From contig NZ_CP104203.1 of assembly GCF_025244725.1 (NCBI RefSeq), positions 2,356,001 through 2,420,000 on the forward strand: a stretch of DNA of 64,000 nt, written 5' to 3'. This stretch comes from Chryseobacterium oranimense. Lineage in GTDB: Bacteria; Bacteroidota; Bacteroidia; Flavobacteriales; Weeksellaceae. Of this stretch, positions 1 to 64,000 are shown in pieces. The translations under genes and the position numbers were made by a program. The notes beneath the pieces were generated by a model that did not search any database, was not told where the DNA came from, and saw only the letters and a program-made list of their open reading frames with translations. Position 1 is the first letter of the stretch, and the number at the start of each line of letters is the position of its first letter.

Positions 1-642
1 GCTTCAAAAGCCAATGTAATTAAAGAAGTAGAGGAAAGCTTAAAAAGGCTGGGAACAGATTACATTGATCTTTTACAGCTTCACTGGCCGGACAGTACCA
101 CCCCGATCTGCGAAACAATGGAAGCTATGGAACTTCTTATCCAGCAGGGAAAAATTCTTGCAGCAGGAGTCAGCAATTATACCGTTTCACAGATGCAGGA
201 AGCTAACAGAACTCTTCATCTGGCAAGCAATCAGGTTTCTTACAGCATGCTGAACAGAGCTATTGAAGATGAACTGGTTCCTTATTCTTTAAAAAATAAT
301 TCGGGAATTATTGTTTACAGCCCGATGGAAAGAGGTCTTTTGACCGGAAAATATTTTAAAGAAGATAAATTAAAGGATAATGATCACAGAAACGGTTATT
401 TTTCACAGTTTGATTTAAATAAAGTGAAGACTTTCCTGGAAAAAATAGAACCTGTTGCGAAGGAAAAAAATGCCTCTCTTTCCCAGCTGGTATTACGCTG
501 GACGAGCATGCAACCGGCAATTACCGTTGTATTGGCAGGAGCCAGAAATGCCCGGCAGGCTATAGAAAATGCCCAGGCTATGGCCATTGAACTTTCTCAG
601 GACGAGCTGAGTTTCATCAATACAGCATTGAGCGAGATATAA
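1..642 (+). CDS. Aldo/keto reductase, C-terminal part (truncated by window edge)
   Basis: This is an NAD(P)H-dependent oxidoreductase of the aldo/keto reductase TIM-barrel family. The reading frame is open from base 1, so about the first 100 residues, with the catalytic Asp/Tyr/Lys, lie outside the window. Visible are LQLHWPD, carrying the active-site His; GVSNY, a typical family turn; and the cofactor-binding segment GARNARQAIENA near the C-terminus. The first internal ATG is at 118, but family conservation continues upstream of it, so it is not the start. The substrate cannot be told. A strong hairpin follows the stop. The family call is firm; the specific reaction is open. Confidence 0.9.
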   Translation, partial: ASKANVIKEVEESLKRLGTDYIDLLQLHWPDSTTPICETMEAMELLIQQGKILAAGVSNYTVSQMQEANRTLHLASNQVSYSMLNRAIEDELVPYSLKNNSGIIVYSPMERGLLTGKYFKEDKLKDNDHRNGYFSQFDLNKVKTFLEKIEPVAKEKNASLSQLVLRWTSMQPAITVVLAGARNARQAIENAQAMAIELSQDELSFINTALSEI

Positions 643-693
643 TATAAAGCCGGAAGAGGAATCATGAAGACGGAAGGCTGATTCATAAAAATA

Positions 694-720
694 AAATAGC
701 CTTCAGTTTGAAGGCTATTT
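694..720. terminator. Bidirectional terminator between convergent genes
   Basis: A perfect 12-bp stem (694-705 with 709-720) with a 3-nt loop and A/T-rich flanks lies between the aldo/keto reductase and the convergent metallopeptidase gene. Its core, AATAGCCTT, also occurs in the terminator at 2991-3019. Confidence 0.8.
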
Positions 721-744
721 CTTTTATGAATATTAAAATATCAA

Positions 745-2832
745 TTACTTAATAACTATTTTCTTCGAAACAGTATTCCCTTCTGCATTTATTTTTACAA
801 GATAAACTCCTGACTGTATTCCGCTGCCATTCACTTTATTGATCCCTTTTTCCAATTTCTCAGCCGGCTTGATCAGCTTGCCTGAAAGATCATAAATTTC
901 ATAATCTGCATCACCTTTAATATTGGATTCAATAGTAAATTGTCCGTTGGTAGCCGGATTAGGATAAACTTTAATATTTTGAAGTTCGGATTTAGAAGTT
1001 TCATTAACGGCTAGCAATTTGGCACAACTACCAATTCCTACAGCACACCATGCATTTTCTACCTGCTGCAATTCGTTGGAATTTGCCCCATAAAGATCAA
1101 TAGCTGCCTGCTTGGATTGATCGTAAGCGTTAATATAACCGCTGTTCGCTGTAAGATAAGTAGTCAAAGTCCTGAATGCAATTTTTTCCGCTTTCTGAAT
1201 GGTAAGCCCTGTCACATTGAACGCAGTCCCATTATCATTAGTCCCTGAACCACCCTGGGAAAGCAGATAAAACCAATAGTTTCCTACTCCACTGTTTTTG
1301 TGCACGCCTCCATGATCGTTGGTCTGGTTATACGGAGGTGCCGTACTTGCCCAGTTAGTCCCTTGATAAGTATCAGGCTGCTGCCCGCCAATCTGGTTGG
1401 AGCCGGCATTAGGATTGGCCATATTTCTGAAATAATTAGCTCCTAAACCGGGATTTGGAATTCCTTCTGCAATAGTCCAGTTTGGATTTACATTGGAATA
1501 GAATTCTATAGCTGTACCGAACATATCCGCAAAAGATTCATTCAGAGCTCCGGATTCGGCCTGATAGGCAAGGTTAGCTGTCCTGCTGACCATTAAGTGT
1601 GAATACTCATGTCCCGCCACATCTATTCCTACAATAGGACCAAAATATCCTGCCTGTCCCTGATATAAACCACTGCCATACACCATTGCTACAATTCCTT
1701 GCTGATCGATTGCTGCCGCATTGGTCCCGTCAATTGGCGTTTGACCTGCTCCTGTGGTTGTATTTCTGTTAAAATTAATATTATAATAGTTTCTTATGAT
1801 AGATCCGCTTCCGTCATAAGAGTTCCTGTTATGTCTGTTTACATAATAATCATGTGCCTTTTCCATTGCCCAATGTACTTCTACAGCAGGTTTAGTAGCC
1901 GCTGCCGTGTAGTTGGCAGTACTGCTGGAATATTCATTAATTGTACCTGTTAAACCTGAAGCAGCATTTCCGTTACCATCCCAGCCTGTTCCGTCAAGTG
2001 TGTGCACGTTTCTTGCGTTGTCCTTCAGACGGAAAGCTCCGCTGTAAGAATCTACAGTAATTTGCTGATTTCCTTTATAATAGGTAGCACTTGTGGAAGA
2101 CGTATCCAGCCAAGGGCTTACCACAGATGTAATTCTGGCTGAAGGTTTAACGGTTGAAATAGTATTAATAACAGGAGTTATATTATGATGATGAATTTTT
2201 TCTAATTTCTTTACAATCTGCTTTGTCCCGTTATCGATATAGTACATGTATCCCTGTAACGTTTTCAGAGAAAGAGCATCTATCTGGGAAACCGAATGCA
2301 GTTCTACGCCTTTACCGGCATATACTTTTGTTATTACCCGCTCAAAATCTGCAAAAGTTGTATCCTGTGTTCTCAGATCAGCATTGACAATATTTTCAAC
2401 TTCTGCTTTGGTAAGAGACTGCTGAACAGCCAGGTTGATATCCGGAGTCAATTCCCCGTTTACATAGGTTACTTTTCCATCCTTTTCATGTATAAGGATT
2501 AATTCATCCGCAACTTTCACATTTTTAAAATAATGCTGAAAAACAGTATGCTTGATTCCTAATTCATCCGTTTTCGCACTAACCTGTTCGAAGGTATGGT
2601 TATCATCCGTTCCAAGCCATTTTTTTAAATTCGTCATTAGAAAATCCGTCGGAATATTCTGCCCGTTAAAGCCGGCATAAAAATTCCCCATTGCAGATGA
2701 GGTTGAAATTTTTGGCAGATTCCTGATAGAAAGCTCGGCCTCTCTATCCTGCGCTTGCACTAAAACAAGAGGGGCACATCCCAAAGATAATGTAAAAGCC
2801 AAAGCTTTAACAATTGTAGTTGTTCTTTTCAT
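745..2832 (-). CDS. Secreted M4 (thermolysin-family) metallopeptidase with T9SS sorting domain
   Basis: Zinc endopeptidase, 695 aa. A Sec signal peptide ends around VQAQ (residue 27). It is followed by a propeptide region of the FTP/PepSY kind, and then the catalytic domain with HEYSH at residues 408-412 and the glutamate ligand in GALNESFAD. GGVHKNSG carries the transition-state histidine. From about residue 615 there is a C-terminal tail with KVYPNP (621), GxYLVKI and KKIVIK, which is the type A sorting signal of the type IX secretion system. The enzyme is therefore expected to be exported across the outer membrane and released or surface-bound. It is a single gene, convergent with its left neighbour. 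All active-site motifs are intact. The natural substrate is unknown; nutrient protein degradation is the usual role. Confidence 0.95.
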   Translation of the reverse strand: MKRTTTIVKALAFTLSLGCAPLVLVQAQDREAELSIRNLPKISTSSAMGNFYAGFNGQNIPTDFLMTNLKKWLGTDDNHTFEQVSAKTDELGIKHTVFQHYFKNVKVADELILIHEKDGKVTYVNGELTPDINLAVQQSLTKAEVENIVNADLRTQDTTFADFERVITKVYAGKGVELHSVSQIDALSLKTLQGYMYYIDNGTKQIVKKLEKIHHHNITPVINTISTVKPSARITSVVSPWLDTSSTSATYYKGNQQITVDSYSGAFRLKDNARNVHTLDGTGWDGNGNAASGLTGTINEYSSSTANYTAAATKPAVEVHWAMEKAHDYYVNRHNRNSYDGSGSIIRNYYNINFNRNTTTGAGQTPIDGTNAAAIDQQGIVAMVYGSGLYQGQAGYFGPIVGIDVAGHEYSHLMVSRTANLAYQAESGALNESFADMFGTAIEFYSNVNPNWTIAEGIPNPGLGANYFRNMANPNAGSNQIGGQQPDTYQGTNWASTAPPYNQTNDHGGVHKNSGVGNYWFYLLSQGGSGTNDNGTAFNVTGLTIQKAEKIAFRTLTTYLTANSGYINAYDQSKQAAIDLYGANSNELQQVENAWCAVGIGSCAKLLAVNETSKSELQNIKVYPNPATNGQFTIESNIKGDADYEIYDLSGKLIKPAEKLEKGINKVNGSGIQSGVYLVKINAEGNTVSKKIVIK

Positions 2833-2990
2833 ATTTTTTTGTTGATTTAGCAGTTAGTAGTAAAATGTCAAAAATGTTACAAATAGCATCACAATTCATG
2901 ATAAAAAAATCAAAAACACATTATTTTTAATAAAAAAACAGGAATAATTTTTTTAAACATAACAAGCGCCAGCAGCGATCGCAACAACAA

Positions 2991-3019
2991 AATAGCCTTT
3001 CAAAAACTGAAAGGCTATT
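2991..3019 (-). terminator. Terminator of the doxX/AhpD-like operon
   Basis: An 11-bp perfect stem (2991-3001 with 3009-3019) sits just downstream of the minus-strand AhpD-like gene. A T-rich tract follows on that strand. Confidence 0.75.
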
Positions 3020-3042
3020 CTGATAATATTTTTTTACAAAAA

Positions 3043-3486
3043 CTATTTTGGAATGTCCATGTGTGTACTTACAGCAATTCTGTTCCATGCATTGATGGTC
3101 ACGATGGCCATGATGATCTGTGCAATGGCAGCCTCATCAAAATACTGTTTTGCCTTCTGGAATGTTTCTTCTGTAAGCCCTTTGTCACTAATCAGGGTAA
3201 TTTCCTCCGTCATTGCCAGAAGAACCTGTTCTTCTTCTGTGAAAAAATCTTTCGCTTCTCTCCAGCCGTTAAGGATAAAAATTCTTTGAGTTGTTTCACC
3301 GTATTTAAGGGCATCCTTTGTATGCATATCAAGGCAGAAAGCACATTTGTTGATCTGCGAAGCTCTAATTTTAATAAGCTCCTTCTGGATATGGTTGAGT
3401 GAAATGGTCTGAAGATATCCTTCCAGTCCAAGCATAGCTTTGTAAGCTGCTGAATCTACGCTGGCAATATTTAATCTTGCGCTCAT
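3043..3486 (-). CDS. Carboxymuconolactone decarboxylase family (AhpD-like) protein
   Basis: A small all-helical protein of 147 aa with the AhpD-type redox motif C48-x2-C51-x3-H55. This is the motif that gives AhpD its disulfide and peroxidase-supporting activity. The protein is the usual length for the single-domain group. It starts 7 nt after the stop of the upstream DoxX gene, so both are probably on one transcript, with the Crp/Fnr-like regulator gene lying next upstream. In this family DoxX plus an AhpD-like protein points to thiol or oxidative stress defence, but a specific substrate cannot be assigned. Confidence 0.85.
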   Translation of the reverse strand: MSARLNIASVDSAAYKAMLGLEGYLQTISLNHIQKELIKIRASQINKCAFCLDMHTKDALKYGETTQRIFILNGWREAKDFFTEEEQVLLAMTEEITLISDKGLTEETFQKAKQYFDEAAIAQIIMAIVTINAWNRIAVSTHMDIPK

Positions 3487-3493
3487 ACTATTA

Positions 3494-3922
3494 TTATTTA
3501 TGGGTTAAATGATCTATACTAAAAAAATACTTCGGCTGAACCGCCAGTAAAAATGCTCCGGCACTTCCCGCCCAAACGGAATAATCAAGCGGTGCCTTAA
3601 CTCCCAATACAATAGTCATAGACAGTGCAAATACCAGCAACAAGAAACCCGCTCCAAATGCTGCAATCCTGGTTTTCCAGCCCACGAGAAGCATTAAAAG
3701 AAAAAGGATTTCAAACAAAGTAGCAGCATAAGCCGAAACAATACTTAAAGATTCAGGAAGGAAAAAGGTGAGCTTTCTTGTATATGCCTCAAAATTTGCC
3801 CAGTTTCCCCAGGCTGAATTGGCGCCCCAGAAACCAAATCTGTCCGCGACTGCAGAAAGCATGGTTACAGCAATGGCAAGCCTTAAAAACAACTGTGGAA
3901 ATTTCATATTTTTGTCTGTCAT
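3494..3922 (-). CDS. DoxX family membrane protein
   Basis: A 142-aa inner-membrane protein with four hydrophobic segments and a conserved aromatic/Asn-rich loop after the first (FGFWG...WGNWANFEAYT), typical of DoxX/DoxD-like proteins. ATG at 3922 is used; a second Met five codons later (3907) is an alternative. It lies between a Crp/Fnr-family regulator (64 nt upstream) and an AhpD-like gene (7 nt downstream), all on the minus strand. The family has been linked to thiol oxidation or quinone-linked redox processes. The exact role here is not known. Confidence 0.85.
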   Translation of the reverse strand: MTDKNMKFPQLFLRLAIAVTMLSAVADRFGFWGANSAWGNWANFEAYTRKLTFFLPESLSIVSAYAATLFEILFLLMLLVGWKTRIAAFGAGFLLLVFALSMTIVLGVKAPLDYSVWAGSAGAFLLAVQPKYFFSIDHLTHK

Positions 3923-3985
3923 GATACTGAGTTTTAATTACATGACAAATCTCCGACTTATAACCGGTAAAAATCTTAAACTGGT

Positions 3986-4558
3986 TTAAGAACGTAGTTT
4001 TGCTCTGATTTCGCTCAGGTATTCCGGCGTGAGGTTTAAAAAGGAAGCTATTAAATACTGTGGAATTCTCTGGATAAACCACGGGTACAGCGTACTGAAA
4101 TGTACATATAATTCTTCTCTGGACATTTCATACAAATAACGTATCCGCCTTTCGGAAGCTGCATAAGCTCTTTGATAGATCATTCTGAAGTAGCGTTCCA
4201 TAACGGGATGTTTTTTTAGTAAAAGCTCCTGCTGCTGATTGTCTATCATAAGAATGGTAGAACGCTCCACCGCCTGGATACAAAAATCTGATTTGATCTG
4301 TCTTTCAAAAGCAAAAGTATCCGTGATCCACCAGTTTTCTATGGCAAATTCAGTGGTTTGTTCTGCCCCTTTTTCGTTAATAAAAAACTTTCTGAGACAG
4401 CCTACGGACACAAAATACATTGACTTACAGATCTCTCCATGAAGCATCAGGTTCTGCTTTTTCTTCACTTCCACTTCCTTAAAAAAAGAAAATATGGAAG
4501 CAAACTCTTCATCTGTAATCTTTATAAATTTATTTAAATGTACTTTGAAACTGTCCAT
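3986..4558 (-). CDS. Crp/Fnr family transcriptional regulator
   Basis: 190 aa with an N-terminal cyclic-nucleotide-binding-like beta-barrel (about residues 10-120) and a C-terminal winged-helix region (about 145-188, IPQYLIASFLNLTPEYLSEIR). There is no Cys cluster for an Fe-S centre, so it is not a classical FNR. The effector is unknown. It is divergent from the DUF1304 gene, with only 67 nt between. That gap contains an inverted repeat (4567-4584) suited to binding by the protein itself. It probably controls itself, the downstream DoxX/AhpD-like genes and perhaps the divergent gene; this is inference from context. Confidence 0.88.
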   Translation of the reverse strand: MDSFKVHLNKFIKITDEEFASIFSFFKEVEVKKKQNLMLHGEICKSMYFVSVGCLRKFFINEKGAEQTTEFAIENWWITDTFAFERQIKSDFCIQAVERSTILMIDNQQQELLLKKHPVMERYFRMIYQRAYAASERRIRYLYEMSREELYVHFSTLYPWFIQRIPQYLIASFLNLTPEYLSEIRAKLRS

Positions 4559-4566
4559 CTTTGCAA

Positions 4567-4584
4567 TTAAGTAACCAAACTTAA
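4567..4584. promoter_or_regulatory. Candidate Crp/Fnr-type operator
   Basis: TTAAGT-N6-ACTTAA is a perfect two-arm inverted repeat in the short divergent region between the Crp/Fnr regulator and the DUF1304 gene. Its spacing suits a dimeric Crp-fold protein. It begins 9 nt upstream of the regulator's start codon. Confidence 0.45.
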
Positions 4585-4625
4585 CTTTATTTTTTTAGTT
4601 TTACAATGTCAAAAACATTAAAATC

Positions 4626-4991
4626 ATGGAACTCGTTGCTAAAATTCTGATCGCTGTCGTTGCAATCGAACATATTTATATCCTGTGGATGGAGATGTTT
4701 GCCTGGGAAACCAAAGGGAAAGAGGTATTCAAAGCTGCATTACCCGCAGAAATGTTTAAACCTACGAAAGGATTGGCGGCCAACCAGGGGCTTTACAATG
4801 GTTTCTTAGCTGCGGGGCTCATCTGGTCTTTTTTAATTAAAGATCCACAATGGCAGACGAATGTTGCGCTGTTCTTTTTGGGATGTGTTGCTGTAGCCGG
4901 AATTTATGGAGCAATTTCTGCCACTAAAAAAATATTTTTCGTTCAGGCTTTGCCTGCTATCCTTGCAATTATTGCTGTTTTATTGAAGTAG
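4626..4991 (+). CDS. DUF1304 family membrane protein
   Basis: A 121-aa inner-membrane protein with about four hydrophobic helices. It shows the DUF1304 pattern: an N-terminal helix with EHIYILWMEMFAW, then PKG...NQGLYNGFLAAGL, and a C-terminal helix pair. Length is normal for the family. It is transcribed divergently from the Crp/Fnr regulator and may be one of its targets. Function of the family is not established. Confidence 0.85.
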   Translation: MELVAKILIAVVAIEHIYILWMEMFAWETKGKEVFKAALPAEMFKPTKGLAANQGLYNGFLAAGLIWSFLIKDPQWQTNVALFFLGCVAVAGIYGAISATKKIFFVQALPAILAIIAVLLK

Positions 4992-5159
4992 CCTTATAAG
5001 CTAAATTATAAAAGAACCTCCTAAAATAATCTGAACGTCCATATTCTTTTAACTTTAATGATAAGAGAAAAATTTCCGTGAAACCGACACTTTAAAATAA
5101 GACTGAAAATCAACACTTTATAACTGGAAAAATCCATTTAATATAAAATCCGTAAATTT

Positions 5160-5398
5160 GCACCATCATAAAAATTGATATCCAGTTTTTTGATGCTGGC
5201 AAGCATTTTGATCAAATGTAGCCATTCAAGTTGTTCAGTACACATATCTGTAATTACCTCATCAGTAATTTTAATTGTAGAATCTATGTAAAAGACAAGC
5301 TTCTTTTACATAATACACTCTTTTTCTAGAGTATAATCTATTGAAATATTTAAAATAAACATAAGACCACAACAGGTCTTTATGCTGTTATTTTTTTG
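5160..5398 (+). ncRNA. Candidate structured RNA or leader upstream of the betaine transporter
   Basis: The stretch 4992-5532 has no convincing gene. Within it, a promoter-like TAAATTTG (5153-5160) is followed by a series of hairpins. One is an 11-bp perfect stem (5285-5295 with 5302-5312) and one is a 7-bp stem with one mismatch (5314-5320 with 5329-5335). The last is a 9-bp stem with a one-base bulge (about 5359-5383), followed by a run of seven Ts near 5390-5396, like an intrinsic terminator. This looks like a short independent transcript or an attenuator before the transporter operon that starts at 5533. Against this, the minus strand has an open frame of about 54 codons (5138-5302) without a good start. 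No known riboswitch class is recognised. Confidence 0.35.
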
Positions 5399-5532
5399 TT
5401 TAAAGCTTTTATCATTAAAGGCTTAGCAAATTATTTTATCCTATTATCAACAGCAGGGCAACTAAAGCTAAACATATGTAATGAATTGGTGTACAATTCT
5501 TTATATCAAATTATTAATTGAAAATTCTGAAT

Positions 5533-6783
5533 ATGGAAAAAAATGAAAACACTGGAAAAGTAAAACTTAAAGTGGAAGACCTAACCATCATCTTTGGTAA
5601 AAACAAAGAAAAAGCACAGGAACTTCTGGACAAAGGTTTTTCCAAAAAGGAAATTCTTGAAAAAACAGGCTGTACCATAGGAATCAACAAAGCCAGTTTT
5701 GAAATCTATGAAGGAGAATTCTTTGTCATCATGGGACTGTCGGGAAGTGGAAAATCTACCCTGCTGCGCTGTTTAAACAGATTGAATGAGCCCACTTCCG
5801 GAAAAGTATACATCAATGATGATGATATCACCGGTAAAAATAATAAAGAGCTTCTGGAAGTAAGAAGAACAGAAATGAGTATGGTATTTCAGAAATTTGG
5901 ATTACTGCCCCATCATACAATTCTGGACAATGCTGGTTTCGGGCTGGAAATAAGAGGGGAAGATAAAGTTTCCCGTGATCAAAAAGCACAGAAAGCGCTG
6001 GACATCGTTGGATTAACAGGTTTTGAAAACCAATATCCTTCGCAGCTTTCAGGGGGAATGCAGCAGAGAGTAGGACTGGCAAGAGCTTTGGCTAACGATC
6101 CTGAAGTTTTGCTTATGGATGAAGCCTTCTCCGCACTGGATCCACTGATAAAATCTGAAATGCAGGACCAGATGCTTGAACTGCAGAATACACTGCAAAA
6201 AACCATAGTCTTTATTACCCACGACCTGGATGAAGCCATTAAAATCGGAGACCGTATCGTCATCATGAAAGATGGGGTCATAGAGCAGATAGGAACCGCA
6301 GAAGATATTTTAACCAATCCTGCAAGTGATTATGTAAAAGCGTTTGTAGAGAAAGTAGACCGTAAAACGATTATCACCGCAAGATCTTTAATGTTCGATA
6401 AAGCAACGGTGGTACGTTTCAGAAAAGATGGTCCTGAGGGAGCTTTAAGAAAAATGAGAACAACAGGCCTGGAAAACTTACCCGTAGTGGATTTTCAGAA
6501 TAAGTTTTTAGGATTTGTAACGCTTAACGATGTCGTGCACATTGCCAAAAAGAAAGAACCTACTGTGGAATCCATTATCAATAGCAATGTTCCTTCCGTT
6601 TATCCTGAGGTGACTGTTGAAGAAATGTTACCACTGATCTCAGAAAATAAATCATCCATTGCCGTGGTAGATGAAAACAATAAATTCTTAGGTCTTATTA
6701 CCCAATTATCACTCATCATAGAAGCTACTAAATTTAACGAAGAAGAGATCATAGAATTAAAAGAAATCGCAAACAATCAATAA
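5533..6783 (+). CDS. opuAA: Glycine betaine/L-proline ABC transporter, ATP-binding protein with CBS domains
   Basis: The ATPase of a type I osmoprotectant importer, 416 aa from the ATG at 5533. A TTG 15 nt earlier is in frame but less likely. Walker A GLSGSGKST is at residues 68-76. The signature is LSGGMQQRVGLARAL, Walker B is VLLMDEAF, and the H-loop is FITHDLDEA. The N-terminal ATPase extension (KAQELLDKGFSKKEI) is typical of OpuAA/ProV. The C-terminal part (about residues 280-410) holds two CBS-like repeats, which in OpuA sense ionic strength. It is followed 1 nt later by the permease gene and then the binding lipoprotein, forming a complete operon for glycine betaine or proline uptake under osmotic stress. 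Confidence 0.95.
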   Translation: MEKNENTGKVKLKVEDLTIIFGKNKEKAQELLDKGFSKKEILEKTGCTIGINKASFEIYEGEFFVIMGLSGSGKSTLLRCLNRLNEPTSGKVYINDDDITGKNNKELLEVRRTEMSMVFQKFGLLPHHTILDNAGFGLEIRGEDKVSRDQKAQKALDIVGLTGFENQYPSQLSGGMQQRVGLARALANDPEVLLMDEAFSALDPLIKSEMQDQMLELQNTLQKTIVFITHDLDEAIKIGDRIVIMKDGVIEQIGTAEDILTNPASDYVKAFVEKVDRKTIITARSLMFDKATVVRFRKDGPEGALRKMRTTGLENLPVVDFQNKFLGFVTLNDVVHIAKKKEPTVESIINSNVPSVYPEVTVEEMLPLISENKSSIAVVDENNKFLGLITQLSLIIEATKFNEEEIIELKEIANNQ

Positions 6784-6784
6784 G

Positions 6785-7612
6785 ATGAATAAAACTATAG
6801 ATATAGGCCAATATGTAGAAACTGCAATCAATTGGCTCACAGAAAACGGAAAGCCTGTATTTGATGTCATAAAACACCTGGGAAACTCCTCCATTATGGG
6901 GATTGAATGGGTTTTAACAAACACTCCTTTTTATGTAATCATTCTCTTTTTTACCCTGCTGGCATTATGGAAAGCAGGAAAAGGCATTGCTGTGGTAACG
7001 GCTGCCGGATTAAGTTTAATATTTTTAATGGGACTTTGGAAAGAAACCATGGAAACACTGGCACTTATTTTTGTCTCCACCATTACGGCTCTTATTCTGT
7101 CTATCCCTCTGGGAATTTTGGCTGCGAAAAGCAAAATAGCGGAAAAAATTATTCGCCCTTTACTGGATCTGATGCAAACCATGCCCGCATTTGTCTACCT
7201 GATTCCTGCTGTACTGTTTTTCAGTATCGGTAAAGTACCGGGTGCTTTTGCAACCATTATTTTTGCGATGCCGCCCGCGGTTCGATTAACGACTTTAGGA
7301 ATTGAAGCTGTTCCGAAAGATATTGTAGAAGCAGCAAGAGCTTTCGGGGCGACCAACCGCCAGATCTTGTTCAAAGTTGAACTTCCTTTAGCCATGAAAA
7401 CAATTTTAACGGGAATCAATCAAACCATATTGTTATCATTATCCATGGTCGTTATTGCAGGAATGATTGCTGCAGGCGGTTTGGGAGAGAAAGTACTGGA
7501 AGGAATTAATAACCTGGATATCGGATTAGGATTTGAAAGTGGTTTATCAGTTGTGATTTTAGCCATTATTCTGGACCGTATCACCCAGGGATTTGTAAAG
7601 AAAAAACAATAA
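6785..7612 (+). CDS. opuAB: Glycine betaine/L-proline ABC transporter, permease
   Basis: A 275-aa inner-membrane permease with several hydrophobic helices. The coupling-helix region EAARAFGATNRQILFKVELPLAMKTIL is the EAA-like loop that docks on the ATPase. The QTMPAFVYLIPAVLFF segment is characteristic of OpuAB/ProW. It starts immediately after the ATPase stop and ends 1 nt before the lipoprotein start, so the three genes are co-transcribed. Ligand assignment rests on family resemblance. Confidence 0.95.
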   Translation: MNKTIDIGQYVETAINWLTENGKPVFDVIKHLGNSSIMGIEWVLTNTPFYVIILFFTLLALWKAGKGIAVVTAAGLSLIFLMGLWKETMETLALIFVSTITALILSIPLGILAAKSKIAEKIIRPLLDLMQTMPAFVYLIPAVLFFSIGKVPGAFATIIFAMPPAVRLTTLGIEAVPKDIVEAARAFGATNRQILFKVELPLAMKTILTGINQTILLSLSMVVIAGMIAAGGLGEKVLEGINNLDIGLGFESGLSVVILAIILDRITQGFVKKKQ

Positions 7613-7613
7613 G

Positions 7614-8468
7614 ATGAAACGATTAAAATATCTTTTTTTCCCCGTTTTAATGCTGATATTTACAGTATTAAACTCGTGTGAAAACATAAAAAACTCTAAA
7701 TACATCACCATAGGAATGGTAGACGGCTGGGCGGAAGATGTTGCGATGACACATGTTGCGAAAGCCATTCTGGACAAACAGGGATATCACGTTATTATTC
7801 AAAAAGCATCTACGGATATGATCCTGGCTTCGATGAATAATGAAGATACAGACCTTTTCATGGGAGTATGGCTTCCTTACACCCACGCAAAAAAACTGGC
7901 TAAATTTCCGGGATTGACTCATCTTGGAACCAATTATGATAACGGCCGTATAGGATTGGTTGTCCCGGAATACGTTACTGTTCATTCCATTGAGGAGCTC
8001 AATCAGCATAAGGATCAATTTAGGCACAGAATCATTGGAATTGAGAAAGGAGCCGGATTAACCACCGGAACTGATAAAGCAATTATTGATTATAAGCTTG
8101 ATTACAAACAGGTCAACTCCTCTACCATTGCCATGATTACCGAATTACAAAATGCCATCCAGCGTAAAGAATGGATTGTGGTAACCGGATGGCAGCCTCA
8201 CTGGATGTTTGGTAAAATGAAGCTTAAGTTTCTTGATGATCCCAAAAAGATATTTGGTGAAGCAGAGCAGATTAAAACCTATTCCAGAAAAAGTTTTGCG
8301 AAAGATCATTCGGAGCTTGCAAAATTCTTTTCTAAACTCCATTTTGATGATGAAAACATGTCTGATCTTTTAATGAAAATGGAACAGAGTAAAAACAAAG
8401 AAGCCACTGCCCAACAATGGGTGGACGACCACTCTGAACTGGTACAGTCATGGTTAGATAAAAATTAA
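7614..8468 (+). CDS. opuAC: Glycine betaine ABC transporter, substrate-binding lipoprotein
   Basis: 284 aa with a lipoprotein signal whose lipobox is LNSC (C22), so it is anchored in a membrane facing the periplasm. It has the OpuAC/ProX type II binding fold: ITIGMVDGWAEDVAMTHVAK near the N-terminus, a central GVWLPYTHA segment, and GWQPHWMF. The aromatic residues in these segments are those that usually form the cage around quaternary ammonium ligands. It is the last gene of the operon, followed by a strong hairpin at 8490. Confidence 0.93.
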   Translation: MKRLKYLFFPVLMLIFTVLNSCENIKNSKYITIGMVDGWAEDVAMTHVAKAILDKQGYHVIIQKASTDMILASMNNEDTDLFMGVWLPYTHAKKLAKFPGLTHLGTNYDNGRIGLVVPEYVTVHSIEELNQHKDQFRHRIIGIEKGAGLTTGTDKAIIDYKLDYKQVNSSTIAMITELQNAIQRKEWIVVTGWQPHWMFGKMKLKFLDDPKKIFGEAEQIKTYSRKSFAKDHSELAKFFSKLHFDDENMSDLLMKMEQSKNKEATAQQWVDDHSELVQSWLDKN

Positions 8469-8489
8469 TAAACAAAATTTGGTATATTT

Positions 8490-8525
8490 AAAATCCTCAA
8501 CTCTACATGGGTATGAGGATTTTTT
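8490..8525. terminator. Bidirectional terminator
   Basis: A 10-bp perfect stem, AAAATCCTCA (8490-8499) with TGAGGATTTT (8514-8523), followed by a T-run. It lies between the convergent betaine transporter operon and the HxlR regulator gene. Confidence 0.85.
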
Positions 8526-8527
8526 AT

Positions 8528-8917
8528 CTATATATCGGAAGAACTCATTGATTCCTTGATTTTCTCCCTATGAATAATCCCCCACTTCACGAGCGTTTCA
8601 GTAACCGGTAAAACTGATTTTCCGTATTCTGTAACCGCATACACTACTGTAATGGGTTTTGTATCCTGGATTGTTCTTGTAATGAGAAGATTGATTTCCA
8701 GCTCTTTCAATTCTTTGCTGAGCATTTTGGCAGAAATTCCATCAATGCCCCGCTGCAGTTTTTTAAAATGAATCTGCTGGTTTGTCCTGTTCGTCAGGTA
8801 ACGTAAAATCATCAGCTTCCATTTCCCTCCTAAAACATCCAGACTGTCGCGCATTGCAAACAGTTCTTCCGTGCAGCTTGCTTCCCTTTCTATGCCGTTT
8901 TCAATAATTTTTGCCAT
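8528..8917 (-). CDS. HxlR family (DUF24) redox-type transcriptional regulator
   Basis: 129 aa from the ATG at 8917. An upstream in-frame TTG would place the operator inside the coding region, so it is rejected. It is a MarR-like winged helix: residues about 20-95 contain LGGKWKLMILRYL, GISAKMLSKELKELE and TEYGKSVLP. A single Cys near the N-terminus (C15) matches the position of the redox-sensing Cys in HxlR/DUF24 regulators such as QorR and YodB. It is divergent from a quinone-oxidoreductase-like gene, and a palindrome lies between them. A thiol- or quinone-responsive repressor of that neighbour is the likely role. Confidence 0.9.
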   Translation of the reverse strand: MAKIIENGIEREASCTEELFAMRDSLDVLGGKWKLMILRYLTNRTNQQIHFKKLQRGIDGISAKMLSKELKELEINLLITRTIQDTKPITVVYAVTEYGKSVLPVTETLVKWGIIHREKIKESMSSSDI

Positions 8918-8931
8918 AATAGTTTCATTAA

Positions 8932-8960
8932 GGTAACTAGTTACCAATAGTTAACTGGTA
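8932..8960. promoter_or_regulatory. Operator cluster in the HxlR/oxidoreductase divergent promoter
   Basis: A 14-bp perfect palindrome, GGTAACTAGTTACC (8932-8945), is followed by a second, overlapping repeat, TACCA-N8-TGGTA (8943-8960). Both sit between the divergent start codons. They are upstream of the oxidoreductase -7 element at 8984 and close to the regulator start. The symmetry suits a dimeric HxlR protein. Confidence 0.65.
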
Positions 8961-8983
8961 GCAAATATAAACTATTCTCACTT

Positions 8984-8991
8984 TACATTTG
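8984..8991 (+). promoter_or_regulatory. -7 promoter element of the oxidoreductase gene
   Basis: TACATTTG matches the Bacteroidota -7 consensus TAnnTTTG, 18 nt before the chosen ATG at 9010. No clear -33 TTTG is seen; the operator palindromes occupy that area. Confidence 0.5.
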
Positions 8992-9009
8992 TGTATCAAA
9001 TTTACTGAT

Positions 9010-10002
9010 ATGAAAGTTATTGCATTAAATAAAAACTTCCAGCTTGAAAATGCTGTATTCGAAAAACCAGTTCCAAAAGATCACGAAATTTTAATTCAGA
9101 TCAAAGCGAGCGGCTTCAATCCGATTGATTATCAAATGATTGAAAACGAGCTTGAACGGAAACTGGTCAGTTCACCTGTTTTAGGCCGTGAATTTTCCGG
9201 TATTGTCGTGGAGAAAGGCGCCAACGCCCATCAGTTTAATATCGGAGATGAAGTGTTCTGTGGAAGCGGATCGATGGGAAGCAACGGTACTTATGCCGAA
9301 TATATTGCCGTTCCGGAAGCTATCGTCGCATTGAAACCCAAAGGAATTACTTTTGAGCAGGCAGCAGCCATTCCCTCAGCAGGACTTACCGGACTGCAGA
9401 CCTTCAACCGTTTGAAATTAAATATCGATGATACAATTTTAGTAACCGGAGCAACGGGCGGAGTCGGTTCTTTTGTGATTAAATATTTAACGGCAAATCA
9501 TTTCCGAAATGTTGTGGCAACGGTCGGAAGTGAGGAAAACAGGCAGATTTTATTGAAAATTGGTTTACAAAATCATCAAATCATTAATTATAAAGAAGAA
9601 AATCTTGTTGACAATCTATTAAAAGCCAATAACAATAAACCTTTCGATTTTGGAATAGACCTTGTCGGGAATTATATGTCTGAGGTCACTGCAGATGTTT
9701 TAAAAATCAATGGAACCTACGCCGATGTTACCGCCCTTATTACAAAAGATGCTCATGAAACTCTTTTTAACAAAGGAACTGTCATTATGAATATTTCCAA
9801 TTATTCCTATACCATGATTAAGGATTATCAATATTACAAAGGAAATCTGGAGGAAATTTCTAAGCTTATTGAGACCGGAATTATCAGCCCGCCTCAACAC
9901 AGAACAATCGGAAATCTTTCTCTGGAAACAGTTTTGAAAGCCCACGCCATTCTTAAAAATAACCAGACCCAAGGTCACAAACTCATCATGAAGCATGAAT
10001 AA
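9010..10002 (+). CDS. NADP-dependent quinone oxidoreductase-like MDR protein
   Basis: 330 aa, a zinc-free medium-chain dehydrogenase/reductase of the quinone oxidoreductase type. It has an N-terminal GroES-like domain (ASGFNPIDYQMIENE, LGREFSGIV) and a Rossmann domain with the AxGGVGxF-like fingerprint VTGATGGVGSFVIKYL. Zinc-binding Cys/His sets are absent. ATG at 9010 is chosen because the upstream TTG lies within the -7 element. It is divergent from an HxlR regulator and overlaps the following cupin gene by 8 nt. The likely activity is NADPH-dependent reduction of quinones or reactive carbonyls. Confidence 0.88.
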   Translation: MKVIALNKNFQLENAVFEKPVPKDHEILIQIKASGFNPIDYQMIENELERKLVSSPVLGREFSGIVVEKGANAHQFNIGDEVFCGSGSMGSNGTYAEYIAVPEAIVALKPKGITFEQAAAIPSAGLTGLQTFNRLKLNIDDTILVTGATGGVGSFVIKYLTANHFRNVVATVGSEENRQILLKIGLQNHQIINYKEENLVDNLLKANNNKPFDFGIDLVGNYMSEVTADVLKINGTYADVTALITKDAHETLFNKGTVIMNISNYSYTMIKDYQYYKGNLEEISKLIETGIISPPQHRTIGNLSLETVLKAHAILKNNQTQGHKLIMKHE

Positions 10003-10474
10003 AATACCCAGACGTATTGTTACAGGAATCAAAAACGGGAAATCTGTTATTATTGAAGACCAGCAGGCAGAAAACGTAGTGGAACATCTTCCGGGACTTA
10101 TTATTTCAGACATCTGGAACACGCAGAAAATGCCAGCATTACTGGATGTTGAAACGAAAATTCCTAATACAGGATTTCCACAAACCCCAAAAAACGGGAC
10201 TTATTTCCGTTACGTTGTCATCCCTCCCGATAAAGATCTCGGGGTGGAATTTAAAGCCGGAGAACCTCATCCCATGATGCATCAGACGCAGACTCTAGAT
10301 TACATCATCATCCTTTCCGGTGAGCTTTACCTGATCATGGAAGAGGGTGAAACTTTACTTAAGCCGGGAGATATTGTCATTCAGAGAGGAACCAGTCATG
10401 CCTGGAGCAACCGCTCGGAAGAGCCGTGTATTCAGCTCGCGGTACTTATTGATGCTAATCAAGAATCAAGATAA
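9995..10474 (+). CDS. Cupin domain protein
   Basis: 159 aa with a C-terminal single cupin barrel (about residues 85-155): HQTQTLDYIIILSGELYLIMEEGE followed by LKPGDIVIQRGTSHAWSN. It overlaps the end of the oxidoreductase gene by 8 nt, so translation is probably coupled and both are regulated by the HxlR protein. The metal-binding His/Glu set is partly present. Substrate unknown; small cupins of this class often accompany redox or aromatic-compound enzymes. Confidence 0.85.
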   Translation: MNKIPRRIVTGIKNGKSVIIEDQQAENVVEHLPGLIISDIWNTQKMPALLDVETKIPNTGFPQTPKNGTYFRYVVIPPDKDLGVEFKAGEPHPMMHQTQTLDYIIILSGELYLIMEEGETLLKPGDIVIQRGTSHAWSNRSEEPCIQLAVLIDANQESR

Positions 10475-10670
10475 AAGATAAAAGATAAAAGATTAAGAGA
10501 TTGAGAGATGAAAAATTATCCCACTATAGAAGTATCAGGCAATTAAACAAATCTGCTCAATCTGCAAAATCTGCGAGAGAAATTATCCATCATTGCAAAC
10601 CTTTAGGTGAAGCAATCTAACATTTTGAGATTGCTTCGTCACTACGCTCCTCGCAATGACATCAGAAAAA
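10475..10670. repeat. Intergenic repeat patch with REP-like palindrome
   Basis: The gap between the cupin gene and the convergent thioredoxin gene starts with tandem ATAAAAG units (about 10471-10495). It then holds an inverted repeat, GTGAAGCAATCT (10607-10618) with AGATTGCTTCGTCAC (10628-10642). The right part (GATTGCTTCGTC...CGCAATGAC) resembles a widely dispersed bacterial REP-like intergenic sequence. No gene is visible. Confidence 0.55.
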
Positions 10671-10696
10671 TTAAAATTTTCATAAACTAAAAAACA

Positions 10697-11155
10697 TTAC
10701 AAAGCAGAAATTTCCAGAAGTTTCTGCTTCATATTTTCTAGCATCCAAAGACCTTCATGATAATATACTAACTTCTGATCCTTATCCAGAACAATCCACA
10801 AGGGATAAACAGGCTGGTCCTTATTTTTAGACAAAGCCAGTGTCAGCTCATGAATTCCGGAATTTCCATTCGGAATATAACCAAACTCTTTTCCCTGAAA
10901 TTTTATTTTCTCTTTTGTTTTTTCAGCCTCAAAATTGATCAGATAATAATTTGCATTGATGATATTTGTAATTTCTTTATCATTATTTAACGCTTTTTTT
11001 TCCATTTTACAAACCGAGCACCAGTCTGTATACAAATGGATGATAACCGGTTTAGGATCTTTTTCCATTAAAGTTTCAAGATCAGAAAAAGTGCCTGTCT
11101 TCATCTGCGACAGACAAAAACAGGGCACCAACATTAAAAATAAAAAAGTTTTCAT
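10697..11155 (-). CDS. Periplasmic thioredoxin-family protein
   Basis: 152 aa with a Sec signal ending near CLSQ (residue 17) and a thioredoxin-like fold whose active site is WCSVCK (about residues 45-50). The CxxC is intact; the dipeptide SV differs from GP (thioredoxin) and PH (DsbA). It is downstream of, and overlaps by 4 nt (ATGA), the TonB-dependent receptor gene, so it is translationally coupled to it. The likely role is reducing or exchanging disulfides in the periplasm, perhaps of the receptor, which has its own CSVC pair. Confidence 0.88.
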   Translation of the reverse strand: MKTFLFLMLVPCFCLSQMKTGTFSDLETLMEKDPKPVIIHLYTDWCSVCKMEKKALNNDKEITNIINANYYLINFEAEKTKEKIKFQGKEFGYIPNGNSGIHELTLALSKNKDQPVYPLWIVLDKDQKLVYYHEGLWMLENMKQKLLEISAL

Positions 11156-13221
11156 TTCAAGGTATATTTTACTCCCAGAAAACCTCGGATACTCTGCATA
11201 GGGGCATACCCGTAAGCCGTATCAAAAGTATAATGGTTTGGATTGCTTATTGGGTCATCCACATGCTTGTCAAACGGATCGAAAGGCCTCATCAAAGGAT
11301 CTTTCGGCGTAAAATTGAAGAGGTTTTTAATTCCGCAATACACTTCAAAACCGGATTTGAAGCTTTTTGAAACCTGAATATTGGCCAAAGAATAAAAAGG
11401 TGAATACTCAGGACGGTAGTCGTTGGGAAGTACCGGAAGTCTCATAGGACCGTAGAACTGTCCTGTGAAATCAACACTAAGATCATTCGGGAACTTATAA
11501 GAAAGATTGTAGGTTCCACTCCACTTCGGGGCGTGTAATTGTTGTGATTTTGTATGATCTCCGTCAAATTTCTGGTAAACATCCAGATAGGTCACTCCCA
11601 GGCCGGCACTTAAAGGAAAACTGAAGCTGTAATCCACATTCAGTGAAGCGCCTCTTGAAATTCCATATCCATGGAGATTGTCATAGATAATTTTATCCGG
11701 ATCGGTATCAAAGTCGCCAACAATTTTATTGCTGAAATAGGTATAAAATGCAGAAGCATCGAATTGCAGCATGCGGGTTCCAACCGGAATTTTCCAGATG
11801 TAGTTCAGATTTCCGTTAACCGATCTTTCAGGTTTCAGATCAGACTTAATCAGTACTTCACGGGAACCTGTAAGCGCAGCATGATCTTCCGTAAACAGAT
11901 TCACCACACGGAAACCGGTTCCGAAATTGAACCGTAAAGTATGATAAGGATTGGGAGAATACTTCAATGCCAGCCTTGGTGAATGTACCTGATGATGGAT
12001 CTTATCGTAATCAAACCTGTATCCTACCAATAATGTATTTTTTTCGTTAATTTCCCACTGGTCCTGTATAAAAGCTCCCCAGATCGGTGATTTCATCGGC
12101 GCATTGGTAATTCCGTCCGAAGATAAAGTTCCTGGTGTATTGTCATCATAAAACGTTCTTTTGAATGTAATTCCTCCGGTAAGATCATGGCTCCCTACTT
12201 TTTTACTCCAGTACGTCTGTACAAATGCCACTTTTTGCAGAGCATCATAGGGATTACTGCCGTAGAAAGAATTCTGATCATGGTAATTGTAAGAAAACTG
12301 GGTAACAATATATTCTTTTAAAGGCCACTGATACAGTCCAAACACCTCTGCCCTGTTTGTATAAATGCTTTCACCATACACATTATTGCTTCCCCGGTAA
12401 GATTTATTCCATTGCATTTCGCCACCAAAACGGTCTTCATATAAATACCTCAGGGCTATACTTGCTTGGCGGTTTTCTTTTCTCCTAAAATTCCATTTAT
12501 TAAAGATTGAAATCCTGCTCTGCAAGGCTGCATCCGTGAAATTATCATTATTCTGGTCTATTTTCTCTTTAAAGCTGAAATAATTTAAGCTTAATAAAGA
12601 GGCGGCACTTTTTCCAATATTAAATTTCGTTGAAACATCAAGATTATTTTCACTCCATGTACTGGTCATCAGGTCGACACTCAATTTAGGAGCCGTCAGT
12701 GCATTCTTGGTAATAATATTGATTACCCCGCCCATCGCTTCGGAGCCGTAGATAGAGGAAGCCGGACCTTTTACCACTTCAATTCTGTCCACAAGACTGT
12801 TGGGAATCCCGCTTAAGCCGTATACTGTGGAAAGGGAGCTTACAATAGGCATTCCATCAATCAAAATCATTGTATAAGGTCCTTCCAGGCCGTTGATATG
12901 GATGTCACCTGTGTTACATACTGAGCAATTAAGCTGCGGCTTTACTCCATTCACCATTGCTATAGCTTCAAAAATGCTTGGAGTAGGATTTTTCTGAAAA
13001 AATTTCTGACTGTAAACCTCTACGGCTACAGGACTTTTTGATCTGCTGAAAGGCTTTATGGTACCGGTAATAACAACATCTTCAATAGCACTCGTTTTCA
13101 CTTTTGTTTTCAAAACTTTTGCAGAATCGGCTTTTACATTTTGCTGTAAGTTCAGGCTGTCTGTCTCCTGAGAAAAACAAAAAGAGGATAAAAGAGTAAT
13201 AGAAAATAATATTCGCTTCAT
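11152..13221 (-). CDS. TonB-dependent outer-membrane receptor with CxxC in the plug
   Basis: 689 aa from the ATG at 13221; an upstream TTG falls inside the operator and is rejected. Signal peptide MKRILFSITLLSSFCFSQ. The plug domain (about residues 50-170) has LIDGMPIV, RIEVVKGPASSIYGSEAMGGVINIIT and an unusual NCSVCNTGDIHINGL segment. A long beta-barrel follows, with the terminal strand ending in VKYTLK. It lacks a CarboxypepD_reg-like N-terminal extension. The ligand is unknown. The paired cysteines and the coupled thioredoxin gene suggest redox control or metal binding. The promoter overlaps a palindrome (13230-13253), implying repressor control. Confidence 0.92.
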   Translation of the reverse strand: MKRILFSITLLSSFCFSQETDSLNLQQNVKADSAKVLKTKVKTSAIEDVVITGTIKPFSRSKSPVAVEVYSQKFFQKNPTPSIFEAIAMVNGVKPQLNCSVCNTGDIHINGLEGPYTMILIDGMPIVSSLSTVYGLSGIPNSLVDRIEVVKGPASSIYGSEAMGGVINIITKNALTAPKLSVDLMTSTWSENNLDVSTKFNIGKSAASLLSLNYFSFKEKIDQNNDNFTDAALQSRISIFNKWNFRRKENRQASIALRYLYEDRFGGEMQWNKSYRGSNNVYGESIYTNRAEVFGLYQWPLKEYIVTQFSYNYHDQNSFYGSNPYDALQKVAFVQTYWSKKVGSHDLTGGITFKRTFYDDNTPGTLSSDGITNAPMKSPIWGAFIQDQWEINEKNTLLVGYRFDYDKIHHQVHSPRLALKYSPNPYHTLRFNFGTGFRVVNLFTEDHAALTGSREVLIKSDLKPERSVNGNLNYIWKIPVGTRMLQFDASAFYTYFSNKIVGDFDTDPDKIIYDNLHGYGISRGASLNVDYSFSFPLSAGLGVTYLDVYQKFDGDHTKSQQLHAPKWSGTYNLSYKFPNDLSVDFTGQFYGPMRLPVLPNDYRPEYSPFYSLANIQVSKSFKSGFEVYCGIKNLFNFTPKDPLMRPFDPFDKHVDDPISNPNHYTFDTAYGYAPMQSIRGFLGVKYTLK

Positions 13222-13229
13222 GAAATTAA

Positions 13230-13269
13230 AATTGTTAGACAAATCTAACAATTATTTTTGAATTACAAA
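13230..13269 (-). promoter_or_regulatory. Complete promoter with palindromic operator for the TonB receptor
   Basis: On the minus strand TTTG (13269-13266) is followed after 18 nt by TAGATTTG (13247-13240). This is a full Bacteroidota -33/-7 pair, and the ATG follows at 13221. A perfect 10-bp inverted repeat (13230-13239 with 13244-13253, 4-nt centre) covers the -7 element and probable transcription start, as expected for a repressor site. Confidence 0.7.
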
Positions 13270-13312
13270 ACACCATGATAAATGTTGTTGAAATGAATTC
13301 ATGAAAAATGAT

Positions 13313-13320
13313 TAAATTTG
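13313..13320 (+). promoter_or_regulatory. -7 promoter element of the homogentisate dioxygenase gene
   Basis: TAAATTTG lies 22 nt before the ATG at 13343, divergent from the TonB receptor promoter. A weak GTTG lies 22 nt further upstream. Confidence 0.5.
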
Positions 13321-13342
13321 AGAAACTACATATAAAAGTAAA

Positions 13343-14530
13343 ATGAGATATCATCAAGCGGGAAATATCCCACAAAAAAGACATACGATTTTCAAATCGC
13401 CGGAAGATAAATTTTACTATGAACAGCTTTTCGGAACAGAAGGCTTTCACGGAATTTCCTCATTATTATACCATACACACCGTCCTACCCAGATTAAATC
13501 GATCGGGCTGGCAAAAGATGTGACACCAAAGATTGCAGTAGAAAAAAACGTTGCGCCAAGAATGTTTAAAGGAATGAATGTAACGCCTGAAGACGATTTT
13601 ATGGACAGCAGAAAGATTCTTCTGATGAACAACGATCTGAAAATGGGATTGTCGAAGCCAAGAAAGTCTATGGACTATTTCTATAAAAACGCAGAATGCG
13701 ATGAGCTTTTATATGTTCACCAGGGAACAGGAATCCTGAAAACATTTGTTGGAGACCTGGAATTTGTTACCGGTGATTACCTCATTATTCCCCGGGGAAC
13801 CATCTACCAGGTGGAACTGAAATCGGATGATACCGTATTTTTTATACTTGAAAGCCACTCTCCTATTTATACCCCGAAACGTTACAGAAATGAATTCGGA
13901 CAGCTTTTGGAACACTCACCTTTCTGCGAAAGAGATATTATAGCACCGGTTTTTAAAGAGCCTAAAGATGAAAAAGGTGAATTTTTAATCAAAGTAAAAA
14001 AAGAAAACCAGATCACGGACTTCATCTATGCAACACACCCCTTTGATGTGGTAGGATGGGACGGATATTTTTATCCTTATAAATTCAATATAAAAAACTT
14101 TGAGCCTATTACCGGAAGAATTCACCAGCCGCCTCCGGTACACCAGAACTTTGAAGGCCATAATTTCGTAGTCTGTTCGTTCTGTGCCAGAATGTATGAC
14201 TATCATCCTTTAGCTATTCCAGCACCTTATAACCACTCAAACATTGATTCCGATGAGGTTTTATTCTATACGGAAGGCGACTTTATGAGCCGTAACCACA
14301 TCGATCTGATGGACTTCACACTGCATCCGGGAGGAATCGTACACGGACCTCATCCGGGAGCCATGGAAAGAAGTATCGGTAAAAAATTCACTGAAGAATA
14401 TGCCGTAATGGTCGATCCTTTCCGTCCGCTGAAAATCACAGAAGAAGCTTTGAAAGTAGAAGATCCTTCATACAAAACCTCATGGCTGGAAGAATCAGAT
14501 AAAAGCATGGAAGACCGTTCCCAGGAATAA
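13343..14530 (+). CDS. hmgA: Homogentisate 1,2-dioxygenase
   Basis: 395 aa, the shorter bacterial form. It is an iron(II) ring-cleaving enzyme that converts homogentisate to 4-maleylacetoacetate in tyrosine and phenylalanine breakdown. Typical segments are MRYHQAGNIPQKRHT at the N-terminus, the central DYLIIPRGTIYQ cupin turn, and the C-terminal HPGGIVHGPHPGAMERS with the metal-site histidines and glutamate. It opens a same-strand cluster with a CoA-transferase, 4-hydroxyphenylpyruvate dioxygenase and fumarylacetoacetase, which confirms the pathway. A promoter element is at 13313. Confidence 0.95.
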   Translation: MRYHQAGNIPQKRHTIFKSPEDKFYYEQLFGTEGFHGISSLLYHTHRPTQIKSIGLAKDVTPKIAVEKNVAPRMFKGMNVTPEDDFMDSRKILLMNNDLKMGLSKPRKSMDYFYKNAECDELLYVHQGTGILKTFVGDLEFVTGDYLIIPRGTIYQVELKSDDTVFFILESHSPIYTPKRYRNEFGQLLEHSPFCERDIIAPVFKEPKDEKGEFLIKVKKENQITDFIYATHPFDVVGWDGYFYPYKFNIKNFEPITGRIHQPPPVHQNFEGHNFVVCSFCARMYDYHPLAIPAPYNHSNIDSDEVLFYTEGDFMSRNHIDLMDFTLHPGGIVHGPHPGAMERSIGKKFTEEYAVMVDPFRPLKITEEALKVEDPSYKTSWLEESDKSMEDRSQE

Positions 14531-14556
14531 AAAAATCACCCATAAAAAATTTCATT

Positions 14557-15831
14557 ATGTACAATTATATTAGTGCAGAAGAAGCGATATATACTGTAAA
14601 AAGCGGAAACCGTGTATTTTTTCACGGAAGCGCATGTACCCCGAATTATTTAATAGATGAACTGGCGAGACAATCTCACCGTCTGCAAAATGTAGAGATG
14701 GTTTCCATCACCCAGCAGGGAAACGTTGAAATTGCAAAACCGGAATACAAGGATAGTTTCTTTGTTAATTCATTATTCGTATCAACACCAGTGCGGGATG
14801 CGGTCAATTCAGACAGAGGGGACTTTGTTCCTGTATTTCTAAGTGAGATCCCTATTTTGTTCAGAAAAAACATACTTCCGCTGGATGTGGCTTTGGTAAC
14901 CGTTTCTCCACCGGACAAGCACGGTTTTTGTACTTTGGGAACCTCCGTAGATGTAGCAAGAGCAGCTGTTGACACCGCCAAAATTATTGTTGCCATTGTC
15001 AATCCTTTAATGCCGAGAACGCATGGAGACGGAATGATTCACATCAGCAGGATTCACAAGCTGGTATGGCATGAAGAAGAACTACCAACTGTGGATTACG
15101 GCTCAAAAGTAGGTCCAGAAGAAATGCTGGTGGGGAAAAATGTAGCAGAACTTATTGAAGACAGATCAACATTGCAGATGGGTATCGGAACCATTCCTGA
15201 TGCTGTTCTGAAATGTTTAACCAATCATAAAGATCTTGGCGTTCATACAGAAATGCTGAGTGACGGTGTTATAGACCTGATTCAGAATGATGTGATTAAT
15301 AATAAGTATAAAGGTTACAACGATAATAAAACCATCACAAGTTTCTGTTTTGGAACCAGAAAGCTGTACGATTATGTAGACGACAATACTGTTTTTGCTT
15401 TCAAAGATGTAAGCGATGTGAACTTCCCCATCAATATCATGAGGAATAAAAAAATGGTAGCCATTAATTCTGCTATTGAAATAGACCTTACCGGACAAGT
15501 ATGTGCAGACTCCATCGGGACGTTGCAATACAGCGGAATTGGAGGTCAGATGGACTTTATGAGAGGCGCAGCGCTGAGTGAAGACGGAAAACCGATTATT
15601 GCGATCACCTCAAGAACCAAAAAAGGAATCTCAAGGATCGTTCCTTTTCTTAAACAGGGGGCCGGTGTGGTGACAACAAGGGGCCATATCCATTATGTAG
15701 TGACGGAATACGGTACAGCTTATTTGTATGGTAAAAATCTCCGCCAGCGGGCTCAGGAGCTTATCAGCATCGCACACCCGGATGACAGGGAAATGCTGGA
15801 AAGAGCTGCTTATGAAAGATTTAAACATTAA
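14557..15831 (+). CDS. Acetyl-CoA hydrolase/CoA-transferase family protein
   Basis: 424 aa of the Cat1/4-hydroxybutyrate CoA-transferase fold. The N-terminal part begins YISAEEAIYTVKSGNRVFFHGS. The C-terminal domain carries HTEMLSDG, with the probable catalytic Glu, and IGGQMDFMRGA. It follows hmgA by 26 nt. Tyrosine breakdown ends in fumarate and acetoacetate, so activation of acetoacetate by CoA transfer would close the pathway. That substrate is inference from position; the family alone covers acetate, butyrate, succinate and hydroxybutyrate. Confidence 0.88.
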   Translation: MYNYISAEEAIYTVKSGNRVFFHGSACTPNYLIDELARQSHRLQNVEMVSITQQGNVEIAKPEYKDSFFVNSLFVSTPVRDAVNSDRGDFVPVFLSEIPILFRKNILPLDVALVTVSPPDKHGFCTLGTSVDVARAAVDTAKIIVAIVNPLMPRTHGDGMIHISRIHKLVWHEEELPTVDYGSKVGPEEMLVGKNVAELIEDRSTLQMGIGTIPDAVLKCLTNHKDLGVHTEMLSDGVIDLIQNDVINNKYKGYNDNKTITSFCFGTRKLYDYVDDNTVFAFKDVSDVNFPINIMRNKKMVAINSAIEIDLTGQVCADSIGTLQYSGIGGQMDFMRGAALSEDGKPIIAITSRTKKGISRIVPFLKQGAGVVTTRGHIHYVVTEYGTAYLYGKNLRQRAQELISIAHPDDREMLERAAYERFKH

Positions 15832-15970
15832 GAAGATCACAGCTTTATTTCATCTGACTGTTTTTTCACAAATTATGGTTAGCATATTAATAACTCCAAC
15901 AAAACTGGTCTTAGAAATAATTTAACATTTTGGCAGTGTTTTTGATAAACTCATTCAAAACCAAAGGAAA

Positions 15971-16756
15971 TTGAAAACTATATATAATTCGATAAGAGAA
16001 GAAGTTGGAAAGCATGAAAAAGTAAGAAATTCTGTTTTGGGAAATGTGAATGAATGGAAAAGAAGCCATTATATTATTCTTTCTGAAATTATAAAAGATG
16101 AATTATCTGAAGCTGAAGAACTAAAAGGGGGGAAAAAATTTGAAATAGGAAATACAATATCACATGTCACCCTGCAGCGTTTTTTCGAAAACGATTACCA
16201 GGACAAAACACATAATGATCTCAGATTTCTGAAAACACTTGATAAAATCTGTATTTTTCTGGGCTATAAAGACCTGAACGACTATATACAGTCTATGAAG
16301 TTGAAACGTCCGGAAAAGGAACCGGTAGAAGGCAACCTTGAATTTCTCACCAAAATGGTATACGATTATTGCGCTACGGCATTTGAATTTTACAAGAAAT
16401 TCCCGGAACATAATACCGAAGTTTTTAAAGATCTGGTATTTGACGGTTCTCCTTTTCTGGAAAGAGCTTCCGGGTTCAGCAAAGAATTATGTGAAAGAGA
16501 TTTTCATCTGGTGACTAAAAACAACCGTTCTAACTATGAGGTTTTTGATATTCACCTGGTTACCGATGAGCCAGACAAAAAAATACTGGAAACCCAGGAA
16601 TTCTGGAATCTTCTCTTTAAAGTAGGAGAAACCGGAGAGGAACACTTTGTAAATCAGCTAAATACCCAAATCTATTTTATCCGTAAAATAGATAATACAT
16701 GGAAAATATGGGATAATTATAATCCCGATGCAGGCAGATTAAACAGAAAAGCCTGA
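15971..16756 (+). CDS. Uncharacterised protein with HTH-like N-terminal region, possible regulator
   Basis: 261 aa starting from TTG at 15971, preceded by a purine-rich AAAGGAAA that decides the start; no upstream ATG exists and the next Met is deep inside. Residues about 55-105 (ISHVTLQRFFENDY...LRFLKTLDKICIFLGYKDLNDYI) follow a pattern seen in Bacteroidota regulators: a Ser-x2-Thr-Leu-x-Arg-Phe recognition helix, then a second helix ending in a GYK/DF motif. The C-terminal 150 residues are unrecognised; IYFIRKIDNTWKIWDNY is reminiscent of NTF2-like folds. It lies inside the tyrosine cluster just before hppD, whose upstream region has a large inverted repeat. A pathway regulator is plausible but unproven. 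Confidence 0.65.
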   Translation: MKTIYNSIREEVGKHEKVRNSVLGNVNEWKRSHYIILSEIIKDELSEAEELKGGKKFEIGNTISHVTLQRFFENDYQDKTHNDLRFLKTLDKICIFLGYKDLNDYIQSMKLKRPEKEPVEGNLEFLTKMVYDYCATAFEFYKKFPEHNTEVFKDLVFDGSPFLERASGFSKELCERDFHLVTKNNRSNYEVFDIHLVTDEPDKKILETQEFWNLLFKVGETGEEHFVNQLNTQIYFIRKIDNTWKIWDNYNPDAGRLNRKA

Positions 16757-16768
16757 ATACAAAAACAG

Positions 16769-16805
16769 GGAAAGCCGTAGAAATTTCTACAGCTTTCCTT
16801 TTTTC
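16769..16805 (+). terminator. Intrinsic terminator
   Basis: A long hairpin: GGAAAGC (16769-16775) pairs with GCTTTCC (16792-16798), continuing inward through GTAGAAA/TTTCTAC with one mismatch. It is followed by six Ts. Confidence 0.85.
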
Positions 16806-16869
16806 GAAAATATTTTTTTTTCACTTATTGGTGTATCAAAGATAGATATCCAATTTAATTATAAAGAAA

Positions 16870-16922
16870 CTTAAATATACTTAAATGAACTCTTCTTTAA
16901 CATTATGTTAAGTATATTTAAG
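16870..16922. promoter_or_regulatory. Large inverted repeat upstream of hppD
   Basis: CTTAAATATACTTAA (16870-16884) and its perfect complement TTAAGTATATTTAAG (16908-16922) are separated by 23 nt. They lie 77 nt before the hppD start codon. Two 15-bp arms at this distance suggest a two-site operator or looping site rather than a terminator. A -7-like TAATTTGC lies at about 16961. Confidence 0.55.
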
Positions 16923-16998
16923 GAATCTACTTCAATACTTTCGCTATTTCTAAGATTTTTGTAATTTGCATACATAAAATAAAAGTAAAAATAGAACT

Positions 16999-18129
16999 AT
17001 GTCAACACTTACATTTGCCGAAAAAATTGCTCAAGCTGAGAATTTTTTACCAATCAACGGTACAGATTACATTGAGTTTTATGTAGGAAATGCTAAACAA
17101 GCTGCCCATTATTATAAAACCGCTTTCGGTTTTCAGTCTGTAGCCTATGCTGGTCCTGAAACAGGAGTAAGAGACCGCGCTTCTTATGTTCTTCAGCAGG
17201 GGAAAATAAGATTGGTATTAACAACAGGGCTTAAATCCGACTCACCTATCAGCGAGCACGTAAAAAAACATGGTGATGGAGTGAAAGTTTTGGCACTTTG
17301 GGTAGACGACGCTTACAAAGCTTTTGAAGAAACCACTAAAAGAGGCGGAAAACCATATCTGGAGCCTGTAACTTTAACAGATGACAACGGGGAGGTAAGA
17401 ATGTCCGGAATCTATACATACGGAGAAACAATCCACATGTTTGTTGAAAGAAAAAATTATACAGGAGCTTTCATGCCCGGATATGAAAAATGGGAAAGCG
17501 ATTACAAGCCTGAAGAAACAGGATTATTATATGTAGACCATTGTGTAGGAAACGTAGACTGGAACAGAATGATCCCTACCGTAGAATGGTACGAAAAAGT
17601 AATGGGATTTGTGAACATCCTTTCTTTTGACGACAAGCAGATCAATACAGAATATTCTGCATTAATGTCTAAAGTAATGTCCAACGGAAACGGATTTGCA
17701 AAATTCCCGATCAATGAGCCGGCAGAAGGCAAGAAAAAATCCCAGGTAGAAGAATATCTTGATTTCTACGAAGGTGAAGGAGTGCAGCACATTGCTGTAG
17801 CGACAAAAGATATCATCCACACCGTAACCGAATTAAAAAAACGCGGGGTAGAGTTCCTTTCCGCTCCACCAGAGGCTTATTACGATATGGTTCCTGAAAG
17901 AGTTGGACATATTGATGAAGATCTTAAAAAATTACAGGACTTAGGCATCCTTATTGATCATGATGAAGAAGGCTACTTGCTTCAGATTTTTACGAAGCCT
18001 GTAGAAGACCGTCCTACTCTATTCTTTGAAATCATTGAAAGACACGGTGCACAGAGTTTTGGTGCCGGAAATTTCAAAGCATTATTCGAAGCATTGGAAA
18101 GAGAGCAGGAAAGAAGAGGAAATCTTTAA
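16999..18129 (+). CDS. hppD: 4-hydroxyphenylpyruvate dioxygenase
   Basis: 376 aa, a two-domain vicinal-oxygen-chelate enzyme. It converts 4-hydroxyphenylpyruvate to homogentisate with O2 and loss of CO2. The C-terminal catalytic domain shows the iron ligands: His in VDHCVGNV, His in QHIAVATKDI and Glu in FFEIIERHG. The family tail SFGAGNFKALFEALEREQE is present. It supplies the substrate of hmgA encoded earlier in the cluster. It is followed by a terminator at 18146, so it may be a separate transcript from fahA. Confidence 0.96.
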   Translation: MSTLTFAEKIAQAENFLPINGTDYIEFYVGNAKQAAHYYKTAFGFQSVAYAGPETGVRDRASYVLQQGKIRLVLTTGLKSDSPISEHVKKHGDGVKVLALWVDDAYKAFEETTKRGGKPYLEPVTLTDDNGEVRMSGIYTYGETIHMFVERKNYTGAFMPGYEKWESDYKPEETGLLYVDHCVGNVDWNRMIPTVEWYEKVMGFVNILSFDDKQINTEYSALMSKVMSNGNGFAKFPINEPAEGKKKSQVEEYLDFYEGEGVQHIAVATKDIIHTVTELKKRGVEFLSAPPEAYYDMVPERVGHIDEDLKKLQDLGILIDHDEEGYLLQIFTKPVEDRPTLFFEIIERHGAQSFGAGNFKALFEALEREQERRGNL

Positions 18130-18145
18130 TTTAAATATATAATAC

Positions 18146-18187
18146 AAAGTTTTGTCAGGATGAAAAGTCTTGGCAAAACTTTTTTTT
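18146..18187 (+). terminator. Terminator after hppD
   Basis: AAAGTTTTG (18146-18154) pairs with CAAAACTTT (18174-18182), with a run of Ts running to about 18187. Confidence 0.75.
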
Positions 18188-18200
18188 AAAACACACATTT

Positions 18201-18659
18201 ATGAGAAAATTATTAATCGGGGTTTTATTTTTCGGAACATTGGGGCTTAAAGCTCAGTATGGAAGCCTTAATGAAATCCTTAATCGTCTGGAAGAAAGAA
18301 AAGGCATTAATCAGCACCTTGAAAAAGTAAATATAGACAATAAGAAATTTGTCTTCATTAAGGATGCGGAGGATCACACGGAAAGAGACTTTATCGTTAT
18401 TAAAGGTAAAGAAGCTACCTATGTAGAAGTTTTTGATGACAAAGCAACCGGGGAAAGCAGTTCAAACGTTTTTACGGGAGATATCATCAGGAAAAAGAAT
18501 ATTCTTTCTCTGAGAGCGGATAAACTTGAAAACAAAAAGGTTCCGCTGCCCGTTACCAAAACTCTGCTGCTGACCAAGCAGGATGATATCCTGTATCTTA
18601 TCGATGTCAACACAAAAGACAGATGGATAGATGAAGCCTCTTATTCCAAAAAGAAATAA
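18201..18659 (+). CDS. Secreted protein of unknown function
   Basis: 152 aa with a clear Sec signal (MRKLLIGVLFFGTLGLKAQ). The rest is charged and rich in beta-strand residues. There is no recognised domain and no lipobox. It is located between hppD and fahA on the same strand. Its position could be accidental, since a terminator precedes it. It may be a small periplasmic protein found mainly in Flavobacteriia; I do not recognise it. Confidence 0.7.
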   Translation: MRKLLIGVLFFGTLGLKAQYGSLNEILNRLEERKGINQHLEKVNIDNKKFVFIKDAEDHTERDFIVIKGKEATYVEVFDDKATGESSSNVFTGDIIRKKNILSLRADKLENKKVPLPVTKTLLLTKQDDILYLIDVNTKDRWIDEASYSKKK

Positions 18660-18732
18660 TTCCCAAAGAATCAGGATAGCAGATCTTGACAGATTTGTTA
18701 TCTTACCGTTTTAATTTAAATTCCAAAAAATT

Positions 18733-19980
18733 ATGAAATCATTTGTAGAATATTCTTCAGATTCAGACTTTTCTATACATAATATTCCTTTCGGAGTAGC
18801 CGTTTTTAATAAAGAATATATCGGATGCTGTACAAGGATCGGTGATCAGGTCATTGATCTTGCCACCCTTTACGATCTTGCCTATTTTGAAGATATTGAA
18901 GGATTGAGCGACAATGTTTTTGAAGCCTATACCATCAATGAGTTCATTGAACTGGGAAAACCTGTTACCAATGCAGTCCGCACCAGAATCCAGGAATTGC
19001 TTCAGGAAGGTTCTATCTTGTCAAAAGATGAAAAAACCATTGAGGATGCATTTTATGACCTTGATAAGGTAAAAATGATTATGCCTGTGCACATCCCGAA
19101 CTATACGGATTTTTACAGCAGCATTGAACATGCAACGAACGTTGGAAAAATGTTCCGCGATCCTGCCAATGCCCTGCTACCAAACTGGAAACACCTTCCG
19201 GTAGGTTACCACGGGAGAGCCTCATCCATCGTAGTTTCAGGAACGGAAATTAACCGCCCGAAAGGTCAGACAAAGCCTGCAGATGTGGAAAAACCTGTTT
19301 TCGGACCAAGCAAGCAGCTCGATTTTGAACTTGAAATGGCCTTTATCCTCAACAGAAATACAGAAATGGGCGAAAGCATTTCTACAAAAGATGCTGAAGA
19401 TGCCATATTCGGAATGGTTATTTTCAATGACTGGTCTGCAAGAGACATCCAGTCCTGGGAATATGTTCCACTGGGACCTTTTCTTGCCAAAAACTTCGGT
19501 TCATCCGTTTCTCCATGGGTCGTTACCCTTGAAGCATTGGAACCATTCAGAACAGCTTCTCCAAAACAGGATCCTGAAGTTTTAGATTATTTAAAATTTG
19601 AAGGTGACAAAAACTATGATATCAATCTTGAAGTATATCTGAAGCCGGAAAACGGTGAGGAAAACCTGATTTCAGAAAGTAATTATAAATTTATGTACTG
19701 GAACATGACCCAGCAGCTGGCTCATCATACGGTAAACGGGTGTAATGTAGAGGTTGGCGACCTGTATGCCAGCGGAACCATCTCAGGAAGCGATCCGAAA
19801 TCATTCGGGTCCATGCTTGAGCTTACCTGGAGAGGACAAAACCCTTTACAGCTAAGCAATGGCCAGGAAAGAAAATTCATTGAGGATAACGATACGGTTA
19901 CCATGAAAGCCTGGGCAGAAAAAGATGGCGTGAGAGTTGGTTTTGGTGAAGTTTCAGGGAAAATTATTCCAGCAGTTTAA
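18733..19980 (+). CDS. fahA: Fumarylacetoacetase
   Basis: 415 aa. It hydrolyses fumarylacetoacetate to fumarate and acetoacetate, the last step of tyrosine catabolism. The N-terminal SH3-like domain begins with IPFGVAVFN. The catalytic domain shows YTDFYSSIEHATNVGKMFR, with the catalytic His and metal-binding Asp, and DWSARDIQSWEYVPLGPFL, with further metal-site residues. Length matches bacterial FAH. No maleylacetoacetate isomerase gene is seen nearby. Directly downstream lies an inverted-repeat-bounded element that separates it from the flavin reductase-like gene. Confidence 0.96.
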   Translation: MKSFVEYSSDSDFSIHNIPFGVAVFNKEYIGCCTRIGDQVIDLATLYDLAYFEDIEGLSDNVFEAYTINEFIELGKPVTNAVRTRIQELLQEGSILSKDEKTIEDAFYDLDKVKMIMPVHIPNYTDFYSSIEHATNVGKMFRDPANALLPNWKHLPVGYHGRASSIVVSGTEINRPKGQTKPADVEKPVFGPSKQLDFELEMAFILNRNTEMGESISTKDAEDAIFGMVIFNDWSARDIQSWEYVPLGPFLAKNFGSSVSPWVVTLEALEPFRTASPKQDPEVLDYLKFEGDKNYDINLEVYLKPENGEENLISESNYKFMYWNMTQQLAHHTVNGCNVEVGDLYASGTISGSDPKSFGSMLELTWRGQNPLQLSNGQERKFIEDNDTVTMKAWAEKDGVRVGFGEVSGKIIPAV

Positions 19981-19992
19981 TATATAATAAAA

Positions 19993-20577
19993 TTAAACAC
20001 TTAAGTTTATTAAGTCAAATGATAATGGAAATTTAAGTTCACTTTAGTTTTTGAAAATCTACGATTTTCATAATGTTTCTTTACACATGGTTACACAAAA
20101 ATTGATTAACGAACTTTCTTATAAAATTGTTGGAGCTTGTATAGAGGTTCATAAACTGGCCGGTCCAGGTTTATATGAAGGAGTGTATCATCAATGTTTA
20201 GAAAAAGAATTCAATCTTTTAGGTTTAAAATACCAAAGTGAACTTGAAATTCCTTTTATCTATAAAGGCCAGCATATAGATTGTAAGTTAAAATGTGATT
20301 TTTTGATTGAAGATTTAATTGTTTTAGAATTAAAGTCTGTTTCTGAAATTCACCAGATTCATAAAGCTCAAACAATGAATTATATGAATCTCCTAAAGAT
20401 ACCACGCTCAATATTGGTAAATTTTAACGTAACCAACCTATATCATGAAGGTTGTGATTTTTTTGCTGCTAAATCTTTTAAAGATCTTCCACAAGAATGA
20501 AAATCAGAGATTTTCAAAAAACTAAAGTGTTCTTATAAAACGCATGCAGAGAAACTAAAGCTAACTTAAGTGTTAAA
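19993..20577 (+). mobile_element. Inverted-repeat-bounded element carrying a GxxExxY gene
   Basis: About 585 bp inserted between fahA and the flavin reductase-like gene. The outer ends are 15-nt inverted repeats with one mismatch (19993-20007 and 20563-20577; 12 nt perfect, AACACTTAAGTT). The inner ends are near-perfect 32/33-nt inverted repeats (20040-20071 and 20497-20529). Each contains a small palindrome, TGAAAATC-N3-GATTTTCA (20052-20070 and 20498-20516). The sequence TTAA lies at both outer edges (19993-19996 and 20573-20576) and could be a target duplication. The only gene inside is the GxxExxY protein; its stop codon is part of the right inner repeat. No transposase is present, so movement would need a trans-acting enzyme. 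Confidence 0.6.
20087..20500 (+). CDS. GxxExxY family protein, PD-(D/E)XK nuclease fold
   Basis: 137 aa from the ATG at 20087; the in-frame TTG at 20051 lies inside the left inner repeat and is rejected. The family hallmark is G28-x2-E31-x2-Y34 (GLYEGVY). A PD-(D/E)XK-like core follows: D71 in KCDFLIED and E81-x-K83 in VLELKSV, with a later HKAQTMNYM segment. Family members are common in Bacteroidota and have no firmly established function; a nuclease fold is recognised. Here the gene fills an element with terminal and subterminal inverted repeats and has no operon partner, suggesting a mobile cassette inside the tyrosine locus. Confidence 0.88.
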   Translation: MVTQKLINELSYKIVGACIEVHKLAGPGLYEGVYHQCLEKEFNLLGLKYQSELEIPFIYKGQHIDCKLKCDFLIEDLIVLELKSVSEIHQIHKAQTMNYMNLLKIPRSILVNFNVTNLYHEGCDFFAAKSFKDLPQE

Positions 20578-20585
20578 CAAAAATA

Positions 20586-21410
20586 ATGAAAACAGTAATC
20601 CCCTCCGAATTATCTCCCGTACAGCTTCAAACCATTATGCAGACCGCTGTGTCTCCACGGCCAATTGCTTTAGCTTCTACAGTTGATAAAAACGGAACCA
20701 TCAATTTATCTCCTTTCAGCTTTTTTAATATGTTCAGCACCGTTCCTCCGATTTTGATTTTTTCGCCATCGAGAAGAGTGCGTGACAATACCACAAAACA
20801 TACTCTGGAAAATGTACTGGAAGTTCCTGAAGTAGTAATAGGAACTGTAAATTTTCCGATTGTACAGCAGATTTCTTTAGCTTCCACAGAATATGAAACC
20901 GGAGTGAATGAGTTTATTAAGTCCGGCTTAACGATGAGAGAGGCAGATCTGGTACAGCCCAAACTGATTGAAGAATGCCCTGTAAACTTTGAATGTAAAG
21001 TTTTAGAGGTAAAATCATTAGGCGATCAGGGTGGTGCAGGAAATCTTGTGATCTGTGAAGTGCAGAAAATCCATATCAGGGAAGAATACCTGAACGAAGC
21101 AGGGAATTTGGATCAACAGAAGCTGGATATGGTAGCCCGTTTGGGAAGCAACTGGTATTCCAGAAGCAATGAGAACAGTCTTTTTGAAGTTCCGAAGCCA
21201 TTGGTAACGAAAGGAATCGGGTTTGACCTTCTGCCGGATTCTATCAAATACAGCAAAATATTTACAGGAAACGACCTGGGAATGCTTGCCAATGTAGAAA
21301 TTCTTCCTCCGGGAGATTTTCATGCAGATGAAAACGTTCATCTGGATGCACAGAAATTACTGCTGGAAAGCAGAATTGAAGAAGCCTGGGCACTTTTAAC
21401 AATACAATAA
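20586..21410 (+). CDS. Flavin reductase-like domain protein
   Basis: 274 aa, with an FMN-binding split-barrel of the flavin reductase class in the N-terminal 200 residues: MQTAVSPRPIALASTVDKNG, then NLSPFSFFNMFSTVPPILIFSP. It typically binds FMN. A role in tyrosine catabolism is suggested because the gene follows fahA, interrupted only by the small element at 19993-20577, but no defined step needs it. The stop is followed by a bidirectional terminator. Confidence 0.85.
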   Translation: MKTVIPSELSPVQLQTIMQTAVSPRPIALASTVDKNGTINLSPFSFFNMFSTVPPILIFSPSRRVRDNTTKHTLENVLEVPEVVIGTVNFPIVQQISLASTEYETGVNEFIKSGLTMREADLVQPKLIEECPVNFECKVLEVKSLGDQGGAGNLVICEVQKIHIREEYLNEAGNLDQQKLDMVARLGSNWYSRSNENSLFEVPKPLVTKGIGFDLLPDSIKYSKIFTGNDLGMLANVEILPPGDFHADENVHLDAQKLLLESRIEEAWALLTIQ

Positions 21411-21420
21411 TTCCAAAAAT

Positions 21421-21450
21421 AAAAACCAGCTTTCATCAGGCTGGTTTTTT
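21421..21450. terminator. Bidirectional terminator
   Basis: AAAAACCAGC (21421-21430) and GCTGGTTTTT (21440-21449) form a 10-bp stem followed by Ts. It lies between the flavin reductase-like gene and a convergent lipoprotein gene. Confidence 0.85.
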
Positions 21451-21473
21451 TTCTTTTACAAATCTGGAACTGC

Positions 21474-21956
21474 TTACATAGACTTGAGTACATCAGTAAT
21501 CTTAATTTTTTCTTTCTCAGTAAAATCTGTTACTTTTCCATTTTTGTCAATAGCTACATTTAGATTATCGTTCTTGGAATCATAGAAGATGGATGTTGAA
21601 TACCCTGGGCAGTCATGCTGCTTACAGCCTGTTACCTTATAGATTCCGTTTTCGGATACAATTTGGGATTCTACATTGAAGTTGTTAAAAATTTCATCGT
21701 ATTGCGCCCCTGTAATTTTCTTAACCCTGTCTGTAAAATCTTTATTTTCAAACAGTTTGATATCATGAGGATATTTTCCAATATTGTTCGTAATGATATT
21801 ACGGGTGGAAGATGATGCAGAAGAAATAGCTGAATCTGCTTTTATTGTTACAGAATCTTTAGTTATTGCTGAAGATGGATCAATTTTTGTCTCTTTTTTA
21901 CAGGAAACCACTGTCAATAACGAAAACGCGCAGGCGCTTAAGATCAGTTTGTTCAT
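21474..21956 (-). CDS. Lipoprotein of unknown function
   Basis: 160 aa from the ATG at 21956; a second ATG four codons upstream (21968) is possible. The signal peptide ends in VVSC, a lipobox, followed by KKE. Residues 50-160 have no recognised domain. Cys-containing CKQHDCPGYSTSIFYDSKNDNLNVAI suggests a small disulfide-stabilised beta-fold. It is probably an outer- or inner-membrane lipoprotein facing the periplasm. Confidence 0.75.
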   Translation of the reverse strand: MNKLILSACAFSLLTVVSCKKETKIDPSSAITKDSVTIKADSAISSASSSTRNIITNNIGKYPHDIKLFENKDFTDRVKKITGAQYDEIFNNFNVESQIVSENGIYKVTGCKQHDCPGYSTSIFYDSKNDNLNVAIDKNGKVTDFTEKEKIKITDVLKSM

Positions 21957-22014
21957 AATATATATCATTAATATGTGAAAAACTGATACTCAAATTTTAT
22001 GCCATATATTAATG

Positions 22015-22857
22015 TTATTTCATGTTTTCATTAATAAAATCAATGCATTTCTCAGTTACGATTTTAAGATTTTCAGGAAGTCTGTTTTCCATCCAGGGTT
22101 CTTTTGCCCCAAAAGTATGATCCGCACCTTCAACTAAAAACAGCTCCGAGTTAGGGTTAAGGATATGAAGATGTTCTGCATTTTTAAGACTTACACTTTC
22201 ATCATGGGTTCCGTGGATGATCAGCACATAAGCTTTTGCCATTTCCGTTGCTCTTTCAACATCAAAGCGGTGAATATTTTTTTCAAAGTCTTCATAAAAC
22301 TGGTAGTAATGAGGCATTTCCTGCTTTGTCCTTCCATTTAGCACATAATATACGCCTTCTTTTTTCCAGTTCTCCAACGCCTCATCTTTTGGAAAACGTT
22401 CCAGAGTATCTACGCTTGCCAGGGTGATAAGCCCATTGATTCTCTCATCTTCAAAGGTTTTGATGATGGAAATTCCTCCTCCCCTGCTGTGTCCGATCAG
22501 AATGATCTTTTGGTCATCCACATTCGGTTCTTTTACAAAATTATCGATCACCACGCCCAGGTCCGAAAGTTCTTTTGAATAATTATTATTTCCGAAAGCT
22601 TCAAGGTCACTAAAATTGTGGGGATCTTCAACAGTGGTTCCGTTATGGGACGAATTGAATTTGACAAAGTAAAAACCTGCTTCTGCAAACTTTTCTGCCA
22701 TCAGATTCCAGGCTCCCCAGTCTTTGTAACCTTTGTATCCGTGTACAAAAATCACCAAAGGCATTTTTTCATTGGTTTCAGGATATACAGCATCAGCCAG
22801 AAAATCTCTGGTTTCTTTGTTTTCAAGTTTTATATTAAGCTTTTTTATCAATTCCAT
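22015..22857 (-). CDS. Alpha/beta hydrolase
   Basis: 280 aa without a signal peptide, so cytoplasmic. It has the oxyanion region VIFVHGYKGYKDWG, the nucleophile elbow GHSRGG with the catalytic Ser, a later IHGTHDESV with the acid, and GADHTF with the catalytic His. It resembles the prolyl-oligopeptidase-like or dienelactone-hydrolase-like esterases. The substrate is unknown. It stands alone, divergent from the HipA-like kinase gene. Confidence 0.88.
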   Translation of the reverse strand: MELIKKLNIKLENKETRDFLADAVYPETNEKMPLVIFVHGYKGYKDWGAWNLMAEKFAEAGFYFVKFNSSHNGTTVEDPHNFSDLEAFGNNNYSKELSDLGVVIDNFVKEPNVDDQKIILIGHSRGGGISIIKTFEDERINGLITLASVDTLERFPKDEALENWKKEGVYYVLNGRTKQEMPHYYQFYEDFEKNIHRFDVERATEMAKAYVLIIHGTHDESVSLKNAEHLHILNPNSELFLVEGADHTFGAKEPWMENRLPENLKIVTEKCIDFINENMK

Positions 22858-22995
22858 ATGAAAGTTTTAATTACAATTCTTAGTTGTCGGTTAGGCCTGA
22901 ACGATTCACTTTACTCTAAATATATAAAAAAAATTTTAACCCGGAAAACTTAATCTTCTGCCCCGCAATTGATCCAATAGTATAAAAAATAACCT

Positions 22996-23003
22996 TATTT
23001 TTG
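22996..23003 (+). promoter_or_regulatory. -7 promoter element very close to a start codon
   Basis: TATTTTTG ends only 4 nt before the ATG at 23008, so the transcript of the HipA-like gene would be almost leaderless if this is the promoter. Translation could instead begin at the Met ten codons in (23035). Confidence 0.4.
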
Positions 23004-23007
23004 CGGT

Positions 23008-23781
23008 ATGCTGGATTTAAGAACGGTAACCGTCATGCGTTACATCCTTCCGCTGAGAGAAGGCGGATCTCTTCCTGCTTTGGCAGAAGCTGATGATGAC
23101 TTTAAATATGTACTGAAATTCCGGGGCGCAGGTCACGGAGTAAAAATGCTGATCTCCGAACTTTTGGGCGGTAAGATCACGGAAGCCTTAGGCCTTAAAA
23201 TTCCCGAGCTGGTATTTGTAAATCTGGATGTTGATTTCGGAAGAACAGAAGCTGATGAGGAAATCCAGGATCTGCTGAAATTTTCGGAAGGCTTGAACCT
23301 GGGTCTGCATTATCTTTCAGGTTCCATTACCTATGATCCGGGTGTAAAGGTGGATCCGCTTCTGGCATCAAAAATTGTATGGCTGGATGCTTTTATTACC
23401 AATATTGACCGTACTTTCAGGAATACGAATCTCCTGATGTGGCACAAAGAACTTTGGGTGATCGATAACGGAGCATCGTTTTATTTCCATCATTCATGGC
23501 AGAATTTCGATACCGCTGCAAAAACACCGTTTAAATACGTGAAGGATCATGTGCTTCTTCCGAAAGCAAAAATGCTGGATGAAGCAGATCAGTTTGCCCA
23601 TGAAGTACTGAATGATAAGCTGTTCAGAGAGATTGTCAATTTAATTCCGGAAGCCTGGCTCCATTGGGATGATGCCGATGAAACTCCTGACGAAATCCGT
23701 GAAATTTATTTTCAGTTCCTGAAGACCAGGTTGGAAAATTCTCAAATCTTTGTAAACGAAGCCAAAAATGCAAGAGGATAA
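23008..23781 (+). CDS. HipA-like kinase family protein
   Basis: 257 aa. It resembles the HipA-family kinase fold in the small stand-alone form: LREGGSLPALAEADDDFKYVLKFRGAGHG looks like a nucleotide-binding glycine/lysine segment. DAFITNIDRTFRNTNLL and VIDNGASF look like the catalytic and metal-binding loops. There is no HipA N-terminal domain and no HipB-like helix-turn-helix neighbour. It overlaps the following DUF3037 gene by 14 nt, so the two are translationally linked. The pair may act together as a kinase with a partner or substrate, possibly toxin-antitoxin-like, but no function is known. Confidence 0.8.
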   Translation: MLDLRTVTVMRYILPLREGGSLPALAEADDDFKYVLKFRGAGHGVKMLISELLGGKITEALGLKIPELVFVNLDVDFGRTEADEEIQDLLKFSEGLNLGLHYLSGSITYDPGVKVDPLLASKIVWLDAFITNIDRTFRNTNLLMWHKELWVIDNGASFYFHHSWQNFDTAAKTPFKYVKDHVLLPKAKMLDEADQFAHEVLNDKLFREIVNLIPEAWLHWDDADETPDEIREIYFQFLKTRLENSQIFVNEAKNARG

Positions 23782-24151
23782 AATATACGAGTACGCCGTT
23801 ATACGCCTGGTCCCTAAAGTTGAAAGAGAAGAATTTTTCAATATCGGACTTGTGATGTTTTCCAAAAAGGAGAAATTTATCCGTGTGGAATTTTACCTCT
23901 GTCCGGATAAATTCAGACTGATGCACAGCAAGCTGGATTATGATGATGTGATCCATAATCTTGAGAGTTTTCAGAAAATTGCCAATGGAGATAAAGAGGG
24001 AGGGCCTATTGCCCTGATGGATATTCCTGAGCGTTTCCGTTGGCTGACGGCTGTAAGGAGCTCTTCCATTCAGACCTCAAGACCTCATCCGGGAAAATCC
24101 AAAGACCTGGAAAAGACGTTTGGTAAACTTTTTGAGGAGTTAGTAAAATAA
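23768..24151 (+). CDS. DUF3037 domain protein, partner of the HipA-like kinase
   Basis: 127 aa, the length of DUF3037 proteins. It begins MQEDKIYEYAVIRLVPKVEREEFFNIGLVMFSK, the conserved part of that family. The C-terminal half contains RFRWLTAVRSSSIQTSRPHPG. There is no signal peptide or membrane segment. The gene overlaps the HipA-like kinase gene. The family function is unknown; co-occurrence with this kinase type is the main clue. Confidence 0.85.
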   Translation: MQEDKIYEYAVIRLVPKVEREEFFNIGLVMFSKKEKFIRVEFYLCPDKFRLMHSKLDYDDVIHNLESFQKIANGDKEGGPIALMDIPERFRWLTAVRSSSIQTSRPHPGKSKDLEKTFGKLFEELVK

Positions 24152-24175
24152 TACTCCATCACAAAAAAGTATTCT

Positions 24176-25198
24176 ATGAAATCTTCAATCAACAACATAT
24201 CAATCTACAGGTTTTTCACAAACCTGTTTTTTGTTCTTTTTTTATCCTTTTTCAATTTAAGTTATTCACAAGGTCCGCCGGATCCTATAATTAAGAAAAG
24301 CAGTCTTCTTCCGGAAATATCATCGGTCTCGGAAAATATTGTTTATAAGACTAATGCAAAGGGAAATCCTGTTGCCTTGGATATTTATGCTCCTAAAACA
24401 GCTTCCGGAGGTAAAATGCCCGTTGTTATTTATGTACATGGCGGAGCATGGGTAAAAGGCGATAAGACAGTTACGGATAGCAGCTATATTGAAACCTTCA
24501 TTTCGAAACTTCTTGACAAAAAATATGCAGTCATCAGCATCGACTATACACTCCTGAACGATAGCATTCACTTTCCTCTTCCGTTGGAGGATACCAAAGA
24601 TGCGGTAAGATGGGTCAGAAAAAATGCGGCAAAATATAATTTCGATCCGGACAATATCGGCCTTTTTGGTGCTTCATCAGGCGCACATCTTTCGATGCTC
24701 GCGGCATACACACCTGATCGCCAATTTCCCGGAAGTCCTGAACTCTCTTCTTATTCCTCAAAGGTAAATTATGTAATAGATCATTATGGACCTTCAGACA
24801 TGAATAATCTGCTTCATACCCGTCTCGGAAAAGTACCTGTATTCTTTTTCGGCCTGGCAGCAAAGAAAATCGTAGACCTCAGAAGCAATCTTGTAAAAGG
24901 ACTGTCAGGATATGACATTAAACAAGATAAAGGCAAAGTAATAGAATATTTTAAAACCATTTCTCCGGTAACGTATGTTTCAGGAGGCGTTCCTACATTA
25001 ATTGTCCAGGGAAATAAAGACAAGGTAGTTCCCATGAAGCAATCTAAAAAACTCCACAGAAAACTTAAAAGAGAAAATATTCAAAATACACTGATCATTG
25101 TTGAAGACGGCCTTCATGGCTTCAAAACCACAGATAAAAACTATCTGGACAAGCTGACTGATCAGATGGTGGATTTTGTTGATTCTCAAAGAAAATAA
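24176..25198 (+). CDS. Secreted alpha/beta hydrolase (esterase/lipase-like)
   Basis: 340 aa with a Sec signal of about 30 residues ending near YSQG. It has the HGGAW oxyanion motif of the hormone-sensitive lipase/BD-FAE group. The nucleophile elbow is GASSG, with IVQGNKDKVVP for the catalytic acid and EDGLHGF for the catalytic His. The ester substrate is not known; related Bacteroidota enzymes deacetylate or de-esterify plant polysaccharides. It follows the DUF3037 gene by 24 nt but is probably functionally separate. Confidence 0.88.
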   Translation: MKSSINNISIYRFFTNLFFVLFLSFFNLSYSQGPPDPIIKKSSLLPEISSVSENIVYKTNAKGNPVALDIYAPKTASGGKMPVVIYVHGGAWVKGDKTVTDSSYIETFISKLLDKKYAVISIDYTLLNDSIHFPLPLEDTKDAVRWVRKNAAKYNFDPDNIGLFGASSGAHLSMLAAYTPDRQFPGSPELSSYSSKVNYVIDHYGPSDMNNLLHTRLGKVPVFFFGLAAKKIVDLRSNLVKGLSGYDIKQDKGKVIEYFKTISPVTYVSGGVPTLIVQGNKDKVVPMKQSKKLHRKLKRENIQNTLIIVEDGLHGFKTTDKNYLDKLTDQMVDFVDSQRK

Positions 25199-25406
25199 AT
25201 AATATACATTTTGATTAAATAAAATCAATAACTATCTATAAATCAAATTACAAAACTTCAAACTAAGCCCCATAACTACAAAATTGCTAGATTAATATAC
25301 ATTTCATCATTTTTTATTCATAAAATAATTAACTTGGCTTTTGTTTAAATTATTCTTAACAAAATATCCAATATTTTTAATTATTCATCCTTAAAAAACA
25401 GATGAC

Positions 25407-27248
25407 ATGGATTTTCTGAATAACACCAATGCGCTCACCCTGATTTTTGTATCGGTACTGGTCTTTGCAATTGCCTATCGTTTCTATGGTATTTTTATTG
25501 CCAATAAAGTTCTTAGGCTTAATGATAAAAACACGACTCCTGCAGTAGAGTTTGCCGATGGCAAAGATTATGTTGCCACCAATAAAAATGTACTTTTCGG
25601 GCATCACTTTGCAGCCATTGCAGCAGCCGGCCCTTTGGTAGGGCCTGTTCTTGCCGCTCAGTTCGGATATTTGCCCGGTGCATTATGGATCCTGATCGGA
25701 TGTGTACTTGGTGGCGGAGTACACGATATGGTCGTTTTATTTGCCTCAGTAAGGCATAAAGGACAAAGTCTGGCAACCATAGCCTCCAAAGAAATAGGCA
25801 GAGCAACCGGAACTGTTGCAGGCTTTGCCATTTTATTCATCCTGATTCTTACGCTTGCCGGGTTGTCACTCGCTTGTATCAATGCAATGCATGAAGCTTC
25901 ATGGTCACTCTTTACTGTGGTGATTACGATGCCTATTGCAGTCATCATGGGCCTTATTATGAGATACAGAAAGAACAGTGTGCTTTTTGCCAGTATCTTA
26001 GGGGGTATACTTTTGGTGGCAGGTATCATCGGTGGTCATAGCCTGATGCAGAATGAAACAATGAATAATCTGTTTTCGTGGGATATTAAAACTATTTCTA
26101 TCGCCATTCCTTTGTATGGTTTTCTCGCTTCCGTACTGCCTGTATGGCTGCTTCTGGTTCCGAGAGATTATCTTTCAACCTATCTTAAAATAGGAACCAT
26201 CATTATGCTTGCAGTGGGAGTGATTGTTATTCATCCAACCATTCAGATGCCAGCGCTTACGGAGTTTATAAAAGGAGGCGGGCCTGTTATAGGAGGCCCT
26301 GTACTCCCTTTTATCTTTATTGTTATCGCATGCGGAGCAATTTCCGGTTTTCATGCCGTAATTGCAACGGGGACAACGCCTAAAATGCTTAATAAAGAAA
26401 AGGAAATCCTTTTTGTAGGCTACGGTGCAATGCTTGTAGAAGGTTTTGTAGCTTTAATGGCTTTGATTGCTGCCTGTACATTAATGCCCGGTGATTATTT
26501 CGCTATCAACACCCCGAAAGAATCTTATGATGCTTTCCTTGCTGCCCATCCTTCCCTTCATGGGGTAGATATCGATTATTATTCACAGAAAATAGGCATC
26601 GAGCTTCACGGAAGGACCGGCGGAGCTGTATCTCTGGCTGTGGGAATGGCTCATATTTTCAATAAGATTCCTTATATGGACCAACTGACTGCTTATTGGT
26701 ATAATTTTGCCATCATGTTTGAAGCCGTATTTATTCTTACCGCCATTGATGCAGGAACAAGAGTAGGCCGTTTCTTTTTGCAGGAAATGTTGGGTTCCGT
26801 CATTCCTAAATTCAATGATAAAAACTGGGTTCCCGGAATTATTATCAGCAGCCTTTTATTTACTTTCGCCTGGGGATACCTCGTATTTACAGGCAATGTA
26901 AGCAGTATCTGGCCTCTGTTCGGGATCAGTAACCAGCTGTTGGCGGCCTGCGGCCTGATTGTCTGTACCACAATGCTGATCCGGATGAAAAGGGGCAAGT
27001 ATGCATTGTGCTCTGCAATTCCCGGAGTTTTTATGGCTGGAATTACTTTCTGGGCCGGGTATATTCAGGTGACAGCGATCTATCTTCCTAAAGAACAATA
27101 TCTGCTGGCCATTTTAGCAGTTACAGCCATGGTGCTGATGCTTATTGTGTTCATCGGGGCTTTTATCAAATGGTATCAGCTTCTGCAGATCAAGACCACA
27201 GAGATAGATTATTACGGAGAGCCTGTAAAAGAGCTTGTAGAAAGGTAA
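25407..27248 (+). CDS. cstA: Carbon starvation protein CstA family (peptide/pyruvate transporter)
   Basis: 613 aa, a polytopic inner-membrane protein with more than a dozen hydrophobic segments. Typical CstA pieces are FGHHFAAIAAAGPLVGPVLAAQFG, the LGGGVHDM loop and the later FHAVIATGTTPKML. It is shorter than the E. coli protein, as is usual for this branch. CstA-family proteins import peptides or pyruvate during carbon limitation. It is followed by a strong terminator at 27274. Confidence 0.93.
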   Translation: MDFLNNTNALTLIFVSVLVFAIAYRFYGIFIANKVLRLNDKNTTPAVEFADGKDYVATNKNVLFGHHFAAIAAAGPLVGPVLAAQFGYLPGALWILIGCVLGGGVHDMVVLFASVRHKGQSLATIASKEIGRATGTVAGFAILFILILTLAGLSLACINAMHEASWSLFTVVITMPIAVIMGLIMRYRKNSVLFASILGGILLVAGIIGGHSLMQNETMNNLFSWDIKTISIAIPLYGFLASVLPVWLLLVPRDYLSTYLKIGTIIMLAVGVIVIHPTIQMPALTEFIKGGGPVIGGPVLPFIFIVIACGAISGFHAVIATGTTPKMLNKEKEILFVGYGAMLVEGFVALMALIAACTLMPGDYFAINTPKESYDAFLAAHPSLHGVDIDYYSQKIGIELHGRTGGAVSLAVGMAHIFNKIPYMDQLTAYWYNFAIMFEAVFILTAIDAGTRVGRFFLQEMLGSVIPKFNDKNWVPGIIISSLLFTFAWGYLVFTGNVSSIWPLFGISNQLLAACGLIVCTTMLIRMKRGKYALCSAIPGVFMAGITFWAGYIQVTAIYLPKEQYLLAILAVTAMVLMLIVFIGAFIKWYQLLQIKTTEIDYYGEPVKELVER

Positions 27249-27273
27249 TCAGCATGAAAATAAGTTAAAAACA

Positions 27274-27305
27274 AAGCCAGCCCGGAATATCCGGGCTGGC
27301 TTCTC
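27274..27305. terminator. Bidirectional terminator
   Basis: AAGCCAGCCCGGA (27274-27286) and TCCGGGCTGGCTT (27290-27302) form a 13-bp GC-rich stem with a 3-nt loop. It lies between cstA and the convergent TonB receptor gene. Confidence 0.85.
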
Positions 27306-27321
27306 ACTAATTACTATTTAT

Positions 27322-30048
27322 TTAAAAATTGAAGTTGAGTCTTGTAAACACATACCTTCCGTTCTGCCCGAACTGGGATGTTGAACGGGAATAGATAAAC
27401 TGATCATTGTTGGTAGATGCAGTAAGGTTTTTATCGGGATAAATATCAAAAAGGTTGTTTACTCCCACTGTAAGTCCCACATTCTTTGTAAACTGGTAGG
27501 CCAATGAAAGGTCGGTAATGATTTTATGCCCGATCTGCTGGTGTTCATTGAATCCTACGACCCCGTCACCATTGACATCAATAATGTCTGCACCGGTCAC
27601 TTTTCCGAAATAGGTATTTCTTAGATACAGACTTGCATTCTTCCATCTAAGGGTGTGGGATAAACTTGCTTTTACCCTTGGAACGGCTTCTTCCAGGTAT
27701 ACCCTGGATTTTTCGGAGAAATAGATTTTTTCAAGATTCGGAGACTGCAGAAGTCCTGCGGAGTGAATATCCCCTACTTTCCTGGTCTCACTGATATTGG
27801 CGGCAAAGCTGTTATCCAGTTTCAAACCGGAAAATCTTACGTTATGAGAAATCACAAGGTCTATTCCTTTTGTTTCCGTATCTATAGCATTGGTAAAGAA
27901 CTGAGCTGCATTGATTCCCTGAGCATCAAAAGCCGCCTGTGCAGCAGGTGGTACATCTGCTCTTAAGAACTGATCTGTAAGAATAATCCTGTTGTTAATT
28001 CTTGTAAAGTACCCGTCTGCTGTAAAAGTAAGGCTTGCGGAAGGAATCCTGTAGGTAAACCCTACACTGGCAGATTTAGAAGTTTCCTGCTTTAGTTTTG
28101 GCATTTCCAGCAACCCTGCAATGTCTGAATCATTGCTGAAGGTTCCTACCTCCAGAAGCTGACTGTTGGTAAACAAAGTAGAGGTTACATTATAATAAAT
28201 CTGGTGGATGGATGGCGCTCTGAATCCTGTAGAACCTGCCAATCTTACATTAAAATTGGGGGCCACTTTAATCCTTGAAGCCAATTTATAGTTAAATGTA
28301 GATCCAAAATCTGAATAATTTTCATACCTCGCTGCTGCGTCTACCAATAACCAGTTGGTAAAATTAAATTCCACATCTGCATAAGCTGCCACTGCCTGTC
28401 TGCTTTTATCTACAGCATTAACAGGTTTAAACCCACTGAAAACCTGTGATCCCCCGGGAAGTACATTTCCAAAGAAATCCGTGCCTCTCGGGCTGGTATT
28501 ATTCCATACATTTCCTGCTGCATCATAAGTGGTGTAAGAAGCTTCATCACCCTGTGTTATTTTAAAATTCTCATATCGGTGCTCTGCTCCGAATGCTACG
28601 TTAATCCCGTTCCAGACATCATATTTTTTAGAGAAATCCAAATTGATGGTGTTCTGGGAAAACTTTAAGCCTCCTGCATTAAATTCGTCTGGAGAAGCAA
28701 ACCGTAAAGAGGTATTTCCTGTATTTCTGATGTTATAGTTAAATGAATTCTGTCCGAATGTATTACTGAAATCGATATTCCAGCCGTCCCAGTTTCCTTT
28801 GATTCCTGCTGAAAGCGACAGATCCTGAATATCCGTTCCGATTTGCGGCAGATAACCGTCTGAATACAACCCTGTAAAAGTTCTGCTCTGGTTAGGTTTT
28901 CTGTAGAATCCACCTGAGCTTCCGTGTCTGAAACTGTATCCGCCGAACGTATACACTTTCCAGTTATCATTAATCGGAACTTCAATATTGGCAAAAAGCT
29001 GATGATTGTTTAGTTTCGACTGCCCTACCTGCATATTGAAATCTTTCCTGTCCAGTCCTCTGTAAGCCAGTTCCTGATCTGTAAAATCTCCTTTTAATAA
29101 ACCCTGCAGAGCACCGATTGTATTGGCAGTCTGAATCTGATTCTGAAACTGAGGAGAGAAATAGCTCACACCCTGTGCATACTGATGAATATAATTTATA
29201 AGCTGCTGCGGGTTGGGAACATTGTTGATATTGGAAAAAAGTGAGGAAAGATTTACACCGTCATTTAAAGCACGTTTTTCGATAGCATTATATGCATTAT
29301 AGATTGTCCCGCTTTCCGTACCGGCTCTGAAGGTCGGATTTCTGAATTGTGAAGACCATGTGATATTATAAAAGCCTCCTTTATTTCCGATTTTATTTCC
29401 ATAATTAAGGTCTACCTGAATATTCTGTCCGTCAAAGTTTCCGGTATGGTCATTGGCTGTCGGAGTTAAATTTCCACCATAACTTACCTGTCCCGTTAAC
29501 TTTCCGATATCCTTTTTCAGTTCAAGGTTAATTACCCCTGCAATGGCATCTGATCCATACTGTGCTGAAGCACCGTCACGCAGCACCTCAATCCTGTTTA
29601 AAGCAAATGAAGGAATAGAGTTCAAATCAGTTCCTACTGTTCCTCTTCCCGGTGTTCCGTTTACATTCACCAAAGCAGAAGTATGCCTTCTTTTTCCATT
29701 TACTAAAACCAGCACCTGATCCGGTCCTAATCCTCTCAGCTGAGCAGGATCCAGATGATCTGTTCCATCCGAATTGGTTTGAATGGTCGATGTGAAAGAC
29801 GGAGCTACCGCATTCAGAATCTGTCCTATACTGGATTGTGGAAGTACCACCGAAGTTTCTTTTATATTGAAGACATCCACAGGAACCGGACTGTCTGTTT
29901 TGGATCGTGCACCAGCTCTTGAGCCCAGCACCACAACTTCTTCAACCGCATTGGTTTTTATGCTGTCTTTTTCTTTTTCCTGTCCGAAAGTATAAGTTCC
30001 GAGGAAAAAAAGAACAGAAGCAGATAAAATAGTCTTTTTATTTTTCAT
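27322..30048 (-). CDS. TonB-dependent outer-membrane receptor
   Basis: 908 aa. Signal peptide MKNKKTILSASVLFFLGTYTFGQE. The plug domain shows VLVLVNGKRRHTSALVNVNG and RIEVLRDGASAQYGSDAIAGVINL, characteristic of large TonB receptors of the siderophore or complex-ligand class. A long 22-strand-type barrel follows, ending in FVFTRLNFNF-like aromatic residues, here RYVFTRLNFNF. It lacks a SusD partner. The ligand is unknown. A full -33/-7 promoter is at 30088-30118. Confidence 0.92.
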   Translation of the reverse strand: MKNKKTILSASVLFFLGTYTFGQEKEKDSIKTNAVEEVVVLGSRAGARSKTDSPVPVDVFNIKETSVVLPQSSIGQILNAVAPSFTSTIQTNSDGTDHLDPAQLRGLGPDQVLVLVNGKRRHTSALVNVNGTPGRGTVGTDLNSIPSFALNRIEVLRDGASAQYGSDAIAGVINLELKKDIGKLTGQVSYGGNLTPTANDHTGNFDGQNIQVDLNYGNKIGNKGGFYNITWSSQFRNPTFRAGTESGTIYNAYNAIEKRALNDGVNLSSLFSNINNVPNPQQLINYIHQYAQGVSYFSPQFQNQIQTANTIGALQGLLKGDFTDQELAYRGLDRKDFNMQVGQSKLNNHQLFANIEVPINDNWKVYTFGGYSFRHGSSGGFYRKPNQSRTFTGLYSDGYLPQIGTDIQDLSLSAGIKGNWDGWNIDFSNTFGQNSFNYNIRNTGNTSLRFASPDEFNAGGLKFSQNTINLDFSKKYDVWNGINVAFGAEHRYENFKITQGDEASYTTYDAAGNVWNNTSPRGTDFFGNVLPGGSQVFSGFKPVNAVDKSRQAVAAYADVEFNFTNWLLVDAAARYENYSDFGSTFNYKLASRIKVAPNFNVRLAGSTGFRAPSIHQIYYNVTSTLFTNSQLLEVGTFSNDSDIAGLLEMPKLKQETSKSASVGFTYRIPSASLTFTADGYFTRINNRIILTDQFLRADVPPAAQAAFDAQGINAAQFFTNAIDTETKGIDLVISHNVRFSGLKLDNSFAANISETRKVGDIHSAGLLQSPNLEKIYFSEKSRVYLEEAVPRVKASLSHTLRWKNASLYLRNTYFGKVTGADIIDVNGDGVVGFNEHQQIGHKIITDLSLAYQFTKNVGLTVGVNNLFDIYPDKNLTASTNNDQFIYSRSTSQFGQNGRYVFTRLNFNF

Positions 30049-30087
30049 ACCCTTACATCAATTAATAGTTTATGTTTTTTCGAGTGG

Positions 30088-30118
30088 CAAATGTATAGCA
30101 AATTTATTAGTCTACAAA
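30088..30118 (-). promoter_or_regulatory. Complete promoter of the large TonB receptor gene
   Basis: On the minus strand TTTG (30118-30115) is followed after 19 nt by TACATTTG (30095-30088). This is a textbook Bacteroidota promoter, with the start codon about 40 nt downstream. Confidence 0.75.
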
Positions 30119-30240
30119 ATCAATAGACTTTTGTTTTGCAAAAAATGATAATAGTCTTCTTCTATTGAACATAGAATGGTAAAGTTTTATAATACATTGA
30201 TGAATGCTAATTTTAGAAAATGTGTTATTTTAAACATGCA

Positions 30241-30424
30241 TTTTTTTAACGCAAAGTTTAATTTTAATAGTGAAAATCTTAAGGATGCAAAGAAGAGATC
30301 AATCTGCGATTGATCGATTAAGCAGCCGCATTAGCCAGCAGCTTAATCAATGAAACAGCCATTCATCTTTGCCTTTTCTTGAAATAATAGATGCTAAAAT
30401 TGAAACTTTGCGCTAAAAAAAAAA
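30241..30424. repeat. Palindromic MITE-like intergenic repeat
   Basis: An approximately 184-bp unit fills the gap between the TonB receptor and uvrD genes. Its ends are near-perfect inverted repeats of about 26 nt (30241-30266 with 30395-30424), core AACGCAAAGTTT against AAACTTTGCGCT. Inside are two further palindromes: GATCAATC-N3-GATTGATC (30298-30316) and GATTAAGC/GCTTAATC (30316-30348). No coding frame is present. The structure resembles a non-autonomous element or folded repetitive extragenic RNA. Confidence 0.55.
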
Positions 30425-30433
30425 TCTGCAATT

Positions 30434-30465
30434 AAAAAACGGATCCCAAAAATAGAATCCGTTTT
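30434..30465 (-). terminator. Terminator of the UvrD/PcrA helicase gene
   Basis: AAAACGGAT (30436-30444) pairs with ATCCGTTTT (30457-30465). On the minus strand it ends in a T-run and follows the helicase stop. Confidence 0.75.
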
Positions 30466-30499
30466 AAATTATTATCATCAGTTTATGCAACTGATAGCT

Positions 30500-32830
30500 T
30501 TATATTTTAGTAAGCTTCGCATATTTTAAGATAAGGTTTTTCTCTCCTTCATGAATGAAGATCACCTTGGCTTTGATGTTCTGCGGATCCGTACCATCCA
30601 GGAAAGAAACTTCTCCTATTCCGAAACGGTCATGCCTTACCTTATCACCTACTTCAATATCCTGGGAAGAAGCTCCACTAGGATTGATAATTTTAGCGGT
30701 ACTTACAGGTTTTAGTTTTCTGACTTCCGGTACAGGTTTTGAAGTGTCTCCTTTATCAATAGTTTTCTTTTCAACCCTTCTGAATGCTTTTTGTTCGGAA
30801 GGATGCTCATCAAAAATATTGGATTTGATTCCGGCATTATTGATGAATCTCTTTTCCAGAGCAGGATTCAGGAATTCAATATATTCATCATCTATTTCAC
30901 TTAAGAACCTTGAAGGCTCCGCATCAGTGATTTTTCCCCACTGGAAACGTGAAACCGCATAAGAGAAAAACACCTTCTTTTCAGCCCTTGTCAGTGCCAC
31001 ATAGAAAAGACGTCTTTCTTCTTCCAGGTCTTCCCTTGTTGCTGAGCTCATAAAGCTCGGGAAAAGATTTTCTTCAAGACCTACAAGATGTACTACCGGG
31101 AATTCAAGACCTTTCGACAGGTGAATGGTCATTAATGAAACCATATCTTCATCTGTATTTTTATCCTGGGTATCCGCAGAAAGGGCAATGTTTTCAAGGA
31201 AGTTCGGCAGGCTCGGATCTCCGTCTTCCAGCTGCATCTGTTCTTCAATGAATCCCTGCATGGAGTTCATTAGTTCCTGAACATTTTCTACACGGGAAAT
31301 TCCTTCCGGGGTCTGATCATCTTTTAAAAATTTAATCAATCCGCTTCGTTTGGCCACTTCCATCGCAACACTGTATGCAGTGTCCGTTTTCAGCAATACC
31401 TGAAAAGCTTTGATCATAGACCAGAAGTCGTTCAGCTTATTTAAAACACCATTATTAAGACCCAACTGAGGGGCATACATCGGTAAATTGCTGAGTACCT
31501 TTGAAACTGCGATATTTTGAGCGTCTGCAAAAACGATCAGTTTATTCTGTGTGGTATCTCCAATTCCTCTTGCAGGATAATTAATGATTCTCATCAGGGC
31601 CTCTGAATCGTTTTCATTGACCAGAAGACGCAGGTAAGCAATCAGGTCCTTCACTTCTTTTCTTTGGTAGAAGGAAAGCCCTCCGTACACTTTATAAGGA
31701 ATATTTTTACGTCTCAGTGCATCTTCAAATGCCCTGGTCTGTGAGTTTGTCCTGTATAAAATGGCAAAATCACTGTATTTTCTCTGATCTGTATTTCTAA
31801 GCTCCCAGATATTTCCGGCTACGAAATTGGCTTCATCAGCATCGGAAAGGGAACGGTATATTTTGATTTTGTCTCCTTCTTCATTATCACTGAACACATT
31901 TTTTTTAAACTGCTGAAGGTTTTTGGCAATAACCACATTGGCAGCATTAACGATATTCTGGGTTGAACGGTAATTCTGCTCCAGAGAAACCGTTAAGGCA
32001 TCAGGATAATCTTTCTTGAAGTTTAATATATTGTAAATATTGGCACCACGGAATGAATAGATAGACTGTGCATCATCTCCCACTACGCATATATTTTCAA
32101 ATTTTGAGGCCAGTGCTTTTACAATAAGGTATTGTGAATGGTTAGTATCCTGGTACTCATCCACCATAATATACCTGAACCTGTCCTGGTATTTGGCCAG
32201 CACTTCAGGAAACCGGGTAAGCAATTCATTGGTTTTCAACAATAAATCATCGAAATCCATAGCTCCGTTTTTGAAGCATTCTTCCACATATTTCTGATAG
32301 ATCTTGCCGATGAATTTCATGTTTGCCTTTTCATCTGCCTCCATCAGTTCAGGATTGTTGAAATAAGCTTTTACCGTGATCAGGTTATTCTTATAAGTTG
32401 AAATCCTTGCCTGAACTTTCTTAGGTTTGTAAAGATCGGCATCGATATTCATGTCCTTAATCACTTTCCTGATTACATTCAGTGCATCCTGCTGGTCATA
32501 GATTGTAAAATTGGAAGGATATCCAAGGTAATGGCCTTCAATCCTCAGGATTCTTGCAAAAACAGAGTGAAAAGTTCCCATCCATAAGCTTCTTGCATTG
32601 CTATCCCCTACCACTTTTGCGATACGTTCTTTCATTTCGCGGGCCGCTTTATTGGTAAAGGTTAATGCCAGGATATTGAAAGGGTCCACCCCATTGTGGA
32701 TCAGGTGGGCAATACGCATGGTAAGCACACGTGTTTTTCCGGAACCGGCGCCTGCAAGAACCATTAATGGTCCCTGTAGAGAGGTAACGGCTTCATATTG
32801 TGATTCATTGAGTCCTTTCAGATAATCCAT
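30500..32830 (-). CDS. UvrD/PcrA-type ATP-dependent DNA helicase
   Basis: A 776-aa superfamily 1A helicase, 3' to 5'. The ATG at 32830 (MDYLKGLNESQYEAV) is used; a TTG 51 nt earlier is rejected because it lies beyond the promoter. Motifs are in order: AGAGSGKT (Walker A), TFTNKAAREM (Ia), VDEYQDTN (II), GDDAQSIYSFRGA (III), LEQNYRST (IV), LMTIHLSKGLEF (V) and ALTRAEK (VI). The C-terminal GDKVRHDRFGIGEV tail is PcrA-like. It acts in nucleotide excision and mismatch repair and in removing recombinase from DNA. Confidence 0.96.
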   Translation of the reverse strand: MDYLKGLNESQYEAVTSLQGPLMVLAGAGSGKTRVLTMRIAHLIHNGVDPFNILALTFTNKAAREMKERIAKVVGDSNARSLWMGTFHSVFARILRIEGHYLGYPSNFTIYDQQDALNVIRKVIKDMNIDADLYKPKKVQARISTYKNNLITVKAYFNNPELMEADEKANMKFIGKIYQKYVEECFKNGAMDFDDLLLKTNELLTRFPEVLAKYQDRFRYIMVDEYQDTNHSQYLIVKALASKFENICVVGDDAQSIYSFRGANIYNILNFKKDYPDALTVSLEQNYRSTQNIVNAANVVIAKNLQQFKKNVFSDNEEGDKIKIYRSLSDADEANFVAGNIWELRNTDQRKYSDFAILYRTNSQTRAFEDALRRKNIPYKVYGGLSFYQRKEVKDLIAYLRLLVNENDSEALMRIINYPARGIGDTTQNKLIVFADAQNIAVSKVLSNLPMYAPQLGLNNGVLNKLNDFWSMIKAFQVLLKTDTAYSVAMEVAKRSGLIKFLKDDQTPEGISRVENVQELMNSMQGFIEEQMQLEDGDPSLPNFLENIALSADTQDKNTDEDMVSLMTIHLSKGLEFPVVHLVGLEENLFPSFMSSATREDLEEERRLFYVALTRAEKKVFFSYAVSRFQWGKITDAEPSRFLSEIDDEYIEFLNPALEKRFINNAGIKSNIFDEHPSEQKAFRRVEKKTIDKGDTSKPVPEVRKLKPVSTAKIINPSGASSQDIEVGDKVRHDRFGIGEVSFLDGTDPQNIKAKVIFIHEGEKNLILKYAKLTKI

Positions 32831-32851
32831 ACTGCAAAAAATTTGGGAACA

Positions 32852-32882
32852 CAAAATTAATGTATTCAAAGGACAATTCAAA
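32852..32882 (-). promoter_or_regulatory. Complete promoter of the helicase gene
   Basis: On the minus strand TTTG (32882-32879), a 19-nt spacer and TAATTTTG (32859-32852) precede the ATG at 32830. This supports the chosen start. Confidence 0.75.
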
Positions 32883-33097
32883 TTTTAGAATATAGAACTG
32901 AGAATTAAATATCAGAAATGTCTTTATTGTCTTCTGTTCTGCTTTATCAATATGCATTTCTTATTCATTTGTCTTAAAAAAGATAAGTTTCACAGGATTC
33001 CGTTTTAAAAATAGACAAAGATTGAAAAAATTGGAGTAGAAATATGTAACAAATACCATCTTTTGTCTACTAATTTATCCAAAATAATTTCTACTTT

Positions 33098-34411
33098 ATG
33101 AAAAAGCGACTTCTTACTGCTGCAGCGGCATCTTTCTTCGGAATGATTCTGAATGCACAGCAAATAAAATTCGAAGAGTATGACCTTCCAAACGGTCTTC
33201 ACGTAATTCTTCATCAGGACAATTCCGCACCGGTAGTCACTACCGGAGTCATGTACCATGTAGGTGCCAAAGATGAGGTAAAGGGAAGAACAGGGTTTGC
33301 CCACTTCTTCGAACACCTTCTTTTTGAAGGAACACCCAATATCAAGAGAGGTGACTGGTTCAAGATCGTATCTTCCAACGGAGGACAAAATAACGCAAAC
33401 ACAACGAATGACAGAACGTATTATTACGAAACCTTCCCTTCCAACAACGAACAGCTTGGCCTGTGGATGGAATCTGAAAGAATGCGTCATGCGGTGATCA
33501 ATCAGGTGGGAGTAGATACTCAGAGAGAGGTTGTAAAAGAAGAGAAAAGGTTAAGAATGGATAATCAGCCTTATGGAAACCTTTTCCCTACCATTCAGAA
33601 AAATTTATTTACGAATCACCCGTACAACTGGCCTACGATCGGTTCTATGGAGGATCTGAATTCAGCAAAACTGGAAGAATTCCAGGCTTTCTATAAAAAA
33701 TACTATGTTCCGAACAATGCTACATTAGTGGTTGCAGGAGATATCAAGCCTGAGCAGACTAAAAAATGGATTCAGGATTATTACGGAGCCATTCCAAAAG
33801 GAACGCTTTATCCTAAAGATTTCCCGAAAGATGCTCCTATCACTCAGGAAAAGGAAGTAACGGCTACAGACCCGAACATCCAGCTTCCTGCCTATATTTT
33901 TGCATACAGAACTCCGGCTAACAAAGAAAAAGATGCCTATGTTCTTGACATGCTTTCATCTTATCTGAGCAACGGTAAGTCTTCAGTCTTATATAAAAAA
34001 TTAGTGGATCAGGATAAAAAAGCGCTTGCTGTACAGGCTTTCAACCAGGGTCTTGAGGATTACAGTATTTTTGCATTCTTCGCGATCCCGATGGGGCAGA
34101 CCACGAAACAGACTTTACAATCTGACATCGATGCTGAGATTAAAAAGCTTCAGACCACTCTGATCTCTGAGGAAGATTATCAGAAGCTGCAGAACCAGTA
34201 TGAGAACCAGTTTGTCAATGCCAACTCAAGCATTCAGGGAATTGCCGCTTCATTGGCAACGAATCATGTATTGATGGGTGATACCAACCTGATCAATAAG
34301 GAAATTGATATCTACAGATCAATCACGAGACAGGATCTGCAGAATGCTGCCAAGAAATATCTGAATTCTAATCAAAGGGTCATCATTAATTACGTTCCTG
34401 AAAAAAAGTAA
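33098..34411 (+). CDS. M16 zinc peptidase (pitrilysin family), active subunit
   Basis: 437 aa with a signal peptide ending at LNAQ (residues 1-21). The inverted zinc motif HxxEH is intact as H69-FFEH73 in GFAHFFEHLLFEGT, with a downstream Glu in the VVKEEKRLR region as third ligand. It has two M16 half-domains and is periplasmic. It is followed by a second M16 gene that has lost the zinc motif. The two should form the active/inactive heterodimer typical of this family and degrade small peptides or signal-peptide fragments. Confidence 0.92.
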   Translation: MKKRLLTAAAASFFGMILNAQQIKFEEYDLPNGLHVILHQDNSAPVVTTGVMYHVGAKDEVKGRTGFAHFFEHLLFEGTPNIKRGDWFKIVSSNGGQNNANTTNDRTYYYETFPSNNEQLGLWMESERMRHAVINQVGVDTQREVVKEEKRLRMDNQPYGNLFPTIQKNLFTNHPYNWPTIGSMEDLNSAKLEEFQAFYKKYYVPNNATLVVAGDIKPEQTKKWIQDYYGAIPKGTLYPKDFPKDAPITQEKEVTATDPNIQLPAYIFAYRTPANKEKDAYVLDMLSSYLSNGKSSVLYKKLVDQDKKALAVQAFNQGLEDYSIFAFFAIPMGQTTKQTLQSDIDAEIKKLQTTLISEEDYQKLQNQYENQFVNANSSIQGIAASLATNHVLMGDTNLINKEIDIYRSITRQDLQNAAKKYLNSNQRVIINYVPEKK

Positions 34412-34464
34412 TCATTTAAAACTTCAGGTTTAAAATATGATTATTAAAAATTAAATTTTTACAA

Positions 34465-36510
34465 ATGAAAAAGCAATTAACATATATAGCTGCAGCGTTT
34501 TTATTCGCAGGAACGGTTTCAGCACAAAAAATTGACATTAATGCAATGCCGAAGCCGGGACCTACCCCTGCAATCAACATTGCAAAACCAAAAACTTTCC
34601 AGCTGAGCAATGGCCTTACGGTAATGGTGGTGGAAAACAATAAGCTACCAAGGGTAAACACTACTCTTTCGATGGACAGACCTCCTTTTCTTGAAGGAAG
34701 TGTAGCCGGAGTAAGCTCTATCATGGCTGAACAGTTCGAAAACGGGACAACCAACCTTAGTAAAGAGGACTTCAATAAAAAAGTGGATTATCTGGGAGCT
34801 AATCTTAATTTCTCTTCCAATGGTGCTTTTGCTAACTCTCTTTCAAAATATTTCCCTGAAGTATTGAGCTTAATGGCCGATGCAATCATTAATCCTAAAT
34901 TCTCTGCTGAAGAAATCCAAAATTCCAAAGAAAGAGCTATAGAAGGATTAAAATCTGAAGAAAAAAATGCTTCTTCCATTGCCTCTAAAGTTTCCAATGC
35001 ATTAATGTACGGTAAAAACACTGCAAGAGGTGAATTCGAAACCGTGGAAACCATCAACAAGATCCAGTTGGCTGACGTACAAAACGTTTACAAAAAATAT
35101 TACGCTCCGGACAATGCTTATTTAGTCATTGTGGGTGATGTGAAATTTGATAAGGTAAAATCGTTGGTGGAAAAAGCTTTCAGCGGATGGAAAAAGGCCA
35201 ACACACCGGCAACCGCACTGGAACCGGCTTCCAATCTTGCTAAAACAGAAATTAATGTAGTAGATGTTCCTTCGGCTGTACAGTCTGTAGTTTCGGTGAA
35301 CAACCTGAACAATCTTAAAATGAAAGATCCGAACTATTTTGCTGCTACGATGGCTAACTACATCTTAGGCGGAGGCGGTGAAGCCAGACTTTTCATGAAC
35401 CTTCGTGAGAAGAACGGATTCACTTACGGCGCTTATTCCAGTATGAATGCCGGTAAATATTCTTCTGATTTTTCTGCTGATGCCAGTGTAAGAAATGAGG
35501 TTACGGATAAAGCGGTTAAAGAATTCATGAATGAGCTTAATGCTATTTCTACCGTAAAACCTGAAGAACTGGAAAATGCCAAGGCTAAACTGAAAGGTTC
35601 TTTCATCATGTCTCTGGAAAAACCGGAAACAATTGCAAAATTTGCTTTAAACCAAAAGGTTCAGGATCTTCCTTCCGATTTCTATACCAATTATTTAAAG
35701 TCAATTGATAAAGTAACTGCTGCAGACATTTCCAACGCTGTGAAATCTACTATTTTGCCAAATCAAAGCAGAATTTTCATTGCCGGTAAAGCATCTGACA
35801 TTTCTGCAGGACTTGAAAAACTGGGTTATCCTGTAAAATATTACGATAAGGAAGCCAATCCGGTGGCAAAACCAACAACACAAAAAGTGGATGCTGCTGT
35901 AAGCGTAGCTTCTATTGCCGATAAATATATCAATGCAATCGGAGGAAAAGCAAATATTGCCAAAATTTCTTCTTATACGATGAATGCTTCCATGTCTATG
36001 CAAGGGCAGAATATTGATTTTAAAATCATAAAAGCTCAGGGCGGAAAAGAATTAACGTCAGTTACCGCAATAGGACAGGTTGTTCAGAAGCAGGTTTTCG
36101 ACGGAAAAGATGGATACTCTGAGCAAATGGGACAAAAAACGCCAATGAAACCTGAGCAGATTGCTGAAAAGCAGAAAAATGCGGAGCTGTTTGAAGAGTT
36201 AGGTTTCGCCAAATCTTCAGACTATAAGGTAGCAGGCATCGAAAAAATCGGTGGTGAAGACTCTTATGTTGTAAAAGGCAATAATACTACCTATTATTAT
36301 AGTGTCGCTACAGGATTAAAAACAGGAGAAACCAGAACAGCAAAAGCACAGGGGCAGGAAATAACCATCCCTACCACTTTCTCTAATTATAAAGATGTGA
36401 GCGGTGTGAAAATGCCATACACCATCTCTGTCACCCAAATGGGAATGGACATGGTAATGAATGTAAAATCATACGAAGTGAACCAGGCTAAAGACTCTGA
36501 TTTTAAATAA
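34465..36510 (+). CDS. Inactive M16 subunit with a C-terminal LolA-like extension
   Basis: 681 aa; signal peptide ends at VSAQ. Residues about 45-460 are an M16 domain pair. At the position of HxxEH the sequence reads SIMAE (residues 85-89), so zinc binding is lost. The substrate-binding Arg/Tyr part (LREKNGFTYGAYSSM) is kept. After about residue 490 there is an extra domain of about 190 residues rich in beta-strands, resembling outer-membrane lipoprotein-sorting (LolA/LppX-like) folds. It is 53 nt after the active subunit gene and probably complements it. The fusion is unusual in length. Confidence 0.88.
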   Translation: MKKQLTYIAAAFLFAGTVSAQKIDINAMPKPGPTPAINIAKPKTFQLSNGLTVMVVENNKLPRVNTTLSMDRPPFLEGSVAGVSSIMAEQFENGTTNLSKEDFNKKVDYLGANLNFSSNGAFANSLSKYFPEVLSLMADAIINPKFSAEEIQNSKERAIEGLKSEEKNASSIASKVSNALMYGKNTARGEFETVETINKIQLADVQNVYKKYYAPDNAYLVIVGDVKFDKVKSLVEKAFSGWKKANTPATALEPASNLAKTEINVVDVPSAVQSVVSVNNLNNLKMKDPNYFAATMANYILGGGGEARLFMNLREKNGFTYGAYSSMNAGKYSSDFSADASVRNEVTDKAVKEFMNELNAISTVKPEELENAKAKLKGSFIMSLEKPETIAKFALNQKVQDLPSDFYTNYLKSIDKVTAADISNAVKSTILPNQSRIFIAGKASDISAGLEKLGYPVKYYDKEANPVAKPTTQKVDAAVSVASIADKYINAIGGKANIAKISSYTMNASMSMQGQNIDFKIIKAQGGKELTSVTAIGQVVQKQVFDGKDGYSEQMGQKTPMKPEQIAEKQKNAELFEELGFAKSSDYKVAGIEKIGGEDSYVVKGNNTTYYYSVATGLKTGETRTAKAQGQEITIPTTFSNYKDVSGVKMPYTISVTQMGMDMVMNVKSYEVNQAKDSDFK

Positions 36511-36526
36511 GAATTCTTTTATATAA

Positions 36527-36556
36527 AAAAACGGCAGCTCCCGCTGCCGTTTTTAT
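36527..36556 (+). terminator. Terminator of the M16 operon
   Basis: ACGGCAGC (36531-36538) pairs with GCTGCCGT (36543-36550) within A/T-flanked arms and is followed by Ts. Confidence 0.85.
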
Positions 36557-36580
36557 TTTTACAACATTTCTTTCATCTTC

Positions 36581-36611
36581 TTTGTCATTCGATAAAAAAA
36601 GATTAAATTTG
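36581..36611 (+). promoter_or_regulatory. Complete promoter of secG
   Basis: TTTG (36581-36584), a 19-nt spacer and TAAATTTG (36604-36611) match the Bacteroidota -33/-7 consensus. The ATG follows 25 nt later at 36637. Confidence 0.8.
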
Positions 36612-36636
36612 CCCATTCAAAAAGATATCAGAATTA

Positions 36637-36993
36637 ATGGATACTATATTTACACTATTGATGGTTCTTATTATGATTGCCAGCGTTTTATTGGTAATCA
36701 TCGTTATGGCTCAAAATCCTAAAGGAGGAGGCCTTTCCAGTACTTTCGGAGGTGCATCATCTGCACAGTTTGGGGTACAGAGAACCAACGATTTCATGGA
36801 AAAAGCAACATGGACTTTAGGCGCGGTTATTATCGTCCTTATCCTTATAAGCGTTGTAATTACAGGTAAACCTGCTGTAGCTGCTCCTTCACAACAACCC
36901 GTGAAGAAAGAAACCCAGGCTCCGGCAAAACAATCTGCTCCTGCAGCAACCACGAATGCTCCGGCTCAGACACCTGCAGCTCCGACAAAATAA
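36637..36993 (+). CDS. secG: Preprotein translocase subunit SecG
   Basis: 118 aa. Two transmembrane helices flank the conserved loop MAQNPKGGGLSSTFGGASSAQFG, the SecG signature; SecG supports SecYEG-driven export. The C-terminal 35 residues form a low-complexity Pro/Ala/Gln/Lys tail (TQAPAKQSAPAATT...), longer than in E. coli but common in Bacteroidota. It has its own well-formed promoter and a terminator, so it is monocistronic. Confidence 0.95.
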   Translation: MDTIFTLLMVLIMIASVLLVIIVMAQNPKGGGLSSTFGGASSAQFGVQRTNDFMEKATWTLGAVIIVLILISVVITGKPAVAAPSQQPVKKETQAPAKQSAPAATTNAPAQTPAAPTK

Positions 36994-37017
36994 TAACAGA
37001 TTTATCTATCATAAAAC

Positions 37018-37046
37018 AAAAGCAGTTCAAATTGAACTGCTTTTTT
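37018..37046. terminator. Bidirectional terminator
   Basis: AGCAGTTCAA (37021-37030) and TTGAACTGCT (37032-37041) with A/T flanks form the shared terminator of secG and the convergent glycosyltransferase gene. Confidence 0.8.
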
Positions 37047-37878
37047 ATTTTAACTTGATCTTCTCTATTTTGTGGCGAAGCTTCAGACCTGCTTTTAAAA
37101 ATGAATACTGCATGGGCTTGGATTCTTTATAATATTTATCAATAAAGATCTGCATTGCGCCATAGAAACGCTCGAGATACACTTCATCCTTAACGGTGCT
37201 TTCTCCTTTATGGTGAAGAAGGGAAGCTTTCCCGTAGTAATAGTTTTTATAGCCGTTTCTTAGCAGCGTATAACAAAGATCAATATCTTCTCCATACATA
37301 AAATAGCTCTCATCAAGACCTCCGGTTTTTTCGTAAACATCTCTTCTTATCAGTAAAAAAGCTCCGGTAACTACATCTACTTCAGCAACTGCATCTTCAT
37401 CAATATCGCTTCTGTAATAGGATTTTGAATTGCTTCTTTTAAAATTGGTAAACAACTTCTCAAAAGAATTGAACATATCCGGAACGGAACGTTTGCTTTC
37501 AGGCAGGAAATTTCCTTCCGCATCGTGCATCATTATTCCAAGACATCCGAAGTCCGGCTTTGAATCTGCAAAATCCAGAATATCCTTCATATAGAATCCT
37601 TCCAGCTCGGTATCAGGATTTAAAAGAAGAATATATTCTCCCGTTGCTGTTTTTACTGCCTTATTATTGGCAATCGCAAAACCGTCGTTATGTTCTGAAG
37701 ATATAAAATGCGCCTTCGGAAATTCAGGAATAAGATCACCCCAGGAATCATCCGTAGAAGCATTATCAATCACAATGACTTCATAATCTGCTCCTTCCGT
37801 ATATTTCTGAATAGACAGGAGGCAGTTTCTCAGCAACCTGGTCACATTATAATTGACAATGATGATGGACAGCTTCAT
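37045..37878 (-). CDS. Family 2 glycosyltransferase
   Basis: 277 aa from the ATG at 37878, which begins MKLSIIIVNYN. The longer frame upstream runs back into recR and is not used. It is a GT-A fold: nucleotide-sugar motif VIDNASTDDS, the LNPDTELE metal-binding DxD-type segment, and GAFLLIRRDVYEKTGGLDESYFMYGEDIDLC (the ED-x-D catalytic region). The type is rhamnosyl- or other sugar transferase acting on surface polysaccharide or lipid-linked glycans. It begins 1 nt after the recR stop, forming an operon with it. Confidence 0.9.
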   Translation of the reverse strand: MKLSIIIVNYNVTRLLRNCLLSIQKYTEGADYEVIVIDNASTDDSWGDLIPEFPKAHFISSEHNDGFAIANNKAVKTATGEYILLLNPDTELEGFYMKDILDFADSKPDFGCLGIMMHDAEGNFLPESKRSVPDMFNSFEKLFTNFKRSNSKSYYRSDIDEDAVAEVDVVTGAFLLIRRDVYEKTGGLDESYFMYGEDIDLCYTLLRNGYKNYYYGKASLLHHKGESTVKDEVYLERFYGAMQIFIDKYYKESKPMQYSFLKAGLKLRHKIEKIKLK

Positions 37879-37879
37879 A

Positions 37880-38491
37880 TTAATCCTTTTCGTTGTACGG
37901 TAACCTGTTGATAATTGATCTTCCCAAAGACACCTCATCTGCATATTCCAGCTCATCACCTACTGCAATTCCCCTTGCAATGCTTGAAAAATTAACATTG
38001 AAATTCTTAAATTTTTTATAGATATAATAAGCTGTCGTATCCCCTTCCATAGTGGCACTTAACGCAAAAATAAGCTCCTTCACGCCACCTTCATTCAATT
38101 TTCTTTCAATACTTGGAATATTCAGCTGGTTGGGGCCAATTCCTTCCATCGGGGATATTTTCCCTCCCAGGATGAGGTATTTCCCGGAAAACTTCCCTGT
38201 ATTTTCAATGGCAATTACATCACGTACATCTTCAACAATGCAGATCAGCTCACCATTTCTCTTTTCATTACTGCAGATTTCACAGACATCAAAATCCGAA
38301 AAATTATGACATTCCTTGCAGTATTTTATTTCGTTAACAAGATTGATCAATGAGTTTCCAAGGATTACTGCTCTGGAACTCGGCTGTTTCAACAGATGCA
38401 ATGCCAGCCTTAAAGCTGTTTTTCTTCCGATACCCGGCAGCCCCGAAATTTCGTCTACTGCTTTTGCCAAAACTTTACTAGGATAATCCAT
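37880..38491 (-). CDS. recR: Recombination mediator protein RecR
   Basis: 203 aa. It has the N-terminal helix-hairpin-helix region (EISGLPGIGRKTALRLALHLL). The four-Cys zinc finger is C-x2-C...C-x2-C in YCKECHNFSDFDVCEICSN. The TOPRIM domain is VEDVRDVIAIENTG. It loads RecA together with RecO and RecF in repair of gapped DNA. The length is normal. It is transcribed ahead of the glycosyltransferase gene. Confidence 0.96.
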   Translation of the reverse strand: MDYPSKVLAKAVDEISGLPGIGRKTALRLALHLLKQPSSRAVILGNSLINLVNEIKYCKECHNFSDFDVCEICSNEKRNGELICIVEDVRDVIAIENTGKFSGKYLILGGKISPMEGIGPNQLNIPSIERKLNEGGVKELIFALSATMEGDTTAYYIYKKFKNFNVNFSSIARGIAVGDELEYADEVSLGRSIINRLPYNEKD

Positions 38492-38524
38492 AGATACAAA
38501 AATAAGGAATATTGTTGAGAATTG

Positions 38525-38815
38525 GTGTGGTAAGAGTCTGTTTCGGGTTACGGGATCCGAGTTACGGATCTCGGGATTCGAGTTGCAAGTTTCAGGATGC
38601 AGGATTCGAAATAAGACTGTGTTATTGTGTTATAATGTAAGAGAGTTTGAGAGTTTGAGGGTATTATCAATCCGGAAATTGAATGTAAGACGAACATCTG
38701 GTGGCTGAGGCTCCCGAAGCCACCAATCCATCACCTCATTTCTGACATCTGGTATCTAATATCTAAAATCTCGATCCTTGGCTCTTGATTCTTGATTCCT
38801 GATTCTAAAAAAACC
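38525..38815 (+). repeat. Composite intergenic repeat, copy 1 (forward)
   Basis: No gene lies in 38492-38853. It holds the modules in this order: D, repeated CGGGATTCG-like words (38541-38608). A, GAGAGTTTGAGAGTTTGAGGG (38641-38662). B, hairpin GGTGGCT (38700-38706) with AGCCACC (38718-38724). C, TTGATTC-rich words (38776-38806). The same order occurs at 56.3 kb and, inverted, at 51.1 kb. Confidence 0.65.
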
Positions 38816-38817
38816 TC

Positions 38818-38825
38818 TATCTTTG
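38818..38825 (+). promoter_or_regulatory. -7 promoter element of the LURP-one-like gene
   Basis: TATCTTTG, 28 nt before the ATG at 38854, right at the edge of the composite repeat. Confidence 0.5.
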
Positions 38826-38853
38826 GGGTTCTAATATGAAAAAAATAAACTAA

Positions 38854-39459
38854 ATGGTACTTAAAAATCTAAATTATCCTCTGGATTTCAAATTTAAAAT
38901 CTCCACTTTGGCGAGTGACTTCAATATTACTGACAGAAACGGAAACTATGTGGCCTACGTTCGTCAGAAAATGTTCAAGCTGAAGGAAGATGTTATTGTT
39001 TTCAATGACGAAAGTAAATCTAAGGAACTTTTCAGAATTAAAGCCAACCAATGGATCGATTTCAATGCTTCTTATTCTCTGAATGATCTTACTGACAACA
39101 AAAACTACGGAAGACTGGCCAGAAAAGGAATGCGCTCGCTTTGGAAGGCAAGCTATGACATCCTTGATTCGAATGACCAGCCGAAATTCAAAGTTCAGGA
39201 AGACAGTGCATGGGTAAGATTCTGGGATAGTTTCGTAGGAGAAATTCCTTTGATTGGAATGTTTACAGGGTATTTCCTGAATCCGTCTTACACTGTAACA
39301 GGAATTGACGGAAAGGCTTATTTTAAAATGAAAAAAATGCCTTCATTCTTCGGAAGAAGATTCCAGCTTGACAGAGTGATCGATATTGATGACGAAGACG
39401 AAAGTTTAGTGATATTATCCTTACTGATGATGGTTCTTCTGGAAAGAGCAAGAGGCTAA
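38854..39459 (+). CDS. LURP-one-related/phospholipid scramblase-like protein
   Basis: 201 aa. It is a Tubby-like C-terminal fold family (LURP-one-related): a short beta-rich N-terminal part with FKFKISTLASDFNITDRNGNYVAYVRQKMFKLKEDVIVFND, central strands, and a C-terminal hydrophobic helix (LVILSLLMMVLLERA). There is no signal peptide. Bacterial members have unknown function; plant and animal relatives bind membranes. It is followed closely by a lipoprotein gene. Confidence 0.8.
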   Translation: MVLKNLNYPLDFKFKISTLASDFNITDRNGNYVAYVRQKMFKLKEDVIVFNDESKSKELFRIKANQWIDFNASYSLNDLTDNKNYGRLARKGMRSLWKASYDILDSNDQPKFKVQEDSAWVRFWDSFVGEIPLIGMFTGYFLNPSYTVTGIDGKAYFKMKKMPSFFGRRFQLDRVIDIDDEDESLVILSLLMMVLLERARG

Positions 39460-39478
39460 AACATAAAAACCACAGACA

Positions 39479-39970
39479 ATGAAATATTTAATCATTTTCT
39501 TTTCAGCGTTTCTTTTAACCGCATGTAAAAAAGACAAAGAGACCATTCAAAGCTCCTCTTCTTCAGATTCTTTAACCGTGGTTAAGGATTCAGCAAAAGT
39601 AGAAACAACATCGGGAAAAATTCAGGTAGACATTATCCCTTTTCCAAAAGAGATCAAAGAGTGTTCCTGCTATTTTGCCAGAAATAAAGCAGATTTTGAA
39701 GCAGAAAAATACATCTATGCCGACGATGCCGGAAAAACAGCCTATATGAAACTTGACGGCAAAAGATTGGCCATGAACCTTATTTCGTCAAGCGACATGG
39801 AAGTAGATGAGGAATTGACAAAGGAAATTGAAAGCGACAACTACAAAATTTCTGTGAAGGGCAAAAAAATAAAAAATGAAGAAGCATTATTATTCGAAGG
39901 TACCCTGACGATTGAAAAACCGGATGGTACTGTAGAAACGCTGCCTATTTATGGAGAATGCGGATGCTAG
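39479..39970 (+). CDS. Lipoprotein of unknown function
   Basis: 163 aa; signal ends in lipobox LTAC (C16) followed by KKDK. The mature part contains KECSCYFARNKADFEAEKYIYADD, with CxC, and ends EGTLTIEKPDGTVETLPIYGECGC. The four cysteines probably form disulfides. It is 19 nt after the LURP-one-like gene, hence co-transcribed. I do not recognise the domain. Confidence 0.78.
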   Translation: MKYLIIFFSAFLLTACKKDKETIQSSSSSDSLTVVKDSAKVETTSGKIQVDIIPFPKEIKECSCYFARNKADFEAEKYIYADDAGKTAYMKLDGKRLAMNLISSSDMEVDEELTKEIESDNYKISVKGKKIKNEEALLFEGTLTIEKPDGTVETLPIYGECGC

Positions 39971-40013
39971 AAAAACAAAAGGGTAAAAAATAAATTACCT
40001 TCCTCCTATTTAT

Positions 40014-40047
40014 AAAAAATGCTTTCGTATTCACGGAAGCATTTTTT
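40014..40047 (+). terminator. Terminator
   Basis: An approximately 15-bp stem with one G-T pair (AAATGCTTTCGT against ACGGAAGCATTT) and a T-run, downstream of the lipoprotein gene and just ahead of the pepD promoter. Confidence 0.75.
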
Positions 40048-40053
40048 ATTTTG

Positions 40054-40061
40054 TAATTTTG
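40054..40061 (+). promoter_or_regulatory. -7 promoter element of pepD
   Basis: TAATTTTG, 16 nt before the ATG at 40078 and immediately after the preceding terminator. Confidence 0.5.
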
Positions 40062-40077
40062 ATAAAAATAAAATTTC

Positions 40078-41523
40078 ATGGAATTATCTAACATAGAACC
40101 GCAGATAATCTGGAAGAATTTCTCCAAATTAAATGCAGTTCCAAGACCGTCTAAAAAAGAAGAAAGAGTCATTGCTTTCATCAAAGAATTTGGTGAAAAT
40201 CTGGGATTGGAAACAACTGTTGACCAGGTAGGAAATGTAATCATCAAGAAACCTGCTACTCCCGGAATGGAAAACCGTAAATCCGTTGTCCTTCAGTCGC
40301 ATCTGGATATGGTATGCCAGAAGAACAATGATGTAAACTTTGATTTCGAAACCGAAGGAATCAAAATGGAGGTTGACGGAGACTGGGTAAAGGCAAAAGG
40401 AACCACTTTAGGGGCCGACAATGGTTTAGGAGTGGCGACCATCATGTCTATCCTTGAAAGTTCAGATATTCCCCACCCGGCTATGGAAGCTCTTTTCACA
40501 ATAGATGAAGAAACGGGTATGACAGGTGCCTTAGGCTTAAAACCCGGACAGCTTACAGGAGAAATCTTATTAAATCTTGACACCGAAGAAGATGACGAGA
40601 TCGATATCGGTTGTGCAGGCGGTGTAGATGTGACCATTACCCAAAATTATGGAACAGAAGCGGTAAAAGGACAAATTGTAAGACTTGAGGTAAAAGGCCT
40701 TCAGGGAGGACATTCGGGAATGGATATTCATAAAGGCTTCGGAAATGCCAATATTATCCTGGGAAGAATTTTCTACAGTGATTTAGCCAAACAGAATATT
40801 CAATTGATCTCTGTAGACAGCGGCGGATTGAGAAATGCTATTCCAAGAGAAGGTGTAGCGCTTATTTCTGTGAGAAATGCCCAGGAGTTCATTGAAGAAG
40901 TTACCATTCTAAAAAAAGAAATTCTCGAAGAATTTGCTTCTGTTGAACCAGGTTTACAGATCAACATCGAAAATTCCACGACTTCTGACAAGGCAATTTC
41001 TGAAGAAGACTCAAAGAAGGTTATTCTGACTTTAAAAGCCCTTCATAATGGCGTTTACAGAATGAGTCCCGATGTGAAAGACCTTGTAGAAGCATCCAAC
41101 AACGTAGCCAGAGTAGAATTGAAAGGCGGTGAGCTTAAAATTTTAAACCTTACCAGATCATCCGTAGATTCCTCCAAGTATTCTGTTGCGGAACAGTTAA
41201 AATCCGTTGCAGAACTGGCAGGAATGAATGTAGAATTCAGCGGTTCTTATCCGGGCTGGAAACCAAAACCTGGTTCTGAGATCGTACAGCTGATGGAAAA
41301 GATCTACACAGAAAAATTTGGAGAGAAACCTCATGTAGTAGCTTGCCATGCAGGTCTGGAATGTGGTATCATCGGAGCCAACTATCCTGAAATGGAAATG
41401 GTAAGCTTCGGACCTACGATCAGAGGGGCACACTCTCCTGATGAGAAAGCTAATATTCCTTCTGCACAGAAATTCTGGAGCTTTACTAAGGATATTTTAG
41501 CGAATATTCCTGCTAAAAATTAA
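40078..41523 (+). CDS. pepD: Aminoacyl-histidine dipeptidase (M20 family)
   Basis: 481 aa, a cytoplasmic zinc peptidase that cleaves Xaa-His dipeptides. M20 metal-site motifs are in order: LQSHLDMVCQ (His and Asp), TLGADNGLGVA (bridging Asp), DEETGMTGA (catalytic Glu followed by metal Glu), and the C-terminal GPTIRGAHSPDE (His). A lid domain is inserted in the middle (about residues 200-380). The length is normal for PepD. It is the first of three same-strand genes, 12 nt before the glycolipid-binding-like protein. Confidence 0.94.
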   Translation: MELSNIEPQIIWKNFSKLNAVPRPSKKEERVIAFIKEFGENLGLETTVDQVGNVIIKKPATPGMENRKSVVLQSHLDMVCQKNNDVNFDFETEGIKMEVDGDWVKAKGTTLGADNGLGVATIMSILESSDIPHPAMEALFTIDEETGMTGALGLKPGQLTGEILLNLDTEEDDEIDIGCAGGVDVTITQNYGTEAVKGQIVRLEVKGLQGGHSGMDIHKGFGNANIILGRIFYSDLAKQNIQLISVDSGGLRNAIPREGVALISVRNAQEFIEEVTILKKEILEEFASVEPGLQINIENSTTSDKAISEEDSKKVILTLKALHNGVYRMSPDVKDLVEASNNVARVELKGGELKILNLTRSSVDSSKYSVAEQLKSVAELAGMNVEFSGSYPGWKPKPGSEIVQLMEKIYTEKFGEKPHVVACHAGLECGIIGANYPEMEMVSFGPTIRGAHSPDEKANIPSAQKFWSFTKDILANIPAKN

Positions 41524-41535
41524 AAATCATACTCA

Positions 41536-42087
41536 ATGGATCCGATAATTTGGAAAGGCATACTCTATCATTCTCTAGAATATTTCAATCTGATTGAAAA
41601 TGAGGGAAAATATATGGTGACCTCAAAAATTATCGGTTCTTTTGAAAATACAATCTATTTCGTTAGTTATCAGATAACAATCGACAAAAACTGGCTTGTT
41701 CAAAATTTCACCGTTGAATATGAAGTCAATGGGAAAAAATCCAACATTACAGGACTAAAAAACGGAAACAGCTGGAACATTAATGATACCGACCATCCTG
41801 AATTTTCAGATTTCAAATACATTGATATTTCATTAACTCCTTTTACCAATACATTACCTATCAACAATTTAAATTTATCCGAAGGACAATCCAGTGAAAT
41901 AAATGTTATCTACATCAATATTTTAGAGGACAAAATCAAGCCTGTTAAACAGCAATACACCAAAATAGGTAAGTCCGGATATATATATGAGAATATTCCC
42001 AAAAACTTTGAGGCCCAGATTTCCGTTGATGATTCAGGTTTGGTTGAAAATTATCCCGGTCTTTTTGAAAAAGTATTACTTAAATGA
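41536..42087 (+). CDS. Putative glycolipid-binding domain protein
   Basis: 183 aa. DISLTPFTNTLPINNL, preceded by a W-rich strand (GNSWNINDTDHPEFSDFKYI), matches the conserved core of the putative glycolipid-binding family. No signal peptide or membrane helix. It overlaps the next gene by 4 nt (ATGA), implying coupled translation. The biochemical function of the family is unproven. Confidence 0.8.
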   Translation: MDPIIWKGILYHSLEYFNLIENEGKYMVTSKIIGSFENTIYFVSYQITIDKNWLVQNFTVEYEVNGKKSNITGLKNGNSWNINDTDHPEFSDFKYIDISLTPFTNTLPINNLNLSEGQSSEINVIYINILEDKIKPVKQQYTKIGKSGYIYENIPKNFEAQISVDDSGLVENYPGLFEKVLLK

Positions 42088-42665
42088 AAAATATTACAGT
42101 ATTCTGCGGCTCAAGCTTTGGCTCGGATGAAATCTATAAAGAACAGGCAACCTTGCTTGGAAAGACATTAGCAAAACAAAACATCCGGCTTATATATGGC
42201 GGTGCAGATGTCGGCTTAATGGGAGCTGTTGCGGATGGAACTTTAAATGAAGGAGGAAAAGCTATAGGAGTTCTTCCCCATTTTCTTCAATCTAAAGAAA
42301 TTGCCCATAAAAACCTCACCGAGCTTATTCTGGTAGAAACCATGCATGAAAGAAAAACAAAAATGAATGATCTTTGCGACGGCGTTATTGTTCTTCCCGG
42401 CGGATATGGAACATTAGAGGAATTTTTTGAAATGATCACCTGGGCACAGCTTGGACTTCATAAAAAACCAATCGGAATTTTAAACATTGATGGATTTTAT
42501 GATGATTTGATAAAACTGGTTCAAACGATGGTTGATAAAGGATTCTTAAAGCAGGTAAACCGTGACATGCTCTTGATAAGCAGCAGTATAGATGAGCTTT
42601 TGGATAAAATGAGAAATTATCAGGCGCCAAGTGTAGGAAAATGGATTTCGAAAGAAGAAGTTTAG
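42084..42665 (+). CDS. LOG family protein (TIGR00730, nucleotide 5'-monophosphate phosphoribohydrolase type)
   Basis: 193 aa Rossmann-like fold. The nucleotide site is shown by CGSSFGSDE near the N-terminus and by PGGYGTLEEFFE, the family signature with the catalytic Glu. It is similar to plant LOG enzymes, which release cytokinin bases from riboside monophosphates; bacterial members also hydrolyse other nucleotide monophosphates. It overlaps the upstream gene by 4 nt. Confidence 0.93.
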   Translation: MKNITVFCGSSFGSDEIYKEQATLLGKTLAKQNIRLIYGGADVGLMGAVADGTLNEGGKAIGVLPHFLQSKEIAHKNLTELILVETMHERKTKMNDLCDGVIVLPGGYGTLEEFFEMITWAQLGLHKKPIGILNIDGFYDDLIKLVQTMVDKGFLKQVNRDMLLISSSIDELLDKMRNYQAPSVGKWISKEEV

Positions 42666-42673
42666 TACATTTG
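42666..42673 (+). promoter_or_regulatory. -7 promoter element of the prolyl oligopeptidase gene
   Basis: TACATTTG right after the LOG-family stop, 36 nt before the ATG at 42710. A weak TTTC lies 16 nt upstream. Confidence 0.55.
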
Positions 42674-42709
42674 CAGCATTAATTTTTCACACATATAAGA
42701 AATAAAATA

Positions 42710-44863
42710 ATGAATAAATTCTTTTGGTCTGCAGGATTATTTTTAAGCCAGATAGTTTCCGCGCAGTACAATTATCCACCAACGCCGGAAAAACCGGTTG
42801 TTGACGATTATTTCGGAACTAAAGTAACCGATAATTATAGATGGTTAGAAGACCTTAAAAGTCCCGAGGTACAGTCCTGGTTTAAGGCACAGTCGGATTT
42901 CAGCAATACGATTATTGATAAAATTCCGAACCGGGAGACACTTTTCAACAGGATGAAAGAGGTACAGGAAATGAGTGGAGATACTTTCGGAGTGATAACG
43001 CAAAGAAAAAATCTATATTTTTACGCCAAAACTAAAAAAAACGAAAGGCTTTCCAAGCTTTATTCCAGGGATTTGACTACGGGAAAAGAAACTTTGATAT
43101 TCGATCCGGAAACGCTTGGTAAAAATACTCAGATCACCAACTTCACCCTCGATTTAAAAGCTGAAAAAATAGCTATATTATTATCAAAGTCAGGTGGTGA
43201 GATCTGTGACCTTAAGATCCTGGACCTTGGGACTCAAAAAATACTGAAAGATGAAATAGGTCCGATCTGGAGTGAATTCTCTTTTGAATTTACACCCGAT
43301 GGTAAATCTGTCATTTACACTAAAATGAGCACGGCTGATCCTAACAGCAATATGCTTTTAAAGGATATGAAAGCCATGATCCATGAGATTGGAACGGATC
43401 CGAAAACAGATAAAGTACTGGCTTCCAGAGAAGATTATCCCGAACTTAATGCCTTAACCGAACAATTTACCAGCATAGGCTTTACGGACGACTATAAGTA
43501 CATCATACTGAGATTAACCTCTGTACGGTCTGAAAGTCCCATCTTTGTAGCTCCTTATTCAGAATTAAAGAATAAGAAAATTAAGTGGAGGCAGATTGTA
43601 AAACCAGCAGATGATATTACGGACATCCACATTTCAGGAGATAAACTTTTCCTTCTTACCCATAAGGATGCCCCCAATTATAAAATTACACTGACCAGTC
43701 TCTCGAATCCAGACGTTAATCATGCAAAAGTTGTTGTTCCGGAAAGTAAAGATGCAGTAATCATAGCGATCCACAGTTCTAAAAATTATCTTTTTTATTC
43801 ATTAGGAAACGGGATTACAAGGGATAAATACCAGGTAAACATCCATAATTTAGAGACAAAAAAGATTCAGCTTCCGGGAGGGGTTAATAGTTCATTACCC
43901 CTGAACGCTCATGAAAATGATAATATCTACTGTAATAATGTAAACTGGCTGACCCCAATGACCACTTATGAATATAATCCGGAACAAGGTACAGCAACAA
44001 AGAGCAAATATCTAAACCCTGAAGCAAATTACCCTGATTACAATAGTCTTTATGAAGTAAAAGAAGTAGAAGTAAAAAGCCATGACGGAGTAATGGTTCC
44101 TCTTTCCATCATTTATCCAAAAAATATAAAAATGAATGGCAGTACTCCGGCCTACATTACAGGTTATGGAGGTTATGGAATATCTTACGAACCTCGTTTT
44201 TCTACCAGATTATCCGTATTGCTGGAACAAGGCACCATCATTGCCATTGCCCACGTAAGAGGCGGAGGTGAGAAAGGTGAAAACTGGCATAAAACAGGGA
44301 TAAAAGCCAATAAGCCGAATACCTGGAAAGATTTCATTGCATGTTCGGAATATCTGGTAAGCCAGAAATACACTTCTCCTTCCAAACTGATCGGAAACGG
44401 AGTAAGTATGGGTGGAGTTCTCATCGGAAGAGCGATTACTGAAAGACCGGACCTCTTTGCGGTTGCCATTGCCGAAGTGGGAATGACCAATGCTTTAAGG
44501 TCAGAAACTACAGCAAACGGACCTAACCAGATTCCAGAGGTAGGATCTATTGAAAATAAGGAAGATGCAAAGCACCTGCTGGAAATGGACGCTCAGAGTA
44601 AAGTAAAAAAAGGAGTTAAATATCCGGCTGTAATCGTCCGTACCGGAATGAATGATTCAAGGGTTGTACCCTGGGAACCTGGAAAATTCGCTGCCATACT
44701 ACAGAAAAACTCAGGTTCAGGCAAACCGGTTTTATTGTACGTAAATTATGAAAACGGACATTTCACCAGTGATATGGATGTAGTTTTCAAGGAATATGCG
44801 GATATCTATTCATTTGCTTTATGGCAGGTGGGACATCCAAAATTTCAGCCTTCTAAAAATTAA
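42710..44863 (+). CDS. Prolyl oligopeptidase family serine peptidase (S9)
   Basis: 717 aa with a signal peptide ending near VSAQ. The propeller domain is N-terminal (about residues 70-430). The catalytic domain has GYGGYGISYEPRF, the nucleophile elbow GNGVSMGGVLIGRA with the Ser, the Asp in TGMNDSRVVPWEPGK, and the His in NGHFTSD. The elbow is GVSMGG rather than the usual GGSNGG of prolyl oligopeptidase, which may alter specificity. It is secreted and cleaves peptides after Pro or a related residue. A strong terminator follows. Confidence 0.92.
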   Translation: MNKFFWSAGLFLSQIVSAQYNYPPTPEKPVVDDYFGTKVTDNYRWLEDLKSPEVQSWFKAQSDFSNTIIDKIPNRETLFNRMKEVQEMSGDTFGVITQRKNLYFYAKTKKNERLSKLYSRDLTTGKETLIFDPETLGKNTQITNFTLDLKAEKIAILLSKSGGEICDLKILDLGTQKILKDEIGPIWSEFSFEFTPDGKSVIYTKMSTADPNSNMLLKDMKAMIHEIGTDPKTDKVLASREDYPELNALTEQFTSIGFTDDYKYIILRLTSVRSESPIFVAPYSELKNKKIKWRQIVKPADDITDIHISGDKLFLLTHKDAPNYKITLTSLSNPDVNHAKVVVPESKDAVIIAIHSSKNYLFYSLGNGITRDKYQVNIHNLETKKIQLPGGVNSSLPLNAHENDNIYCNNVNWLTPMTTYEYNPEQGTATKSKYLNPEANYPDYNSLYEVKEVEVKSHDGVMVPLSIIYPKNIKMNGSTPAYITGYGGYGISYEPRFSTRLSVLLEQGTIIAIAHVRGGGEKGENWHKTGIKANKPNTWKDFIACSEYLVSQKYTSPSKLIGNGVSMGGVLIGRAITERPDLFAVAIAEVGMTNALRSETTANGPNQIPEVGSIENKEDAKHLLEMDAQSKVKKGVKYPAVIVRTGMNDSRVVPWEPGKFAAILQKNSGSGKPVLLYVNYENGHFTSDMDVVFKEYADIYSFALWQVGHPKFQPSKN

Positions 44864-44865
44864 AA

Positions 44866-44904
44866 AAAAAACTCCTGAAAAATAAATTTTTCAGGAGTTT
44901 TTTT
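44866..44904. terminator. Bidirectional terminator
   Basis: AACTCCTGAAAAAT pairs with ATTTTTCAGGAGTT, closed by a short loop and A/T runs. It is shared with the convergent ferredoxin gene. Confidence 0.85.
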
Positions 44905-44933
44905 ATATTAACTTAAATTAAATTAAATATTTT

Positions 44934-45263
44934 CTAAGGATAAGGAGCAATTTCTACTTCAAGACCTTCCATTTCATCCATCATATGCAGCTGGCATCCC
45001 AATCTGCTGTTCTCTTTCACATGGAAAGCTTCTCCCAGCATGGCATCTTCTTCATCGCCCATTGGCTCTAGGCCCGGATCATTGATCACATATACCTGAC
45101 ATGAGGCGCACATCGCCATTCCTCCGCATACCCCGATAGTTCCCTCTTCCGCCAATTCATAAGAACGGATGATCTCCATCAGGTTCATAGACATATCTGT
45201 AGGTGCTACAACATCATGGGTTACCCCTTCCCGATCTGTGATCTTAATATTAATATCTGACAT
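44934..45263 (-). CDS. 2Fe-2S ferredoxin (adrenodoxin type)
   Basis: 109 aa. Cys ligands C-x5-C-x2-C in GVCGGMAMCASCQVYV and the last Cys in RLGCQLHM fit the [2Fe-2S] fold. It is 12 nt downstream of a ferredoxin-NADP reductase gene, so the two form a reductase-ferredoxin pair that supplies electrons to unidentified acceptors such as an oxygenase or Fe-S assembly. Confidence 0.93.
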   Translation of the reverse strand: MSDINIKITDREGVTHDVVAPTDMSMNLMEIIRSYELAEEGTIGVCGGMAMCASCQVYVINDPGLEPMGDEEDAMLGEAFHVKENSRLGCQLHMMDEMEGLEVEIAPYP

Positions 45264-45275
45264 AATAGCGCAAAA

Positions 45276-46331
45276 TTAGTCAATTTTTTTCACAACTGCC
45301 TTTTCTGCTTCCTTACGGCTTCCGTCAAATCCGTCTACTCCGCTTACGGTTGTATATTTCAGTACAAATTTCTTTCCTGGGTTCAACCTGTTGTAAACAC
45401 TCTGACACATTAAAGTTGCTTCATGGAAACCACAAAGGATCAGCTTTAATTTTCCGGGATAAGTATTAATATCTCCAATGGCGTAAATCCCGTCAATATT
45501 GGTTTGATAGTCCAATGCATTATTTACAACGATGGCATTTTTCTCGATATTCAATCCCCAGTTTCCGATCTCCCCCAATTTTGGAGTCAGTCCGAATAAA
45601 GGAATGAAATAATCCGTTTCAATGTCGTAAGCTTCCTGCCCTTCAATCTGTACCGTGATAGCCTCCACTTTTCCGTCACCTTTAATTCCGGTAACTTCAG
45701 CAGGAGTAATTAATTTAATTTTACCTTCATTCTTAAGATCCTGAACTTTTTCCACTGAATCCAAAGCACCTCTGAATTCATTTCTTCTGTGGATCAAAGT
45801 CACTTCACTTGCAACATTGGAAAGGAAAACACTCCAGTCTAACGCAGAATCTCCACCTCCGGCAATCACTACTTTTTTATTTCTGAAATGCTCAGGTTCT
45901 TTAACGAAATATTCAAGACCTTTCTCCTCATAATCAGCAACATTCTCGAAAGTAGGTTTTCTTGGCTCAAAAGTTCCCAAACCACCGGCAATGGCAATGG
46001 CTTTGCATCTGTGAACCGTTCCTTTGTTGGTAATTACTTCAAACCATTCATCATCCACTTTTGTATAAGAAACTGCAGTTTCTCCCAAAGTAAATCCAGG
46101 CTGGAATTGCTTGATCTGTTCCATTAAATTATCCACTAATTCTCCGGCATTCACTGAAGGATATCCCGGAATATCGAAAATAGGTTTTTTCGGATAAAGC
46201 TCTGCTAGCTGTCCTCCCGGCTGTGGAAGTGCATCGATAATATGGCACTTCATTTTTAATAAACCTGCTTCAAAAACAGCGAAAAGCCCGGTAGGTCCGG
46301 CCCCTATGATCAATATATCAGTGGTTATCAT
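45276..46331 (-). CDS. Thioredoxin reductase-like ferredoxin-NADP reductase
   Basis: 351 aa flavoprotein. FAD site GAGPTGLFAVFEAG near the N-terminus, then LPQPGGQLAELYPKK; NAD(P) site IAGGGDSALDWSVFL; and a C-terminal FAD motif IYAIGDINTYPGKL. The redox CxxC of true thioredoxin reductases is absent, as in the FNR2 (YumC) class. It is co-transcribed with the ferredoxin gene at 44934. It reduces ferredoxin with NADPH. Confidence 0.93.
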   Translation of the reverse strand: MITTDILIIGAGPTGLFAVFEAGLLKMKCHIIDALPQPGGQLAELYPKKPIFDIPGYPSVNAGELVDNLMEQIKQFQPGFTLGETAVSYTKVDDEWFEVITNKGTVHRCKAIAIAGGLGTFEPRKPTFENVADYEEKGLEYFVKEPEHFRNKKVVIAGGGDSALDWSVFLSNVASEVTLIHRRNEFRGALDSVEKVQDLKNEGKIKLITPAEVTGIKGDGKVEAITVQIEGQEAYDIETDYFIPLFGLTPKLGEIGNWGLNIEKNAIVVNNALDYQTNIDGIYAIGDINTYPGKLKLILCGFHEATLMCQSVYNRLNPGKKFVLKYTTVSGVDGFDGSRKEAEKAVVKKID

Positions 46332-46364
46332 AATAAAAAGATAATTTAATTATACATGTAAGTG

Positions 46365-46372
46365 CAAATTTA
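46365..46372 (-). promoter_or_regulatory. -7 promoter element of the ferredoxin reductase operon
   Basis: TAAATTTG on the minus strand, 33 nt before the ATG at 46331. It faces away from the DUF3108 gene. Confidence 0.5.
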
Positions 46373-46488
46373 CTAATTTTAATGCGAAGCATATTTAATT
46401 GATTCTAAATAAAAACCTGAGATTTGTCAAATCCCTGTAAATACTTAAGAATCTTTAATTTGGCAATGTTTTTGTTAAATGTCATACC

Positions 46489-47256
46489 ATGAAGAAAATT
46501 TTTAGTCTTTTTGCAATATTCATGTTCCTTTTGAGCAATGCCCAGATCGATAATATTGCTGACGGTGAATCTATTACATTCAGAATCCATTACGGAATCC
46601 TGAATGCCGGAACCGCCAATCTTACCACCAAGAAAACAAACTATATGGGCGTTCCCCATCTATACGTTAAAGGTACAGGCCAGACCACCGGTGCTGTAAA
46701 AGCTTTCTTTAAGGTAGAAGATTTATACGAAAGTTTTATTAATACACAAACGGGGCTGCCAAGTTTTTATGTAAGAAATGTACGTGAAGGAAGCTACCGT
46801 CAGCATTTTGAGACCGTTTTCAACCACAACAATAATACACTGATCTTAACTGATAAAAAGACTCCTGCTAACGGCTCAAAAGTAATCAAGTCAGTGAAAG
46901 GAGTTCAGGATATGCTTTCATGCTTTTATTATTTAAGAAGCAAAAGTACAAGTGAACTGAAGGTGGGAACTGTGATCAATATGAATGTATGGATTGATGA
47001 TGAAATGTTTCCTTTCCAGCTAAAAGTGACCGGAACAGAAGATCTGAAAACAAAATTCGGTACCATCAACTGTTTAAAGATTATCCCGTCTGTAAAAAGC
47101 GGAAGGGTTTTCAAGGAAAAAGAAGGGGTAACCATGTGGGTGACCAATGATGCCAACCATATTCCCATGCTGCTGAAAGCTGAATTGGCTGTCGGTTCAC
47201 TGAAAGCAAGTATTGATGATCTCAAAAATGTAAAATACCCTTTAAATTATAAATAA
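46489..47256 (+). CDS. DUF3108 domain secreted protein
   Basis: 255 aa with a Sec signal ending at SNAQ. The mature part matches DUF3108: GESITFRIHYGILNAGTANLTTKK at the start, and WIDDEMFPFQLKVTGTEDLKTKFGTINCLKIIP in the second half. It is probably periplasmic. Function not known; family members are predicted beta-barrel-like ligand-binding proteins. A terminator follows at 47281. Confidence 0.88.
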   Translation: MKKIFSLFAIFMFLLSNAQIDNIADGESITFRIHYGILNAGTANLTTKKTNYMGVPHLYVKGTGQTTGAVKAFFKVEDLYESFINTQTGLPSFYVRNVREGSYRQHFETVFNHNNNTLILTDKKTPANGSKVIKSVKGVQDMLSCFYYLRSKSTSELKVGTVINMNVWIDDEMFPFQLKVTGTEDLKTKFGTINCLKIIPSVKSGRVFKEKEGVTMWVTNDANHIPMLLKAELAVGSLKASIDDLKNVKYPLNYK

Positions 47257-47280
47257 AAGACCATCAGTCTTTTAAATAAA

Positions 47281-47316
47281 AAATACCGGCAGAATTTTTT
47301 GCCGGTATTTTTTATT
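47281..47316 (+). terminator. Terminator
   Basis: AAATACCGGCA (47281-47291) pairs with TGCCGGTATTT (47300-47310), followed by Ts. Confidence 0.85.
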
Positions 47317-47362
47317 TTTAGAATGTAATATATTTCAATTTTTAATTGTCTTATTAATAACA

Positions 47363-47412
47363 GCAGACAAGACCAATAATCTGTAATGCTTCCCTACTCC
47401 GCTCAACATGAC
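47363..47412. repeat. REP-like fragment
   Basis: Contains TGCTTCCCTACTCCGCTCAA followed by CATGACAGGG, similar in type to the REP-like patch at 10628-10660. No gene in the 47317-47516 gap. Confidence 0.4.
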
Positions 47413-47472
47413 AGGGTAAAAACTAATATGATGTTTCATTTAGAAGCACACGTTGTAATTTTCAATACAATC

Positions 47473-47514
47473 GTTTTTAATTACGTTTTGTTTCTTAGGT
47501 CAGTAATTAAAAAC
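47473..47514. repeat. Inverted repeat next to the pheS terminator
   Basis: GTTTTTAATTAC (47473-47484) and GTAATTAAAAAC (47503-47514) form a perfect 12-bp inverted repeat with an 18-nt spacer between the REP-like fragment and the pheS terminator. Role unknown. Confidence 0.4.
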
Positions 47515-47516
47515 AA

Positions 47517-47541
47517 AAACCTCCGGAAATTCCGGAGGTTT
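47517..47541 (-). terminator. Terminator of pheS
   Basis: AAACCTCCGGAA pairs with TTCCGGAGGTTT, giving a GC-rich 12-bp stem next to the pheS stop on the minus strand. Confidence 0.8.
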
Positions 47542-47547
47542 GATTTT

Positions 47548-48558
47548 TTATAGTGTTTTAAACTGTTCTAAGGTTCTGATATCATTTTCGAAGAACATTC
47601 TGATATCGCTCATCTGATAAAGCAGCATCGTAATTCTCTCAATACCCATTCCGAAAGCATATCCCGAATATTTTTCAGAGTCGATGTTTACATTTTTCAG
47701 AACGGCAGGATCTACCATTCCGCATCCCATGATTTCCAGCCATCCTGTTCCTTTGGTGATTCTGTAATCTGTTTCAGAGTTTAATCCCCAATAGACATCG
47801 ATTTCAGCACTAGGTTCTGTGAACGGGAAATAAGAAGGTCTCATTCTGATCTTCGACTTTCCGAAAAGTTCGGTTGTAAAGAACTGGATCGTCTGCTTCA
47901 TGTCTGCAAAGCTTACATTCTCATCAATATACAATCCTTCAATCTGATGAAAGATACAGTGCGAACGTGAAGAAATAGCCTCATTTCTGAACACTCTTCC
48001 CGGAGAAAGAATTCTGATCGGCGGCTGGTTTTCTTCCATATAACGGATCTGTACAGAAGAGGTATGCGTTCTTAAAAGGATATCCGGATTCTGTTCAATA
48101 AAGAATGTATCCTGCATATCTCTTGCCGGATGGTATTCAGGAAGGTTAAGCGCCGTAAAGTTGTGCCAGTCGTCCTCTATTTCCGGCCCGTCCGCTACCG
48201 CGAAACCTATGGATTTAAAAATTTCAATGATCCTGTTTTTCACCAGATTGATCGGGTGTCTCGACCCAAGGTCCAATGGAAAAGCAGGTCTTGTAAGATC
48301 TTCTTTTTCAGTAACAATAGCAGATTGGGAAGCATCTTTCAGATCTTCCAGTTTTACTGCAACAGCCTGTTTTAAAGAATTAATCTTTTGTCCGAATTCT
48401 TTTTTCTGGTCGTTTGGAACTTCTTTAAATTTTTCAAAAAAATCATTCAGAACACCTTTTTTACCATTATACTTAATCCGGAAGTTTTCAATTTCCTCTT
48501 TAGACGTAGCATTGAAGCTGTTTACTTCGGTAAGTAGTTCTTCTATCTTTTCTATCAT
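47548..48558 (-). CDS. pheS: Phenylalanyl-tRNA synthetase alpha subunit
   Basis: 336 aa. The N-terminal coiled coil is followed by the class II catalytic core: motif 2 region [24 protein letters not shown] and motif 3 with [21 protein letters not shown]. The enzyme charges tRNA-Phe as an alpha2-beta2 complex; pheT is not adjacent in this window. The length is normal. A -7 element TATTTTTG (48591-48584) precedes it. Confidence 0.96.
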
Positions 48559-48583
48559 TGTTTTACCCTTTCAAAATGTTTTG

Positions 48584-48591
48584 CAAAAATA
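48584..48591 (-). promoter_or_regulatory. -7 promoter element of pheS
   Basis: TATTTTTG on the minus strand, 25 nt before the ATG at 48558. No clear -33 element. Confidence 0.45.
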
Positions 48592-48621
48592 CGTTTTTTA
48601 AGTTTAATAATGAATCTGTGA

Positions 48622-48653
48622 CAAAAAAATCTGCCCCTTTACGGGAGGCAGAC
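48622..48653 (-). terminator. Terminator of the YceI-like gene
   Basis: An imperfect GC-rich hairpin (about 48630-48652, TCTGCC...GGCAGA arms) is followed on the minus strand by seven Ts (48629-48623). Confidence 0.65.
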
Positions 48654-48684
48654 TTCAATCACTTATTTCACTTAAATAAAAAAA

Positions 48685-49344
48685 TTATTTCTTTTCTAAA
48701 GCTTTAACGTTGATCTGAAGAGTTACCTCATCCTTAATCACTCCGTTTTCAGCAGGAGCCTGGAACTTTACGCCAAACTCTTCTCTTTTAATATCCTTAG
48801 GCTCAGTAGCCACACTTACTTCTCCATCTTTTACGGAAACATTGGCCTTAAACTGAACCGGTTTTGATATCCCCTTAATCGTTAAATTCCCATCAAGAAG
48901 TGTATTATAATCTCCTTCCGTAGCGGGTGTTACTTTAGTAATTTCAAAAGAAGCTGTAGGGAATTTTTCCACTTCAAAAAAATCACCGCTCTTAAGGTGG
49001 CTATTCAGTTTTTCTAACTGCTCGGCATCATCTTTAAGGTCTACAGACGTCAGAGAGCTCATATCTGCCACAAATTTCCCACTTTCAAGCTTTCCGTCTT
49101 TTACCGTTACATCACCACTTTCAAATTTGATGGTTCCGAAATGGCTTGTACTCTCAGACTTGAATATTTTATATCCTTTCCACTCCACTTTACTGTTCAA
49201 TGTATCCAGTGTGTACTGGTTCCCGTCTTTTGTAGTAACCACTTCATTGCTTTCGCTGGTCACCGGTTTGTCTTTTTTACAAGAAACCATCACAGCTGCT
49301 ACAAATAAAGCAGGAATAGCTAAAGAAAACAGTTTTTTTCTCAT
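48685..49344 (-). CDS. YceI-like lipoprotein
   Basis: 219 aa with a lipoprotein signal ending in VVSC-type lipobox (VMVSC) followed by KKDK. The mature part is a YceI lipocalin-like barrel: YTLDTLNSKVEWKGYKIFKSESTSHFGTIKF, then LDGNLTIKGISKPVQFKANVSV. Such proteins bind isoprenoid or amphiphilic lipids in the periplasm. It is anchored in a membrane through the lipid. Single gene. Confidence 0.9.
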   Translation of the reverse strand: MRKKLFSLAIPALFVAAVMVSCKKDKPVTSESNEVVTTKDGNQYTLDTLNSKVEWKGYKIFKSESTSHFGTIKFESGDVTVKDGKLESGKFVADMSSLTSVDLKDDAEQLEKLNSHLKSGDFFEVEKFPTASFEITKVTPATEGDYNTLLDGNLTIKGISKPVQFKANVSVKDGEVSVATEPKDIKREEFGVKFQAPAENGVIKDEVTLQINVKALEKK

Positions 49345-49407
49345 TTTTGATATATTTTTATTACTTCCGCTAATATAATAAAAAAATTTATTTTTTCCTA
49401 AAAACCT

Positions 49408-49415
49408 TACATTTG
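49408..49415 (+). promoter_or_regulatory. -7 promoter element almost adjoining a start codon
   Basis: TACATTTG ends 4 nt before the ATG at 49420, so the ABC ATPase mRNA may be leaderless, as at 22996. Confidence 0.5.
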
Positions 49416-49419
49416 TATT

Positions 49420-50355
49420 ATGCTTTTAGAAATAAACAATTTATATTTTTCCCACACCAAAGATAAGCCCCTGTTTCAGAACCTTAACCTGAGTTTTGAG
49501 GAAGGCAGAATCATTGCACTCGCAGGAGAAAGTGGCTGTGGAAAATCTACATTGCTCAATCTGATTTATGGGCTTCTGGACTGGGAAAGCGGTGAGATTA
49601 TTTTTAATGGAACCCGGCTTTTAGGTCCCAAAGGAAATCTGGTTCCCGGGGAAGCTGAGATGAAGCTGGTAGCCCAGAATTTTGATCTGATGCCTTATGC
49701 CACCGTTGCTGAAAATGTAGGGAAATTCATTTCTAATATCAATTTAGCCCAGAAAAAAGCAACCGTTATGGAGCTTCTGGAAGTGGTTGGGCTACAGGAA
49801 TTCGCCCATGTTCTTCCCAAATATTTAAGCGGAGGGCAGCAGCAGCGTGTTGCCATAGCCCGGGCTCTCTCTGTACTTCCTAAACTGCTTATACTGGATG
49901 AACCTTTCAGTAATCTGGATTTTCCAAGAAAAATAGAGCTTAGGGAAAGACTTTTCAGATATGTGAAGCAGCACCGGATTTCCCTCATTATTTCTACCCA
50001 CGAGCTTCAGGATATTATGCCTTGGCTTGACCAGATTGTAATTCTGAAGGATGGAAGACTGATCCAGAACGACAGTCCTGAGGAAACCTATAAACATCCT
50101 TATAATACTTATGTTGCCAAACTTTTTGGTGAAGTGAATATATTCAGTGAAGAGGAAAAAACAGAATTCCAGCTTCCTAAATTTTCCTATTATCCCAAAG
50201 ACATCAAAATTTCAGACAACGGAACTGAAGCCGAACTCCTGGAAAGCAGGTTTGCAGGAAATCATTACTGGAACAAGATTAAAGTAAGGAATAAAGAACT
50301 TGTTGTCTACACAAATGCTAAAGTAGAAGGAAATATTAAAGTATCGTTTGAATAA
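49420..50355 (+). CDS. ABC transporter ATP-binding protein
   Basis: 311 aa. Walker A GESGCGKST, signature LSGGQQQRVAIARAL, Walker B LLILDEPFSNLD, and the H-loop ISTHELQ. The C-terminal 70 residues look like a TOBE-type extension, as in importer ATPases for sulfate, iron or polyamines. No permease or binding protein gene is adjacent, so it is an orphan whose substrate cannot be told. Confidence 0.9.
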   Translation: MLLEINNLYFSHTKDKPLFQNLNLSFEEGRIIALAGESGCGKSTLLNLIYGLLDWESGEIIFNGTRLLGPKGNLVPGEAEMKLVAQNFDLMPYATVAENVGKFISNINLAQKKATVMELLEVVGLQEFAHVLPKYLSGGQQQRVAIARALSVLPKLLILDEPFSNLDFPRKIELRERLFRYVKQHRISLIISTHELQDIMPWLDQIVILKDGRLIQNDSPEETYKHPYNTYVAKLFGEVNIFSEEEKTEFQLPKFSYYPKDIKISDNGTEAELLESRFAGNHYWNKIKVRNKELVVYTNAKVEGNIKVSFE

Positions 50356-50438
50356 GGGCGAAAACTAAGTCAAATTACAATTCCACTCCGTAACTTATAC
50401 ATTTTCTTATAGTTATTGTTAATATGTTGATAAAAAAA

Positions 50439-50481
50439 TACAAATGTAAGAAGCAGTTTGAAACTTTTTCTTACATTTGTA
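50439..50481. promoter_or_regulatory. Long hairpin with promoter-like motifs in both arms
   Basis: TACAAATGTAAGAA (50439-50452) and TTCTTACATTTGTA (50468-50481) form a perfect 14-bp stem around a 15-nt loop. Each arm carries TACATTTG, a -7 motif, on opposite strands (plus at 50472-50479, minus at 50448-50441). No gene starts near. The rest of 50356-50609 has no visible feature. Confidence 0.4.
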
Positions 50482-50609
50482 CTTCCACAGCATAAGGAAA
50501 TTTTTGGTTAATTCTCTTTCTGCCTTAAGACGGACATTAGCACCTCTCTGCAATTAAGTCTTTTGAAAGATTACACTGTCCAATTCTTTCCTTTTTTTAT
50601 TTTCCAGCC

Positions 50610-50954
50610 TTAAGCTTTCTTTACAAATTCTGATTTTAAAGCCATAGAACCGAAGCCATCAATTTTGCAGTCGATATTATGATCGCTGTCCGGTCTCAGA
50701 CGGATATTTTTAACTTTTGTACCTGCTTTTACAGGCTTTGGTGCTCCTTTCACAGGAAGATCTTTAATAACGACTACAGAATCCCCATCCTGAAGCTCAT
50801 TCCCGTTAGAATCCAGTATCTTCCCTTCATTGGCTGTTTCAGAAGCTGTTTCCTCCGGGCTCCATTCGTAGAAGCACTGAGAACAGGTCATCATATTATC
50901 AGTTGGGTAAGTAAATTCGGAGCCACATTTCGGACAAAGTACAGTATCACTCAT
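50610..50954 (-). CDS. yjdM: YjdM/PhnA family zinc-ribbon protein
   Basis: 114 aa from the ATG at 50954 ([17 protein letters not shown]). The frame continues upstream into repeat DNA and is not coding there. The N-terminal zinc ribbon is C-x2-C...C-x2-C ([16 protein letters not shown]). The C-terminal PhnA domain has [29 protein letters not shown]. It was once called alkylphosphonate uptake protein, but the role is not established. Confidence 0.92.
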
Positions 50955-51028
50955 ATTTTTGATTTTCTGCAAAGGTAAGATTTTTGAGTTAGAGCTAGAA
51001 GCAGGATGTAGATGTCTTTTGTGAAATT

Positions 51029-51230
51029 TAAGAATCAAGAGACAAGAATCAAGAAACAAGACCTGAGATGTCAGATTTCAGATTTCAGACTGCTCTCACA
51101 ATGATTTGTCCTGTAAACTAAACTTCTCACACTCTCACACTCTCAAACCCTAAAACTCTCAAACCTTAAGACTCTCAAACCCTAAAACTCTCCCACTTCC
51201 AAAACCCGAATCCCGAATCCCGATTCAACT
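51029..51230 (-). repeat. Composite intergenic repeat, copy 2 (inverted)
   Basis: Between yjdM and the methyltransferase gene (50955-51279), no gene is present. The modules occur in reverse order on this strand. C' is AAGAATCAAGAGACAAGAATC (51030-51060). A' is a run of CTCTCAAACCCTAAAA-like words (51125-51195). D' is CCCGAATCCCGAATCCCGATT (51205-51225). Each is the reverse complement of the modules at 38.5 and 56.3 kb; module B is missing. Confidence 0.6.
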
Positions 51231-51245
51231 CTCAACTATAATTTG

Positions 51246-51253
51246 TACCTTTG
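51246..51253 (+). promoter_or_regulatory. -7 promoter element of the RNA methyltransferase gene
   Basis: TACCTTTG, 26 nt before the ATG at 51280, directly after the composite repeat. Confidence 0.5.
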
Positions 51254-51279
51254 CAGATTCAAACAGCGAAGCAAATTTT

Positions 51280-52485
51280 ATGGAACTTATTCACAGAAAC
51301 CTGGCAATCGGAATTCACGATGCTTTACAAGAAACATTTTTCGAGAAAAACAAATACGCCGATAAGGTAATCGAAAGACTTTTAAAAGCTCATAGAAAAT
51401 GGGGAAGCCAGGACAGAGCCGTTGTTTCTGAGATTTTTTATAATATCATCCGCTGGAAAAAACGTCTTGAATATTATATGGGTGAAGGCGTAAAACCCGA
51501 CAATATTTATAAGCTGATCATCGCCTATCTTCTCTGGAGCAAAACCAATTACAAAAAGTTTGAAGAATTTGACGGAATTAAAATCGCAGATATCCTCACC
51601 AAACTTAAAAAGAATACCGTTCCTACGAAAGCTATTGAACATTCCATTCCTGAATGGCTGGCCGAAACTCTGGAAAAAGAATTAGGTCCGGGCTGGGAAA
51701 AGGAAATGCACGCTTTAAACGAGCAGGCTCCTACCGTATTAAGAGCCAACAGCCTGAAAACAACACCTAAAGAACTTATTTCCGACCTTTCAGACGAAGG
51801 CGTAGTGGCTTACACTGTAAGAAACTATCCGGATGCTGTACAGCTTGAAGAAAAGAAAAATGTATTTCTTACCACAGCTTTTAAAGAAGGATTATTTGAA
51901 GTTCAGGATGCCTCTTCACAGAAGATTGGATATTTCCTTGACGTAAAAGAAGGCCAGAGAGTGGTGGATGCATGTGCCGGAGCAGGCGGAAAAACGCTGC
52001 ATCTAGCTGCATTAATGGGAAATAAAGGCCAGATTGTAGCTTTAGATATTTTCGAATGGAAACTTGCCGAACTGAAACGCCGTGCTAAAAGAGCGGGAGC
52101 CCACAACATTGAAACCCGTATGATCTCTGACAATAAAGTGATCAAGCGTCTTTATGACAAAGTGGACAGACTTCTTATTGACGCCCCATGTTCAGGACTT
52201 GGTGTTTTAAAAAGAAATCCGGACAGCAAATGGAAGATTGATCAGGATTTTATCGACAGAATTAAAAAAGAACAGCAGCAGATTCTTCAGGATTATTCCA
52301 AAATGCTTAAAGTAGGTGGAAAAATGGTTTATGCCACATGTTCTATCCTGCCTTCTGAAAACAATTTACAGGTGGAAGAGTTTTTGAAAAACAATGCAGG
52401 CTTTAAGCTGCTTAAAGATGACAAAGTAATGCCAAGCCAAGGCTACGACGGGTTTTATATGGCACTGATCGAAAGAATTTCTTAA
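51280..52485 (+). CDS. RsmB/NOP family RNA (cytosine-5) methyltransferase
   Basis: 401 aa. An N-terminal NusB-like helical part (residues about 1-130) is followed by the SAM domain: DACAGAGGKTLHLAAL (motif I), IDAPCSGLGVLKRNPDSKW (motif IV with catalytic Cys) and VYATCSILPSENN (motif VI with the second Cys). It methylates cytosine-5 in rRNA or tRNA; which position is unknown. Confidence 0.93.
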   Translation: MELIHRNLAIGIHDALQETFFEKNKYADKVIERLLKAHRKWGSQDRAVVSEIFYNIIRWKKRLEYYMGEGVKPDNIYKLIIAYLLWSKTNYKKFEEFDGIKIADILTKLKKNTVPTKAIEHSIPEWLAETLEKELGPGWEKEMHALNEQAPTVLRANSLKTTPKELISDLSDEGVVAYTVRNYPDAVQLEEKKNVFLTTAFKEGLFEVQDASSQKIGYFLDVKEGQRVVDACAGAGGKTLHLAALMGNKGQIVALDIFEWKLAELKRRAKRAGAHNIETRMISDNKVIKRLYDKVDRLLIDAPCSGLGVLKRNPDSKWKIDQDFIDRIKKEQQQILQDYSKMLKVGGKMVYATCSILPSENNLQVEEFLKNNAGFKLLKDDKVMPSQGYDGFYMALIERIS

Positions 52486-52512
52486 TTATCCGAATTCACT
52501 ATAAAAATATAC

Positions 52513-52541
52513 AGCTGCTCTATTTAGGGGCAGCTTTTTTG
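52513..52541 (+). terminator. Terminator
   Basis: AGCTGC (52513-52518) with GCAGCT (52530-52535), followed by a run of Ts. Confidence 0.75.
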
Positions 52542-52669
52542 TTGAACATAGATTTTTAACCATATGATAAATTATTTGTAACATATCCATTGCAAATCCC
52601 TACTTATAGAATATTGTAAACCATTTCACTCTTTATCAGACTAAATTATTGGCGGAAAACCCTTGATTT

Positions 52670-54337
52670 ATGAACAAAAGAATCTTCTTCAACTTCTTTG
52701 CCTTATTCATATGTTACCTTTCATATGCACAGACTTATGAAGTTCAGTATACCAGTTCTTATAACGGAAAAATTATTACCGGGCAGCCTCCTACCCTGGT
52801 ATGGGCCGATGCAAAAGAAAATTTTATTCTGAACAATACGATCAGGGAACAGAAAAGTGATTATCCGTTTGAAATCACCAAACTAGAAAAGCCTTCCAAC
52901 ACCATTGTTTCGTATGCATTTCTGAAGCCGGGAGAAATTATTTCCTCTTCGGATGCAGAATCCGTAGGAAAGCAAAGCTTTGAACTGACTAATGAAACAA
53001 AAAAAATTCTGGGGTATAATTGTAAAAAAGCAGTTACCAAGATCAATTCAAATACCATTGAGATCTGGTATACCAACGACCTGAAAATTACAGGCGGACC
53101 ATCTGTTTTAGGACAGAATTTAGGATTTGTCCTGGAAGTAGAAAGAAATAAGAACTCGCTGGTCACTGCAAGCTCCATCAGGAAAGTAAAGAAAACGGAT
53201 ATGGACCTTATTTTAAAAGGGCCAGTACAATCTACAGATCTGTTAGGCTACAAAGACCTTCTCTGGAAAAGCCGTTTCACGACATTGAAAGTTTTTGAAA
53301 ATGAAACCATCAATTTTTCAGATGAATCGAAATCGGATGAAAATATAAAAAGATTCGCCAATGGAACTATCATTCTTAAAAAAGTGAAATTTCCAACGAT
53401 CAAAGAAGGCGAAAATATATTTGCTGAAATAAAGCAACAATCCAACGGTGATGCTTACGACAGAACAGGAACCGTATTTTTCATTCCACAGGATAAGGCT
53501 TCATCTTTCTTTGACGGACTTGAAAAAGGAGCCAAAACACTCCCTGTTTACGAGAACGGAAACGGAAAACAATATTTTGGAGTAGCAGCCACTGAAAATT
53601 ATAGTCCTGCAGTAGAAATGATGAGATTTTTTACCGCTTTTGGAATTCAGAAGTTCAATCATATTCAACTGAAGGGAAAAGACTGGCAGACCATAAGTCC
53701 GTACCGTCAGGATATCACAGAATTAAAACCTTCTCTCTCTGAAAAGGAGGTTTGGATAGGAACATTTATCGGAAATTACGATAAAAGAGGTCATAAGGTA
53801 AGCCTTGAAATCACTATTCATAAAAGCGACCAGACCGTTCATAAAAATAACGTTGCCATTCCTTTATTTAATACGTTGAACATCATGGAAATGGCCGGAC
53901 AGGACTACTCTACTATGTTTGATAAGGACAAAGGGCTTTTTGTAGAGTTTATATTAAAGAAAGATATAAAGAATGCCCAGCTGAGATATATTACGACCGG
54001 ACACGGAGGCTGGGAAAACGGTGATGAGTTTGTACCGAAGACCAATTCAATTTTCCTGGACGGAAAGATGACCTTTTCTTTTGTTCCGTGGAGATCAGAC
54101 TGTGGCTCTTACAGACTTTACAATCCTGCATCGGGAAATTTCCCGGACGGACTTTCTTCATCAGACCTCAGCAGATCAAACTGGTGTCCCGGTACCGTTA
54201 CGAATCCTGACTTTATTCCGCTCGGAGATCTGAAAGCCGGAAAACATACGATACAGATAAAGATCCCTCAGGGAGCATCGGAAGGTACAAGTTTCAGCTC
54301 ATGGAATGTTTCAGGTATTCTGCTAGGGTCCCAATAA
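52670..54337 (+). CDS. PNGase F-like peptide-N-glycanase with GLPGLI-like N-terminal region
   Basis: 555 aa; signal peptide ends near SYAQ (residue 21). Residues about 22-180 resemble the GLPGLI family (YNCKKAVTKINSNTIEIWYTND, then ITGGPSVLGQNLGFVLEVE). From about 200 on the sequence follows Elizabethkingia PNGase F. D264 in DAYDRTGTVFF sits like the catalytic Asp60 in CDEWDRYANVYV. E453 in GWENGDEFVPKTNSIFLDG sits like the second acid in CAEWCFRTHTIAI. The tail SNWCPGTVTNPDF matches GWCPGMAVP. It would remove N-linked glycans from glycoproteins. By eye the residue matching PNGase F Glu118 is a Gly, so activity or specificity may differ. Confidence 0.85.
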   Translation: MNKRIFFNFFALFICYLSYAQTYEVQYTSSYNGKIITGQPPTLVWADAKENFILNNTIREQKSDYPFEITKLEKPSNTIVSYAFLKPGEIISSSDAESVGKQSFELTNETKKILGYNCKKAVTKINSNTIEIWYTNDLKITGGPSVLGQNLGFVLEVERNKNSLVTASSIRKVKKTDMDLILKGPVQSTDLLGYKDLLWKSRFTTLKVFENETINFSDESKSDENIKRFANGTIILKKVKFPTIKEGENIFAEIKQQSNGDAYDRTGTVFFIPQDKASSFFDGLEKGAKTLPVYENGNGKQYFGVAATENYSPAVEMMRFFTAFGIQKFNHIQLKGKDWQTISPYRQDITELKPSLSEKEVWIGTFIGNYDKRGHKVSLEITIHKSDQTVHKNNVAIPLFNTLNIMEMAGQDYSTMFDKDKGLFVEFILKKDIKNAQLRYITTGHGGWENGDEFVPKTNSIFLDGKMTFSFVPWRSDCGSYRLYNPASGNFPDGLSSSDLSRSNWCPGTVTNPDFIPLGDLKAGKHTIQIKIPQGASEGTSFSSWNVSGILLGSQ

Positions 54338-54343
54338 AACAAA

Positions 54344-54373
54344 ACCTTCTTGCAAAGAGAATTGCAAGAAGGT
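54344..54373. terminator. Hairpin after the PNGase F-like gene
   Basis: ACCTTCTTGCAA (54344-54355) and TTGCAAGAAGGT (54362-54373) form a perfect 12-bp stem with a 6-nt loop, but no T-run follows on the plus strand, so termination would be atypical. The remaining 54374-54630 is very AT-rich with repeated TTAATTGATT words (54529-54580) and no gene. Confidence 0.55.
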
Positions 54374-54631
54374 AAAAACACAAATGATGAAAAAAAATTA
54401 TTTCGAGCCACAAAGTAAGGGCAAAAATTCATATAATAAATTACCATATATTATTAATTATTTCATTTTAATTTTGTATAGGATATAAACATCATTTTTC
54501 CTCAGCGAAAAAAATCAATTAAACATAGCTTAATTGATTCAAAAAAGTTAATATTTTTCATTAAAATAATTTAATTGATTAAAATTTTTAACTTTTATTT
54601 ATTTTTTGTTGTTATTTTTAAACATCAAAAC

Positions 54632-54639
54632 TAATTTTG
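54632..54639 (+). promoter_or_regulatory. -7 promoter element of asnB
   Basis: TAATTTTG, 18 nt before the ATG at 54658. Confidence 0.5.
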
Positions 54640-54657
54640 CTTCAAATAAGTAACAAT

Positions 54658-56328
54658 ATGTGTGGAATCGTATGTTTGTTTGATGCCAAACAAAAGACCG
54701 AAATACTAAGACCTCAGGTTTTAGAAATGTCAAAAAAAATCCGTCACCGCGGTCCGGACTGGAGCGGTGTATATCAGGATGACAAAGTTGTATTTTCTCA
54801 TGAAAGGCTTGCTATTGTAGATCCTACTTCAGGAAAGCAGCCTTTATTCACTAAAGACGAGAAAGTGGTGCTTGCAGTGAATGGAGAAATCTACAATCAC
54901 AGAGAATTAAAAGAAGAATTTCCGGATTTCGAGTTTCAGACCCAGTCGGACTGTGAAGTCATCCTGGCTCTGTACAGAAAATATGGAAAGAATTTCATTG
55001 AAAAGCTTAACGGAATTTTCGCATTTGCGCTTTATGATATAGAAAACGGGATCTATCTGATTGCCCGTGACCATATGGGAATCTGCCCTCTTTATCAGGG
55101 ATGGGACAAAAACGGCAACTATTACGTTGCTTCCGAACTGAAAGCACTGGAAGGTGTTTGCAAAACCATTGAAACATTCCTTCCCGGACATTTTGTATAC
55201 AGCCCTGATGGAGCTGAACTTCAGCAGTGGTACAAAAGAGACTGGGAAAGCTTTGACAACGTAAAAGACAACGAAACCGATATATCCAAAATAAGAAAAG
55301 GCCTTGAAGATGCCGTCCACAGACAGCTGATGAGCGATGTTCCTTATGGTGTCCTTCTTTCCGGAGGTCTGGATTCATCCGTTATTTCAGCAGTGACTGC
55401 AAAATTTGCACGGCAGAGAGTGGAAAGCGGAGACACCCAGGAGGCATGGTACCCAAGACTTCACAGTTTTGCGGTGGGCTTGGTAGGATCTCCAGATCTG
55501 GCTGCAGCAAGAAAGGCAGCAGACCATATCGGCTCTGTGCATCATGAAGTTAATTTTACCGTTCAGGAAGGATTGGATGCTGTACGTGACGTAATCTATC
55601 ATCTGGAAACTTATGATGTGACGACCATCAGGGCTTCCACTCCAATGTATCTTCTGGCAAGAGTGATTAAATCTATGGGAATCAAAATGGTGCTGTCCGG
55701 AGAAGGTTCAGATGAATTGTTCGGAGGCTATCTATATTTCCATAAAGCTCCCAACGCAAAAGAATTCCATGATGAAACGGTAAGAAAATTAAGCAAGCTG
55801 CATCTTTACGACTGCTTAAGAGCGAACAAAGCCCTGATGAGCTGGGGAATTGAAGGCAGAGTTCCTTTCCTGGATAAAGAATTTATGGATATTGCCATGG
55901 CAGTAAACCCAAAAGACAAAATGATCAGTGCCGCAGAAGGAAAAATAGAGAAATGGGTATTGAGAAAAGCTTTTGAGGACATTCTTCCCGAATCCATTGT
56001 CTGGAGACAGAAAGAACAATTTTCAGACGGTGTAGGATATTCCTGGATTGATACTTTAAAAGAAGTCGCCGAAAAAGAGGTTACTGATGAAATGATGGCC
56101 AATGCAAGATTCAGATTCCCGCTGAACACTCCACAAAACAAAGAAGAATACAGATACAGAACCATTTTCGAAGAACATTTCCCAAGTGAAACGGCAGCAG
56201 CAACCGTGCCTTCAGTTCCTTCAGTAGCCTGTTCCACTCCTGTTGCTCTGGAATGGGATGAAGCTTTCAAAAAAATGAATGATCCGAGCGGAAGAGCAGT
56301 GAAAGTGCATGAGACGAGCTATGAGTGA
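54658..56328 (+). CDS. asnB: Asparagine synthetase B (glutamine-hydrolysing)
   Basis: 556 aa. The ATG at 54658 is used so that Cys2 of MCGIVC becomes the amidotransferase nucleophile; a TTG upstream is rejected. The N-terminal class II glutaminase domain has RHRGPDWSG and VNGEIYNH. The synthetase domain has the pyrophosphate loop LLSGGLDSS and a later GEGSDELFGGYLYF. The enzyme makes Asn from Asp, Gln and ATP. The C-terminus has a short Ala/Val-rich stretch. It is a single gene, ending directly at a composite repeat. Confidence 0.96.
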   Translation: MCGIVCLFDAKQKTEILRPQVLEMSKKIRHRGPDWSGVYQDDKVVFSHERLAIVDPTSGKQPLFTKDEKVVLAVNGEIYNHRELKEEFPDFEFQTQSDCEVILALYRKYGKNFIEKLNGIFAFALYDIENGIYLIARDHMGICPLYQGWDKNGNYYVASELKALEGVCKTIETFLPGHFVYSPDGAELQQWYKRDWESFDNVKDNETDISKIRKGLEDAVHRQLMSDVPYGVLLSGGLDSSVISAVTAKFARQRVESGDTQEAWYPRLHSFAVGLVGSPDLAAARKAADHIGSVHHEVNFTVQEGLDAVRDVIYHLETYDVTTIRASTPMYLLARVIKSMGIKMVLSGEGSDELFGGYLYFHKAPNAKEFHDETVRKLSKLHLYDCLRANKALMSWGIEGRVPFLDKEFMDIAMAVNPKDKMISAAEGKIEKWVLRKAFEDILPESIVWRQKEQFSDGVGYSWIDTLKEVAEKEVTDEMMANARFRFPLNTPQNKEEYRYRTIFEEHFPSETAAATVPSVPSVACSTPVALEWDEAFKKMNDPSGRAVKVHETSYE

Positions 56329-56331
56329 TGA

Positions 56332-56613
56332 GTTTCGGGATGCGTGGTTCGGGTTTAAGGTTAGAGAGTTTGAGGGTTTGAGAGTATATGAGTGTAAAAG
56401 ATAGTTATTGGTTGCGGCAGTTAAGACACAGGCTCTAATAGCCGGGAATTTGATATCTATAAAAATATTGAATATAGGACTGTTATCTGGTGGCTGAGGT
56501 TCTCGAAGCCACCAGTACATATTCCAACTCAATCTCAACCTTAGTCTCATGTCTCTTATCTGAAATCTCACATCTGAAGTCTTGATTCTTGACTCTTGGC
56601 TCTTGGTTCTTAA
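56332..56613 (+). repeat. Composite intergenic repeat, copy 3 (forward)
   Basis: The 56329-56796 gap has no gene. Module D is TTTCGGGATGCGTGGTTCGGG (56334-56354). A is GAGAGTTTGAGGGTTTGAGAG (56364-56384). B is hairpin GGTGGCT (56489-56495) with AGCCACC (56507-56513). C is CTTGATTCTTGACTCTTGG and related words (56580-56613). The order is as in copy 1 at 38.5 kb. The rest is AT-rich. Confidence 0.65.
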
Positions 56614-56761
56614 TTCTAAAATCTTCAATCTAAACATTCACCCCATAATCTCAATCACACAAAATTATCAATCCTGTAGAAATACGGGATTTTCTTTTGA
56701 ATAACGTTAATAATATCAATATAATTTAACTGACAATCAAAAATAATATCTAAGAAATAAT

Positions 56762-56769
56762 TATATTTG
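56762..56769 (+). promoter_or_regulatory. -7 promoter element of the secreted protein gene
   Basis: TATATTTG, 27 nt before the ATG at 56797; the in-frame TTG at 56767 is part of this element and is not the start. Confidence 0.5.
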
Positions 56770-56796
56770 GACAACGAAAATATCAATTATAAGAAA

Positions 56797-57609
56797 ATGA
56801 GAAGAAATCTTACTGTTTTGTTTGCCTTACTATCCATCAGTTTTGCTTTTGGACAGGGAAAATATGGCAAATACTTAAATTCAAAAAAGCTTGCTTTGTC
56901 TTACAAAAGCGTGAAAGATGTAGATAAGGACGACTATTATCAGCAGTTTTACTGGTTGGTAAAAGCAGAACAGCTTAAAACGTATCCTCACCTGAAAGAT
57001 GTAAAACCTGTCGTTTTATATGAGTTTGTGAAAAAAGTAAACCCTCAGAATCCTACCAAAAAACTGGATGAAAGAGGAAAAGAGCTCAGAGCAACTGCAG
57101 AATTATCTTTAAATCAGTATTTTAAAAATAAAAAATTTGAGAACAATTCAGTTTTGATGTACAACCTTGAAACCTATGTGGATCCGTCTAAAGGACAATA
57201 CTATACCAAAGTAGATCCTGAAAAGATCAAGGAACTGGTTCCAAAGGAATTATTTGCCTTCAACTCTTTAAACAGAAACCTGGGCGAAGAAAAAACCTAT
57301 TACCTGTGGATCGACAAGAAAAAAGACGATTTCAATATTGTAGATATCATCCCTGATGAAAAAGAAAACAAAGCTTTCTACACAAGATTAAAACAGTATC
57401 TTCCAGGCTATAAGTTTTCCAAATATGTTCCATCTGTAAAAAAAGGAAACAAATCGGACAAAACAGACGTTGATTACTATTATATTATGCCGTTTGAACA
57501 AAACACCGATAATATCGAATACAAAACAAAAGATTTCAAAACTTACATCTTAAGCCAGTACAGAAAAGCCGGCGACGAATGGAAAGGAGTAGAAAAAACA
57601 AAAAAATAA
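56797..57609 (+). CDS. Secreted protein of unknown function
   Basis: 270 aa from the ATG at 56797. Signal peptide of about 22 residues ends near AFGQG. The mature protein is Lys/Tyr-rich with no recognised domain, no lipobox and no sorting signal, so it is probably periplasmic. It is a single gene with its own promoter and a strong terminator. Confidence 0.72.
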   Translation: MRRNLTVLFALLSISFAFGQGKYGKYLNSKKLALSYKSVKDVDKDDYYQQFYWLVKAEQLKTYPHLKDVKPVVLYEFVKKVNPQNPTKKLDERGKELRATAELSLNQYFKNKKFENNSVLMYNLETYVDPSKGQYYTKVDPEKIKELVPKELFAFNSLNRNLGEEKTYYLWIDKKKDDFNIVDIIPDEKENKAFYTRLKQYLPGYKFSKYVPSVKKGNKSDKTDVDYYYIMPFEQNTDNIEYKTKDFKTYILSQYRKAGDEWKGVEKTKK

Positions 57610-57612
57610 TTA

Positions 57613-57646
57613 AAAAAGTCCTGTGAAAATTCACAGGACTTTTTTA
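57613..57646 (+). terminator. Terminator
   Basis: AAAAAGTCCTGTGAA (57613-57627) pairs with TTCACAGGACTTTTT (57630-57644), followed by further Ts. Confidence 0.9.
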
Positions 57647-57747
57647 ATTTTATATGAAATTCTTTATCTAAAGATCAAACCGCTTTACACGGAAGCTGAT
57701 TTCAATAAAAAAAATCTGGAAGTAAAGATACCTCCAGTCTACATCTA

Positions 57748-59151
57748 ATGACAGAAACAAACCCGCAACAGACCTCTGTAAAAAAAATACTTCCGCTAAT
57801 CCTGGCCACTGCTATTTTTATGCAGATGCTGGATTCCACTATCCTGAACACTTCCCTGCCTTCCATTGCAAATGACCTGAATGAGTCTCCGCTGAATATG
57901 CAGAATGCTATTATCAGCTACGTTCTTACCCTGGCAGTCTTCATGCCTGCAAGCGGTTTTCTGGCAGACCGGTTTGGAACAAAAAAGGTGTTTATTTTTT
58001 CACTGGTACTTTTCAGCATAGGTTCCCTGTTCTGCTCCATGTCACAAAACCTTACCCACCTGGTTATTTCAAGGGTTATCCAAGGTGTGGGAGGAAGTTT
58101 AATGACACCAGTCGGAAAGTTGGCACTGATTAAGACTTTTGACAAGAACGAATTGCTTAAAGCCATGAACTTTGCCATTATTCCAGCTCTCATTGGTCCT
58201 GTACTAGGTCCGCTGGTCGGCGGGTATATGGTAGATTATCTTTCATGGCACTGGATTTTCCTGATTAACATTCCCATTGGCTTTTTAGGAATTATCCTTG
58301 GCTTAAAATTTATGCCCGACTACAAATCCACGGATGTCGATTTTGACCTGAAAGGGTTTTTAATCTTTGCAGCAGCCTCGCTTCTGCTATCTGTTTCATT
58401 GGAACTCTTCGGTGATATGCAGAATATTACCCCGGTCCTTGTTGTATTTATTCTGGGATTTTTATTTCTGTACTATTATTACAAACATGCCAGAAGAGGC
58501 GGAAATCCTATTTTCCCTTTAGACCTGTTTCAGGTAAGAACCTTTCGGGTAGGAATAGTCGGGAACCTTGCCACACGTTTAGGGATCAGCTCCGTTCCCT
58601 TACTGCTCCCTTTAATGATCCAGATTGCTTACAAACAGTCGGCCGTTACGTCAGGATGGATCATTGCTCCCATGGCTCTTACCGCAATATTCGGGAAATC
58701 ATCTGTTATTAAAATCTTGAATAAATATGGTTACCGCCAGACCTTAATGGTCAATACCTTTATTATCGGAACCCTGATCTGTATGCTTGCTATTCCGGAC
58801 ATCCATACTTCTTTATACTGGTTTGTCCCTATTATTGCCATATTAGGATTCTTCAATTCAATTCAGTTCACATCAATGAATACCATTTCCATTGCAGACC
58901 TCAGAAACTTTCAAACCAGCAGCGGAAACTCCCTGCTATCAGTCAACCAGCAGCTGGCTATCGGATTCGGAATTGCTTTCGGACTGATTGTTTTAAAATT
59001 GTTTGAAAACTCTGACCTTATCAAGGGGGAAAGCCACAACGCCTTCCGCTATACTTTTCTTACTGTAGGAATACTGACGATTATATCCGGCTTTGTTTTC
59101 AGAAGACTCCATATTTCGGACGGGAAAAACATGAAATCTAAGGAGGATTAA
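57748..59151 (+). CDS. MFS drug exporter (DHA2 type, MdtD-like)
   Basis: 467 aa with 13 to 14 hydrophobic segments. It has the DHA2 opening ILATAIFMQMLDSTILNTSLPSIANDL and the loop 2-3 motif GFLADRFGTKKVF. The motif C-like region ALIGPVLGPLVGGYMVDYLSWHW is intact. It likely exports drugs or lipophilic compounds by proton antiport. The substrate cannot be told. It is a single gene. Confidence 0.92.
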   Translation: MTETNPQQTSVKKILPLILATAIFMQMLDSTILNTSLPSIANDLNESPLNMQNAIISYVLTLAVFMPASGFLADRFGTKKVFIFSLVLFSIGSLFCSMSQNLTHLVISRVIQGVGGSLMTPVGKLALIKTFDKNELLKAMNFAIIPALIGPVLGPLVGGYMVDYLSWHWIFLINIPIGFLGIILGLKFMPDYKSTDVDFDLKGFLIFAAASLLLSVSLELFGDMQNITPVLVVFILGFLFLYYYYKHARRGGNPIFPLDLFQVRTFRVGIVGNLATRLGISSVPLLLPLMIQIAYKQSAVTSGWIIAPMALTAIFGKSSVIKILNKYGYRQTLMVNTFIIGTLICMLAIPDIHTSLYWFVPIIAILGFFNSIQFTSMNTISIADLRNFQTSSGNSLLSVNQQLAIGFGIAFGLIVLKLFENSDLIKGESHNAFRYTFLTVGILTIISGFVFRRLHISDGKNMKSKED

Positions 59152-59165
59152 GCAAAGAACAGCCT

Positions 59166-59216
59166 GTAAAAGCAAAACCGCAGATTTTATTTGCAATCTC
59201 AGCTTTTTGCTTTTAC
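59166..59216 (+). terminator. Structured hairpin after the MFS gene
   Basis: GTAAAAGCAAAA (59166-59177) and TTTTGCTTTTAC (59205-59216) form a perfect 12-bp outer stem. An inner small stem (AGATT/AATCT) fills the 27-nt loop. It is a terminator or processed RNA end. Confidence 0.5.
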
Positions 59217-59256
59217 GAACTTAACACAGATCAATGCCCCCGATTTTCCGCTTCAG

Positions 59257-59264
59257 TATTTTTG
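59257..59264 (+). promoter_or_regulatory. -7 promoter element of the first pirin gene
   Basis: TATTTTTG, 21 nt before the ATG at 59286; an in-frame TTG at 59262 falls inside it. Confidence 0.5.
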
Positions 59265-59285
59265 TTATATAAAATTCACAATATT

Positions 59286-60161
59286 ATGACAGCGAAAAAA
59301 GTAGAAATCGTGGTATCTCCAAAACCTGCACATTTTGTAGGGGACGGTTTTAGAGTTCATAATTTTATCCCGGGCGTGCAAGGTTTGGACATGAAAAGAA
59401 TGGACCCGTTCATTATGCTTGATTACAATTCGAAATTCCATTTCAACGGTTCAGAAAGGCCGCGTGGTGTAGGAGTACATCCTCACAGAGGCTTTGAGAC
59501 CGTCACTATAGCCTATCAGGGTAAAGTAGAACATCATGACAGTGCCGGCGGCGGCGGAATCATAGGAGAAGGAGATGTACAGTGGATGACGGCTGCCAAA
59601 GGAGTTCTTCATAAAGAATATCATGAAACCGAATGGTCTAAAAAAGGCGGTATTTTCCAGATGGTCCAGCTATGGGTCAACCTTCCGGCAAAGGATAAAA
59701 TGAGCTGCCCGAAATATCAGGCTATAGAAAATTCAGCTATGAAACGTGTCGAACTTGGTGAGAATGGTTTTGTGGAAATTATTGCAGGAGAATACAACGG
59801 ACAAAAAGGTCCTGCGTACACTTTTACACCACTGAACATGATGAATGCAAAATTAAAAGCCGGCGGAAAAGCCGAATTCAGTTTCCCTGCTCATTTTAAT
59901 ACCGCTGCATTAGTGATTGAAGGAAGCATTATGGTAAACGGAGAACAAAAAGCAGCCTCAGATCATTTTATCCTGTTTAAAAATGAAGGTGAACTATTCA
60001 ACATTGAAGCTCAGGAAGATGCAATCGTGCTGATCATCAGCGGAGAGCCCATAAATGAACCTATTTATCCTCACGGCCCCTTCGTCATGAATTCGAGGGA
60101 AGAAATCATGCAGGCATTCGAAGATTACAATACCGGAAAGTTTGGCTATCTGGAAGATTAA
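59286..60161 (+). CDS. Pirin family protein (first copy)
   Basis: 291 aa bicupin from the ATG at 59286. Pirin metal-site residues are in the N-terminal cupin: HPHRGFETVT with two His, and the later KGVLHKEYHE with His and Glu. It has a pirin-type PFIMLDYN opening. Bacterial pirins bind iron and may act as quercetinase-like oxygenases or as redox modulators. Another pirin gene lies 0.5 kb downstream on the same strand. Confidence 0.92.
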   Translation: MTAKKVEIVVSPKPAHFVGDGFRVHNFIPGVQGLDMKRMDPFIMLDYNSKFHFNGSERPRGVGVHPHRGFETVTIAYQGKVEHHDSAGGGGIIGEGDVQWMTAAKGVLHKEYHETEWSKKGGIFQMVQLWVNLPAKDKMSCPKYQAIENSAMKRVELGENGFVEIIAGEYNGQKGPAYTFTPLNMMNAKLKAGGKAEFSFPAHFNTAALVIEGSIMVNGEQKAASDHFILFKNEGELFNIEAQEDAIVLIISGEPINEPIYPHGPFVMNSREEIMQAFEDYNTGKFGYLED

Positions 60162-60231
60162 GAGAATTAAATTTATCTTAATCTTAGATTATTCCTTTTT
60201 TATTAACTTTATATACTTGTGTTTGGTGAAC

Positions 60232-60268
60232 TGCAAAGACATGCATTTAAATCTTTTGTGTCTTTGCA
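60232..60268. repeat. Small intergenic palindrome
   Basis: TGCAAAGACA (60232-60241) and TGTCTTTGCA (60259-60268) form a 10-bp stem, flanked by TGGTG and CACCA. It lies just before the acetyltransferase gene. The GCAAAG core is shared with the element at 30241. Confidence 0.4.
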
Positions 60269-60301
60269 ATCCACCAGCGAATTGATTATACAGAAAGAAT
60301 T

Positions 60302-60613
60302 ATGAAACCTGAATTTGAAAATATTCCTCTTGTAAAAACAGGAAAAAGATTTGAAATAGAAATCGACGGACATTTCGCCTTTATCGATTACCGAGAAATG
60401 GGGCATCAGATTGCCCTGGTACACACCGAAGCTGATCCCGAACTGGCAGGTACAGGGGCAGCCGTTGCTGTCGTGGAAAAAACTCTGGCTTATATTGAAG
60501 AAAATCAGAAAAAGCTTCTTCCGTTCTGTCCCTATGTCTTTGCTTACATTAAAAGACATCCGGAGTGGAAACACATCGTTGATGAAAGATTTGAAGGATA
60601 CGACCAATTGTAG
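60302..60613 (+). CDS. Small GNAT-type acetyltransferase (YjdJ-like)
   Basis: 103 aa single-domain protein of the compact GNAT group. The acetyl-CoA turn is in ADPELAGTGAAVAVVEKTL, and the ILPFCPYVFAYIKRHPEW-like segment (here LLPFCPYVFAYIKRHPEW) is characteristic. No substrate known. It is placed between two pirin genes. A relative is encoded at 63318. Confidence 0.88.
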   Translation: MKPEFENIPLVKTGKRFEIEIDGHFAFIDYREMGHQIALVHTEADPELAGTGAAVAVVEKTLAYIEENQKKLLPFCPYVFAYIKRHPEWKHIVDERFEGYDQL

Positions 60614-60667
60614 CTGCCGGCTAAAATCTATTTATTAACTCAAACTTAAAAAACATCCAATTTTATT

Positions 60668-61567
60668 ATGTCAAATATCGGACTTATCATAGAGGAAAAA
60701 GCAGCAGATATAGGAAATTTCCTGGTAGGAAGACTTCTTCCTTTCCGTGAAAAAAGAGCAGTCGGACCTTTTGTTTTTATCGACCATATGGGCCCTTCTG
60801 AACTGAAAGATTATCAAAATCTTGATGTCCCGCCGCATCCCCACATCGGATTATCAACTCTGACTTACCTTTTAGAAGGATCTATTTTTCACAGGGACAG
60901 CATAGGAAGTGCCGTTGAAATAAAGCCGGGAGCTGTTAACTGGATGACTGCCGGAAAAGGCGTTGTACATTCGGAAAGAACTCCGGAATATTTAAGACAC
61001 AGCGATAAAAGACTCCACGGATTCCAGATCTGGGTAGGCCTTCCGAAACACCTTGAGCAGACAGAACCTACTTTTCACCATATTGAAGCAGACGAAATCC
61101 CGGTTTGGGAAAAAGATGGTATTCAGTACAAACTGATTGCCGGTGAAGCATTCGGAAGAAAATCTACAGTTCCTGTTCACAGTAAATTATTTTTTATTGA
61201 GATCAAGACAAAAGAGGCAAAAAAAATAAGCATCGGAAAGGATCTTTACGGAGAAGCTGCCATGTACGTACTGGACGGTACGGTTTCTACAGAAGGAAAT
61301 ACTTATGGTTCAAAGCAGTTAATGATTGCCAAAGACACAAAACTGTGTGAATTCGACATGAGTGAAAACGGAACTGTATATCTTTTCGGTGGTGAGCCTT
61401 TTGATGAAGAGCGTTTTATATTCTGGAATTTTGTAAATTCAGATAAGGAAATGATTGATCAGGCCAAAGTGAACTGGAACGATCAGAACCACGACGCATT
61501 TCCTTTAGTTCCCGGTGACGAAAAAGAATACGTTCCGCTTCCAAAGGCAGTTTTAAACAGAAAATAA
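60668..61567 (+). CDS. Pirin family protein (second copy)
   Basis: 299 aa, with the pirin motif VPPHPHIGLSTLTYLLEG and KGVVHSERTPE providing the metal ligands. It has a typical beginning: LPFREKRAVGPFVFIDHMGP. It is clearly diverged from the copy at 59286, so an old duplication or separate acquisition. It is followed 23 nt later by the FMN reductase gene, probably in one operon. Confidence 0.93.
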   Translation: MSNIGLIIEEKAADIGNFLVGRLLPFREKRAVGPFVFIDHMGPSELKDYQNLDVPPHPHIGLSTLTYLLEGSIFHRDSIGSAVEIKPGAVNWMTAGKGVVHSERTPEYLRHSDKRLHGFQIWVGLPKHLEQTEPTFHHIEADEIPVWEKDGIQYKLIAGEAFGRKSTVPVHSKLFFIEIKTKEAKKISIGKDLYGEAAMYVLDGTVSTEGNTYGSKQLMIAKDTKLCEFDMSENGTVYLFGGEPFDEERFIFWNFVNSDKEMIDQAKVNWNDQNHDAFPLVPGDEKEYVPLPKAVLNRK

Positions 61568-61590
61568 CGGTTAGCACAGAAAGATAAACC

Positions 61591-62130
61591 ATGAAAATAT
61601 TAGCATTTGCAGGAAGCACGTCTTCTACTTCCATCAACAGGGAACTTGTAAAATTTGTTCTGAAGGATTTTCAGGATGAAGAAATCAACCTGATCGACCT
61701 TAATGATTTTACGATGCCTGTTTTCTCTGTGGATCTTGAAAAGAAAGGTTTCCCGGATGAAGCCCATAACTTTTTAAAGCAGATTGAGGAATGTGATGTC
61801 ATTATCTGCTCTCTTGCAGAACACAACAGGTCTTACAGCTCTGCTTTTAAAAATGTCTTCGACTGGTCATCAAGGATCAATGTGAAAGTTTTTCAGAATA
61901 AGCCCATGCTTCTGATGAGCACTTCACCCGGAGGATATGGCGGCGGTAATGTGATGAATACGGCAAAGACTTTTTTCCCGCAGTTTGCAGCAGATGTCAA
62001 AGAGACTTTTTCACTTCCTAAATTTTATGAAAACTTTGATCTCGAGACTGGTGTCATTAATCCTGATATGCTTAAAGAGCTTAAAGACAAGATAGAAAAT
62101 TTTAAAAACGAGGTTAAAGGCAATGACTAA
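61591..62130 (+). CDS. NADPH-dependent FMN reductase family protein
   Basis: 179 aa flavodoxin-like fold. It begins MKILAFAGSTSSTSINREL, the phosphate-binding loop; the central PMLLMSTSPGGYGGGNVM contributes to FMN binding. It reduces FMN or quinones and azo compounds with NAD(P)H. It overlaps the TMEM175-like gene by 8 nt, so expression is coupled. Confidence 0.92.
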   Translation: MKILAFAGSTSSTSINRELVKFVLKDFQDEEINLIDLNDFTMPVFSVDLEKKGFPDEAHNFLKQIEECDVIICSLAEHNRSYSSAFKNVFDWSSRINVKVFQNKPMLLMSTSPGGYGGGNVMNTAKTFFPQFAADVKETFSLPKFYENFDLETGVINPDMLKELKDKIENFKNEVKGND

Positions 62131-62701
62131 GGGAAGACTGGAAGCTTTCAGTGATGGTGTTTTAGCTATCATCATTACCATCATGGTTCTTGAACTGAAG
62201 GTTCCGGAAGGAAGCAGCTGGGCCAGTCTCAAACCCCTTTTTCCAAAATTTCTCGCTTATATTTTCAGTTTTATCTATGTAGGAATCTATTGGAATAATC
62301 ATCATCACCTGTTTCAGGCGGTAAAAAAAGTGAACGGAGATATTCTCTGGGCCAATCTCCACCTGCTGTTCTGGCTTTCGCTGATGCCTATTGCTACAGA
62401 ATGGATAGGAGCAACCCATTTTGCAAGTAATCCGGTGGCAGCCTATGGAATCTGTGTCATCATGTCTGCAGTAGCCTATACCATTTTAGAAAACCTGATT
62501 ATTAAGTGTGAAGGTGAAAATTCAAAGCTGAAAGAAGCTATACATTCAAAATTTAAAGAATATATCTCGATCGTATTTTATGTCCTGGGAATCGCTATTT
62601 CATTTTTTTATCCTTATATTGCCATAGGTTTTTATTATCTCGTGGCTCTCATATGGCTGATTCCGGACAGAAGGATCGAAAAATCCCTAAAAGAAAATTA
62701 A
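62123..62701 (+). CDS. TMEM175 family (DUF1211) potassium channel-like protein
   Basis: 192 aa with six hydrophobic helices. The family signature RLEAFSDGVLAIIITIMVLELKVP occupies residues 5-28 in the first helix, containing the FSDG selectivity motif. Bacterial members form tetrameric K+ channels, one six-helix subunit each. It overlaps the FMN reductase gene by 8 nt and is followed 1 nt later by the 4Fe-4S gene. Confidence 0.92.
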   Translation: MTKGRLEAFSDGVLAIIITIMVLELKVPEGSSWASLKPLFPKFLAYIFSFIYVGIYWNNHHHLFQAVKKVNGDILWANLHLLFWLSLMPIATEWIGATHFASNPVAAYGICVIMSAVAYTILENLIIKCEGENSKLKEAIHSKFKEYISIVFYVLGIAISFFYPYIAIGFYYLVALIWLIPDRRIEKSLKEN

Positions 62702-62702
62702 T

Positions 62703-62921
62703 ATGGAAACACACGAATATCCCAACGGCAATATTACGGTGATCTGGCAGCCCAAAAAGTGTATTCACTCGGCTGTCTGCGTAAAAATGCTTCCCAAAGT
62801 CTACAATCCTAAAGACAGACCCTGGATAAAAGCCGAAAATGCAAGTCCTGAAGAACTTAAAAACCAGATAGACCAGTGCCCGTCAGGAGCATTAAGTTAT
62901 AAATTCAACACAGAACAATAA
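62703..62921 (+). CDS. Divergent 4Fe-4S mono-cluster protein (YjdI-like)
   Basis: 72 aa. C-I-H-S-A-V-C near residue 20 and a late QCPSGALSY provide cysteines in the pattern of the small divergent Fer4 family (E. coli YjdI). It is located between the TMEM175 gene and an OsmC gene; the latter starts within the TAATG stop-start overlap. In E. coli yjdI lies next to yjdJ, and here a YjdJ-like gene lies one gene further down. Confidence 0.88.
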   Translation: METHEYPNGNITVIWQPKKCIHSAVCVKMLPKVYNPKDRPWIKAENASPEELKNQIDQCPSGALSYKFNTEQ

Positions 62922-63316
62922 TGGCGGTAACCGTAAAAGCAAGTTTAGGAAAAACAAAATATTATACTGAGGTAACAGCCGGCGAAAACAAGATCATCAC
63001 AGATGAGCCTATTGACAAAGGCGGTCAGAATAAAGGTTTCAATCCACTGGAAATCCTGGCAACCTCTCTGGCAAGCTGTACTGCAGCTACTTTACGGATG
63101 TATATCGAAAGAAAGGAATGGGATGTGGAAAACATCAACGTAGAAGTTGAGCTTGAAAATTATCCTTTAACCAAAAGAGCTGTTTTTAAAAGAGAAATCA
63201 GCTTTGAAGGCATTCTGGATGACGAGCAGCTGAAAAGACTCCACACTATTGCAGACGCCTGCCCTGTACACAAAATATTAACCAACGATATAGAAATACT
63301 AACCAAATTTTCATAA
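62921..63316 (+). CDS. OsmC/Ohr family peroxide-resistance protein
   Basis: 131 aa. The typical core is NPLEILATSLASCTAATLRMY with one Cys, followed by DACPVHKIL with the second; the two redox cysteines are intact. OsmC-type proteins reduce organic hydroperoxides with thiols. It begins in the stop codon of the 4Fe-4S gene and ends 1 nt before the next gene. Confidence 0.92.
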   Translation: MAVTVKASLGKTKYYTEVTAGENKIITDEPIDKGGQNKGFNPLEILATSLASCTAATLRMYIERKEWDVENINVEVELENYPLTKRAVFKREISFEGILDDEQLKRLHTIADACPVHKILTNDIEILTKFS

Positions 63317-63317
63317 T

Positions 63318-63605
63318 ATGACCGAAGTAAAACAAAACAACGACGAAAAACACGGAAGTTTTGAAGCTTTCATAGATGGAACACGCGCAGGAATGATGAC
63401 GTATACCTGGGCCGGAGAAGAAAGATTTATTATAGACCACACAGAGGTGGAAGAAGCCTACAACGGCAAAGGTGTAGGAAAAGAAATGCTTCTGGCAGCA
63501 GTGGAATTTGCCAGGAAAAACAACAAAAAAATCATTCCGCTATGCCCGTTTGCCAAAGCAAGTTTTCAGAAAAGTGAAGAGCTACAGGATGTTTTAGTCA
63601 ACTGA
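63318..63605 (+). CDS. Small GNAT-type acetyltransferase (YjdJ-like)
   Basis: 95 aa, the same compact GNAT group as the protein at 60302. AGEERFIIDHTEVEEAYNGKGVGKEMLLAAVEFA carries the acetyl-CoA-binding G-x-G-x-G/K turn, and KIIPLCPFAKASFQKSEE matches the second conserved segment. It is the last gene of the redox-linked run; substrate unknown. A terminator hairpin follows at 63629. Confidence 0.88.
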   Translation: MTEVKQNNDEKHGSFEAFIDGTRAGMMTYTWAGEERFIIDHTEVEEAYNGKGVGKEMLLAAVEFARKNNKKIIPLCPFAKASFQKSEELQDVLVN

Positions 63606-63628
63606 CGTTGATTTACCCTTAAGATACA

Positions 63629-63670
63629 GGCCTTTCAGATGTTTTATTCTGAGAGGCTTTTTCTTTTTTT
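63629..63670 (+). terminator. Terminator of the redox gene run
   Basis: GGCCTTTCAGA pairs with TCTGAGAGGCT (mismatches allowed) around an 8-9 nt loop, followed by a long T-rich tract. Confidence 0.75.
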
Positions 63671-63688
63671 AACAGAACAGAAAAAAAC

Positions 63689-63696
63689 TATATTTG
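63689..63696 (+). promoter_or_regulatory. -7 promoter element of the symporter gene
   Basis: TATATTTG, 22 nt before the ATG at 63719. Confidence 0.5.
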
Positions 63697-63718
63697 CTAA
63701 AATTTTAATTGAAAAACT

Positions 63719-64000
63719 ATGTCTCCAGTTATATTACTGTCTATTATTATCGTCTACTTCGCAATACTGCTTTGGGTAGCCTACAGAACAGGAAAAGGAA
63801 GTGATAATGAGAGTTTCTTCATCGGAAACCGCAAGAGTAACTGGATGCTGGTAGCTTTCGGAATGATCGGAACTTCACTTTCGGGGGTAACGTTCGTAAG
63901 TGTTCCGGGAGCCGTAGGAAACGACAAATTTGCCTATCTGCAGATCACATTGGGCTATCTTATCGGATATATTGTGGTAGCTTATGTTCTTCTTCCTTTA
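63719..64000 (+). CDS. Sodium:solute symporter, N-terminal part (cut by window edge)
   Basis: The first 94 codons of an SSF-family transporter, open to the last base. The first helix is ILLSIIIVYFAILLWVAYRTGK, then SFFIGNRKSNWMLVAFGMIGTSLSGVTFVSVPG, the segment conserved in this family. Further helices lie outside the window. The transported solute cannot be told from this part. The start has a good -7 element upstream. Confidence 0.9.
   Translation, partial: MSPVILLSIIIVYFAILLWVAYRTGKGSDNESFFIGNRKSNWMLVAFGMIGTSLSGVTFVSVPGAVGNDKFAYLQITLGYLIGYIVVAYVLLPL

Follow-up and report, generated by a model that had tools for sequence, protein, structure and literature searches.

The locus between fahA and a flavin-reductase-like gene in the 4.37-Mb single-contig genome of Chryseobacterium oranimense raises the question of whether a small gene of the GxxExxY family and the inverted repeats around it form one mobile unit. 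It was examined within a window of 64,000 nucleotides, i.e. the whole stretch of DNA that was analysed. The original prediction was of a small mobile cassette without a transposase, encoding only this protein and its ends. Taken together, the anatomy of the locus and the recurrence of the same layout around most GxxExxY genes tested suggest a mobile unit of gene plus repeats that is widespread and has not been described before.

Anatomy of the element

The coordinates of the element and its neighbours are listed in Table 1. The gene lies between fahA and the flavin-reductase-like gene and within two nested sets of inverted repeats, both as predicted. The whole arms extend over 19993-20071 on the left and 20497-20577 on the right, with a hairpin TGAAAATC-N3-GATTTTCA at each inner edge, and their tandem unit of 8-9 nt is CACTTAAG. 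The outer arms match at 14 of 15 nt, in agreement with the single mismatch claimed for them, and TTAAACACTTAAGTT was also found at the edges of the dispersed gene-less copies described below. For the inner repeats a near-perfect match of 32/33 nt had been claimed; the inverted pair is real, and it measures 38-39 nt with a few mismatches and one gap. Its score was higher than that of any of 2000 equally spaced pairs from the rest of the window, and chance is therefore excluded.

Table 1. Features of the element and of the adjacent genes in the window.
Feature	Position	Strand	Evidence or remark
Fumarylacetoacetase gene fahA, left neighbour	18733-19980	+	TIGR01266, 555.7 bits
Left outer arm, TTAAACACTTAAGTT	19993-20007	+	93% complementary to 20563-20577
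Left inner arm, TAAGTTCACTTTAGTTTTTGAAAATC..., hairpin at its end	20034-20071	+	Score 50 vs null maximum 26
Left hairpin, TGAAAATC-TAC-GATTTTCA, in full TGAAAATCTACGATTTTCA	20052-20070	+	Sequence; ssDNA folding; conserved in solos
GxxExxY protein, 137 aa, PDDEXK_3; D71, E81, K83, Q95xxxY99	20087-20500	+	
Right inner arm	20497-20535	-	
Right hairpin, TGAAAATC-AGA-GATTTTCA, in full TGAAAATCAGAGATTTTCA	20498-20516	+	First three bases are the stop codon
Right outer arm, AACTTAAGTGTTAAA	20563-20577	-	
Flavin-reductase-like gene, right neighbour	20586-21410	+	PF01613

The stop codon (TGA, 20498-20500) lies inside the right inner repeat, as had been noticed from the sequence, and it overlaps the right hairpin in the same manner in most type A relatives. 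A TTG-started open reading frame from mechanical calling begins within the hairpin; the conserved start is the ATG at 20087, from which the residues of the protein are numbered. At two other loci (L316 and L328), upstream start-codon calls translate the repeat arm, e.g. as EPQRAQR, and wrongly annotated N-termini may therefore be common in the GxxExxY family.

Both outer edges carry TTAA, as stated in the original prediction. It belongs to the arms (TTTAACAC...) and was for this reason rejected as a target duplication; empty sites show no duplication of it. In ssDNA folding, the arm hairpins were moderately stronger than shuffled sequences (z -1.2 to -2.8). An Rfam scan of the repeats gave no match, and a known structured RNA is thus not indicated.

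A gene with inverted copies of a dispersed palindromic repeat on both sides corresponds to the layout of REPIN-RAYT systems; terminal inverted repeats together with gene-less copies correspond to that of insertion sequences and MITEs. Neither a DDE nor a HUH transposase is encoded in the element, in which PDDEXK_3 was the sole domain found, and the description as transposase-less was correct.

The GxxExxY protein

Comparison with TIGR04256 gave an E-value of 2e-36 and 124.9 bits against a curated cut-off of 35, and comparison with PDDEXK_3 an E-value of 4.8e-35. By score, the gene is a full member of the GxxExxY family (TIGR04256 / PF13366), the models of which cover the protein only. The proposed PD-(D/E)XK core was borne out by an alignment of 38 sequences, in which D71, E81, K83 and Y99 were invariant and Q95 nearly so. 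The QxxxY motif marks Cas4/lambda-exonuclease-type nucleases, and the combination of a D...E-x-K core with this motif assigns the protein to the PD-(D/E)XK nucleases of that type.

Structure prediction with AlphaFold2 resulted in a model with a pLDDT of 96.6. Foldseek listed SSO0001, which we take to be a Cas4 protein, first (E 5.6e-3, prob 1.00) and lambda exonuclease next, a moderate similarity with an E-value above 0.001; VIA-align also ranked SSO0001 first (Z 9.3). These middling fold scores are consistent with the D71, E81-x-K83 and Q95xxxY99 motifs and with hits to HMMs of the Cas4 family; the model is thus that of a nuclease of the Cas4/lambda-exonuclease type. It resembles Cas4, lambda exonuclease and RecB-type nucleases in predicted fold and in the D...ExK and QxxxY motifs. 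It differs from Cas4 in its length of only 137 aa and in lacking the four conserved Fe-S cysteines, no invariant cysteine being present in alignments A1 and A2, and it was not classified as Cas4. A sequence search of the PDB revealed no solved relative. No relative was found in a scan of viral_contigs either, and phage carriage thus gains no support.

The dN/dS ratio was 0.075 in lineage A, which includes the gene of the window, and 0.045 in lineage B. Ratios of this size indicate strong purifying selection on the gene and hence that the protein is maintained.

Arms around other GxxExxY genes

Arms were searched for at 80 named Bacteroidota loci, 79 of which were testable, and each locus was compared with about 50 nulls from the same locus. 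Arms above every null were present at 69 of the 79 loci, and clear arms were missing at 10. Among 28 further loci, which came from other genera in a phylum-wide sample with one locus per genome, 18 had arms beyond the nulls. The expectation that repeats also surround other GxxExxY genes was thereby confirmed for most loci tested. The shared plan consists of tandem 8-9-nt units, usually of the CACAnAG type, arranged head to head around the gene; the units seen were CACAAAAG, CACAGAG, CGCAGATT, CACATAG, CGCAGAG, CATATAAG and CACTTAAG.

The arms differ at the two other intact GxxExxY copies of the same genome: they are CTCGCAGATTGCGCAGATT at one (82% over 38 nt) and TTCCCACAGATTTTTCAGATAACGCAGATT at the other (79% over 38 nt). 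A frameshifted GxxExxY pseudogene of this genome (L033, G000 C1:1941038) is without clear arms. The arm plan was also found with plasmid-borne copies in Gemmatirosa (Gemmatimonadota), Bernardetia, Sphingomonas (fabD/fabG) and Bacteroides, in the last case between radA and its neighbouring gene. On the Sphingomonas plasmid NZ_CP155749.1 (L188), the gene and its CGCGAAG-type arms lie within the fatty-acid operon, where they directly follow the stop codon of fabD and precede fabG. GxxExxY loci of Treponema and Fusobacteria had weak short repeats only, and the Persicobacter locus had no arm repeats.

At the site of the first of the two other intact genes (L216-L223), relatives have the gene, a gene-less copy only, a decayed gene-less copy or no repeat. 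At the second site, some relatives carry the gene, and in others its place is taken by a different gene or a different palindrome or is empty. There, in L224-L235, the end motif AATCTGTGGGAA at the start of the downstream gene persists even where the unit is absent; this motif may be a relic, or it may resemble a target sequence. In L319 (444-809), CACAGAG-type repeats surround a nuclease-like gene of the DUF559 family (PF04480), and other gene families may share repeats of this type.

Gene-less copies

When the element was compared by BLASTN with the genome that carries it, dozens of short matches were obtained, which comprised end units only; a second copy of the window's GxxExxY gene was not found in this search. 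The gene-less copies (solos) are about 145-215 nt long, are scattered between genes, and consist of a right-type unit, one hairpin and a left-type unit, often with an extra outer pair ACCACAAAAGTCACAAAAG. A solo sequence model gave at least 25 matches in this genome and matches in 106 of 114 genomes of the genus; counts saturate near 26 per genome, and high counts are lower bounds. In the gene-bearing form, the left and right hairpins also constitute a pair of direct repeats, and a solo would result if simple slippage occurred between them. Collapse of the gene-bearing form to a unit without an open reading frame was observed at the fahA/flavin reductase junction in L068 and L093.

Six solos were compared with the corresponding sites of relatives. 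The site of L026 was without the solo in two relatives (L268, L269); other solos were represented by end remnants or by internal deletions through the hairpin core. Solo sites are heavily decayed, and no clear target duplication was seen at the sites compared, the boundaries of which are blurred by decay. Head-to-tail tandems of at least four solos or array units with regular spacing were found at G047 C17:182015-183040, G084 C1:1965611-1966376 and L322.

The fahA/flavin reductase junction in the genus

The junction was located in 117 of 118 genomes of the genus via the flavin-reductase-like gene, and its contents were read in 70. Lineage A, that of the window, has CACTTWAG arms and hairpins. 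Lineage B, mostly with 53-61% protein identity, has ACCACAAAAG arms and no hairpins. Also found at this place are a type intermediate between the two, gene-less collapses, the palindrome families ATGCTTCGACTCCGCTCAGCATGACA and ACCTCATAGGTTT, and a near-empty allele of 32 nt (L088). The ATGCTTCGACTCCGCTCAGCATGACA palindrome is present at the junction in many relatives (L035, L054 and others) and also at the site of the second other GxxExxY gene (L224-L226); no gene belonging to it was identified.

Defined by an E-value of at most 1e-38, the lineage group comprises 67 copies in 116 genomes; 56 of these copies lie beside the flavin reductase gene, counted by position. On a host tree built from fahA plus the flavin reductase gene, gene presence was patchy, with 30 changes on 70 rows; lineage A required 12 changes for 12 rows and lineage B 17 for 23, hardly fewer than with shuffled labels. 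Divergence within each lineage nevertheless follows host divergence, with Mantel values of 0.63 and 0.74 and a ratio of about 1.1. Among 22 B-type elements, the pairs G068/G047, G054/G006 and G037/G020 carry elements about four times more alike than the host genes and are candidates for recent exchange. Patchy presence combined with host-tracking divergence identifies the junction as an old site, at which units are lost, replaced and occasionally exchanged, and not as the site of a fresh insertion.

The prediction of a mobile cassette is thus upheld in part. Repeats around most GxxExxY genes, dispersed gene-less derivatives with the same ends, and collapsed or near-empty sites agree with it; a recent insertion at fahA is not supported, given the position of most lineage copies at this same junction and a divergence close to that of host genes. 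Comparison of the junction between relatives had been proposed for the detection of empty sites and duplicated TTAA. Near-empty and collapsed alleles were obtained, and a TTAA target duplication was not. Neither of the two outcomes named in advance as refuting was observed: other GxxExxY genes do have repeats around them, and the gene itself is missing from the site in some relatives.

Association of genes and repeats

The array pattern AACCACADAGN{1,2}CACADAG was searched in 198 Bacteroidota genomes, 101 of which contain GxxExxY. The pattern was present in 38 genomes, and 36 of these contain the gene (Fisher p 2e-10); by genus, the association was 22/23 versus 38/79 (p 2e-5). A control with the reversed pattern gave one site. 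Some array matches directly adjoin GxxExxY (G170 C12, G215 C10 and G278 C12), and others form close head-to-head solos. Arm similarity tracks protein similarity in pairs from different sites (Mantel r 0.635, p 0.001), a correlation to which repeats shared among related species may contribute; a stricter within-genome control of arm specificity gave 10:6, without significance.

Within the genus, the median number of solos was 16.5 in genomes with the gene lineage and 6.5 in those without, at counts that saturate near 26. Raw counts of genomes with three or fewer solos were 3 with the gene and 22 without (p 3e-6). Co-occurrence of gene and solos was weak in nearest-neighbour pairs (18:7, p 0.04), and a tree-based test with independent pairs gave no significance (median p 0.73), again with counts saturating near 26. 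Solo counts above 20 persist in several genomes that lack the gene.

Two Y1/HUH (RAYT-like) genes are present in the genome of the window (L332 and L333; G000 C1:234191 and C1:1447187), each between its own palindromes (GGGCTTTAGCCC; GAGCTCCGTAGGAGCGA), which are unrelated to the GxxExxY arms. GxxExxY-type motifs were found in none of ten Y1/HUH loci from five genomes, and the flanks of RAYT-like genes hold GGGCTTTAGCCC, GAGCTCCGTAGGAGCGA and GTCCCAACGGGAC. Movement of the GxxExxY-type repeats by RAYT-like genes of the host is disfavoured by these other palindromes. The RAYT-like genes serve as an internal comparison: two partnerships of gene and repeat coexist in one genome, and they do not share their repeats.

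Interpretation and alternatives

REPIN-RAYT systems consist of a small resident gene between inverted palindromic repeats and of gene-less dispersed repeats, usually with few gene copies per genome (PMC8049555). The GxxExxY unit shares the small gene between inverted repeats, the dispersed gene-less copies and the usually low number of genes per genome. It differs in its enzyme, a PD-(D/E)XK and not a HUH/Y1 protein, in its arms of tandem 8-9-nt units, and in a gene that is patchy and exchanged at one site. Since no HUH/Y1 (Y1_Tnp) protein was found between the GxxExxY repeats, and Y1_Tnp genes elsewhere are accompanied by other palindromes, the unit was not filed as a member of the REPIN-RAYT class.

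Head-to-head arms, dispersed gene-less copies and a conserved small nuclease fit a gene-repeat partnership, and we give even chances to the reading that the gene and its inverted arms are one unit, which resembles REPIN-RAYT in the way it works but depends on an unrelated nuclease. On this reading, the protein would bind and cut the arms and drive the spread of the repeats. The small Cas4/lambda-exonuclease-type nuclease would most likely recognise arms that are extruded or single-stranded as hairpins, and would cut or resect them. Repair would then copy or exchange the repeats; this would spread solos in trans, and at resident sites, of which the fahA/flavin reductase junction is an example, one allele of the unit could supplant another. 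The main weakness of this reading lies in the co-occurrence of gene and solos within the genus, which was not significant in the tree-based comparison; the 10 of 79 loci without clear arms and the lack of visible target duplications also count against it.

Alternatively, another system may move or maintain the repeats, and GxxExxY may be an often captured cargo, e.g. a defence nuclease like some Rpn proteins. The persistence of solos in genomes without the window's gene lineage, the DUF559 nuclease-like gene in L319, which indicates that other genes may be neighbours of such repeats, and the other kinds of palindrome at the same junction point in this direction. Nevertheless, at most loci the gene is closely bracketed by arms that vary together with the protein, different palindromes accompany the HUH enzymes of these genomes, and PADLOC showed no defence-system partner for the gene and weak Cas4 similarity only; we regard this alternative as unlikely, though as the most probable of the rivals. 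Abstracts on the Rpn (YhgA-like) recombination-promoting nucleases link that family with the mobilisation of DNA and, of late, with defence against phages, and do not include repeat arms in its description (PMC5350276, PMC10327210). In Pfam it is a different family (PF04754).

Homing of the nuclease gene would mean that the nuclease cuts unit-less alleles at a preferred intergenic site, that the unit is copied in by repair between the flanking genes, and that solos are mostly decayed ends. Homing endonuclease genes are likewise nuclease-only elements with rapid turnover at one site, and the concentration of 56 of 67 lineage-group copies at one junction, the frequent changes on the host tree (A 12/12, B 17/23), the three species pairs with elements about four times more alike than host genes and the near-empty allele L088 would suit such a process. 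However, homing endonuclease genes are unlike the present unit with its dispersed gene-less repeats and head-to-head arms. Solos at many unrelated sites would be left unexplained by homing to one site, and element divergence otherwise tracks the host, so that transfers look rare. This explanation is considered rather improbable.

Still less probable is an ordinary small transposon with GxxExxY as transposase, the arms as terminal inverted repeats and the solos as MITEs. The unit shares terminal inverted repeats and short gene-less derivatives with MITEs and insertion sequences, and one solo-less site was found in two relatives; yet it has no recognised transposase fold or family, no target duplication was seen at the sites compared, where decay blurs the boundaries, and within the genus the complete unit is found almost exclusively at one site, in contrast to the numerous solos. 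That AT-rich intergenic palindromes (terminators, decaying repeats) merely happen to surround a resident gene, as the only moderate hairpin folding and heavily decayed sites might suggest, is very improbable in view of the same architecture at most of 107 loci measured against same-locus nulls, of its occurrence in several phyla, and of the association between array and gene (p 2e-10).

Extended beyond this locus, the gene-repeat reading is more tentative, and we lean somewhat against it: GxxExxY with tandem-unit arms may be a widespread mobile gene-repeat class that is driven by a minimal nuclease resembling Cas4 and does not depend on DDE, HUH, tyrosine or serine enzymes, and the AACCACAGAG-type dispersed intergenic repeats of many bacteria may be its gene-less progeny. 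A literature search, subscription papers and outside preprints aside, revealed no description of repeats around GxxExxY genes and no mention of TIGR04256; the name GxxExxY itself turned up in just two papers, in one of them in an incidental passage.

GxxExxY occurs in half of the sampled Bacteroidota genomes and in other phyla, and is a family without known function. A link to a definite class of dispersed repeats would give it a testable role and would suggest where common intergenic arrays, those of ACCACAGAGGACACAGAG and its relatives, come from. If true, it would mean that REP-like gene-repeat partnerships have arisen with an enzyme unrelated to RAYT.
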